A DNA stretch of 40,366 nucleotides from Chloroflexota bacterium (GTDB taxonomy: Bacteria > Chloroflexota > UBA6077 > SHYK01): the NCBI GenBank assembly GCA_035652535.1, contig DASRDP010000117.1, positions 1-40,366 of the forward strand. The letters run 5' to 3'. Shown here piece by piece: positions 1 through 40,366 of this stretch. The notes under the pieces were generated by a model, which worked only from the letters and a program-made list of their open reading frames with translations, was not told the DNA's origin and searched no databases. The number at the start of each line of letters is the position of its first letter. Position 1 is the first letter of the stretch. A program made the translations under genes and the position numbers.

Positions 1-3
1 ACC

Positions 4-570
4 TTATCCGCGGCGGTCGTCAGCGCTGTCGCCCATCTCGTGGGCTGGCGTCGGCAGGCCCCTGCGCTCAGCCAGATCGATGAGCTGAGCCAGGCCCGCG
101 CGTGCGCGGGCAGCGTCCTCGGGTGAATAGAGCTGCTCCGCCGCGAGGCCGAACTCGTCCTCGTCCAGCACCGTGTAGCGTCCGTCGGGATGGACGAACA
201 GGTCCAGGGCCATGTCGACGAATGCGACGCCCTCCTCGTCGATCCGGGCGGGCTGGGCCACGTTACAGTACCAGCCCTTGTGGCGACCGGAGGGGTCCGC
301 GATGTGGAACACGTTGTACCAGCGATCCGGATAGTAGTACTCGGTGAATCGATCGCCGGTGCAGAACGGTACGCCGTCGACGACTGGCGGCTCCTTTGCA
401 ACCAGCGCGAAGGTTGCATAAATGACGACCGCGTCCTCCGCCTCGTCACGGAGGCCGGTCCACGAGTAGACGACGCGCCCGGTGTAGTCCAGCTTCCTGA
501 CGGCGATGCGCTCACCTGGCGCGGGACGCAGACGGCTGCCTTCGATCGCCTCGCGGGATTCCTCGGTCAC
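4..570 (-). CDS. DUF402 family protein
   Basis: This 188-residue protein carries the pattern typical of DUF402: a G-x-x-x-GWYCN stretch near residue 100, then a D-x-x-LDLFV strand, a PDG turn and a VLDEDEF segment before a C-terminal helix. Characterised DUF402 proteins (S. aureus nucleoside di/triphosphatase, FomD) are metal-dependent nucleotide phosphohydrolases, so that is the best general guess; the substrate is unknown. I chose the GTG at 570 because it overlaps the stop of the upstream HD-domain gene by 4 bp and has a purine-rich AGGGGG just before it. The open frame continues upstream to 1020, but that part is an antisense-like low-complexity shadow of the HD gene. The two genes are probably translationally coupled. 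Confidence 0.8.
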   Translation of the reverse strand: MTEESREAIEGSRLRPAPGERIAVRKLDYTGRVVYSWTGLRDEAEDAVVIYATFALVAKEPPVVDGVPFCTGDRFTEYYYPDRWYNVFHIADPSGRHKGWYCNVAQPARIDEEGVAFVDMALDLFVHPDGRYTVLDEDEFGLAAEQLYSPEDAARARAGLAQLIDLAERRGLPTPAHEMGDSADDRRG

Positions 571-1238
571 ATAGCCCCCTCGCGCTCGAGTTGCGCCACG
601 AGCTGCTGGAGAAGAGCGAGACGCTCCCGGCCCATGGCCCGGCCGGGCTCCGTCGTCAGGCTCTCCACGATGCGAGGCGCCAGCTCCGACCAGCGCTTCA
701 GCTCCGTGGCGGCGCTCGCCGTATCTGGCGGCGAGCCCGCGCGGCTGGCCGAGGCGGGAAAGCTGCAGAGGAAGTGGATCAGCGAGGCGGCGCCCAGCTT
801 GGAGAGCTTGTCGGCGTCGAACAGGATTGCCGCCTCGATGGGCTCGATTGGACCGTCGCGGAAGAGCCCGACGTGAGCGGAGATCGCCCCCGCGACCGCC
901 TCGATCTTTCCGCGCGGAAAGTCCGTCCGCCGCAGGATCGCGCGCGCTCGCTCGGCGCCGCGTAGGCCGTGCCCGTCCCCCGGCTCCTCGGCGAACCCCT
1001 TTGAGACGTCGTGGAGCCACGCCGCGGCGGTCACAACCTCATCGTCGGCCGCCAGCTTGGCGGCGAGATCACCGACGATGGCCACGACGGCACGGATGTG
1101 CTCGAGGCGATAGTTGAACGGAGGCGCCACGCCGGGACGCACGCGCCACGCGTGCCGGGCCTCAGCGGTCGCCTGGCGCGTGGCAGCGGCTACGACGGTC
1201 TGGCGCCAGCTGGGACGGGGGGAATTCGAGATCGCCAC
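567..1238 (-). CDS. HD-domain phosphohydrolase-like protein
   Basis: This 223-residue protein has an HD domain: a first His in RLEHIRA (about H47), the HD pair in WLHDVSKG (H76-D77), a further His in SAHVG (about H122) and Asp in DADKL (about D143). That is the full metal-binding set of small HD hydrolases, which usually act on nucleotides or phosphoesters. The start is GTG at 1238 with a weak GGGGT upstream. It leads a two-gene unit with the DUF402 gene (4-bp overlap), another likely nucleotide phosphohydrolase, so both may act on related phosphorylated substrates (inference). The specific substrate cannot be told from sequence. Confidence 0.8.
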   Translation of the reverse strand: MAISNSPRPSWRQTVVAAATRQATAEARHAWRVRPGVAPPFNYRLEHIRAVVAIVGDLAAKLAADDEVVTAAAWLHDVSKGFAEEPGDGHGLRGAERARAILRRTDFPRGKIEAVAGAISAHVGLFRDGPIEPIEAAILFDADKLSKLGAASLIHFLCSFPASASRAGSPPDTASAATELKRWSELAPRIVESLTTEPGRAMGRERLALLQQLVAQLEREGAM

Positions 1239-1276
1239 GATCTACCCCGGGCGTGGATTCGCCCGGCCAATTATGG

Positions 1277-1282
1277 ATCGTA
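1277..1282 (-). promoter_or_regulatory. Possible -10 box of the HD/DUF402 unit
   Basis: Reading the minus strand, TACGAT lies about 39 bp before the GTG of the HD-domain gene. No convincing -35 element is visible, so this is a weak call based on distance and similarity to other -10 boxes in the window. Confidence 0.3.
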
Positions 1283-1289
1283 GCGCTGA

Positions 1290-1664
1290 TCAATGCTGGG
1301 AGTCGAGGCGAGCGCGCAGACGCGCCAGCGCTGCGAGATGGTCGTCGAGCGCCTGGCCCCCGTCGCAAATCCGGTCGAGATTGTGAAGGCGATAGCCGTA
1401 GCTCAGCCGCTGAGCCGCGGCGGCGGCCGCGTCCAGGTGGTGAATCGCCTCAGCCCGTGCCGAGCGCACGCGCCGGGGTCCCTCCACATCGTGGAGTCGC
1501 TCCTTGAGGGTCAGGAGCTTCCAGCGACAGATCGACGCGGCGTTCGCCGTCGGTTGCGGCGCAGTGGTCGCATTCACCTCCTCCGCCACTTCGCGGCCCG
1601 TCTCCGCCACCGCGTCGAGAATTCTGATGAGCTTCTCGCGCCCAGCTTCGGTTGCATCAGCCAT
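1290..1664 (-). CDS. Hypothetical 124-residue protein
   Basis: I do not recognise a family. The ATG at 1664 is preceded by CGGAG about 9 bases upstream and by a TACAAT -10 box some 45 bp away; the longer open frame to 1754 has no such support and would include the promoter. The protein is mostly helical, rich in Ala, Arg and Leu, with no membrane segment or signal peptide, and ends in a heptad-like DDHLAALARLRARL segment that may form a coiled coil. It stops 51 bp before the HD-domain gene, so the three minus-strand genes could be partly co-transcribed. Confidence 0.55.
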   Translation of the reverse strand: MADATEAGREKLIRILDAVAETGREVAEEVNATTAPQPTANAASICRWKLLTLKERLHDVEGPRRVRSARAEAIHHLDAAAAAAQRLSYGYRLHNLDRICDGGQALDDHLAALARLRARLDSQH

Positions 1665-1708
1665 GGATCGACTCCGCGACGCGGACCTCGGATCGACCGC
1701 GCGCCACA

Positions 1709-1714
1709 ATTGTA
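1709..1714 (-). promoter_or_regulatory. -10 box (TACAAT) before the 1664 start
   Basis: TACAAT on the minus strand, about 45 bp upstream of the ATG at 1664, in an otherwise GC-rich stretch. No good -35 hexamer is seen at 16-18 bp spacing. Confidence 0.4.
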
Positions 1715-1876
1715 AGACGCTGGCTGCACGGAAGAGCGATTCGGCCACCGACACCTCGAAATTGCGCGACCGCCACGCGGTCGCCGTTTCCCCACAAGGC
1801 TACGAACAGGCATCTCCGCGCGTCAACGACTTCCGATCACGGTGGGATCACAATGTGGGGGCCGGGCGCGAATGTC

Positions 1877-1882
1877 TATAAT
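1877..1882 (+). promoter_or_regulatory. -10 box (TATAAT) of ilvD
   Basis: A perfect TATAAT 45 bp before the ilvD ATG. There is no TTGACA-like -35, so it may rely on an activator or an unusual -35. The short leader leaves no room for a leucine/isoleucine attenuator or a T-box. Confidence 0.45.
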
Positions 1883-1926
1883 CCGCCGACAACACTTGGC
1901 GCGGCTTCCCGCCTGGGGGACGAGAT

Positions 1927-3600
1927 ATGGGCGAAGATCTGCAGCTTCACAGTCGCACGTTGATCGCGGGGCCGGACCGGGCGCCCGCCCGGGCCATGAT
2001 GCGCGCGGTGGGCTATACGGATGACGACTTCCGGCGCCCGCTGATCGGCGTGGCGCACTCGTGGATCGAGATCATGCCCTGTAACTTCAACCAGCGACGA
2101 CTGGCCGCGAAGGTCAAGGAGGGCATTCGCGCCGCGGGCGGCACGCCGGTCGAGTTGAACACGATCTCGGTGTCCGATGGGATCGCGATGGGGACCGAGG
2201 GGATGAAAGCCTCGCTGATCTCCCGGGAGGTGATCGCGGATTCCATCGAGCTCGTGGCCCGCGGGCACCTCTTCGATGGAATCGTCACGATTTCCGGGTG
2301 CGATAAGACGATCCCTGGAACCGTCATGGCGATGCTTCGCCTCGACATCCCCGGCCTCATGATCTACAGCGGCTCCATCGCCCCTGGCGTCTTCGAGGGG
2401 CGCGACGTGACGATTCTCGACGTGTTCGAGGCCGTTGGCGCGTTCGGCGCCGGCAAGATCACTGCCGAGCAGCTCAAGGCCCTGGAGGAGCGCGCCTGCC
2501 CGGCCGCGGGCGCCTGCGGCGGTCAGTACACCGCGAACACCATGGCCACCGCATTCGAGGTCATGGGAATCTCGCCCGCCGGAAGCGCCAGCATCCCCGC
2601 GATGGACCCCAATAAGGACGAGCTGGCATTTGACTGCGGGCGCATGGTGATGGACCTCGTCCGCAACGACGTCCGCCCATCGCGGATCATCACGCGCCAG
2701 TCCATCGAGAACGCCATCGCCGCCGTCTGCGCGAGCGGCGGATCGACGAACGCGGTGCTGCACCTGCTCGCCGTCGCTCGCGAGGCCGGCGTGCCGCTCA
2801 GCATCGACGACTTCGACGCGATCAGCGAGCGCACGCCCCTGGTCGGGGACCTGAAGCCTGGCGGACAATATGTCGCGACGGACGTGTATCGCGCGGGCGG
2901 CATCCAGGTGCTCGCACGGCGGCTGCTGGACGCGGGCGTCCTGCACGAAGATGCGATGACCGTGACCGGGCGGACGGCGGGCCAGGAGGCGCGTGCCGCG
3001 GTCGAGACAGAGGGCCAGCGGGTCATTCGACCCATCTCGGACCCCCTCAAGCCGACCGGCGGCCTCGTCATCCTGAAGGGCAACCTCGCTCCGGACGGGT
3101 GCGTGGTGAAGGTGGCCGGCCACGAGCGAATGCGCCACCGCGGCCCCGCGCGTGTCTTCGACCGCGAGGAGGACGCCTTTGCCGCCGTCCAGTCGGGCCG
3201 CATCGTCGGCGACGACGTCGTCGTCATCCGGTACGAAGGACCCAAGGGCGGGCCCGGTATGCGCGAGATGCTGGGTGTAACGGGCGCCATCGTCGGCGCC
3301 GGGCTCGGCGAGAGCGTCGCCCTGCTCACCGATGGTCGATTTTCTGGGGCCACCCACGGCCTGATGGCCGGCCACGTGGCGCCCGAGGCGGCCGCGGGTG
3401 GCCCGATCGCCATCCTCCGCGAGGGCGACATGATCGCCTTCGACATCCCGAACCGGCGGCTCGACGTCGAGCTGTCGGACGACGAGATCGCGGCGCGCCT
3501 GCGGGGCTGGCAGCCGCCGGCACCGCGCTATACCCATGGCGTGATGGCGAAGTACGCGCGCCTCGTCTCCTCTGCCTCCGAGGGGGCAGTGACCGGCTAG
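1927..3600 (+). CDS. ilvD: Dihydroxy-acid dehydratase
   Basis: This enzyme dehydrates 2,3-dihydroxy-isovalerate and 2,3-dihydroxy-methylvalerate to the 2-oxo acids, the third step of valine and isoleucine synthesis, in the cytoplasm. The 557-residue length fits IlvD. The signatures GCDKTIPG (about 124-131) and [11 protein letters not shown] (about 196-206) are intact, and the three Cys expected to bind the [2Fe-2S] cluster are present: C52 in MPCN, C125 in GCDK and C197 in ACGG. The GRFSGATHG motif near the C terminus is also present. The ATG follows a GGGGGA-type ribosome site. No other branched-chain gene adjoins it, so it is a single-gene unit facing the convergent thiolase gene. The 590-residue antisense frame opposite it is a GC artefact. 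Confidence 0.97.
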
Positions 3601-3686
3601 CCCCACATCCCTCTTCGATAGGGCAGCAGCGAGGGCCGAATCGATCAAACCCGGGGTTCAAACCGGTCACGATTCTCGTCATATCG

Positions 3687-3707
3687 CTGAGCGCATCGCT
3701 CGCTCAG
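3687..3707. terminator. Hairpin between converging ilvD and thiolase genes
   Basis: CTGAGCG (3687-3693) and CGCTCAG (3701-3707) form a perfect 7-bp stem with a 7-base loop in the 197-bp gap between two convergent genes. No T tract follows on either strand, so a bidirectional terminator role is only suggested by position. The rest of the gap shows nothing coding. Confidence 0.3.
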
Positions 3708-3797
3708 GGCAGGCCAGCCGAAGCACTCCGCGCCCTGAGCCGGTCACGGGCCGAGCGATTTGTCAGCAGCCTTCCGGAGGCGGGCGACCGCCGCCCC

Positions 3798-5003
3798 CTA
3801 CTCGACGCCGGCGAAGAGGGTGCTCACCCCCTGTCCCACGCCGACGCACATGCTCACCAGGCCCCAACGCGCCTTGCGCCGCTGCATCTCGTGGGCCAGC
3901 GTCGTCGTGATCTTCGCGCCAGAGCAGCCGAGGGGATGCCCGAGGGCGATCGCCCCGCCATTCACGTTCACGCGGTCCATTGGCAGCCCGAGCTCGTCGA
4001 TGCAGGCCAGGGACTGTGACGCGAAGGCCTCGTTCAGCTCGATCAAGTCCAGATCGTCGGCGTGGACGCCGGTCCGGTCGAAAAGCTTCCGCGTCGCGGG
4101 GATCGGCCCCAGCCCCATGAAGAGCGGATTCACGCCGGCGGCGGCCGACGCGACGTAGCGCATCATCGGCTTCAGCCCGAGTGATCGGGCCCGCTCGGCC
4201 GATATGACGAGAAGGGCCGCCGCGCCGTCGTTGACGCCGGAGGAGTTGCCCGCCGTCACCGTTCCGCCCTTTCTAAAGGCCGGCGGGAGCTTCGCCAGGG
4301 CCTCCATGCTGGTATCTGGGCGCACGTGCTCATCGGTATCGAAGTCCTTGGGCGGCGCCCCCCGGGGCTGCGGTGTCGGCACGGACACGACCTCGTTGGC
4401 GAAGCGTCCCTCGCGGATCGCGGCGGCGGCCTTCCGATGGCTGGCCAGCGCCATCTCGTCCTGCCGCACGCGGCTGATCTCGTACCGCTCGGCCACGTTC
4501 TCGGCCGTCTCGCCAAGGCTGATGGGGTCGTAGCGCTCGGCCAGCCTCGGATTGACGAACCGCCAGCCGATCGTCGAGTCTTCCATCTCGACCTTCCCAC
4601 GGGGGAACGCCGTCGATGGTTTCGCCATGACCAGCGGGGCGCGGGTCATGCTCTCGACGCCCCCCGCGATGTACACCTCGCCCGCCCCGGCCTGAATCAG
4701 CGTCGCGGCCGTATTGACCGCCTGGAGGCCCGAGGAGCAGAGACGGTTTACCGTCTGGCCGGGAATTGTCTCCGGGAGGCCGGCGATCAGGAGCGCCATG
4801 CGGGCGACGTTTCGGTTGTCCTCCCCGGCCTGGTTAGTACAGCCGAGGATCACGTCATCGATGGACTCCGGGTCGATCCCGGTCCGATCGACGAGCGCAC
4901 GGATCACGTGGGCGGCCAGGTCGTCTGGTCGGACGTCTTTCAGCGCCCCGCCGTAGCGACCGACCGGCGTCCGCACCGCGCCCACGATCACTGCATCCGC
5001 CAC
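3798..5003 (-). CDS. paaJ: 3-oxoadipyl-CoA / acetyl-CoA-type thiolase
   Basis: This 401-residue thiolase has the nucleophilic Cys in NRLCSSG (C89), the His of GHPLGCSGA (H356) and the second catalytic Cys in MCVGVGQG (C386). Two stretches, [13 protein letters not shown] (about 57-69) and TIGWRFVNP (about 144-152), are hallmarks of the PcaF/PaaJ subgroup that cleaves 3-oxoadipyl-CoA to succinyl-CoA and acetyl-CoA, rather than of generic FadA thiolases. The start is GTG at 5003, with GGAGGG 8 bases upstream. It is the last gene of the minus-strand run paaF-paaG-paaH-like, separated by 223 bp, and fits as the final step of that pathway. A general acyl-CoA thiolase is the alternative. Confidence 0.92.
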
Positions 5004-5108
5004 GCGATTCCCTCCACGGTGTGATAAGGCTTGCCCCGGCCGCGCACGGGTAAATTGGGCTGTAGCGCGTGGTTACGCCGAGGCCGTACGCCGAAGAGTC
5101 TAGCAGAG

Positions 5109-5143
5109 GGCATGAGATCCTTCGCTTCGCCTGGGTATGACAG
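5109..5143. repeat. Degenerate REP-like palindromic element
   Basis: The stretch around GAGATCCTTCGCTTCGCC followed by TGGGTATGACAGACG resembles an interspersed palindromic sequence that I recall from many bacterial genomes (GAGATCCTTCGCTTCGCTC then AGGATGACA). A second GGGATGACAGACGCG piece lies at about 5198-5212. The symmetry is decayed here. The whole 223-bp gap between the paaH-like and thiolase genes contains nothing else evident. Confidence 0.35.
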
Positions 5144-5226
5144 ACGTATTTCGGCTCACGTTCTGAGGACGGCTGACGCATCTCCGCCCACGCGCGCGGG
5201 ATGACAGACGCGCTTCCCTTACGCTC

Positions 5227-6870
5227 TTAGAATGTCGAGAATCCCCGACCGGCGTCTCGGCCGGTCCATCCCGCGAGCGCCATTCGCCGGAGGAGCGGTG
5301 CGGGGCGGTATCGGTCCTCGCGCAGCTCCTCGTGCATCCCCCTGATGATAGCGTAGACCAGATCGACGCCGATGAGATCGGCCCACTCCAACGGCCCGTG
5401 AGGGTAATTGGCGCCGAGGCGCACGGCCGCGTCGATGTCCTCTCGCGTCGCGATCCCCTCCATGAGGGCGGCGCACGCCTCGTTTACGATCAGCGCGACG
5501 ATCCGCGCGGCGACCCCGCCGCTCCCATCGCCCACGAGGACGGGCTCCTTTCCCACGGCGACGGCCAGACTCTCCGCCGCCTTTACCGCGGCTGGATCGG
5601 TCTGGAGCGCTGGCGCCACCTCGACCACCTTCGCGTCCGCCAACGGGGGGAGCACGGCGAAGCCACAGACGATGGAGGGATTGGCGTGCCACGACGCGGC
5701 CTCTGACGCGGCCACCGTCAGCGCGATGGACGCGACGGGCGTTCGCGGAGCAACACGCGCGACGTCGCGGAGCATCTCCCGCTTCGTGTCACGGCTCCAG
5801 CCCGCCTCGACGACGAGCGCTGCGCCCGAGACGGCCTCAGCGATGCTGGCAACCCCGTGCACGCCCGACGTGGCCGCACGCGGCGGTTCCCGCGACCACA
5901 CGCGCGTCTCGAGGCCCGCCGCGCTCAGGGCGCTGGCAAGGTCCATGCCCAGAGCCGAATCCCCGACCACTGCGACCGGTCCCATCAGCGGCTCCGCCGC
6001 GATCGTCGGAAGCTCCGGGGCGGACGATCCGTCATATGCGTACCAACCACGCCCGGTCTTCTGCCCCAGGTTTCCGGACTGCACGATCCGGAGCTGGCGG
6101 AACGATGGGCGGAGCTTGGGCTCGCCGTAGAGCTGGCTGAAGATGGAGTGGGTCACCGCGAAGTTCACGTCGTTCCCGATCAGGTCCATCAGCTCGAACG
6201 GTCCCATCCGGAACCCTACGCCCTTCATGATCCGGTCCACGATGGGATAATCGGCCACCCCATCGCCGAGGATGCGCAAGGCCTCGTTATAGAAGGGCCG
6301 GACGATGCGATTGACGATGAATCCGGGTGTGTCGCTGGCACGGACGGGCGTCTTGCCGAGGAGGCGCGCCAAATCGACGGCGCGGTCCATGGTGGCATCA
6401 GACGTCGAGTAACCCCGGACGACCTCGACGAGCGCCATGAGGGGAACCGGGTTGAAGAAATGCATGCCAACCACCGCTTCGGGCCGCTTGGTCGCCGCGC
6501 CGATCTCCGTCACGCTGAGGGACGACGTGTTGCTGGCGAGGATCGCGTGCGCCGGGCAGTGCTCGTCGAGCTGGCGGAACACCTGCGACTTGACCGCGAT
6601 ATCCTCAACCGCCGCCTCGATGACGGCATCGACGTCGGCCAGCGCCGAAAACTCGACCGTCGGCTCGATCCGGCCGACCGTTGCGTCAGCGTCGGCCTTC
6701 GACATCCGGCCCCGCTCCACCGCGCGCTGGAGGAAACCCCGGATCCGGTCCACCCCGGCCTGCACGAGTTCGGTTCGCACGTCGAGGAGCCGGACGTCTA
6801 TTCCCTGCTGCGCGGCGACCTGGGCAATCCCGCCACCCATGGTGCCCGCGCCGATCACTCCGAGCTTCAT
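5227..6870 (-). CDS. paaH: 3-hydroxyacyl-CoA (3-hydroxyadipyl-CoA) dehydrogenase, long PaaH type
   Basis: The protein (547 residues) oxidises a 3-hydroxyacyl-CoA with NAD+. Residues 1-180 form the NAD-binding domain with GAGTMG (7-12), SNTSS (113-117) and the catalytic His in VGMHFFNP (H137). Residues about 185-280 form the first C-terminal helical domain (GFIVNRIVRPFYNEA). A degenerate second Rossmann-like part follows (about 300-430, GDSALG in place of GxGxxG). A second C-terminal domain (about 440-547) carries NYPHGPLEWAD. This doubled layout and length match the PaaH/PaaC subgroup of phenylacetate degradation rather than the short 280-residue Hbd type. It starts 8 bp after paaG. Confidence 0.9.
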   Translation of the reverse strand: MKLGVIGAGTMGGGIAQVAAQQGIDVRLLDVRTELVQAGVDRIRGFLQRAVERGRMSKADADATVGRIEPTVEFSALADVDAVIEAAVEDIAVKSQVFRQLDEHCPAHAILASNTSSLSVTEIGAATKRPEAVVGMHFFNPVPLMALVEVVRGYSTSDATMDRAVDLARLLGKTPVRASDTPGFIVNRIVRPFYNEALRILGDGVADYPIVDRIMKGVGFRMGPFELMDLIGNDVNFAVTHSIFSQLYGEPKLRPSFRQLRIVQSGNLGQKTGRGWYAYDGSSAPELPTIAAEPLMGPVAVVGDSALGMDLASALSAAGLETRVWSREPPRAATSGVHGVASIAEAVSGAALVVEAGWSRDTKREMLRDVARVAPRTPVASIALTVAASEAASWHANPSIVCGFAVLPPLADAKVVEVAPALQTDPAAVKAAESLAVAVGKEPVLVGDGSGGVAARIVALIVNEACAALMEGIATREDIDAAVRLGANYPHGPLEWADLIGVDLVYAIIRGMHEELREDRYRPAPLLRRMALAGWTGRDAGRGFSTF

Positions 6871-6878
6871 CGGTCGGC

Positions 6879-7673
6879 CTACTCCCCCCGAAACTCTGCC
6901 TTGCGCTTCTCGATGAAAGCCATCACCCCCTCACGGAAATCGCGCGTCTGGCCGGCGGTCTCCTGCTGGAACGACTCGTAGTCCAGCGCGCTCTCCACGT
7001 CGAGCGTCAGGGCGCGGTTGATGTCCCGCTTGATGAGACCGATGGCGCGCGTGGCGCCAGCGGCCAGGCGCGTCGCCAGCTCCAACGTGCGAGCCATCAG
7101 CTCCTCGGCTGGGTAGAGGTGATTCACCAGGCCGATGCGCTCTGCCTCGGCGGCCGGGACGGGATCGCCGGTCATCGCGATCTCGAAGGCCCGGCCGAGC
7201 CCGACGATGCGCGGCAGAAAGAAGGAGCTGCCCGAATCGAGGGCGAGCCCGACGCGCGCGAACGACTGGATGAGCGAGGCCGAGTCGGAGGCGGTGCGCA
7301 GATCGCACGCGAGGGCGAGCCCGCATCCCGCGCCGGCGGCCACGCCGTTGAGCGCGGCGATCACCGGCTTCTCCATGGTACGAATCCGCATGATCATGGG
7401 CTTGTACCGCTCGCGGAGACCCGCCCCGAGGTGCGGCACCTCCCCGCGGTCGAAGATGGCCCGCCGAGCCTGGAGGTCCTGGCCGGCGCAGAACGCCTTG
7501 CCGGCGCCGGTGACGACGACCGCGCCGACCGCGCGGTCGCGCTCGGCCTCGCGGAGCGCTGCGGTCAATCGGTCCAGAAGCTCCTCGTTGAACGCGTTGA
7601 GAACCGACGGCCGGTTCAGGGTGAGAACTGCGACGCGCTCCTGTCGCTCGACCAGGAGGACTTCCTCGCTCAT
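6879..7673 (-). CDS. paaG: Enoyl-CoA hydratase/isomerase, PaaG-like
   Basis: This 264-residue crotonase-fold protein carries the oxyanion-hole motifs CAGQDL (about 62-67) and NGVAAGAGCGLALACD (about 109-124), followed by GLALDSGSSFFLPRIVG, where an Asp replaces the second Glu of ordinary hydratases. That Asp is typical of PaaG, which isomerises ring-1,2-epoxyphenylacetyl-CoA to the oxepin and also acts as a delta3-delta2 enoyl-CoA isomerase. The start is ATG. It lies 16 bp after the stop of paaF and 8 bp before the paaH-like gene, so the three are one operon. The exact role rests on the neighbourhood; a generic enoyl-CoA isomerase is the alternative. Confidence 0.88.
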   Translation of the reverse strand: MSEEVLLVERQERVAVLTLNRPSVLNAFNEELLDRLTAALREAERDRAVGAVVVTGAGKAFCAGQDLQARRAIFDRGEVPHLGAGLRERYKPMIMRIRTMEKPVIAALNGVAAGAGCGLALACDLRTASDSASLIQSFARVGLALDSGSSFFLPRIVGLGRAFEIAMTGDPVPAAEAERIGLVNHLYPAEELMARTLELATRLAAGATRAIGLIKRDINRALTLDVESALDYESFQQETAGQTRDFREGVMAFIEKRKAEFRGE

Positions 7674-7689
7674 GGTTCGGCCCCGCGCC

Positions 7690-8463
7690 TCATCGTCCCA
7701 GATATCGAGGCGGGCGCTTCTCCAGAAATGCCCGCATCCCCTCTCGAGCGTCGTCAGTCCCCAGGAGCGCTGCCAGCGACCGGCGCTCGTACTCGAGGCC
7801 GGCGGTCAAGGTCGTTTCGAAGGCCTGGAGTACCGCCTCCTTGGCGAGGCGCACCGAGATGGGTGGCTTCGCGGCGACCTCCCGCGCGAGGCGGCCAGCC
7901 TCGTCTGCCAGGACCTCCGTCGGGACGACGCGATTCACCAGGCCAATGCGCTCGGCTTCGTACGCCGAGATCATGCGCCCGGTCAGCACCAGCTCCATCG
8001 CCCGCGCCTTGCCGACCGCGCGCGCCAGGCGCTGCGTGCCGCCCGCCCCGGGCATGATCCCCACGTTGATCTCCGGCTGGCCGAAGCGGGCGCTTTCCGC
8101 GGCGATGATCAAATCGCAGCTCATGGCCAGCTCGCAGCCGCCGCCAAGGGCGTACCCAGCCACAGCAGCGACGAGGGGCTGGCGAATCCGTCGCAGCCGG
8201 TCCCAGAGCTGGCCGCGCGCGGACTGCACCATCGTCGCCACGGGCGCGTCGGCGAACTGCTGGAGGTCGGCACCGGCGGCAAAGACCTGGCTTCCGCCGG
8301 TAACGACGGCGACCCGAATCGCCGGGTCTTCGTCGAGCGCCTCGAGCGCGCCGACGACTTCGCCGAGCAGCTCATTGCTAAGGGCGTTCAGGACGGCCGG
8401 CCGGTGGAGGGTGACGGTCGCAACCCCCCCGTCTCGCTCGACGAGGACCTGTGCATCCGCCAT
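7690..8463 (-). CDS. paaF: Enoyl-CoA hydratase, PaaF-like
   Basis: This 257-residue crotonase has both catalytic glutamates of a true hydratase: one in GGGCELAMSCD (E111) and one in FGQPEINVG (E131), followed by GAGGTQRL. It would hydrate 2,3-dehydroadipyl-CoA or another enoyl-CoA to the 3-hydroxyacyl-CoA used by the next enzyme. The frame is open to a TTG at 8475, but the ATG at 8463 is preceded by GGAG at the right distance, so I use that. It is the first acyl-CoA gene of the run; the FAD oxidoreductase gene ends 61 bp upstream. Confidence 0.9.
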   Translation of the reverse strand: MADAQVLVERDGGVATVTLHRPAVLNALSNELLGEVVGALEALDEDPAIRVAVVTGGSQVFAAGADLQQFADAPVATMVQSARGQLWDRLRRIRQPLVAAVAGYALGGGCELAMSCDLIIAAESARFGQPEINVGIMPGAGGTQRLARAVGKARAMELVLTGRMISAYEAERIGLVNRVVPTEVLADEAGRLAREVAAKPPISVRLAKEAVLQAFETTLTAGLEYERRSLAALLGTDDAREGMRAFLEKRPPRYLGR

Positions 8464-8524
8464 GTGGTGCTCCAATCGGTTTCAGCCACCAAAAGATACG
8501 TGATCGCACGGGAGCAAACGGGAA

Positions 8525-9748
8525 CTAGCTCAGGAGCCGCTCGCGGTCATCCCACACGTCGTTCTTGGAGCGAATCGTCTTCACCAGCTCGACTTTTCTC
8601 GCCATATCGCCGATGAGCGCCGCGCCGACGAGCCGGTTCTCGTAGAAAAAGAGCCGCCGATACGACCAGTTTGTCGGGTTCGAGCCGTTGGGGTAGACGC
8701 GCGAGACGCCCTGGATCTCCGGTCGGATGTCGGGCGTCGCGCCGATGACGGTCATCCGCGAGTCGAAGAGAGTGGTGGTGTACTGTCGTACGTCGCGCAC
8801 GGGCTGCCGATCCCCGAGCATGTTGAGCGCGGAGATCCGCCCGTGGAGCGAGGCGCTGGCCCAGGTCCCCATGGTGTAGTGGCGATCGAGATCGACGTCG
8901 TAAAACTCGGCGATATCGCCGGCCGCGTACACCCCTTCGACGTTCGTCTCCAGATATTCGTTCGTAACAATGCCGTATTTGATGTCGACGGAGCCCGAGG
9001 GCAGGAAACCGTGGTTGTAGGTCAGGCCAAGGCCGCAACCGACGATGTCCGCCTCGATCCTTCGGCTGCCACGCGAGATGACGGCCGCGACGTGGCCATC
9101 GCGGGTCTCGATATGGTCCGCGGTGTCCTCGTACACCATGTCGACGCCGTGGTGGCGCGCGATCCGGTCCACCAGCTCGCCGCCGTCCTCGTCGATCACG
9201 CGGTGGAGGAAGCGAGGGCCGCGGATGAGCCACGTCACGTGCAGGCCGCGCGACCGGAACCCCTCTGCCAGCTCGTAGGAGATGTAGCTGCCACCGATGC
9301 TCACGGCGGAGCGGCCTCGCTCGATCCGTTCGACTAGGTCCTTCGTGTCATCCAGCGTCTGGAAGTAGCAGACCCCGTCCGCGTCGGCGCCGGGCACGTC
9401 GAGGTGGTTGGGCGTGCCTCCGGTTGCCACGAGAAGCCGGTCGTAGGAGAAATCATTGCCAGTGTCGGTGACGATCGTACGGGATTCAAGGTCCACCTTG
9501 CAGACGCGGACGTTGGGGTAGAAGCAGATGTTGCGGTCCCGGTGAAACTCCATCGTCTTCATGAAGAGCTTCGATTCCGGTGTCTTCCCCTTCAAGAAGG
9601 GTGGAAGGGCAACCCGGTTGTAGAGGGGGTACGGCTCGTCGGTGAAGAGGGAGATTCGACAGTCCGGATCGTTCTTGCGGAGCGTCTCGGCGGCTGTTGT
9701 ACCCGCAGTGCCGTTCCCGAGCACTACATAGTGCCGCGCATCGGGCAA
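8525..9748 (-). CDS. FAD/NAD(P)-dependent pyridine nucleotide-disulfide oxidoreductase
   Basis: The 407-residue flavoprotein has an FAD-binding GNGTAG (11-16) after a VVL strand, the LLVATGG segment (about 105-111), a second nucleotide-binding fold with GGSYISYE (about 152-159, where most relatives have GGGxIGxE) and the FAD-closing GVYAAGDIAEF (about 272-282). The NRVALPPFLKGK stretch and layout recall NirB, rubredoxin reductases and ferredoxin reductases. No redox-active CxxC is present, so it is not a disulfide reductase. The start is TTG, preceded by GGAGAGG at good spacing. It lies 61 bp upstream of paaF and may be co-transcribed; a role as electron-transfer partner is possible but unproven. 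Confidence 0.88.
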   Translation of the reverse strand: MPDARHYVVLGNGTAGTTAAETLRKNDPDCRISLFTDEPYPLYNRVALPPFLKGKTPESKLFMKTMEFHRDRNICFYPNVRVCKVDLESRTIVTDTGNDFSYDRLLVATGGTPNHLDVPGADADGVCYFQTLDDTKDLVERIERGRSAVSIGGSYISYELAEGFRSRGLHVTWLIRGPRFLHRVIDEDGGELVDRIARHHGVDMVYEDTADHIETRDGHVAAVISRGSRRIEADIVGCGLGLTYNHGFLPSGSVDIKYGIVTNEYLETNVEGVYAAGDIAEFYDVDLDRHYTMGTWASASLHGRISALNMLGDRQPVRDVRQYTTTLFDSRMTVIGATPDIRPEIQGVSRVYPNGSNPTNWSYRRLFFYENRLVGAALIGDMARKVELVKTIRSKNDVWDDRERLLS

Positions 9749-9850
9749 AAAGCACCTCTCCAGCGAGATTCATGGACGGTTGTCAGGAACAGGTGGGAAG
9801 CAGACCATGCGTTCGCACGGAACGTCGCGCATATACGGTCGCAGGCAGCT

Positions 9851-9856
9851 ATTATA
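9851..9856 (-). promoter_or_regulatory. -10 box (TATAAT) before the FAD oxidoreductase gene
   Basis: TATAAT on the minus strand, giving a leader of roughly 95 nt before the TTG start. The same bases read TATTAT on the plus strand one base over, so a divergent promoter is possible. No clear -35 on either side. Confidence 0.4.
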
Positions 9857-10242
9857 GCGGACACCTCTGGAAGCGCGGCACTCCATGAAGAGAGCCCCGG
9901 CGTGCGGAAGCACATCCGGAGCTCTCCCGTCTCAGCCACTGGTTAGGCTGACAGAAGACCGGGCCATCACCTTGCGCCGGCTGATAGCAGCCGAGACCCC
10001 CGGGCCTTAATCAGGATTGCAGCCTGCGGCCCCCTGTGGGCGATGCGCCGGGGTGCGCCCGGGGTCACCCGGCCCCGCGAGGTCGTCGCGGGGCCTCACG
10101 TGTCCACCTGCCAAACCCCGAGAAGGACTCTGTACCGCATGATCGGATTGCTCCCCCTCATTAGGTGCGTCCTTTCTCTGGCCCCTGCGCAGGTCCAACT
10201 TTATGTTAGCTCTGAGGGGCAACGGGAGCAAGGCGCCCGGAC
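9857..10242. other. Gene-free, hairpin-rich intergenic region
   Basis: I see no convincing gene here. The region carries consecutive stable hairpins. H1 (9890-9926) has GAGAGC/GCTCTC outside, CCGG/CCGG in the middle and GTGC/GCAC closed by a GGAA tetraloop. H2 (9932-9951) is TCAGCC/GGCTGA with an 8-base loop. H3 (9979-9992) is GGCTG/CAGCC with a 4-base loop. H4 (10071-10095) has a perfect 10-bp stem, GGCCCCGCGA/TCGCGGGGCC, with a 5-base loop. None has a T tract, so they are not ordinary terminators. A structured small RNA on either strand, or a leader or 3' element, is possible. SRP RNA, RNase P RNA and tmRNA core motifs were looked for and not found. Confidence 0.35.
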
Positions 10243-10605
10243 CTAGCTCCCCACCGCGAACTTCCCCAACGCGTCCACCAGACGTGCGCCCGTCTCCACC
10301 TGCCGCAGAGCCTGGCGGTAGGCGTGCAGGATCTCATTCTCCCGCTCGAGCTGCACCGTCGTCTCGGTCACCGGGCGTGTCGCATCCTGCGTGTCACCCT
10401 CGGCCATCAACGTGTTCGTCTGGGTCGCGCCGAACGTGTTGCGAAAGATCATGGTGCGGATGATCCGTCGGTCCAGGGTCTCCGTGTACTGGGCGAGGGC
10501 CTCGGTGAGCGCTCGCACACGCGCTTCCTGCTCCTCGATCAGTCCCCTCAGGGCTTTCAGCACCCGCTCCCGGTCCTCGGACAATTCATCAACGTATGAG
10601 GGCAT
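10243..10605 (-). CDS. Hypothetical coiled-coil protein, third gene of a trio
   Basis: The protein has 120 residues and no family I recognise. Residues about 5-50 are a strongly amphipathic helix (ELSEDRERVLKALRG, then EEQEARVRALTEAL) that should form a coiled coil. A middle part, MIFRNTFGATQTNTLM, is followed by a second long helix (about 80-115). No membrane segment or signal peptide is present. The ATG is preceded by GGAGGA, a strong ribosome site located at the end of the upstream gene. It begins 3 bp after that gene stops, so it belongs to one operon with the winged-helix-like and metallo-beta-lactamase genes. Confidence 0.7.
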   Translation of the reverse strand: MPSYVDELSEDRERVLKALRGLIEEQEARVRALTEALAQYTETLDRRIIRTMIFRNTFGATQTNTLMAEGDTQDATRPVTETTVQLERENEILHAYRQALRQVETGARLVDALGKFAVGS

Positions 10606-10608
10606 GGG

Positions 10609-11058
10609 TCACGGTCCTCCCAGCTTCGAATCGAGGGATTTGAGTAGGCGAATGATTTCGTCCAATCGATGAATGATCTGATCGTCGAGATCGCCCGTCG
10701 TCGGCGTGCTCGGCGTTTGCGCGCCCGCGCCGGAGGCGGGCTTCGCGCTCATACCGAGCCGACCCTCCGCTGCGAGGTTCCCTTGCTCCGTCGGCACGAA
10801 CGTGTCGTACTTCACGCCGCGCTCCCACACGGAGATCAGGCCCAACCGTTGCAGCGCCATGAGGGAATCGAGGAATTGATTGCGGCTCGGGTCTTCCTGG
10901 AACTCCGCGTAGCTCAGCTCCGTGAAGCCGGACCGGCGGGCGATCTCCCACTCGTTGAGCGCCCGAATCCGGTCCTTCATGCCCTCCCTGGCGCGGTAGC
11001 CTTCGACGAGGGCTTCCAGCGTCTTTTGCTGAAGTTCGGACAATGGCGCCACGGACAT
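10609..11058 (-). CDS. Hypothetical winged-helix-like protein, second gene of a trio
   Basis: This 149-residue protein starts with a helical domain whose segment from about 58 to 90, FLDSLMALQRLGLIS followed by WERGVKYDTFVPTEQG, looks like the recognition helix and wing of a MarR/PadR-type winged helix. A flexible SAKPASGAGAQTPSTPTTG linker follows, and a C-terminal amphipathic helix (DLDDQIIHRLDEIIRLLKSL) that could dimerise or bind the coiled-coil partner encoded next door. The ATG lies 1 bp after the stop of the upstream metallo-beta-lactamase gene, implying translational coupling. A DNA-binding regulatory role is inferred from fold alone. Confidence 0.7.
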   Translation of the reverse strand: MSVAPLSELQQKTLEALVEGYRAREGMKDRIRALNEWEIARRSGFTELSYAEFQEDPSRNQFLDSLMALQRLGLISVWERGVKYDTFVPTEQGNLAAEGRLGMSAKPASGAGAQTPSTPTTGDLDDQIIHRLDEIIRLLKSLDSKLGGP

Positions 11059-11059
11059 A

Positions 11060-11695
11060 TCAGGAGCGTCGGTATTGCAGGAGGACGACGGTCGGCTCGC
11101 TCGGAAGCGAGCTATGCGTAACGTTAATTCGCGGCTGAGGCTCGGATTGCGTCAGCCCCATCTCGCGGAGAAATCGATCGACCCCTTCCAGCTCGACGGT
11201 GGAGACGTCCGTCGCGTAGTGCATGGGAACCACGAGCTTCGGCTCGATTTGGCTAATGACCTCCACCGCCTCGGACGGCCCAATCGTGCAGTGCCCGCCG
11301 ACGGGTATGAGCAGTACGTTCACGTCTTTCATCAGCTCGATCTGCTCGGTGGTGGGGATGCTCGCCAGGTCGCCCAGGTGGCAGAGGGTGATGTCGTCGA
11401 CGGAGATGATGTAGGCCGTATTTCTCGGGGTGCCCGGGGCCTTGCCGGCCGGCGTGCGCACCCCCGTTACGATGATTCCCTGGACCTCGTATTCGCCGGG
11501 CCCGTCGAGCACCGTGGGTGAGCCAGCCAACTCCCCCACCGCGCTGTGGTTGGGATGCGAATTCGAGATTGTCACGACGTCTGCCGTGACTCGGTTCACG
11601 GAATAGCCGCTGGCCCGCGCGCACGGATCGGTAACCAGCGTCGCGTCCCGGCCTCGCATACGAAAACAGGAATGTCCGATCCAGGTTAGCTCCAC
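11060..11695 (-). CDS. Metallo-beta-lactamase-fold protein with altered metal motif
   Basis: This 211-residue protein resembles the UPF0173/RomA-like branch of the metallo-beta-lactamase superfamily: an opening ELTWIGHSCFRM strand, a DGPGEYEVQGI segment, CHLGD, PVGGHCTIGP and a closing VPMHYAT. The canonical HxHxDH metal motif reads N-S-H-P-N-H here (about residues 50-55), so the first His and the Asp are both Asn, while later ligands (Asp of HLGD, His of MHY) remain. It may bind one metal or none. The start is GTG at 11695 with AAGGAGAGG immediately upstream; the longer frame to 11845 crosses the promoter. It is the first gene of the trio. Confidence 0.85.
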   Translation of the reverse strand: MELTWIGHSCFRMRGRDATLVTDPCARASGYSVNRVTADVVTISNSHPNHSAVGELAGSPTVLDGPGEYEVQGIIVTGVRTPAGKAPGTPRNTAYIISVDDITLCHLGDLASIPTTEQIELMKDVNVLLIPVGGHCTIGPSEAVEVISQIEPKLVVPMHYATDVSTVELEGVDRFLREMGLTQSEPQPRINVTHSSLPSEPTVVLLQYRRS

Positions 11696-11744
11696 ACCTC
11701 TCCTTTCCCTCGTTCCCGGCCCGCCTCGGTGGCAACTGGGCGCC

Positions 11745-11750
11745 ATTGTA
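11745..11750 (-). promoter_or_regulatory. -10 box (TACAAT) of the metallo-beta-lactamase trio
   Basis: TACAAT on the minus strand, about 50 bp before the GTG at 11695. It is divergent from the TATAAT at 11806-11811, with about 55 bp between the two boxes; no clear -35 is visible. Confidence 0.4.
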
Positions 11751-11805
11751 ACAACGCCCGACGCCCTGCCCTGTCTGGCCGCCAGTGCGCTGCGCTGCGC
11801 GCCAG

Positions 11806-11811
11806 TATAAT
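11806..11811 (+). promoter_or_regulatory. -10 box (TATAAT) before the small membrane protein gene
   Basis: A perfect TATAAT inside the small dyad GCCAG-TATAA-TGGC, giving a leader of about 108 nt before the ATG at 11926. Upstream is a GCGCT-repetitive stretch without a recognisable -35. Confidence 0.5.
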
Positions 11812-11925
11812 GGCGAAAATCTGCGGCGGGAGGTGAGTCGGGCAAGGCCAGCCGCGATCCTCAGATCCGAGCGCTGCTCTCATGCACGACGCGCGTGGCG
11901 CACGGGCGCAATTCATGGAGGCGAA

Positions 11926-12384
11926 ATGGCAGGGCAGAACTTCAGCGGATCATCGAGCCAATGGGATGACTACGCGGATCGCATTCGACAGCAATTGCCC
12001 ACCGCACCCGACTCGCTGACGGACGCTTACGTGGCCTGGGCGCCGTGGATCGCGATGATCTTTGGCGCGTTCGGCGTGTTCATGAGCATCGTGCTCCTGA
12101 CCGTGGGGGCGATCTTCTCGCCGCTCCTTCTCCTCGCCGGCGCCTGGGGCATCCAGGCGGGCGCGGCGGCCTTCCTGGCGCTCGTGTTCCTCCTCGTCGG
12201 CAGCGCGCTGGACGTCGTCGGCGGCTACTTCATGCGCCAGATGCGCCTCAACGGGTGGTGGCTCGTCGCGGCGGGCCTGATCGTCGGGATCCTGCAGAAC
12301 GTCGTCCATTTCAGTGTTATCGGCCTCGTCATCGTGCTGGCGATCTCGTACATCCACGTGGAGGTGAAGCCCCGGTACCACTGA
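11926..12384 (+). CDS. Small integral membrane protein of unknown function
   Basis: This 152-residue protein has a 35-residue hydrophilic N terminus (SSSQWDDYADRIRQQL) and then four hydrophobic segments at roughly 38-62, 65-97, 108-122 and 125-143, ending in a short basic tail, IHVEVKPRYH. I do not recognise a family. The ATG at 11926 is preceded by GGAGGCGAA, a strong ribosome site; the frame extends upstream to 11785 but that would put the promoter inside the gene. It stands alone, divergent from the metallo-beta-lactamase trio and convergent with the beta-propeller gene 15 bp downstream. Confidence 0.75.
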   Translation: MAGQNFSGSSSQWDDYADRIRQQLPTAPDSLTDAYVAWAPWIAMIFGAFGVFMSIVLLTVGAIFSPLLLLAGAWGIQAGAAAFLALVFLLVGSALDVVGGYFMRQMRLNGWWLVAAGLIVGILQNVVHFSVIGLVIVLAISYIHVEVKPRYH

Positions 12385-12399
12385 CCGACCGGCCCGGGT

Positions 12400-13599
12400 C
12401 TACTGAGCCGCCGGGCGCCAGAAGGCGAGGCGCCCTCGCGCCACCGTCGTCTCCTCGTGAGCGCCGGCCAGCGACCGCACCAGGACCTGGCGCACCGTCG
12501 GGACCACGCCGTTCTCGCGCTCCTTGGCCCTCGACGCCGCCAGAACCAGCTCCGCGCCGTCTGGCGAGACGAGGCTTGCCGACTGGACGTACTGGTCGAA
12601 GTGGCTGAACAGGAGGAACATGTCGCGGGTCGGACGCACCCAACCGAGATCCTCCCGGCTCCCCGCTGACACGTCCACCGTACGGACGAATACCGCCCGG
12701 TCCGAGATTTCCCCGGATACGTAGATGATGCGCCGGCCATCGGGGGTCCAGAAGTAGGCGATGATGGGGTCCTCGATGATTCTCTGCTCCGAACCCGACG
12801 CGAGGTCGTACAGCGTCACCCCGGCGTATAACGCCGCGTCGACGTTCGGCCGCCACGCGCACGCGACAAGATCGCCGGTCGGGCTCGGAATAAGCGCCGG
12901 CGCCAGCCCGGCCGTGAAAAGTGGCTGAGGGACGCGATCTGCAACGGTCGCGACCTGGCAGGCTTCCGACCCCTCGACCCCTGCCTCCAACTGGAGCGCG
13001 ACGACGGCCGCTGCGCGTGTCGACGACCAGACGGGCGCGCGGAACGCCGTGGCCGGCCTCCGCTCCACCTGCTCCTGCACGACCTGCCCGCCCTCGATCC
13101 TGATCCAGAGCAGGCGGCTGTGTGGCTCCGCGGCCCGACCGGTGCCCACGTTGGCTACGAGCCCCCGCGAATCGGGCTGCCACGTGAAGTACAGGGGCGC
13201 CCCCTGGGCCACGGTCAGCGGCGGCCGCTCGCCCTCCGGATCGATGACGCGGAGGTAAAGCTGGTTCGCGAGCTGGACCAATACCGCGATCCGACGACCA
13301 TCGGGCGACCACCCCATGTAGATGGGGGCTTCGTTGGTGGCCGTGTACGCCGCCACGTTGCGCGTTCCGTCCGCGCCGACGACGCGAACGCCGGAGGCCA
13401 CCAACTCGTTTCCATGGACTTCGTAGCGGAAATACGCGAGCCTCGACCCATCGGGCGACCACGTCGGCCAATTCGCAAACCGGCTGCCCTCCTCGTCCGG
13501 CAGGGCCGATTCCTCCGCGGAGACCGAGATCTCGTGCCCGACGTCAAGGTCGCGGACCCGGATCTCTCCGCTCTCCGCCACGTACGCGATCTGGCGCAT
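12400..13599 (-). CDS. TolB-like WD40/PD40 beta-propeller protein
   Basis: This 399-residue protein repeats the PD40 motif of TolB-like six-bladed propellers: WSPDGSRLAY (about 52-61), WSPDGRRIAVL (about 103-113), WQPDSRGLV (about 145-153) and WTPDGRRIIYV (about 285-295). There is no signal peptide, so it probably stays in the cytoplasm, unlike TolB. The ATG at 13599 is preceded by AGGAGG; the open frame continues to 13671 into serS. It begins 22 bp after serS stops, making it the third gene of lysS-serS-propeller. Such propellers usually bind proteins or ligands; nothing indicates an enzyme activity. Confidence 0.85.
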   Translation of the reverse strand: MRQIAYVAESGEIRVRDLDVGHEISVSAEESALPDEEGSRFANWPTWSPDGSRLAYFRYEVHGNELVASGVRVVGADGTRNVAAYTATNEAPIYMGWSPDGRRIAVLVQLANQLYLRVIDPEGERPPLTVAQGAPLYFTWQPDSRGLVANVGTGRAAEPHSRLLWIRIEGGQVVQEQVERRPATAFRAPVWSSTRAAAVVALQLEAGVEGSEACQVATVADRVPQPLFTAGLAPALIPSPTGDLVACAWRPNVDAALYAGVTLYDLASGSEQRIIEDPIIAYFWTPDGRRIIYVSGEISDRAVFVRTVDVSAGSREDLGWVRPTRDMFLLFSHFDQYVQSASLVSPDGAELVLAASRAKERENGVVPTVRQVLVRSLAGAHEETTVARGRLAFWRPAAQ

Positions 13600-13621
13600 G
13601 GCGACCTCCTGCCTGGCATGA

Positions 13622-14896
13622 TCACCGTTGAGCGACGATCTCGCGGGCGCGCAGGAATGGTTGGAGCGCATTCGGCACAGCGACGGCGCCGTCTTCGCGC
13701 TGGTACGTCTCCAGAATCGCGGCCATCGTTCGCCCCACCGCGAGCCCAGACCCGTTCAGGGTATGGACGTAGTCCGCGTGGGCGGTCGGTGTGGGCCGAT
13801 ACTTGATGTCCGCGCGGCGAGCCTGAAAGTCCCCGCAGCTCGAGCACGACGAGATCTCCACAAATCGGTCCTGGCCCGGCATCCACACTTCCAGGTCATA
13901 GGTCTTGCGGGAGGTGAATCCCATATCACCCGTACACAGCAGCACCACGCGGTACGGCAGATCGAGCGCCTGGAGCACGGCCTCGGCGTCGCTCACCATC
14001 GATTCCAGCTCTTCGAGCGATCGGTCGGGCTGGGTCAGCTTCACCATCTCTACCTTGTCGAATTGATGGACGCGGATCAGCCCGCGGGTGTCGCGGCCGG
14101 CGGCGCCAGCCTCCCTGCGAAAGCACGCGCTGTAGGCACAGTAGCGAATGGGCAACCGGGCGCCGTCCAGGATCTCCCCGCGATGGAGGTTCGTCACCGG
14201 GACTTCCGCCGTCGGGATCAGATAGAGATCGTCAGCCTCCAGATGGTAGGCATCGTCGCCGAACTTGGGAAGCTGTCCGGTCCCCTCCATCGCTTCCGGC
14301 TTCACGACGTATGGCGGGGCGATCTCTGTGTATCCGTGCTGGCCGACGTGGAGGTCGAGCATGAGGGCGATGAGCGCGCGGGAGAGCGCGGCGCCCTGAC
14401 CGACGAGCGCCTGGAAGCGCGACCCGGCGATCTTGGCCCCTCGCTCGAAGTCGATGATTCCCAGATCCTCGCCGATCTCCCAGTGCGGCCTCGGCGGAAA
14501 CGGGAAGGACCGTGTGTCGCCCCATCGCCGCACCTCGACGTTCTCGGCGGCGTCGGCGCCAACGGGGACGCTCGGGTCCGGGATGTTGGGGACCTCCAGC
14601 AGCAAGGGCTCCAGCTCGCCGTCGATCCCGCGAATTTCGGGCTCCAGCACGGCGATCCGCTCGGAGAGCGCCCGCGTCTCGGCGATGAGCTGTCCCCGCT
14701 CCTCCGGGTCCTTCGCGCCCGCGATCTTCGCTGACCGTTGGTTGCGCTGCGCGCGGAGCCGCTCCAGCTCCTGGAGGATCGCGCGACGCCGCGCGTCGAG
14801 CGCGAGGATCCGGTCGATCGGCGCGTCGGAGCGGCGGTTGTCCAGCGCCTGACGGACCAACGCCTCGTTTTCGCGAATGTACTGCATGCTCAGCAC
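13622..14896 (-). CDS. serS: Seryl-tRNA synthetase
   Basis: The enzyme charges tRNA-Ser (and tRNA-Sec where present) with serine in the cytoplasm. The 424-residue length is normal. Residues about 1-105 form the tRNA-binding coiled-coil arm (ILQELERLRAQRNQRS, then a second helix). The class II core follows, with motif 2 FRREAGAAGRDTRGLIR and motif 3 GSGLAVGRTMAAILE. The start is GTG at 14896, because MLSMQYIREN aligns with the usual SerRS beginning and AGGAG lies 8 bases upstream; an in-frame ATG three codons later is the alternative. It sits 49 bp downstream of lysS. Confidence 0.97.
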   Translation of the reverse strand: MLSMQYIRENEALVRQALDNRRSDAPIDRILALDARRRAILQELERLRAQRNQRSAKIAGAKDPEERGQLIAETRALSERIAVLEPEIRGIDGELEPLLLEVPNIPDPSVPVGADAAENVEVRRWGDTRSFPFPPRPHWEIGEDLGIIDFERGAKIAGSRFQALVGQGAALSRALIALMLDLHVGQHGYTEIAPPYVVKPEAMEGTGQLPKFGDDAYHLEADDLYLIPTAEVPVTNLHRGEILDGARLPIRYCAYSACFRREAGAAGRDTRGLIRVHQFDKVEMVKLTQPDRSLEELESMVSDAEAVLQALDLPYRVVLLCTGDMGFTSRKTYDLEVWMPGQDRFVEISSCSSCGDFQARRADIKYRPTPTAHADYVHTLNGSGLAVGRTMAAILETYQREDGAVAVPNALQPFLRAREIVAQR

Positions 14897-14945
14897 GCCC
14901 GTGCTCCTGCTGCGCGCCGGCGGCCCCGCTGTTCGCGCTCGGCGG

Positions 14946-16424
14946 TCATCGCGTGTCCCGAGATCGGAGCTGGGGAAAGAGGATGACGTCGCGGATGGAC
15001 GGCTGATTCGTGAGCACCATGACCAGCCGATCGATGCCGATTCCTAGACCGCCGGTCGGGGGCATCCCGTGCTCCACCGCCACCAGGAAGTCCTCGTCCA
15101 GCGCCTGCGCCTCCTCGTCCCCCGCCGCACGCTGGGCGACCTGCTCGTCGAAGCGCCGACGCTGCTCCACGGGATCGTTCAGCTCGGAGAAGGCGTTCGC
15201 GATCTCCATGCCGCCGATGTACGCCTCGAACCGCTCGACCTCATCCGGCTGGCTCGGGCGCCGCTTTGCGAGCGGCGTCGTCTCAACGGGATAGTCGACC
15301 ACGAAGGTGGGCTGGACCAGGCGCGGCTCCACGAATACGGTCGACAGCTCGTCAATAACCTTCGCCCGATTCCACGATCGATCGACTTCGAGCCCCGCCC
15401 GGGAAGCCGCCGAGCGCAACATCTCGTCGTCCGGATACTCGAGGTAGTCCACGCCCGCGTACTCCAGGATCAGCTCCTGGAGACGACGGCGCGGCCATGG
15501 CGGGGCCAGCTCGATGGGCTCGCCCTTCCACTCGAGGCTCGTGGTGCCCATCACGTCGAGGGCCACGTGGGACACGAGCTGCTCGACCAGCTCCATGATC
15601 GCTTCATAGTCAGCGTAGGCCTGGTACAGCTCGAGCATGGTGAACTCGGGGTTGTGCTTGTAGCTCAGCCCCTCGTTGCGGAAGATGCGGCCGATTTCAT
15701 ACACGCGCTCGATGCCACCGACGATGCAGCGCTTCAGGAACAGCTCGATGGCGATGCGCAGATACAGCTCCTGATCGAGCGCGTTCGAGAACGTCGTGAA
15801 GGGCCGCGCCGCGGCGCCCGACGCCACCGCCTGCATCATGGGCGTCTCGACCTCCAGGAAGCCGCGGTCGTCGAGAAATCGACGCACTGAGCGCACGATC
15901 CGCGTACGGGCGGCGAAGACGTTCCGCACCTCTTGGTTGGCGATGAGGTCGAGGTAGCGCTGGCGATGGCGCTTCTCGACGTCGGTGAGGCCGTGCCACT
16001 TTTCGGGCAGCGGCCTGATCGCCTTTGCCAGGAAGGTGAGAGAGCGGGCCTCGATCGTGGGCTCGCCCGTCTTCGTGCGGAAGGGCACGCCGTGGACGCC
16101 GATGAAGTCGCCAACGTCCAGCTCGCGGTAGAGGGCGAACCCGGCCTCGCCGAGGGAGTCGCGCCGAAAGTGGATTTGGATTCGACCGCCACCGTCGAGA
16201 ATGTTGGCAAAGCCCGCCTTCCCCATGTGCCGGATCGCGCCGACGATCCGGCCGGCCACGCGGACCTCGTGGCCCTCGAATCGCTCGAAATCGGCGACAA
16301 GGTCGGCGGACTGGTGGGTTCGCTCGAATTTGCGGGGGAAGGGGTCGACGCCGAGTTCGCGGATGGCGTCGAGCTTGCGGAGCCGCGCGGCACTCAGGTC
16401 ACCGCCCTCTACGTGCTCCGCCAC
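14946..16424 (-). CDS. lysS: Lysyl-tRNA synthetase, class II
   Basis: The enzyme attaches lysine to tRNA-Lys. It has an N-terminal OB-fold anticodon-binding domain (about 45-150, VRVAGRIVGAIRHMGKAGFA) and a class II catalytic core with FRNEGLSYKHNPEFTMLE (motif 2 region) and GGLGIGIDRLVM (motif 3). The 492-residue length is typical. The frame opens with a GTG at 16430, but AGGA abuts that codon directly, so the GTG two codons later (16424), 6 bases from AGGA, is the better start. It heads an operon with serS and the beta-propeller gene, and a TATAAT lies about 30 bp upstream. Confidence 0.97.
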   Translation of the reverse strand: MAEHVEGGDLSAARLRKLDAIRELGVDPFPRKFERTHQSADLVADFERFEGHEVRVAGRIVGAIRHMGKAGFANILDGGGRIQIHFRRDSLGEAGFALYRELDVGDFIGVHGVPFRTKTGEPTIEARSLTFLAKAIRPLPEKWHGLTDVEKRHRQRYLDLIANQEVRNVFAARTRIVRSVRRFLDDRGFLEVETPMMQAVASGAAARPFTTFSNALDQELYLRIAIELFLKRCIVGGIERVYEIGRIFRNEGLSYKHNPEFTMLELYQAYADYEAIMELVEQLVSHVALDVMGTTSLEWKGEPIELAPPWPRRRLQELILEYAGVDYLEYPDDEMLRSAASRAGLEVDRSWNRAKVIDELSTVFVEPRLVQPTFVVDYPVETTPLAKRRPSQPDEVERFEAYIGGMEIANAFSELNDPVEQRRRFDEQVAQRAAGDEEAQALDEDFLVAVEHGMPPTGGLGIGIDRLVMVLTNQPSIRDVILFPQLRSRDTR

Positions 16425-16453
16425 GCACACTCCTGAACGTCTGTGGTTCTCGA

Positions 16454-16459
16454 ATTATA
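16454..16459 (-). promoter_or_regulatory. -10 box (TATAAT) of lysS-serS
   Basis: A perfect TATAAT on the minus strand, about 30 bp before the lysS GTG. The leader is too short for a T-box. It is divergent from the promoter of the 90-residue gene. Confidence 0.5.
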
Positions 16460-16493
16460 GCCGTCGGCGGTTGCCCTCCCCCGTGGCGCCCGG

Positions 16494-16523
16494 TTGCTGG
16501 CGATCGGACGCCATCGATAGAAT
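16494..16523 (+). promoter_or_regulatory. Promoter of the 90-residue orphan gene
   Basis: TTGCTG (16494-16499) and TAGAAT (16518-16523) are separated by 18 bp, a good sigma-70-type promoter that would start RNA near 16530, 27 bp before the ATG. Confidence 0.5.
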
Positions 16524-16556
16524 CCAGAGGGTTTCGCGGGTGGGGGTTGATGGCGG

Positions 16557-16829
16557 ATGATGGAGCGGCGATACGCCCGCGGACGGCGCCATGGCGCGGC
16601 CGGCGACCACGACGTCCCGTATGCGTTCGGCTTCCTCCCCAGCGTCGATCGCCCCTATCCCTTCCGCCTCATGCAATTCGCGCGGCTGCTCTTTATGCGC
16701 GGCCGGCGCCTGGACGGCGCCTTTCGCGATGACCAGGAAGGACGCTATCAGATCACCGTCCACAACGGCATCCTCTGGGTCGAGCGAGACGGCAACACGT
16801 ACGTGCGACGACCAATGGATCCAAACTGA
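16557..16829 (+). CDS. Hypothetical 90-residue protein
   Basis: I recognise no family. The protein has an N-terminal Arg-rich part, then [21 protein letters not shown], an LLFMRGR helix and a small beta-rich end, [18 protein letters not shown]. It has no membrane segment. It has its own promoter 33 bp upstream and a GGCGG before tandem ATG codons, which argues that it is real. It lies between divergent lysS and glyS, 101 bp before the chosen glyS start, and could share the glyS transcript. Confidence 0.5.
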
Positions 16830-16930
16830 CGGCTGCGAGCACCACCTTGCCAGCCGCGAGAGACGACGCGCGGGCAATCGCCTCATCAGCGCCGCGATAT
16901 CTCGCTTCGCTGAACGAAAGGACAGATCGG

Positions 16931-18250
16931 TTGCGTCAGAGCACCTACGAGCTAACGGATACGGCAAAGGTCGTCTCCCTCGCCAAGCGGCGGGGCTTCG
17001 TGTTCCCGTCGAGCGAGATCTATGGCGGTTTCGCGAACTCATGGGACTATGGACCCCTGGGCGTCCTCTTGAAAGAGAACGTGAAGGCGGCCTGGATGCG
17101 AGCCATGGTCCAGGAGCGCGACGACATCGTGGCGCTCGATTCCTCGATCATCCTGCACCCGCGCGTGTGGGAAGCATCGGGGCACGTGACCCACTTTACG
17201 GATCCCCTCGTCGACTGCCGCGGGTGCGGCAAGCGGTGGCGGCTTGACGAGCTGGCCGACGGCCGCTGCCCGGAATGCGGCGGCGAGGTCACCGAAGCCC
17301 GCCAGTTCAATCTGATGTTCAAAACCTACGTCGGACCGGTCGAGAACGACGCCGCGGTGGCGTATCTGCGGCCCGAGACCGCCCAGGGGATCTTCATCAA
17401 CTTCAAGCTTGTGCAGACGGCGCTGCGGATGCGGCCGCCTTTTGGCATCGCCCAGATCGGCAAGTCGTTCCGGAACGAGATCACGCCGGGCAATTTCATC
17501 TATCGGACGCGCGAGTTCGAGCAGATGGAGATGGAGTTCTTCGTCATGCCCGGAACCTCGGACGAGTGGCTGGACTACTGGGTGTCCGAGCGGAAAGCCT
17601 GGTACGAGCGTCATGGCATCCGCTCGGAAAATCTGCGCCTGCGCGCTCACGAAACCGAGGAGCTGGCCCACTACTCCCGGGGCACGTACGACATCGAGTT
17701 CAAGTATCCCTTTGGTTGGGGGGAGCTGGAGGGGATCGCCAATCGCGGCGACTACGACTTGAGCCAGCACGAGGAATACAGCGGCGAGGATCTCCGCTAC
17801 TACGACGAAGAAACCAAGCGGCACGTCCGACCGGAGGTCATCGAGCCCGCCGCCGGCGCCAGCCGCGCGACAATGGCGTTCCTCCTGGACGCCTACGACG
17901 AGGAGCCCGACGGGGATGAGATGCGCGTCGTCCTGCGCTTTCACCCGTCCATCGCGCCCTACAAGGCCGCCGTGCTGCCGCTGCAGCGGAAGCCGGACCT
18001 CATCAACCTGGCGAAGTCCATTCGCGCCACAATTCGCAAGCGCTTTATGACAGCGTATGATGAGACAGGGTCTATCGGACGGCGCTACCGTCGGCAAGAC
18101 GAAATCGGGACGCCCTTTTGCGTCACACCGGACTTTCAATCGCTCGAGGACGGGACCGTGACGGTTCGGGACCGCGACAGCATGACACAGGAGCGCATCG
18201 CCATCGCCGACATCGTTCCCTGGCTTGACCAGCACATGGCCACTGACTGA
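16931..18250 (+). CDS. glyS: Glycyl-tRNA synthetase, single-chain alpha2 type
   Basis: The enzyme charges tRNA-Gly. The 439-residue chain shows the bacterial/archaeal alpha2-type layout: [20 protein letters not shown] near the start, a zinc-binding insert with C96, C99, C113 and C116 (CRGC and CPEC), motif 2 FRNEITPGN, and the C-terminal anticodon-binding domain ([17 protein letters not shown]). It is not the GlyQ/GlyS heterotetramer. I chose TTG at 16931: AAAGGA lies 9 bases upstream and relatives start about this far before [13 protein letters not shown] at 16847 would add 28 residues of unlikely sequence. The ppdK gene follows after 82 bp. Confidence 0.96.
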
Positions 18251-18332
18251 CGCCTTCGCGGCCGGGTCTCGGGCAGCGTGGCCCACCGACCGCCGCGCGA
18301 CGAACGCCTGACTCGAGGAGGAGAGCAGCGAG

Positions 18333-21185
18333 ATGTCAATGGAGACACCAGCCCCGGCAGCCGCGCGCGACCAACAGCGCGTGACCACGAAGAAGTGGGT
18401 CTACCTCTTCGAGGAGGGCAGTGCGTCGATGCGCTCCCTCCTTGGGGGCAAGGGCGCAGGGTGCGCGGAGATGACCCGAGCGGATCTGCCCGTGCCTCCC
18501 GGCTTCACGATCACGACGGAAGCGTGCAACGCCTTCTACGCCAGCGGGAAGAAGTTCCCCGCAGGCATGTGGGACCAGACGCTCGACGCCCTGAAAGTCA
18601 TCGAGCAGAAGACGGGAAAGCGCCTCGGCGACGCCGCAAACCCCCTGCTCGTGTCCGTGCGCTCCGGCGCCGCGTTCTCCATGCCCGGCATGATGGACAC
18701 CGTGCTCAACCTGGGGCTCAACGACGAGACCGTCCTGGGCCTGGCGCGCCTCACCGACAACCCGCGCTTCGCCCAGGACGCCTACCGCCGTTTCATCCAG
18801 CTCTATGGACGCATCGTGATGGGGATCTCCGCCTCGATCTTCGAGGAGATCCTCGAACAGGCCAAGCACGTGCGCGGAGCGCAGGCGGACACCGACCTGG
18901 ACGCGGCCGCCCTCGCACAGGTCGTCGAGCGTTTCAAGCACGCCGTCCGCCGCGAGGCTGGCAAAGACTTCCCATCCGACCCGATGGACCAGCTCCAGCT
19001 CGCCATCGCGGCCGTGTTCGAGTCCTGGATGGGCGATCGGGCAGTCGTCTACCGCGAGGCCAACAAGATCCCCCACGACCTCGGAACCGCCGTGAACGTG
19101 CAGACGATGGTGTTCGGGAACATGGGGAACGATTCGGGGACCGGCGTCGCCTTCACGCGGAACCCGTCCACGGGCGAGCGCGCCCTCTACGGCGACTTCC
19201 TGGTGAACGCGCAGGGCGAGGACGTCGTCGCGGGTATTCGCACGCCCATGCCGATCGCGGAGATGCCGCGCGTGCTGCCGGAGATCTATCGGCAGTTCAC
19301 CGAGATCACCGACCGCCTCGAGAAACATTACCGCGACGTGCAAGACGTCGAGTTCACGGTGGAGCGCGGACGGCTCTTCATGCTGCAGACGCGCACCGCG
19401 CAACGCACGGCCGCGGCCGCCGTCCGAATCGCCGCCGATATGGTGCACGAGGGCCTCATCAGCAAAGACGAGGCGCTGCTTCGGGTGCAGCCCGACCACG
19501 TCGTCCAGCTTCTACTCCCGCGCTTCGACCCCGCCGCCAAGGAGCGAGCGGTTCAGGACGGCCGTCTGCTGACTGTCGGGATCTCGGCGTCTCCCGGCGC
19601 GGCATACGGGAAGGCGATCTTCGACCCGGATCGCGCCGATCAGCTCGGCCACGCCGGCGAGAAGGTCATCCTGGTGCGGCCGGAGACCTCGCCCGACGAC
19701 GTCCACGGCATGATCCCCGCCCAGGGCGTGCTCACCTCACGCGGCGGCAAGACGAGCCACGCGGCCGTCGTGGCGCGCGGCATGGGCAAGCCGGCCGTCG
19801 TCGGCGCGGAGTCCATCAGCGTGGACCTCAACGGGCGGTCGATGACCGTCGGGGACCGAACGCTGCATGAGGAGGACTGGATCTCCATCGACGGCGCGAC
19901 CGGCGAGGTGTTCGCGGGCGAGATCGAGAGCATCCCGCCGAACATCGAGGACCAGCGCGAGCTGCTGGAGGTGCTCTCCTGGGCGGACGAGCGTCGCCGC
20001 CTGCAGATTTGGGCGAACGGCGACTATCCCCGGGATGCACAGCGGGCGCGGGAGTTCGGCGCGCAGGGAATCGGCCTGTGCCGAACCGAGCACATGTTTA
20101 TGGAGCAGGAGCGCCTCCCCATCGTCCAGAGGATGATCCTTGCCGCGCCCCAGGCCGCGCGCCTGCGAATCGAATCGGAGAATCTGCGCGAGCAGATCGC
20201 CGAGGCGCCAGACGGCCGCCGCCCCGACCTCGAGCGGCGGCTGACGGCTCTCGAGGCGGAGCTGGGGCCCGCGCGCGATGAGTTCGAGGAGGCCCTGAGC
20301 CAGCTCCTCCCGATCCAACGAGAGGACTTCAAGGGCATCCTCCGGGCGATGGAAGGCCTCCCCGTGGTCATTCGCCTTCTCGATCCTCCACTCCACGAGT
20401 TTCTGCCGCGCCACGAAGACCTCCTCCTCGAGGTCGATCGGCTGCGCCGCGAAGATCCGCAGGCCGGCGAGCTGGAGCGCAAGGAGATGCTCCTCAGCGC
20501 CGTCGAATCCCTCCGCGAGGCGAACCCGATGCTCGGACTTCGCGGCTGCCGACTCGGGCTGATGTTTCCCGGCATCAACGAGATGCAGGTGCGCGCCATC
20601 TTCGAGGCGGCGTGTGAGTTGAAGCGGGAGGGCGTGGACGCGCGACCAGAGATCATGATCCCACTCGTGGGCCACGTCAACGAGCTGAACCGTGTCCGCG
20701 GGCAGCTAGAGGAGACGGCCCGACGCGTCATGGACGAGCAGGGCGTGAACGTCGCCTACAAGTTCGGCACGATGATCGAAGTCCCGCGCGCGGCTCTCAC
20801 CGCGGATGAGATCGCGCAGTCGGCCGAGTTCTTCAGCTTCGGGACCAACGACCTGACCCAGATGACGTTCGCCTTTTCGCGCGACGACGCGGAGGGGAAG
20901 TTCCTCGCGCGCTACCTGCAGGAAAAGATCCTGCCGGAAAACCCGTTCCAGACCCTGGATCGGTCAGGCGTGGGAAAGCTCGTGCAGCTCGCCGTGGACG
21001 CCGGGCGGCAGCAGCGTCCCGACCTGGAGATCGGCGTGTGCGGGGAGCACGGCGGAGACCCGGCGTCCATCGCGTTCTTCAACAGCGCTGGCCTGAACTA
21101 CGTGAGCTGCTCCCCGTTCCGGGTGCCCGTCGCACGACTCGCGGCCGCTCAGGCACAGCTCTCCGGCGAGTATTCGGCCAAGTAG
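18333..21185 (+). CDS. ppdK: Pyruvate, phosphate dikinase
   Basis: The enzyme interconverts pyruvate, ATP and phosphate with phosphoenolpyruvate, AMP and pyrophosphate. Residues 1-350 are the nucleotide-binding part (LGGKGAG, VRSGAAFSMPGMMDTVLNLG). The phospho-His lies in GGKTSHAAVVARGMGKP (H476), and the C-terminal PEP-binding barrel has GLCRTEHMF and the catalytic Cys in GVCGEHGG (C903). The chain is 950 residues against about 875 in typical PPDK: there is an N-terminal extension of some 20 residues and an extra charged helical insert of about 40 residues between M601 and L658. A GAGGAGGAG ribosome site precedes the ATG. The glyS neighbour upstream and dnaG downstream recall clostridial order. 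Confidence 0.97.
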   Translation: MSMETPAPAAARDQQRVTTKKWVYLFEEGSASMRSLLGGKGAGCAEMTRADLPVPPGFTITTEACNAFYASGKKFPAGMWDQTLDALKVIEQKTGKRLGDAANPLLVSVRSGAAFSMPGMMDTVLNLGLNDETVLGLARLTDNPRFAQDAYRRFIQLYGRIVMGISASIFEEILEQAKHVRGAQADTDLDAAALAQVVERFKHAVRREAGKDFPSDPMDQLQLAIAAVFESWMGDRAVVYREANKIPHDLGTAVNVQTMVFGNMGNDSGTGVAFTRNPSTGERALYGDFLVNAQGEDVVAGIRTPMPIAEMPRVLPEIYRQFTEITDRLEKHYRDVQDVEFTVERGRLFMLQTRTAQRTAAAAVRIAADMVHEGLISKDEALLRVQPDHVVQLLLPRFDPAAKERAVQDGRLLTVGISASPGAAYGKAIFDPDRADQLGHAGEKVILVRPETSPDDVHGMIPAQGVLTSRGGKTSHAAVVARGMGKPAVVGAESISVDLNGRSMTVGDRTLHEEDWISIDGATGEVFAGEIESIPPNIEDQRELLEVLSWADERRRLQIWANGDYPRDAQRAREFGAQGIGLCRTEHMFMEQERLPIVQRMILAAPQAARLRIESENLREQIAEAPDGRRPDLERRLTALEAELGPARDEFEEALSQLLPIQREDFKGILRAMEGLPVVIRLLDPPLHEFLPRHEDLLLEVDRLRREDPQAGELERKEMLLSAVESLREANPMLGLRGCRLGLMFPGINEMQVRAIFEAACELKREGVDARPEIMIPLVGHVNELNRVRGQLEETARRVMDEQGVNVAYKFGTMIEVPRAALTADEIAQSAEFFSFGTNDLTQMTFAFSRDDAEGKFLARYLQEKILPENPFQTLDRSGVGKLVQLAVDAGRQQRPDLEIGVCGEHGGDPASIAFFNSAGLNYVSCSPFRVPVARLAAAQAQLSGEYSAK

Positions 21186-21196
21186 GTGCGCAGCGC

Positions 21197-21307
21197 GTGG
21201 ACGTCATCGGCGTGATCACCTTCTTCCTCCTGCTCTGCGGGCTCACCGTCACGACCTGCATCACCCTCGTCGTCGCGAAGTTCACCTGGAACTACGTCAG
21301 GCGCTGA
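21197..21307 (+). CDS. 36-residue single-span membrane microprotein
   Basis: A GTG at 21197 opens a 36-codon frame encoding VDVIGVITFFLLLCGLTV, more hydrophobic residues, and a basic C-terminal KFTWNYVRR. This is one clean transmembrane helix with an inside-positive tail. Its TGA overlaps the dnaG ATG by one base (TGATG), the arrangement of translational coupling, and it starts 11 bp after ppdK stops. The ribosome site (TAGGTG) is weak. I recognise no family; it could also be a chance frame, but composition and coupling favour a gene. Confidence 0.5.
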   Translation: MDVIGVITFFLLLCGLTVTTCITLVVAKFTWNYVRR

Positions 21308-23298
21308 TGGAATCGTCTCCCGTCGAGCAGGTGCGCGCAGGGGTCGACATCGTCGACCTTGTGGGGCAGTACGTTTCCCTCAAGAAGGCCGGGCGGACGT
21401 TCAAGGCGCTGTGTCCGTTTCATTCGGAGAAGACGCCGTCATTCGTCGTGTTTCCCGACACCGGACACTGGCACTGCTTCGGATGTGGGGAGGGCGGGGA
21501 CGTGTTCTCGTTCCTCATGAAGATCGAGAACCTGACCTTCCCCGAAGCGCTTCGCCGCCTCGCCGACCGAATCGGGATCGTCATCACACACGCGCGGGAG
21601 GGCGGCAAGCAGCACAATGCGAACGAGCGACTCTACGCAGCGAACGAGGCCGCGGCCATCTACTTTCACGGCCTCCTCCTCGGCTCGTCGGCCGCGCGGG
21701 AATACGTCGCCAAGCGCGGCATCACCGCCGACACGATCCAGTCGTTCCTCCTCGGCCTGGCGCCCCAGGGCACGAACCGCCTTCACGACCACCTCCGCCG
21801 CCAGGGCTTCACCACCGAAGAGCTGAGCGCCGCCGGCCTCCTCTACGAGCCAGACGAGGGCCCCCCGCGCGATCGCTACCACCATCGCCTGATGTTCCCC
21901 ATTCGCGACATCGAAGGACGCATCGTGAGCTTCGGCGCGCGAGGGCTGACGTCGGACGCCGTGCCGAAGTACCTGAACGGCCCGCAGACGGAGCTATTCG
22001 ACAAGAGCGCCGTGCTCTTCGGCCTCCACGCTGGCGCCTCGGCGATCCGCAAAGAGCGGCAGGCTGTCATCGTCGAGGGATACGTCGACGTCGTGATCGC
22101 GCACCAGGCCGGCTTTCAGAACGTCGTCGCCACGCTGGGGACGTCCATCACCGAGCGCCACCTGCGCCAGCTCGCGCGGCTGGCGCCATCCATTTGCCTT
22201 GCCCTCGACCCGGACGCGGCTGGTGAGTCGGCCGTCCTCCGCAGCGCCGAGGTTGGGCGGGCAGCCCTCGCCGACGCGGCCGTGCCGGTTCCCACGTGGC
22301 GCGGGCTGGTCCGGTACCAAGCCGGCTCGCGAGCCACCATCTCGGTCGCGGTCCTGCCCGATGGAAAAGACCCGGACGAGCTTGTTCTGGAAAACCCGGA
22401 CCGTTGGCGGGCCGCCATCGCGTCCGCCCGCCCGCTGGTCGATCACGCCATCGACCACATCGCGGCGCGTCATGACCTGGCCACCGCGCGGGGAAAATCC
22501 GAGGCGGCGGAGGCGCTCGTGCCGCTCCTGCAGGCCGTGGTCGACCCCATCGAGCAGGCCCATTATGTCGAGCTTGCCGCCCATCAACTGCACGTCGATT
22601 CCGCGGCCCTGATCACCCGTGTTCGAAGCGCCGGGCGCGATCCGCGGCGCCTCAGCAGCTCCCGCGCGTTGTCGGCGGGACGTGCCCTCCAGCCGTCGGC
22701 CGCCCCGCGCGCCACCGACCAGCACTACGCCATCGCCCTCTTTGTCGCCGCGATCCAGCGAGGATTCGGAATCCCGGACATCGACCCCGACGACTTCCGC
22801 GATCCAGCCGCGCGCGCCCTCGTGTTGCGAATGCTGGAACTCACATCTCGCGAGAGCCTTGGCGGGGAGTGGCGCCCCGATCTGCTGGAGATCACCGATG
22901 ACCCGTGGCTCGACGAGCCTATCCAGCGCGTTCGCGCAGCCACCGAAGAGATCGAGCGGCTGACCGACGCGCAGGTCCAGGCGCTCTGCGGCGCCATCGG
23001 CGGCCAGCTCCGCGCCGCCCGGCTCGCCGCCGAGCTTCCAGAGCTGTCGATCCTTGCCCAGGAGGCCGAGCCGGACCAGCTGGCGCAGATCAAGGCGCGG
23101 ATCGGCCAGATCTCGAACGAGCTGGTCGCGCTGCGCCGCGCCCTGCCGGCCGATACTATCGGGCCGAGCGCACTCGGTCGGATTCCGCCCCTCGTTCCGC
23201 CCCGCTTTCGCGCCGTCGACCTGGCGCTCGCGGGGCCTCCCGCCTCGCCGCCCTCGCCCGCGTCGTCACCCGAGGCGCCGGAGCCTCCGCCCGCCTGA
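21307..23298 (+). CDS. dnaG: DNA primase
   Basis: DnaG makes the RNA primers for replication. This 663-residue chain has the CHCC zinc-binding domain (C36, H39, C57, C60 in ALCPFHSEKTPSF and HCFGCGEGGDVF), the RNA-polymerase core with a Toprim motif VIVEGYVDV (about 257-265) and acidic ALDPDAAGES (DxD retained), and a C-terminal helicase-interaction region. The last 30 residues are a Pro/Ala/Ser-rich tail, PPASPPSPASSPEAPEPPPA, unusual for DnaG. The ATG overlaps the stop of the 36-codon frame. No rpoD follows, unlike the classical macromolecular-synthesis operon; a kinase gene follows after 98 bp. Confidence 0.97.
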   Translation: MESSPVEQVRAGVDIVDLVGQYVSLKKAGRTFKALCPFHSEKTPSFVVFPDTGHWHCFGCGEGGDVFSFLMKIENLTFPEALRRLADRIGIVITHAREGGKQHNANERLYAANEAAAIYFHGLLLGSSAAREYVAKRGITADTIQSFLLGLAPQGTNRLHDHLRRQGFTTEELSAAGLLYEPDEGPPRDRYHHRLMFPIRDIEGRIVSFGARGLTSDAVPKYLNGPQTELFDKSAVLFGLHAGASAIRKERQAVIVEGYVDVVIAHQAGFQNVVATLGTSITERHLRQLARLAPSICLALDPDAAGESAVLRSAEVGRAALADAAVPVPTWRGLVRYQAGSRATISVAVLPDGKDPDELVLENPDRWRAAIASARPLVDHAIDHIAARHDLATARGKSEAAEALVPLLQAVVDPIEQAHYVELAAHQLHVDSAALITRVRSAGRDPRRLSSSRALSAGRALQPSAAPRATDQHYAIALFVAAIQRGFGIPDIDPDDFRDPAARALVLRMLELTSRESLGGEWRPDLLEITDDPWLDEPIQRVRAATEEIERLTDAQVQALCGAIGGQLRAARLAAELPELSILAQEAEPDQLAQIKARIGQISNELVALRRALPADTIGPSALGRIPPLVPPRFRAVDLALAGPPASPPSPASSPEAPEPPPA

Positions 23299-23335
23299 CA
23301 CACGCCCTGCGCCGCACGCATGGTGGGAATGGGAA

Positions 23336-23359
23336 CCCGTTCGCTAGAATGCGAACGGG
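23336..23359 (+). promoter_or_regulatory. Palindrome centred on a -10-like TAGAAT, upstream of the kinase gene
   Basis: CCCGTTCGC (23336-23344) and GCGAACGGG (23351-23359) are perfect inverted 9-mers, and the 6 bases between them are TAGAAT, a good -10 hexamer. The kinase start is 38 bp beyond the palindrome. It could be an operator over a promoter, or a dnaG 3' hairpin; no T tract follows, which speaks against a terminator. Confidence 0.45.
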
Positions 23360-23396
23360 GCGGCAGTGCCCCGATTCCTCGGCCGGAGCTTGGCGA

Positions 23397-24434
23397 TTGA
23401 GCGAGATGCTTGCGCAGCGGTATCGGCTCGGTCGCCAGATCGGGTCGGGCGGGATGGCGACTGTCTACGAAGGGGAGGACACCCACCTCAGTCGCCGCGT
23501 GGCCATCAAGGTCATGCACCCCCAGTACGTCGCGGACGATGCGTTCGTGACGCGCTTCCGACGGGAGGCGCTCGCCGTCGCGCAGCTCAAGCACCCCGGC
23601 ATCGTCGACGTGTACGACGTCGACCACGACGACGCGCGTTACTTCATCGTCATGGAGTTCGTGGAGGGTCAGTCAATCAAAGAACTCGTCCGCGACGGAC
23701 CGCTCACGCCCGAACGGACGGTGGACATCGGGATTCAGGTGGGCAAGGCGCTGGAATCCGCGCACCTTGCCGGCGTCGTCCACCGAGACGTGAAGTCCCA
23801 CAACATCCTCGTCTCGCCGGAGGGCGCGGCGAAGCTGGTGGATTTCGGCATCGCAGTCGCCAAGGGAGCCGCGTCGGTGACGGAGGCCGGCACCATACTC
23901 GGCACCGTGCAGTACATATCGCCGGAGCAGGCCCGGGGCGAGCCCGCGACGCCGTCGAGCGATATCTACTCCCTCGGCATCGTGCTCTACGAGATGGCGA
24001 CGGGCAGGCTGCCTTTCGACGGCGACAACCCGGTTCAAATCGCGACGCGGCACGTGTCGGACCCACCAATCGCGCCGGCCGCCGCGGATCCTCGGGTCCC
24101 CGCAGGGCTCTCGGCCGCGATCATGCACGCGCTGGCAAAGCGGCCAGAGGATCGACCCGCCACGGCGGGAGCGCTCGTCCGCGAGCTGCTCCTCTCAACA
24201 GACGACGTGTGCGATCAGCCCACCCGCGTCGTCCAGCCGATCTCCCGCCCCGCTGCCCGGCCAGAGGCCCCGCCACCGCGCATCGAGCGGGGGTTGCCCT
24301 CCCCGCGACCAGCGCTCCCAGCGACCACGCCGCGGCGGTCGTCGGCATGGCCGATTCTCGCGCTTGCATTCTTCGCGCTCGCGCTCGTGCTGGGGCTCAT
24401 CCCGCTCTGGAGCGCTGTTCTGCGCGGCGCGTAG
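23397..24434 (+). CDS. Membrane-anchored serine/threonine protein kinase (Hanks type)
   Basis: The 345-residue protein has a complete kinase domain: glycine loop GSGGMATVYEG (16-26), ATP lysine in VAIKV (K38), catalytic HRDVKSHN (D131), DFG (D149), and GTVQYISPEQARG in the activation segment. A Pro/Arg-rich linker (about 275-315) leads to one transmembrane helix, WPILALAFFALALVLGLIPL, at the very end. Unlike PknB there are no PASTA or other extracellular repeats: the chain stops about 8 residues after the helix. I chose TTG at 23397 because GGAG lies 8 bases upstream; an ATG three codons later is the alternative. No partner phosphatase gene adjoins. Confidence 0.92.
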   Translation: MSEMLAQRYRLGRQIGSGGMATVYEGEDTHLSRRVAIKVMHPQYVADDAFVTRFRREALAVAQLKHPGIVDVYDVDHDDARYFIVMEFVEGQSIKELVRDGPLTPERTVDIGIQVGKALESAHLAGVVHRDVKSHNILVSPEGAAKLVDFGIAVAKGAASVTEAGTILGTVQYISPEQARGEPATPSSDIYSLGIVLYEMATGRLPFDGDNPVQIATRHVSDPPIAPAAADPRVPAGLSAAIMHALAKRPEDRPATAGALVRELLLSTDDVCDQPTRVVQPISRPAARPEAPPPRIERGLPSPRPALPATTPRRSSAWPILALAFFALALVLGLIPLWSAVLRGA

Positions 24435-24452
24435 GGAGTTTCTTACCAAGCG

Positions 24453-24473
24453 TTCGCCTAACGGTAAGGCGAA
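24453..24473 (+). terminator. Weak hairpin after the kinase gene
   Basis: TTCGCC (24453-24458) and GGCGAA (24468-24473) form a 6-bp stem 19 bp after the kinase stop, followed a few bases later by CTTTT. Weak terminator candidate; the next gene starts 37 bp further on. Confidence 0.25.
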
Positions 24474-24509
24474 TACCGTATCTTTTGCGTTGACAAGGGA
24501 GATGAGCCT

Positions 24510-25031
24510 ATGCCAGTTCACGCCTATCGCGGCGTCATGCCGACGATCGGTCGACGGGTATTCATCGCCGACGGTGCGCACATCATTGGACACGTCACAC
24601 TCGCCGACGACGTCAACATTTGGTTTAACGCGGTGCTTCGCGGCGATATCCAGCCGATCACGGTCGGAGCGCGAACGAACATCCAGGACAATTGCACGGT
24701 TCACGTCGACTACGCGCACCCGGCTGTGATCGGCGAAGACGTGACCATCGGGCATGGCGTCACCGTCCATGGATGCACGATAGAACGCCAGGTCCTCGTC
24801 GGGATGAACGCGGTGCTTCTGACCGGATGCACCATCGGCTGGGGAAGCATCGTCGGCGCGAACGCGCTGGTCACGGAAGGGAAGGTCATCCCTCCCCGCT
24901 CCCTCGTGCTGGGTAGCCCCGGACGCGTCGTCCGGACGGTGTCCGACGCGGAGCTGGCCGAACTGCTGGAGAGCGCCGACGGCTACGTGCGCGAGGCGGC
25001 CACGTACATGGGAGCGTTGACGCCCCAATGA
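24510..25031 (+). CDS. Gamma-carbonic anhydrase-like left-handed beta-helix protein
   Basis: This 173-residue hexapeptide-repeat protein has the three histidine ligands of the gamma-carbonic anhydrase family at H65 (TVHVDYAHP), H82 (TIGHGV) and H87 (VHGCTI), with the usual RGDIQPITVG and TNIQDNC loops. Family members (YrdA, PaaY, CaiE, CamH) are cytoplasmic trimers; many show weak or no carbonic anhydrase activity, and PaaY is a thioesterase. Given paa-type genes elsewhere in the window a PaaY-like role is conceivable, but it is not adjacent to them. A GGGAG site precedes the ATG. Its stop overlaps the start of mpg by 4 bp. Confidence 0.88.
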   Translation: MPVHAYRGVMPTIGRRVFIADGAHIIGHVTLADDVNIWFNAVLRGDIQPITVGARTNIQDNCTVHVDYAHPAVIGEDVTIGHGVTVHGCTIERQVLVGMNAVLLTGCTIGWGSIVGANALVTEGKVIPPRSLVLGSPGRVVRTVSDAELAELLESADGYVREAATYMGALTPQ

Positions 25032-25666
25032 CCGACCCCGCCGCGCCGGCCGCGGTGAATTCGAGCGTCCTGGAGCCGCTGCCCCGTGCCTTTTACGTAC
25101 GCGACACCGTCGAGGTCGCGCGCGATCTTCTCGGCCGGTACCTGGCGTTCCAGCCGCCCGGGCAAAGCCCGATGATCGGGCGGCTCGTCGAGGTCGAAGC
25201 ATACCTTGGGGAACGGGACCTCGCCTCTCACGCATCGCATGGCCACACGCGGCGCACGGCGCCAATGTACGAGGAAGCGGGCCACGCATACATCTATCTC
25301 GTCTACGGGATGTACTGGTGCCTCAACGCCGTGACTGGGGCGGTGGGTTCCCCGTGCGCGGTTCTGATCCGCGCCGTCGAGCCGGTGGAAGGGCTCATCC
25401 AGGCTACGGACGGCCCCGGCAAGCTCTGTCGGGCCTACGGGCTGGACGGCCGATGGAATCGCGCGGACCTGACGTCCAGCGAGCTGCGCATCACGGCGGG
25501 GTGCCCGGTCGAAGCCACCGCGATCGGGACGTCACCCAGGATCGGCGTCGCCTACGCCGGAGCCTGGGCCCGCGAGCCGCTGCGTTTCTTTGACCGCACG
25601 AGCCGGCACGTGTCGCGGACGCAGCGCTCGGCCCTCCGCGTCAACGGGTCAGACCGTTCGTCTTGA
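25028..25666 (+). CDS. mpg: 3-methyladenine DNA glycosylase (Mpg/AAG family)
   Basis: The enzyme removes alkylated purines from DNA by flipping the base out. The 212-residue protein shows the family core: ARDLLGRYLA, GRLVEVEAYLGERDLASHA with the catalytic Glu (E57), YIYLVYGMYWCLN with the intercalating Tyr region, AVLIRAVEP, and GPGKLCRAYGL. Length is normal. The ATG lies in ATGA, overlapping the previous gene, so the two are coupled. Its last 26 bp overlap the 3' end of the convergent osmoprotectant-binding protein gene, so no room is left for a separate terminator. Confidence 0.93.
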   Translation: MTDPAAPAAVNSSVLEPLPRAFYVRDTVEVARDLLGRYLAFQPPGQSPMIGRLVEVEAYLGERDLASHASHGHTRRTAPMYEEAGHAYIYLVYGMYWCLNAVTGAVGSPCAVLIRAVEPVEGLIQATDGPGKLCRAYGLDGRWNRADLTSSELRITAGCPVEATAIGTSPRIGVAYAGAWAREPLRFFDRTSRHVSRTQRSALRVNGSDRSS

Positions 25667-26555
25667 GCCAGGCAGCGGCGACGTCCTTCGCATCTTTCTT
25701 GTCCACGCCGACCTGCTTGTTCAGACCCGTCAGCTCCTGCGTGGTGACTTTGGCGCTCACCGCGTTGACGAGATCTTTGAAATCCGCGGAAGCCTTGCTG
25801 AGAAGATCGTTTCGGACGACGGGCGCCACGTTGTCCGCGAGCTGGAGGTGCTTGTCGTCTTCCAGCAAGACAAAGCCCTCCGTCTGAATTCGGGCGTCGG
25901 TCGTGAAGAGGACGGCGACGTCGACCTGACTGTCCTTCAGCGCGGTGACCGTTAGGGGACCTCCAGCGTCGAGGGCCTTGAACTCCTTGAAGCGGAGGCC
26001 GTAGGTGCTGGCAAATCCGGGGAGGCAAAACGGGCGGTCGGGACATTCCGGCGGACCGCCCAGCACGAACTGGTCGTTGAACCGGACGAGATCGCTCACA
26101 CGCGAGATATTGTCTCGCGTGGCGGTATTGGATGTGACGACGAGCCCGTTGGTGTCAACAGCGGGCGCGTAGTTCAACACCGTGATCCCCTTGGGCTGCA
26201 GGGCGTCCTGCAGGGCTCGCTGCGTCGCCGCCGGATCCGAAGAAGCCTTCGATGGATCTTTCGTGACGAACGTGAGGTACGTCGCCAGGTATTCGGGGTA
26301 CATGTCGATCTGACCCGATTCGAGAGCTGGCGCGACGATCTCGCGCGTCCCGAGGTTCAGGTGCCGCTCGACCGAATATCCATTGGCTTCCAGTACCTGG
26401 CCGTATAGCTCCGCGAGCACAAGCTGCTCGGGAAAATTCGTCGAGCCGATGCGAACGGTCGGCTTTCCGCCGCTCGGCGCCGCAGGCCGCGAACAGGCAA
26501 CCAGGCCGGTGGCGACGATGAAGGCGAGGAGGACAGCGAGGCGCCTCGTTCCCAT
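25641..26555 (-). CDS. opuCC: Osmoprotectant ABC transporter substrate-binding lipoprotein
   Basis: This 304-residue protein of the OpuC/ProX/YehZ group binds glycine betaine, choline or a similar quaternary amine outside the membrane. It has a lipoprotein signal peptide (MGTRRLAVLLAFIVATGLVAC, lipid Cys at 21), then RIGSTNFPEQLVLAELYG and the ALESGQIDMYPEYLATYL signature (about 80-97). Two Cys in GGPPECPDRPFCLPGF may form a disulfide. The start is ATG at 26555 with GGGAAG upstream; the frame runs on to 26735 but upstream translation is not protein-like. It is the last gene of the importer, 124 bp after the permease, and ends inside the convergent mpg. Confidence 0.92.
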   Translation of the reverse strand: MGTRRLAVLLAFIVATGLVACSRPAAPSGGKPTVRIGSTNFPEQLVLAELYGQVLEANGYSVERHLNLGTREIVAPALESGQIDMYPEYLATYLTFVTKDPSKASSDPAATQRALQDALQPKGITVLNYAPAVDTNGLVVTSNTATRDNISRVSDLVRFNDQFVLGGPPECPDRPFCLPGFASTYGLRFKEFKALDAGGPLTVTALKDSQVDVAVLFTTDARIQTEGFVLLEDDKHLQLADNVAPVVRNDLLSKASADFKDLVNAVSAKVTTQELTGLNKQVGVDKKDAKDVAAAWLKTNGLTR

Positions 26556-26679
26556 TGCTTCCCATCTTTCCCCGGATTCCCTTGTCCGGCGCAACTTTGC
26601 CCATACATTGACAGATACGCACGTTGGCGGGCAAGGAAACGCGCGGGCAATGACCATCCCCGTCCGCCACGTGGGGTGC

Positions 26680-27429
26680 CTACCCTCTGCCGGCGTCCAC
26701 AGAGAGGGAGGACGGCGCGGCGCGGCGCCAGACATCGCTCTGCTGTGACCGATCGACCGCAGAGCCAGGACTGACGACCGCCCGCTCGACCAGACCGAAC
26801 GCCCATTCGGTGGCTACAGACAGAAGCGCCACGAGTACCGCCCCGACGAAAAGCCGCTCATATTCCTGTCGCGCGAGGCCATCCACGATGTAGCGGCCGA
26901 GGCCGCCGCTCGCAACCAGCGCGCCAAGCGTCGCCGTGGCGACGATCGCCACCGCCGCGTTCCGCACGCCGGCCACGATAATCGACGCGGCAAGGGGCAG
27001 CTCCACGTGGCGGAGCACCTGCCACTCGGTCATCCCAACGGCATGCGCGACGTCCACAACGTCGCGGTCGACGACGCGGATAGCCACGTAGCTGTTGGTA
27101 AGGACCGCCGGAATGCCCAGGGGAACCATGGCCAACATCGTCGGCCAGAATCCCAGCCCCAGGTGCAACGCAAAGGCGACCGGCAGCGCGAAGGCGAGCA
27201 TCGCCATGGATGGAAGCGCACGGCCGATGTTGGCGACATTGATCGCCGCGACTCCGCCGCGACCGGTGTGGCCCAGCGCAACGCCGATAGGAAGCGCGAT
27301 TGCCGTCGCACACAGCAAGGCAACGGCGGAGAGGACCACGTGCTCGCCCAGCCGAACGGGGATGCCGTCCGTGCCCTGCCAGTGCGCAGGGTCCGCGCAC
27401 CAACGGCCCACGCTCGCGAGAAACTCCAT
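26680..27429 (-). CDS. Osmoprotectant ABC transporter permease (second)
   Basis: The 249-residue membrane subunit of the OpuC-type importer has five or six hydrophobic segments and the permease loop with NVANIGRALPSMAMLAF and the EAA-like region HAVGMTEWQVLRHVELPLA (about 140-158), which contacts the ATPase. The ATG overlaps the stop of the other permease gene by one base (TGATG). It ends in a roughly 25-residue Ser/Arg-rich tail. It pairs with the other permease as a heterodimer. Confidence 0.92.
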   Translation of the reverse strand: MEFLASVGRWCADPAHWQGTDGIPVRLGEHVVLSAVALLCATAIALPIGVALGHTGRGGVAAINVANIGRALPSMAMLAFALPVAFALHLGLGFWPTMLAMVPLGIPAVLTNSYVAIRVVDRDVVDVAHAVGMTEWQVLRHVELPLAASIIVAGVRNAAVAIVATATLGALVASGGLGRYIVDGLARQEYERLFVGAVLVALLSVATEWAFGLVERAVVSPGSAVDRSQQSDVWRRAAPSSLSVDAGRG

Positions 27430-28082
27430 CAGCGGGTCGCCCGAGCCCACGGAGTGATGAGCCGCTGGAAACCGACCAGGGCGACGTCCGCGGCGACCGC
27501 GAGGGCCACCGAAAGCACAGCGCCCAAGAGCAGCGGCGTCGTGAAGAAACGCTGCAGCCCGTCGAGGATGAAGAACCCCAGGCCGCCCTGTCCGATCAGC
27601 GCCGTGACCGTCGTGAGTCCGATCGTGGTGACCGTCGCGACCCGAACCCCGGCGATGATGACCGGCGCGGCGAGGGGAAGCTCCACCCGCCACAGGATCT
27701 GGCTCGGGGTAAAGCCCATGCCGAGCGCGGTGTCGCGGACCTCCGCGGGAATGGATTCGAGTCCGCCGACGATAGCCCGGATCAAGATGAGCAGCGTGTA
27801 GCTGACAAGGCCCACCTCCGCAGTCACGACCGTGAGTCCGGTGAAGGGGATGAGTAGGGCGAAGAGGGCGAGGCTCGGGATCGTATAGAGCACGCCGGCA
27901 GCCCATGTGATCGGACCGGCCGCCCGCGCGTAACGACGAACGACCAGGCTCAGGGCGAACGACACGACAAACCCGATGGACACCGCGAGGAGCGTCAACG
28001 TGAGGTGCTCGCCCAGCCGGCGCGCAACCTCGTCCAGGTGGCCGGCGATCCAGTCCCAGCGGACCAGCGGTTCGTCAGGCAT
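27429..28082 (-). CDS. Osmoprotectant ABC transporter permease (first)
   Basis: This 217-residue permease has about five membrane helices, the VLYTIPSLALFALLIPF segment typical of OpuC/YehW/YehY proteins, and an EAA loop (ALGMGFTPSQILWRVELPLA, about 137-156). The ATG at 28082 lies inside the last codons of the ATPase gene (8-bp overlap), and its stop overlaps the next permease start, so the whole set is translationally coupled. The upstream extension of the frame is an antisense-like shadow of the ATPase gene. Confidence 0.92.
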   Translation of the reverse strand: MPDEPLVRWDWIAGHLDEVARRLGEHLTLTLLAVSIGFVVSFALSLVVRRYARAAGPITWAAGVLYTIPSLALFALLIPFTGLTVVTAEVGLVSYTLLILIRAIVGGLESIPAEVRDTALGMGFTPSQILWRVELPLAAPVIIAGVRVATVTTIGLTTVTALIGQGGLGFFILDGLQRFFTTPLLLGAVLSVALAVAADVALVGFQRLITPWARATR

Positions 28083-29166
28083 CGCCGGATTGCCGCCGCT
28101 CGCGGGCAACGGCCGCGGGGGAGTCCGGCGATGAACGCGCGGCGGCGGCGTCGAGGTGCGCGCCGAGGGAGGCAGTGAACGCATCGAGCCGCAGCACGCC
28201 GATGGTCTCCCCGCGGTCGTCGACCACGGCGGCAACGTGATCGTCGGTGGCGACGAGCAGGCCGAGGGCCTCGAGCGCGGTCGTGTCCCGGGCCACGCGG
28301 TGGGCTGTAGCTGGCGGCCGCGCACGATGATCGATGGCGAGATCGTCGACGGATACGAGGGCGAGGCTCTTGAGCACGCGGTCCGAGCCCACGAAGCGCG
28401 CCACGTACTCGTTGGCCGGCCTCAGCAGGAGATCCATCGGACGGCTGTACTGGACGAGGCGTCCCCCCTCCTGCATGACCGCGACGCGAGTGCCGATCTT
28501 GATCGCCTCATCGATATCGTGGGTGACGAATATCACCGTCGTCGATAAGGCGCGCTGAATACGCAAGAATTCGTCTTGCAGGCGGCTGCGAACGATGGGG
28601 TCCACAGCGCCGAACGGCTCGTCCATGAGCAGGACGGGCGGCTCGGCTGCCATGGCGCGCGCAACGCCGATCCGCTGGCGCTCTCCACCGGAGAGCTGGG
28701 CTGGATAGGCGCCGCGGACACGCGCTGGGTCGAGGCCCACGAGGCTGATCAGCTCGTCCACACGAGCTTCGATTCGCTTTCTGTCCCAACCGAGAAGGCG
28801 AGGCACGGTCGCCACGTTCTCGCCCACGGTCTGGTGCGGGAACAGGCCGATCTGCTGGATGACATATCCGATGCGGCGACGGAGAGCGACGAGGTCAAGA
28901 GTCGCCACGTCGCACCCGTCGAGAAGGATCTGTCCGCTGGTTGGCTCGATGAGGCGGTTGACCATGCGCAACGTCGTGGTCTTGCCGCACCCGCTTGGAC
29001 CGACCAGCACGCAGATCTCGCCTGGTTCAACCTCTAGGGTCAGGCCCTCCACGCCTGCGATCCACCGACCGCCGTCGGACGAGCGGTCGCTGAAGCGCTT
29101 GGTGACGGAGCGGAATTCAACGCGGGCGCCGCGTTGCGCCGGTGCCGACGGGAACCTCTGTGTCAT
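28075..29166 (-). CDS. opuCA: Osmoprotectant ABC transporter ATPase with CBS segment
   Basis: The 363-residue ATP-binding subunit drives uptake of a compatible solute. It has Walker A GPSGCGKT (56-63), Q-loop at IQQIGLFPHQTVGENV (about 103-118), signature LSGGERQR (158-165), Walker B VLLMDEPFGAVD (178-189) and switch His in FVTHDIDEA. The C terminus (about 285-335) keeps a CBS-type segment, TTALEALGLLVATDD then VVDDRGETIGVLRLD, which in OpuA/OpuC relatives senses ionic strength or nucleotides; a second CBS copy is not clear. Start ATG, first gene of the importer operon, with a poor ribosome site. Confidence 0.93.
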   Translation of the reverse strand: MTQRFPSAPAQRGARVEFRSVTKRFSDRSSDGGRWIAGVEGLTLEVEPGEICVLVGPSGCGKTTTLRMVNRLIEPTSGQILLDGCDVATLDLVALRRRIGYVIQQIGLFPHQTVGENVATVPRLLGWDRKRIEARVDELISLVGLDPARVRGAYPAQLSGGERQRIGVARAMAAEPPVLLMDEPFGAVDPIVRSRLQDEFLRIQRALSTTVIFVTHDIDEAIKIGTRVAVMQEGGRLVQYSRPMDLLLRPANEYVARFVGSDRVLKSLALVSVDDLAIDHRARPPATAHRVARDTTALEALGLLVATDDHVAAVVDDRGETIGVLRLDAFTASLGAHLDAAAARSSPDSPAAVARERRQSGDA

Positions 29167-29211
29167 TGGCGCTCAACCGGTGCGAAGTGCGTGGGTTGAA
29201 GAGACGAGTAA

Positions 29212-29241
29212 AGGGCTCGCCCCGGGGTCAGAGCGAGCCCT
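29212..29241 (-). terminator. Intrinsic-terminator-like hairpin after the 89-residue gene
   Basis: AGGGCTCGC and GCGAGCCCT form a perfect 9-bp stem with a 12-base loop. On the minus strand the stem is followed by only three T. It sits 22 bp after the stop of the 89-residue gene and 45 bp before the ATPase gene, so it would separate that gene from the importer operon. Confidence 0.5.
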
Positions 29242-29262
29242 CAAGGTGCCAATTACCGAGCG

Positions 29263-29532
29263 CTAGTTGCTGGTCGGGCTACGAACCTCGAATCTAATCG
29301 TATTTCCTTCACTGCGACGGTAGCGGACGTCTTTACTGAGTTGGCGCGCTGCACGCGTCAATCGTCGTTTCACGGTGCGCTTCTGTTCATTTTCTCCCAG
29401 AACGACCTCGCCGCCTTCGCCAATGTCGAGGGCCCGAATGAAATCGCTGTACTCGCTAAGATCAACTGATCCGCGCCGACGTGCACGCATAGCTGCGACT
29501 TCCTCGGCACTGAGCCGACGAAAGTTTGGCAT
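29263..29532 (-). CDS. Small basic hypothetical protein
   Basis: This 89-residue protein is rich in Arg and Lys (VAAMRARRRGSVDLSEY, then KRTVKRRLTRAARQLSK) with an acidic patch between. I recognise no family; a nucleic-acid-binding role is only suggested by charge. A GGGGAG ribosome site lies 6 bases before the ATG, and a promoter (TTCGCA-17-TACAAT) lies just upstream, so it is probably expressed on its own. A hairpin follows. It sits between the AAA+ ATPase gene and the osmoprotectant importer. Base composition at the 29.3-30.6 kb locus is visibly less GC-rich than its surroundings. Confidence 0.65.
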   Translation of the reverse strand: MPNFRRLSAEEVAAMRARRRGSVDLSEYSDFIRALDIGEGGEVVLGENEQKRTVKRRLTRAARQLSKDVRYRRSEGNTIRFEVRSPTSN

Positions 29533-29602
29533 CTTTCACTCCCCGACGTTTGATTCTCCGCAGGAAACCCCACCGCGGCCAATATTGCGAGAAGCCGCTG
29601 CT

Positions 29603-29631
29603 ATTGTACACCAACCGACCGGAAATGCGAA
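29603..29631 (-). promoter_or_regulatory. Promoter of the 89-residue gene
   Basis: On the minus strand TTCGCA (29631-29626) and TACAAT (29608-29603) are 17 bp apart and about 70 bp before the ATG. Confidence 0.45.
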
Positions 29632-29698
29632 GGAATCCTTTCACATCGGACGCGTGTTATTGGGCCTGGTGCACGCGCCAGGCCGGTGGCAGAATTCG

Positions 29699-31330
29699 CT
29701 ATCCCCCGATACTTACGAAATACGTCTCGCAAGCACGATCGATCAGCGACTCAGTCATTCTTGCGGGGACCATTTTGTACTTCGCGATCGCGATGATTTG
29801 ATCAATGATGTCGCGCGGATGGCACATGCGCAGCGGACGATTCTTCGGTTTGTAATACCGATCCAGCATGTACTGGAACATATTCTCGTCAAACGGCACG
29901 CCGCGACGGTCGCACATGAATTGGAAGATCGCCTTGAACTGCGAGATGTCCGGGTCGACCACGTTGATCTTGAATTTGATTCGGCGCAGGAAAGCGTCGT
30001 CTACCAGATCGCCAGGATCGAGATTCGTCGAGAATACGATGAGCTGCTCGAACGGAATGGACAGCTTCTTTCCCGTAACGAGGTTCAAGAAATCGACGCG
30101 CTTCTCCAGGGGTACGATCCATCGGTTGAGCAAGTCTTGGGGCCGAATCATCTGCCGGCCAAAGTCGTCGATGAGAAACATGCCGCCGTTGGCCTTCATT
30201 TGCAGCGGTGCTTCGTAGTACTTACCGATGTCGTTGTAAAGCAGGTCGAGGCTTGCCATGGTCAGCTCGCCGCCGACCATCACGACGGGTCGTTCGATCT
30301 TTACCCATCGTGTGTCCCATGTCGGTTTGACCGGCTGTCCATCCGGCCCATTCTCTTCGATGGGCGTGTGGTTAATGGCATCGAAGACCGTGATTACGGC
30401 GCCATCCACCTCTACCGCGTAGGGAACGAAGATGCTATCACCCATGAGCTTCGTAATGCGCTCCGCGATCGACGTCTTGCCGTTCCCTGGATAGCCGAAG
30501 AGGAACATGGATGAACCGGAGTTGATAGCCGGCCCCACCATATCCAGAATGTCGTCGTTGATGATGAGATCGGAGAATGCGTCGCGGATGTTCTCCTGCG
30601 TCACCACCACGTTGCGAACGGACTGGGCCAGCACCGCGTCGATGTACTGGGAGAGCGGGACCGGCGCCGGGCCCGTATACGTCAATCGCTCCATGGAATC
30701 ACGCGCGTGGCGCGCGCCTTTTTCGGTGATCCCATAGAGGTAGCCGGCGTCGCCGATCCCGCGCTGACCCTTTACCTCGAGCTCCTGATCATGCCGGAGG
30801 GATTCGAGGATCGGGCCGACCACGCCCGCGAAGGGAAGCGCAATACGGTCGGCGATAGTAGCGCCGACCAGCTCGGTGCTCTGATAGAGCACTCGGACGA
30901 TGAGGTCGAGAATGAACGCGCGCGGGAGCCCCGTAGCATCGAGCGATTCCGGCCGCGCGGGAAAGAAGGGCCGGCCGGCCACGGCCGCCGCCTGGGCCTT
31001 GAACTGCCCGGTGGTGACGATGGGCTCGGGCGACGGGCGGGGCGGCGGTGGCGGCTGAACAGCGGCGAGCGGTTGCTGAGCCGCGGGCGGCGGCTGCTGC
31101 GCGGCAGCATGGATGGGCTGATGAACGGCCGCCGGCGCCGGTTCTGCGCGCTGGGGCTCCGGGCTCGGCGAATCGAGGGGCGCGATGATCGTGGCGTCAG
31201 AGGTGTCTTCACCCGCGGGCTCCTGAGGCGGCGGCGCCGGTACCGCTTGGAAGGGCTGGGACACATAGGCATTCAGCCGAGCGGCAATATCATCCCGGCT
31301 AGGCTCCTTCTTCCGATCAAAGATGCTCAC
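29699..31330 (-). CDS. Winged-helix/AAA+ ATPase of unknown function
   Basis: The 543-residue protein has three parts. Residues 1-20 are a conserved-looking head, SIFDRKKEPSRDDIAARLNA; about 28-105 is a Pro/Ala/Gln-rich linker. Residues about 125-215 look like a winged helix (ADRIALPFAGVVGPIL, then GYLYGITEKGARHA). The AAA+ domain has Walker A GYPGNGKT (279-286), Walker B MFLIDDFGR, VIFSTNL-like sensor 1 (IVFSTNLDPGDLVDDAFLRR) and an Arg pair. The strongly conserved QMKANGGMFLIDDFGRQ and NRWIVPLEKRVDFL segments belong to a widespread but uncharacterised bacterial ATPase family. Start GTG, with GGAGG 7 bases upstream. Confidence 0.88.
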   Translation of the reverse strand: MSIFDRKKEPSRDDIAARLNAYVSQPFQAVPAPPPQEPAGEDTSDATIIAPLDSPSPEPQRAEPAPAAVHQPIHAAAQQPPPAAQQPLAAVQPPPPPRPSPEPIVTTGQFKAQAAAVAGRPFFPARPESLDATGLPRAFILDLIVRVLYQSTELVGATIADRIALPFAGVVGPILESLRHDQELEVKGQRGIGDAGYLYGITEKGARHARDSMERLTYTGPAPVPLSQYIDAVLAQSVRNVVVTQENIRDAFSDLIINDDILDMVGPAINSGSSMFLFGYPGNGKTSIAERITKLMGDSIFVPYAVEVDGAVITVFDAINHTPIEENGPDGQPVKPTWDTRWVKIERPVVMVGGELTMASLDLLYNDIGKYYEAPLQMKANGGMFLIDDFGRQMIRPQDLLNRWIVPLEKRVDFLNLVTGKKLSIPFEQLIVFSTNLDPGDLVDDAFLRRIKFKINVVDPDISQFKAIFQFMCDRRGVPFDENMFQYMLDRYYKPKNRPLRMCHPRDIIDQIIAIAKYKMVPARMTESLIDRACETYFVSIGG

Positions 31331-31383
31331 CCTGACGCCTCCAATGACAAGCGGCCTACGCCGACTGGGGAGTTCACGGCGAG

Positions 31384-31413
31384 ATATTAGGTCTCGCCTC
31401 TCAGAGGCGTCAA
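31384..31413 (-). promoter_or_regulatory. Promoter with internal palindrome for the AAA+ ATPase gene
   Basis: On the minus strand TTGACG (31413-31408) and TAATAT (31389-31384) are 18 bp apart, one of the best promoters in the window. The spacer begins with the dyad GCCTC-TGA-GAGGC (31408-31396), which would place a bound repressor directly on the polymerase. RNA would start near 31377, about 47 nt before the GTG. Confidence 0.65.
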
Positions 31414-31449
31414 CCTTCGGCTGTTGGCCGGTTGTTGGCGCTGGGACGC

Positions 31450-32892
31450 TCAGGGTCGAGCGCCGAGCTCGGCGAGCGCACGATCGAGCTGCGGGTCATC
31501 GCCGTGCACCCAATCGTCGGCGGATTCACTCACCAGCACATCCGGGCGAACCCCGATACCGTCGAGGTCCCCGCCCGAGGGACTCAAGACGCGCTCCGTG
31601 GTGATTTGCGCAGCCGACCCGTCGGACAGGGGAATGACGGACCCGACGCGCACCCGGCCGGCCGTCGGCATGCCCACGAGCGTCGCGAGGCCTCGCTCCT
31701 TCAGGGCAGCGGCGAGCACTTCGGCGCCGGAGGCCGTGCCCTCGTCCACCAGCACGATTGTGGTCGGTCGCGACCCAATCGGAGCGCCACGCCCCTGAAT
31801 CGGCACCCGGCGCCGGGCGCGGTCGATTTCGATCCCGACGATGTCGTCGCCGAGGAAAATGGAGGCAACGCTTGCGACCTCGGTGAGGCTTCCGCCGCTG
31901 TTCCCACGAAGATCGACGACCCATCCCGACGCGCCGCGGTCGAGCGACGAGACGAGCTGCTCGCGGACCGAATCCGCAACACCGTCGCGAAACGAGCGAA
32001 TTCGCACGTACTCGACGCCTTCGATATTCGTCGCTTGAACGGCAGGAACCCGAAGCGGCGCCCGGGTGACCGTCACCTCGCGGGCGGTGGCTTCCTCAGC
32101 CGCTTGCAGCGCAATGGTCACCGGGGTTGCTTCGGGGCCCCGAATTGCCCGCACAACGTCGGCCAGCGTCATGGATTCGGTCGACACACCATCCACCTGG
32201 ACAATCGTGTCGCCAGAGCGGACGTCTGCTTCCGCCGCTGGACTTCCGGGCAGAACCTCGCGCACGATGGGCGAGCCGGTCGACCCCGGAGCAGCCAGCG
32301 TCACGCCGATGCCCACGATGCCGCCCTCCTGTCGGGCCTGCACGGCTCGTCGATCGAGAAACACCGAGTCAGAATCCCCGATGCTGTCGAGCAGGCCGCG
32401 AATCGTCCCGTCGGCGACGGCGTTCACGTCACCGCGCGTCCCAATCTTGTCGACGAACGTCTGGAAGGCTCGCGCCAGTCGAAGCCAGTCCTGCTCGTCA
32501 TTGCCCGTCGAGGTCAACGGCACGGTTTCGACCAAGGCCGAATCGATCGGCATGAGGCCGGCTTCCACGGCGGCGTCGTGGAAGCCATTCATTGCGCCCC
32601 GCACGAGGGTCGCCCCATCGACATGGTCCACGTACTCGTCGGCCACCGTGCGATACACGCTGTCGAGATCCAATACCGAGAGCTCCAGGGAAGCGCGTGA
32701 GGTGCCAACGCTGTCAGCGGGGGCCGATCCCGGCAACGCGCCGCTCGGCGCGCTCCTCGAGCCCCCTGCGCGCGACGCTGGAGGAAAGAAGTCCGACGGA
32801 TCTGGAATGCCTGACGCCATGCACGAGCTGGTGAGGACCAGGGCGACGAGGAGTAACGCGAGAGATCCGGCCCTAGACAGGAGTGGGAACAC
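31450..32892 (-). CDS. S41-family C-terminal processing protease homologue (PDZ), catalytic Lys replaced
   Basis: This 480-residue exported protein has an N-terminal hydrophobic segment ending in LTSSC, perhaps a lipoprotein signal, then a Ser/Pro/Gly-rich stretch, a CtpA-type helical region (about 60-165), a PDZ domain (about 165-260, GIGVTLA ... VREVLPGSPA ... GDTIVQVDGV) and the S41 domain with VVDLRGNSGG. The nucleophile Ser is at S388 (GTASGAE). In CtpA/Tsp a Lys lies exactly 25 residues later; here that position is Arg413 (MPTAGRVRVG). The GTG at 32892 lies inside the end of the methyltransferase gene (20-bp overlap), with AAAGG upstream. It may be a non-proteolytic relative. Confidence 0.85.
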   Translation of the reverse strand: MFPLLSRAGSLALLLVALVLTSSCMASGIPDPSDFFPPASRAGGSRSAPSGALPGSAPADSVGTSRASLELSVLDLDSVYRTVADEYVDHVDGATLVRGAMNGFHDAAVEAGLMPIDSALVETVPLTSTGNDEQDWLRLARAFQTFVDKIGTRGDVNAVADGTIRGLLDSIGDSDSVFLDRRAVQARQEGGIVGIGVTLAAPGSTGSPIVREVLPGSPAAEADVRSGDTIVQVDGVSTESMTLADVVRAIRGPEATPVTIALQAAEEATAREVTVTRAPLRVPAVQATNIEGVEYVRIRSFRDGVADSVREQLVSSLDRGASGWVVDLRGNSGGSLTEVASVASIFLGDDIVGIEIDRARRRVPIQGRGAPIGSRPTTIVLVDEGTASGAEVLAAALKERGLATLVGMPTAGRVRVGSVIPLSDGSAAQITTERVLSPSGGDLDGIGVRPDVLVSESADDWVHGDDPQLDRALAELGARP

Positions 32893-33589
32893 GAGCCGCG
32901 CCTTTGAATCCGCCGAAAAGCGTGGTGTCAAACTCCTTCCAGAAACAATCGACCAGCGAGAATCCCGCCTCGCGCATCCAGACGAGCTGCTCCTCAATGG
33001 TGCCCGGTGCACCGCCATGTCCCCCGCGGATCGTCTGGCTGAAGGGCGCTTCCGCGTCGGTGCCCGCGAGTTGGACGAGAGGCCGCAGCTCGGGATTCGC
33101 CAGCCGCACATAGTCGAAGTTGAGAAACATCGCGCCATCCGCCAGCAGGCCGTACACCTCCCGGTAGAGGTCGCGAATGCGCAACGGGTCGCGGAGGTTG
33201 TGGAGCGCGATGGACGAGACGGCTAAGTCGTAGCCGCTCCCGGCAACGGCGATCCACTGGGACGTACTGAGGTCCGCTCGGATCGTCCGCACCCGGTCGG
33301 CGAACCGATGCAGGCGCTCCTGCGCCCGCTCTCCCATCAGCGCCGAGCCGTCGAGAAGCGTCGCCGTCGCCCGTCCAAAGCGTTCGAGGATGAACTCGTC
33401 GAGCCACCCGTCACCCGCGCCGAGATTGATGTATGAGAACACCTCGTCCGCGGTGTGGGGAATGAGGGATCGAATCAAGCGAAAATGGGTCTCGCGCTCC
33501 GCTGCTCGCGCAGGTTGTCGCCCGAGCCAATCCTCCACGTACGCTTCGTCTGCCCAGTTCTCACGATGCCGCCGATGCGTCGCTTCCAC
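32873..33589 (-). CDS. Class I SAM-dependent methyltransferase
   Basis: The 238-residue protein has a Rossmann-type methyltransferase core: motif I SYINLGAGDGWLDEF, motif II acidic residue in TLLDGSA, a TIRADLS loop and YDLAVSSIALHNL (motif IV region), then LLADGAMFLNFDYV. The late segment AGFSLVDCFWKEFDTTLFGGFKG matches methyltransferases acting on small molecules of unknown identity. The frame opens with TTG at 33625, but GTG at 33589 has GGAGG 9 bases upstream and is the better start. Its 3' end overlaps the S41 protease gene, so both are one operon; it is divergent from the cyclophilin gene. Confidence 0.85.
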   Translation of the reverse strand: MEATHRRHRENWADEAYVEDWLGRQPARAAERETHFRLIRSLIPHTADEVFSYINLGAGDGWLDEFILERFGRATATLLDGSALMGERAQERLHRFADRVRTIRADLSTSQWIAVAGSGYDLAVSSIALHNLRDPLRIRDLYREVYGLLADGAMFLNFDYVRLANPELRPLVQLAGTDAEAPFSQTIRGGHGGAPGTIEEQLVWMREAGFSLVDCFWKEFDTTLFGGFKGAARVPTPV

Positions 33590-33696
33590 CCTGTCGGTCC
33601 TCCATTCGAAGCGCGAGTTCCCCAAGGGCCCCGGTTCCCCACATGATCACGTCCCGGTCGCCGGGGCGCAAGTGTGCCCCGCCCGTCGCAATCCGT

Positions 33697-33702
33697 TACG
33701 AT
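33697..33702 (+). promoter_or_regulatory. -10-like TACGAT before the cyclophilin gene
   Basis: TACGAT 27 bp before the ATG at 33729; a GGAGGAAGAG ribosome site follows. No -35 is obvious. Confidence 0.35.
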
Positions 33703-33728
33703 GCTGTCTGCGGAGGAAGAGATCACGG

Positions 33729-34412
33729 ATGAATCGCGTTCCAGCTCTCCTCGGGTGGGCCGTTGCCGGCATCGCCCTGCTAATCGTAATTGGGGGATGT
33801 CAAGTGCAACAGCAACAGCCACCCCGAAGCCAGCCACCCGGCCAGCAATCGTCACCCCAGCCGTCGGCCGCGCCAAATCAGCAGCGCGCGCCAATGCAGT
33901 GGTCATCGCCGCCAGAGATGGAGCTCGACCCGGCCAGACACTATTCCGCCACCATCGCCACGACGCTTGGCGACATCCAGATCGCGCTCCTCACCGATGA
34001 CGCGCCGAAGACCGTGAATAATTTCGTCTTTTTGGCCAGGCAGGGCTTCTACGAGAACGTGAAGTTCCACCGAATTATCAAGGGGTTCATGATCCAGACG
34101 GGCGATCCGACCGGGACGGGGAGCGGCGGGCCAGGCTACCGGTTTGCCGACGAGCCGGTGAAACGCGCGTACGATCCCGGCATCGTAGCCATGGCCAACG
34201 CCGGCCCAAACACCAATGGGAGTCAGTTCTTCATCGTGCAAGGGACCAGGGCCAATCTTCCGCCGAACTACACGATCTTCGGCCAGGTGACCGGCGGGAT
34301 GGATGTCGTCGACAAGATCGCCGCCGTGCCCGTCCAGGCGAGTCCGAGGGGTGAGATGTCCGTCCCCACCCAGGACGTGCGGATCACATCGGTAACGGTC
34401 CACGAGGAATGA
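33729..34412 (+). CDS. Cyclophilin-type peptidyl-prolyl isomerase lipoprotein
   Basis: This 227-residue protein speeds proline isomerisation in exported proteins. It has a lipoprotein signal (ALLGWAVAGIALLIVIGGC, lipid Cys at 24) and a Gln/Pro/Ser-rich spacer (about 25-60). A bacterial cyclophilin domain follows: FHRIIKGFMIQTGDPTG with the catalytic Arg, GSGGPGYRFADE, NAGPNTNGSQFFI and a closing VDKIAAVPV. The ATG follows GGAGGAAGAG. It probably works at the outer face of the cytoplasmic membrane as a folding factor. The next gene starts 35 bp downstream. Confidence 0.94.
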   Translation: MNRVPALLGWAVAGIALLIVIGGCQVQQQQPPRSQPPGQQSSPQPSAAPNQQRAPMQWSSPPEMELDPARHYSATIATTLGDIQIALLTDDAPKTVNNFVFLARQGFYENVKFHRIIKGFMIQTGDPTGTGSGGPGYRFADEPVKRAYDPGIVAMANAGPNTNGSQFFIVQGTRANLPPNYTIFGQVTGGMDVVDKIAAVPVQASPRGEMSVPTQDVRITSVTVHEE

Positions 34413-34447
34413 CCGAGGGCAAATAGTGAAGCGTGGAGAGAACTGGG

Positions 34448-35623
34448 ATGGCTGATGTGCTTCGAGTTGGAATGGCGGGGCTTGGCGCCGGCGCCCGCCA
34501 GGTCCTCCCATCCTTCAAACATGTGCCCGGTGTGGAGCTGGCCGCCGTCGCGGATATTCGCGCATCAGCGTTGGAAGAGTTCGCCGCCCGGGGCGTGCGA
34601 ACCTTCAAGAGCGTCGAGGCGATGTGCAAGTCACCCGACGTCGATGCGGTCTGGGTGGCCACACCCAACGTTCTCCACATGGAGCACACGCTTCTGGCCG
34701 CGAACCATGGGAAACACGTCATCTGCGAAAAGCCGATGGCCCTGAGCCTGGCGCAGGCGCAAGCCATGATCGACGCCGTCGATCGCAATGGCGTCAAGTA
34801 CGTCCAAGGCCACTCCAAGATCTACAACCCGCCGGTGCGCAAGATACGCGAGGTGGCGGCGAGCGGTCGGCTGGGCCGGATCATCCAGATCAACACGTGG
34901 AACTACCGCAACTGGCTGAACCAGCCACGCCTGGCAACCGAGGTCGACACGGCCACCGGCGGCGGCGTGGTGTATCGACAGGGGCCACATCAGACCGACG
35001 TCGTCCGCTGCATCGGCGGCGGTATGGTGAAGTCAGTTCGGGCGATCACCGGCCGGTGGGACCCGAACTTCAATACCGAGGGAAATTACAGCGCGTTCCT
35101 CGAATTCGAGGACGGCACTCCGTGTCTCATGAGCCTCAACGGGTATGCGCACTTCAACGTGACGGAGCTGACCTGGGGGATCGGCGAGGGCGGCCAGCAG
35201 ACGCCGGAGGACCAGCTCTACGCCGCCCGGGAGCGATTGACCAGGCCGTTCGACCCCGAGGCGAAGTACGCGCTACCCGAGTACACCGAGGCCGGCTATG
35301 AGGCAAGGGAGCGCGCTCGTGCGGACCGTCATCAGCCCTTCTACGGCCTCACCATCGTGAGCTGCGAGCGCGGAGACATTCGACAGTCGCCAGACGGCTT
35401 GTACATCTACTCGGACGCGGGCAAGAGCGAGATCTCCTGCGACACGGACACCGGCCATGCGAGCGAGCTTGCCGAGCTTGCCGCCGCGGTGCGCGAGGCG
35501 AGACCAACGTTTCCCGATGCGCGCTGGGGGATGGCGACTCTCGAAGTGATTCTCGCGATCATGGAATCCTCGGCTACGCACGCCGAGGTGCGCCTCGCCC
35601 ACCAGGTACCGTACCCGCTTTAG
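34448..35623 (+). CDS. Gfo/Idh/MocA oxidoreductase, phthalate-dihydrodiol-dehydrogenase-like
   Basis: This 391-residue NAD(P)-dependent oxidoreductase has a Rossmann motif GMAGLGAGAR (8-17), the ATPNVLHMEH strand and ICEKPMALS (92-100) with the conserved Lys. The C-terminal alpha/beta domain includes TATGGGVVYRQGPHQTDVVR, whose H-x-x-D pattern is the usual catalytic His. The RSVRAITGRWDPNFNTEGNYSAFLEFEDG stretch looks like 4,5-dihydroxyphthalate/phthalate dihydrodiol dehydrogenases. The substrate is not certain: sugars and aromatic dihydrodiols are both possible. I chose ATG at 34448 because GGAGAG lies 8 bases before it; GTG at 34433 would skip that site. Confidence 0.88.
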   Translation: MADVLRVGMAGLGAGARQVLPSFKHVPGVELAAVADIRASALEEFAARGVRTFKSVEAMCKSPDVDAVWVATPNVLHMEHTLLAANHGKHVICEKPMALSLAQAQAMIDAVDRNGVKYVQGHSKIYNPPVRKIREVAASGRLGRIIQINTWNYRNWLNQPRLATEVDTATGGGVVYRQGPHQTDVVRCIGGGMVKSVRAITGRWDPNFNTEGNYSAFLEFEDGTPCLMSLNGYAHFNVTELTWGIGEGGQQTPEDQLYAARERLTRPFDPEAKYALPEYTEAGYEARERARADRHQPFYGLTIVSCERGDIRQSPDGLYIYSDAGKSEISCDTDTGHASELAELAAAVREARPTFPDARWGMATLEVILAIMESSATHAEVRLAHQVPYPL

Positions 35624-35629
35624 CCGCGG

Positions 35630-36988
35630 TCAGGCATTCAGGCCCATCAAACGGTCCGCCACGGTGAAGTAGATCATCAACCCCGTGCCATCGACGAGCG
35701 TTGCGATGAACGGCGCTGAGACAACGGCGGGGTCGATGCGGAACCGCCGCAGGATCAGCGGCAGGACGGCCGCGACGGCCGACGCCCATAGCACGATGGC
35801 CAGCGCCGAGACGGCGACGACGATCCGAACTGGCGGCTCGACCCCGAGCGTCACGGCGCGGACAAAGCTGACCGATCCCATGATGACGCCCACGATGACG
35901 CCCGTACACAGCTCCTTGCGAAGCACACGCAGCAGGTCGCGCAAGCGAACGTCGCCGACGGCCAGAGCGCGGGTAAGGGTCGTCGTGATCTGCGAACCGA
36001 CGTTCCCTCCCGTGCCGATGAGGAGCGGAATGAAGAACGTGAGCGAGACCACCGCGGCCATCGTGTCCTCGAAGTGGCGGAGCACGGTGCCCGTGTATGC
36101 CTCGGCCACGAAGAGGATTAACAGCCAGCCGATTCGCTTCCGCGCCATTTGCACAATGGTGGCGCGTAGATAGGGAACGTCGAGCGGTTGGGAGCCGCCC
36201 AAGCGCTCGATGTCTTCCGTCGCCTCTTCTTCGAGAACGTCGGCCACGTCGTCGGCAGTGATCACGCCAATCAGGTGCCCCCCTTCATCGACTACGGGCA
36301 GGGCAAGCAGGTCGTTCTCGGTGAGGACGCCCGCGGCAAGCTCCTGGTCCGCGTCGGCCGGGACCGATAGCACCTGCGTGCGCATGATGTCCCCGATGCG
36401 GGATAGGGGATCCGCAACGACGAGGTCGCGCAGGCTCACAACACCGAGAAGCCGCCCCTCTGGCTCGGTCACGTAGACGTAGTAGATCGTTTCCGCGGAT
36501 GGCGCCTGCGTGCGAAGCAGGCGCATTGCCGCGGCCACCGTCAGATCGGGACCGATCGCCACATACTCTGGCGTCATTCGTCCGCCGGCGGTGTCCGATG
36601 GGTACGTGAGGAGGTCCCTGATCTCCTTCGCTTCCTCGGCCTCCATCTGCGCCAGGATGTCTTCCGCCTCGGACTGTTTCAGCTCGTCGACGACGTCGGT
36701 GGCGTCGTCTGGCTCCATCTCCTCGAGGATGTCGGCGGCCGCCGCGCGACTGAATCGAATGAGCAGCTCGGCCGCCTCGCTCGGGTCGAGCTGCGCCACG
36801 GCGTCGGCCAGCCTGTCCGGGCCGAGGGCGAGGTCGAGCGTCGCGAGCTCGACGGCGTCGAGCTGCAGCAGGACTTCAGCAAGCTCCGACGGGCTCAGCC
36901 AAACGAGGTCCTGGGCTGCCGCCCGGCTGCCGGTCGCGAGCACGTCGCGCACATGGCGAACATCGACCCCAGTCGGTTCCAAACGCAT
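35630..36988 (-). CDS. mgtE: Magnesium transporter MgtE
   Basis: The 452-residue channel imports Mg2+. Residues about 20-130 are the helical MgtE N domain (LLQLDAVELATLDLALG, DDATDVVDELKQSEAEDILAQME), about 130-255 are two CBS domains that sense Mg2+ (MTPEYVAI ... VYVTEPEGRLLGVVSL; VLTENDLLALPVVDEGGHLIGVI), and about 275-452 hold five membrane helices with the conserved PLLIGTGGNVGSQ filter region. The ATG at 36988 has GGGGGT upstream; the TTG at 37045 is less likely. It converges on the oxidoreductase gene with only 6 bp between stops. The long upstream region is hairpin-rich. Confidence 0.95.
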   Translation of the reverse strand: MRLEPTGVDVRHVRDVLATGSRAAAQDLVWLSPSELAEVLLQLDAVELATLDLALGPDRLADAVAQLDPSEAAELLIRFSRAAAADILEEMEPDDATDVVDELKQSEAEDILAQMEAEEAKEIRDLLTYPSDTAGGRMTPEYVAIGPDLTVAAAMRLLRTQAPSAETIYYVYVTEPEGRLLGVVSLRDLVVADPLSRIGDIMRTQVLSVPADADQELAAGVLTENDLLALPVVDEGGHLIGVITADDVADVLEEEATEDIERLGGSQPLDVPYLRATIVQMARKRIGWLLILFVAEAYTGTVLRHFEDTMAAVVSLTFFIPLLIGTGGNVGSQITTTLTRALAVGDVRLRDLLRVLRKELCTGVIVGVIMGSVSFVRAVTLGVEPPVRIVVAVSALAIVLWASAVAAVLPLILRRFRIDPAVVSAPFIATLVDGTGLMIYFTVADRLMGLNA

Positions 36989-37490
36989 CGCCGTACCCCC
37001 AGAGGACGAGAGGGCAGACAATCGAGTGGCGGGCACGCCGTCCAAGCGCGGGGTGAGAGAGGTTCTGTGTGCCGTGCGCGGGGGAGCCAGCGATGCTGGC
37101 GACAGGTGGGGCGGTTAGGCGGGAGGCGCCACCGCGGCCCAGGCTCCCACGCGGACCTCGGTCCGCCAAGCTATTCGGTTGTCCTGGGCCTCGCGTTGAC
37201 TCGGTAAGTCGTCCACAGACTCCCTAACTGAAGCCGGAGCTGCCGGCCTCACGGCCATCCTACCGCATCCAGAAATGGCCCGGCAACACGAATCCGCCCT
37301 GTCGCGGAGCGTGGCATGTGGTATGGTGCCGCGAGAATGCGCGGCCTGGACGCGCAGAATGGGGACCGCGCGCCGGGCGTGCTGAACGGCGCCAGCCGCT
37401 GTCCAGCCGTAATCTGCTCGTCTCGCATCGTCCGCTGCTTAGCGCGGTCGGGCTCGCGAGCCCCCGCAAAATCACATCCAGCGAGAAAGA
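36989..37490. other. Gene-free divergent region with structured mgtE leader
   Basis: I see no gene in this 502-bp stretch between mgtE (-) and the 174-residue gene (+). Next to mgtE are three dyads. GCCAGC/GCTGGC with a 3-base loop lies at 37086-37100. GCGGAC/GTCCGC with a 4-base loop lies at 37151-37166. An outer pair, GGCCCAGG (37136-37143) with CCTGGGCC (37183-37190), encloses the second hairpin. On the minus strand these would fold in the mgtE leader. The M-box conserved parts are not found, so this is not a recognisable Mg2+ riboswitch. The half nearer 37490 carries a possible plus-strand promoter. Confidence 0.4.
37319..37327 (+). promoter_or_regulatory. Possible extended -10 (TGGTATGGT)
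   Basis: TG-G-TATGGT matches an extended -10 element about 165 bp before the 174-residue gene. Weak. Confidence 0.25.
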
Positions 37491-38015
37491 ATGCCGACGC
37501 TCATTCAACGCGCACTGATCGTCGCGGTTGTTGTGTTCCTCGCAATTCTCACCATTAAGAGCCTGACCCCATCGGTTCCCAGCAGTGAGCCATCGAGCAC
37601 GGCTGCGGGCACCCCGCAAGCGTCGGCGACGCTGCCGCCGCTTCCGTTCGCGACCGACCTCGCAGCGCAATTTTCGGAGCAGACCGTTGCTCCCCCCGGG
37701 ACGGACACCCAATGGACCTCTCGGCTCGAACTATCTGGCACCGATAGCCAGCACTCGAACCCGTTCAAGCTGTCGGGCAACGTCGTAAAGCTGCACTACC
37801 AGCTCGACATGGCATCCGGAAATCAGGCCGCGCTCCTCTTCGTCTTTCTGCAGCCGGCCGATCAGCCACAGGGCCAGGCCACCAAATTTCCGGACGCATT
37901 CGCCACTTCACCCGGAGAGGGCGACAAGTACCTCAGTCGTCCGCCGGGAGACTACGTCGTGAATGTGCAGACCTTCGGCGCCACGTGGTCGGTGACGGTG
38001 GACGAGGCTCAGTAA
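37491..38015 (+). CDS. Hypothetical exported or anchored protein
   Basis: This 174-residue protein begins with an uncleaved-looking signal anchor (LIVAVVVFLAILTI, about 9-22), continues with a Ser/Pro/Ala-rich linker to about residue 65, and then has a beta-rich domain (TSRLELSGTDSQHSNPFKLSG ... YVVNVQTFGATWSVTVDEAQ) that looks like a small jelly-roll or immunoglobulin-like sandwich. I recognise no family. A GAGAAAG lies just before the ATG. It stands alone, with a 178-bp gap to the uracil-DNA glycosylase gene. Confidence 0.7.
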   Translation: MPTLIQRALIVAVVVFLAILTIKSLTPSVPSSEPSSTAAGTPQASATLPPLPFATDLAAQFSEQTVAPPGTDTQWTSRLELSGTDSQHSNPFKLSGNVVKLHYQLDMASGNQAALLFVFLQPADQPQGQATKFPDAFATSPGEGDKYLSRPPGDYVVNVQTFGATWSVTVDEAQ

Positions 38016-38143
38016 CGACGGGGTACCGGGCGGCTGAGCCGACCTTCCGAAGGACGAATCGGAGAACTCGCGGCGCCACAGTCCCTGCACGCGAGATGGC
38101 GACCGGCCTGCATCACGGCTTTGTCTCAGTCCGACCGCGGGCG

Positions 38144-38173
38144 TTGACGGCCGTTCTGCCGCGATGCTACGAT
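38144..38173 (+). promoter_or_regulatory. Promoter of the uracil-DNA glycosylase gene
   Basis: TTGACG (38144-38149) and TACGAT (38168-38173) are 18 bp apart. RNA would start near 38180, which rules out the ATG at 38164 and supports the ATG at 38194 with a leader of only about 14 nt. Confidence 0.65.
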
Positions 38174-38193
38174 GCCGGCCCGGCCCCCTGCCC

Positions 38194-38859
38194 ATGGCCG
38201 ACCCCCGACACAGGGACGCAGCATTGGACGGTTCCACACTCCAAGAGATTCGGGAGCAGGTTGCGCGCTGTCGAGCCTGCAAGCTCGGCATGGGAAGCGC
38301 GCGTCCGGTGCCCGGTGAAGGAAACCCCAACGCCAAGATCATGTTCATCGGCGAGGCGCCGGGCTTCTACGAAGACCAGCAGGGCAAGCCGTTTGTCGGA
38401 CCCGCCGGCCAGTTCCTCGACGAGCTGCTCAAGCTCGCCGGCCTTTCCCGCGCCGACGTGTTTATTACGAACGTCGTAAAGCACCGGCCGCCGGGCAACC
38501 GGGATCCAGAGCCGGACGAGCTGGAGGCGTGCGACGGATTCCTGCGGGCCCAGATCGCCGCCATTCGCCCCAAGCTCATCGTTACGCTGGGTCGCCACTC
38601 GTTGAGTCGATTCGTCTCGCCGGTGCGGTCGATGCGCGACGTGCACGGCCGAGCCATACCGTGCAACGGCATGACCGTCTGCGCGATGTACCACCCTGCC
38701 GCGGCCCTCCACCAGGGTAGCCTGCGCGCAGTGCTCGAACAGGACTTCCGTAACCTCCCGGCCATCATCGCCCGGATCGAGCAGCGTGAAACGGCAGAGA
38801 CGCCGGTCGCCGTGAGCGCGCCAGCCGCTCCCGAGCCGCAGCAGATGTCTCTGTGGTAA
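38194..38859 (+). CDS. Uracil-DNA glycosylase, family 4 (Fe-S type), one ligand changed
   Basis: The enzyme removes uracil from DNA. This 221-residue protein has motif A GEAPGFYEDQQGKPFVGPAG and motif B YHPAAAL of family 4. The [4Fe-4S] ligands of this family are four Cys. Here C26, C29 (CRACKLG) and C113 (ELEACDGF) are in place, but the third, usually in KCRPPGNR, is His97 (KHRPPGNR). The start at 38194 follows from the promoter position; no ribosome site is visible, in keeping with a near-leaderless message. The C-terminal 20 residues are a Pro/Ala tail ending in EPQQMSLW, possibly a partner-binding peptide. Confidence 0.92.
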   Translation: MADPRHRDAALDGSTLQEIREQVARCRACKLGMGSARPVPGEGNPNAKIMFIGEAPGFYEDQQGKPFVGPAGQFLDELLKLAGLSRADVFITNVVKHRPPGNRDPEPDELEACDGFLRAQIAAIRPKLIVTLGRHSLSRFVSPVRSMRDVHGRAIPCNGMTVCAMYHPAAALHQGSLRAVLEQDFRNLPAIIARIEQRETAETPVAVSAPAAPEPQQMSLW

Positions 38860-38875
38860 GAAACTGACCCGGACG

Positions 38876-40366
38876 ATGGCCCAGCAATCGCGCGCAAGGC
38901 GCGCGGCGACGCGGCGCTCGGGGCAGTCGAGTCCGGCCGCAGCGGCTCTGGGCCGCGTCACGCTCGACGCCTTAGGATTCGCCCTCGTCGCGGCGTCGCT
39001 CGTCGCGCTCCTGTCAGCCCTCCACGCGGAGGGCGCGGTGGCGCAACCGATCGGCCGCCTGCTCGGTCGGCTCTTTGGCTGGCTTGCGCCCGGCGCTGCG
39101 GTCTGGATCGGGCTCGTCGCGCTCCTGTTGATCTCGCGCCGGATCCACCCACGGCCGTGGCCCTGGACGAGGCTGGGCGCGGGAGCCGTGGCCACATTCG
39201 CGCTTCTGGGAATCGCAGCACTGGAGGCCCAGCGGCGCGGGGGGCCGGACGACGCGCCGGGCGGCGGACTGGTCGGCCGTTGGGTGGCCGATAGCCTCCA
39301 AGCGTGGTTCGGGACCCCATCGACCGTCGGCGTGCTCATCCTCGCCCTCGTCCCCTCGCTCTTCATCGCGATGCGCGTCTCTCCTGTCGCCACCGCCACC
39401 TGGATCGTCGCCGCAGTCCGTCTCGGGCTTCGGGGGGCGTCGGCGCTTCGATCGCGCATCCACCGGCCCGAGTTCACCATCAATCGGCACGAATCAAGCC
39501 AGGCGCGGCGTGAGCGCCCAGCACGGGCGCAGCATGACGATTCGGCCCACGCCATTCCCGCGACGGATTCTCTCAACGCGACAGTCCCAGACGCGCCTGG
39601 CGCCCAGCCACGCTCCTCCCGATGGAAGACACCCCCCCTAACCATGTTCCATGCGCGAAAGTCCGTCGAGCGGCCAGCGGGGGAGCTTCGACAACAGGCG
39701 CAAATCATCGAAGAAACGCTGGCCAGCTTCAATATCGACGCTCGAGTGGTGGAGGCGAACCAAGGGCCGGTCGTGACGCAGTTCGGCGTGGAGCCGGCGA
39801 CGGGCGTACCGGTCAGCAGAATCACCGCTCGCGTCAACGACCTCGCGCTTCGACTCGGGTCAACCTCCATCCGCATCGAAGCGCCGGTCCCGGGGCGTCG
39901 CATGTTGGGGATCGAGGTGCCCAACTCGTCCGTCTCCCTCGTCACGCTGCGCGAAGTCATGGAGAGCACGGCCGCTGAGCGGTCAAGGGCGCGCATCCCT
40001 CTGGCCCTGGGAAAGGACATCGCCGGGAAGTCGCTCGTCGGAGATTTGGCGCGCATGCCCCATCTGCTGATTGCCGGCGCGACGGGGTCGGGAAAGAGCG
40101 TCTGCATCAATACCCTCATCGCATCGATGCTCTCCCAGTTCACGCCAGACGAGCTGCAGCTCCTCATGATCGACCCCAAGATGGTCGAGCTGATCGCCTA
40201 TAACGGCGTGCCCCATCTGCGCATGCCCGTGATCACTGAGATGGACAAGGTGGTAGGCACGCTGAAATGGGCGCTCAAGGAGATGGAGCGTCGCTACAAG
40301 CTTTTCGCGGCCTGCTCCGCACGGAACATCGATAGCTACAACCGCGGCATCCAGGCGCGCGCGCAG
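38876..40366 (+). CDS. ftsK: FtsK/SpoIIIE DNA translocase, 5' part cut by window edge
   Basis: FtsK pumps DNA during chromosome segregation at division. The frame runs without a stop from ATG 38876 to the end of the window (497 codons). It shows an Arg-rich start, four hydrophobic segments (about 25-50, 60-90, 100-115, 145-185), a hydrophilic linker, and the motor alpha domain (ETLASFNIDARVVEANQGPV). The beta domain follows with PHLLIAGATGSGKSVC, Walker A at 401-408, and Walker B LLMIDPKMVEL. The gamma domain lies beyond the window. It starts 16 bp after the uracil-DNA glycosylase gene and may be co-transcribed with it. The linker is short compared with E. coli FtsK. Confidence 0.95.
   Translation, partial: MAQQSRARRAATRRSGQSSPAAAALGRVTLDALGFALVAASLVALLSALHAEGAVAQPIGRLLGRLFGWLAPGAAVWIGLVALLLISRRIHPRPWPWTRLGAGAVATFALLGIAALEAQRRGGPDDAPGGGLVGRWVADSLQAWFGTPSTVGVLILALVPSLFIAMRVSPVATATWIVAAVRLGLRGASALRSRIHRPEFTINRHESSQARRERPARAQHDDSAHAIPATDSLNATVPDAPGAQPRSSRWKTPPLTMFHARKSVERPAGELRQQAQIIEETLASFNIDARVVEANQGPVVTQFGVEPATGVPVSRITARVNDLALRLGSTSIRIEAPVPGRRMLGIEVPNSSVSLVTLREVMESTAAERSRARIPLALGKDIAGKSLVGDLARMPHLLIAGATGSGKSVCINTLIASMLSQFTPDELQLLMIDPKMVELIAYNGVPHLRMPVITEMDKVVGTLKWALKEMERRYKLFAACSARNIDSYNRGIQARAQ

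Follow-up and report, generated by a model that had tools for sequence, protein, structure and literature searches.

A real unit of three genes, encoding a metallo-beta-lactamase-fold protein (MBL), a winged-helix protein (WH) and a helical-hairpin or coiled-coil protein (CC), has stayed together within a single Chloroflexota order. The unit was studied in a window of 40,366 nucleotides, the whole stretch of DNA analysed, which corresponds to contig C117; the Chloroflexota genome to which it belongs measures 4.45 Mb. WH and CC constitute two undescribed, strictly paired protein families, linked to an MBL-fold gene that is near universal in Chloroflexota. It is put forward tentatively, as a reading somewhat short of probable, that WH and CC, expressed together with a sensor-like MBL-fold protein, make up an obligate pair acting as regulator or adaptor.

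Layout of the three genes

All three genes lie on the minus strand of the window. MBL occupies positions 11060-11695 and encodes 211 aa from a GTG start at 11695, and its product aligns with homologues from the first residue onward. It is followed after 1 bp by WH (10609-11058, 149 aa, ATG start) and, after a further 3 bp, by CC (10243-10605, 120 aa, ATG start). The tight packing proposed in an earlier sequence-only reading has been borne out, with open reading frames at these positions, coding signals and homologues. Codon position 3 is GC-rich in each gene, and divergence between the window and the related genome G001 at codon positions 1, 2 and 3 amounts to 0.25, 0.13 and 0.60 for MBL, 0.37, 0.28 and 0.59 for WH, and 0.45, 0.37 and 0.63 for CC. 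Taking into account this composition, the concentration of divergence at position 3 and the presence of homologues of MBL, WH and CC in five other genera, the three are genuine genes.

The same reading had assigned good ribosome-binding sites to all three genes, which holds for MBL (aaaggagaggt-GTG) and for CC, where the Shine-Dalgarno sequence is strong (gggaggaccgtgaccc-ATG), but not for WH, whose start is preceded by no Shine-Dalgarno sequence of its own (ccgacgctcctgat-ATG). The WH ATG is located one base past the MBL stop codon (TGATATG), and its translation is therefore expected to be coupled to the MBL stop. The trio would represent an accessory module of a single Chloroflexota order, its genes joined by coupled translation. 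A shared promoter had also been proposed, and it was not recovered: a sigma-70 scan of positions 9700-12100, of a kind that says little for Chloroflexota, found neither promoter nor terminator. WH and CC share a common frame in five of six genomes (about 0.02 by chance, noticed post hoc). Read-through from WH into CC has been rejected as a biological explanation, given this post hoc observation and the fact that every CC starts at an ATG of its own, preceded in most cases by a Shine-Dalgarno sequence. Adjoining MBL, a divergently oriented gene at 11926-12384 encodes a 152-aa probable membrane protein with no significant family match.

Distribution and history of the WH-CC pair

Profile searches of 400 sampled Chloroflexota genomes have detected WH and CC in the same six genomes and in none other, all six belonging to one order. 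In every one of them the genes are arranged as MBL, WH, CC, with the pair downstream of MBL. This agrees with the co-occurrence suggested from the window, and the opposite pattern, homologues almost never adjacent elsewhere, was not encountered, adjacency being found in 6/6. The other neighbours vary between families while the MBL-WH-CC order stays. Among the 16 genomes sampled from the order, several of which are incomplete, ten possess MBL with both WH and CC absent, which indicates that MBL does not need the pair; incomplete genomes may hide some WH-CC copies, though the MBL locus is present for each. Scoring of 29 genomes of the class for WH yielded no additional convincing match, and weak matches in other class members (E 0.05-0.9) were taken as chance. 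A CC match in genome G038 proved to be a coiled coil within a transposase-like open reading frame. A contig scan with WH alone, whose reach outside Chloroflexota is poor, matched only the contig of G001.

When mapped on the MBL tree, the presence of the pair requires four changes, at least three of them forced by well-supported branches. The tree is readable as a single gain of WH-CC after the split of G006, followed by about four losses, each taking both genes. Of 500 trials with shuffled labels, 44 needed no more changes than this, and the clustering of the pair is accordingly not strong in itself. In G003, an oxidoreductase gene comes immediately after MBL; in the window and in G001 this gene comes after CC.

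These data bear on the notion of ordinary co-transcription, whereby three functionally unrelated genes would share one operon and remain together by descent within a single order. MBL is an old gene passed on by vertical descent, and with 16 sampled genomes the order is small, so neighbours may persist by inertia; nonetheless, WH and CC have been lost jointly, never singly, in about four lineages, and the gene order has been retained though identity between families falls to about 40% for WH and about 30% for CC. Simple co-transcription thus appears quite improbable. An origin of the pair as a mobile or viral element has likewise gained no support, with WH absent from the viral contigs and plasmids searched and CC absent from the phages searched. 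A PADLOC analysis returned marginal matches only, and neither the defence-protein match nor the mobile or viral presence expected of an anti-phage defence system has been found.

The WH and CC proteins

The WH protein comprises a winged helix (residues 8-97), a disordered linker (approximately residues 102-120) and a C-terminal amphipathic helix (residues 121-145). Its AlphaFold model exceeds a pLDDT of 90 over most of residues 8-97, and the best Foldseek matches are regulators of the PadR and MarR type, generic in nature, with E values of about 3e-3 to 1e-2 and none below 0.001. The model and these matches together support the earlier description of a winged-helix-like protein. As in PadR and MarR regulators, a winged-helix fold (best E about 3e-3, a generic match) is combined with a helical C-terminal part. 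WH differs from them in that the segment between the helix-turn-helix helices is expanded, the tail is set on a disordered linker, the helical hairpin is encoded by a separate gene, CC, and a sequence family match is lacking. Neither WH nor CC has a convincing family match in Pfam or NCBIfam, those of PadR and MarR included; convincing Pfam matches are likewise lacking for homologues taken from other genomes, three of WH (none above cut-off) and five of CC, and profiles of both proteins searched against the sequences of solved structures gave nothing convincing.

CC is modelled as a helical hairpin of two long helices, in keeping with the coiled coil attributed to it from the sequence. The helices span residues 163-209 and 214-255 of an artificial WH-CC fusion, in which the WH stop codon was read as a residue and both proteins were folded together, and the hairpin reaches a pLDDT of about 97. 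The alignment of CC homologues contains no stretch conserved well enough to probe viral contigs with. The fusion, with a pTM of 0.44 and no interface score returned, also served as an interface test, and a weak one. It had been suggested that the matching helical ends of the two small proteins form a complex, yet confidence in the WH tail helix did not rise in the fusion (pLDDT of 58, 78 and 67 over its last three blocks alone, 67, 80 and 63 when fused), and this weak test gave no sign of the tail packing on the CC hairpin. The joint presence and absence of the two genes provides a stronger argument for the pair than does the fusion.

Considering these structural matches, WH and CC could be read as an autonomous two-gene split PadR-like regulator, with a DNA-binding WH and a helical CC for dimerisation, merely transcribed behind MBL. 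The best Foldseek matches of both WH and the fusion include PadR and VanR, in which a winged helix is combined with a helical C-terminal part; MBL is found without the pair, and changes in the MBL metal site do not track its presence. Long alignments of the fusion have an rmsd of about 20 A, so that a full-length resemblance to PadR or VanR is not established, and the pair stands behind MBL in all six genomes across the order despite changed neighbours elsewhere. An autonomous regulator is accordingly judged unlikely, if worth serious consideration.

A further alternative arises from the WH domain, whose composition (11-13 K+R against 11-16 D+E) is close to neutral or slightly acidic, making DNA binding not obvious, and which bears an expanded conserved segment, SYxEFxxSPER, preceding the last helix. 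Both properties would suit structural adaptors that are not DNA binders, with WH and CC serving as a scaffold for the MBL-fold protein, joined in some genomes by a fourth small protein. The tight packing and translational coupling of the genes suggest a fixed stoichiometry, and protein-binding winged helices, MukE and the C-terminal domain of ScpA, occur among the matches. The resemblance of the WH winged helix to the MukE-MukF and ScpAB adaptors is a weak one of fold, the fusion matches being local with very high rmsd, and no SMC or kleisin gene has been identified among the annotated neighbours. Six basic residues of the winged helix (K28, R30, R32, R41, R42, and R59) are invariant, DNA-binding regulators remain the top Foldseek matches and the fusion shows no interface of the WH tail helix with CC, which together render pure adaptors rather improbable.

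In the favoured reading of an obligate regulator or adaptor pair, WH and CC would probably form a physical complex. WH would supply a winged helix capable of binding nucleic acid or protein, as well as an oligomerising tail, and CC a helical-hairpin scaffold. The pair would be co-expressed with, and probably act alongside, the ancient MBL-fold protein.

The MBL-fold protein and neighbouring genes

The MBL product belongs to Pfam family PF13483 (Lactamase_B_3), matched over residues 2-159 with an E value of 4.6e-49 and 166.9 bits against a gathering cut-off of 24. MBL has been detected in 187 of 201 sampled Chloroflexota genomes, and a limited literature search found no functional study on it. 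Its nearest solved relative is TM0207 (1VJN; phmmer E 3.9e-40), to which it is related over the whole domain, with the GDL, GG-TI (here GGHCTI) and PMHY motifs in common. The two differ in that TM0207 reads SHQHFDH and the window protein SNSHPNH, so that NSHPNH stands in place of the HxHxDH of a catalytic zinc-dependent hydrolase. With 64 bits, the protein stays below the 144-bit cut-off of NF001911, the model for the PRK00685 metal-dependent hydrolase. The altered metallo-beta-lactamase fold recognised earlier is hence upheld.

The HxHxDH motif is incomplete in all 16 MBL proteins of the order, with one or both leading histidines gone in 13, whereas the 18 Chloroflexota proteins compared from outside the order all keep the two, the aspartate often being glycine. 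The changes occur both with and without the WH-CC pair, which excludes a tie between the two and makes the altered site a trait of the whole order and not a property of the trio. GDL and PMHY are retained across the order save for G007, which has changes in both; its MBL (L041:5070-5720) has nearly all metal-site motifs gone (NHTSQH, GAL, PMYY), with the open reading frame intact. In the favoured reading, the protein of this order more likely binds a ligand than acts as a catalyst. The metal site having lost ligands in this lineage, the protein might serve in ligand sensing, and the trio may have a sensing or regulatory role. A more specific proposal appears rather doubtful: a lineage-specific sensory complex involving two previously undescribed families, in which an MBL fold devoid of its catalytic metal ligands would be the ligand-binding subunit for a winged-helix and hairpin regulator. 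With the metal site decaying and the protein retained throughout, the order offers a natural setting for testing a shift of the MBL fold from enzyme to binder.

In other Chloroflexota, the MBL gene can adjoin rho (L068, L072, L073, L079) or the CTP synthase gene pyrG (L070, L075-L078, L080, L082, L083), an arrangement that may hint at what its core function is. These neighbours are seen in the same class and elsewhere, and one copy of each has been confirmed by Pfam.

Within the order, a fourth small gene family has been found at L032:4837-5034, L035:7397-7642 and L041:5725-5922, encoding proteins of 65-81 aa with a YFxAFxxRC motif; the copy of G008 has no Pfam match. In G010 and G008 the gene separates MBL from WH, and in G007, where WH and CC are missing, it comes after MBL. 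The window, G001 and G009 leave no space for it at that position. Four genes may have made up the ancestral unit. In G006, the place behind MBL is taken not by WH and CC but by a gene (L033:4606-5046) whose 146-aa product gives a marginal match to a double zinc ribbon.
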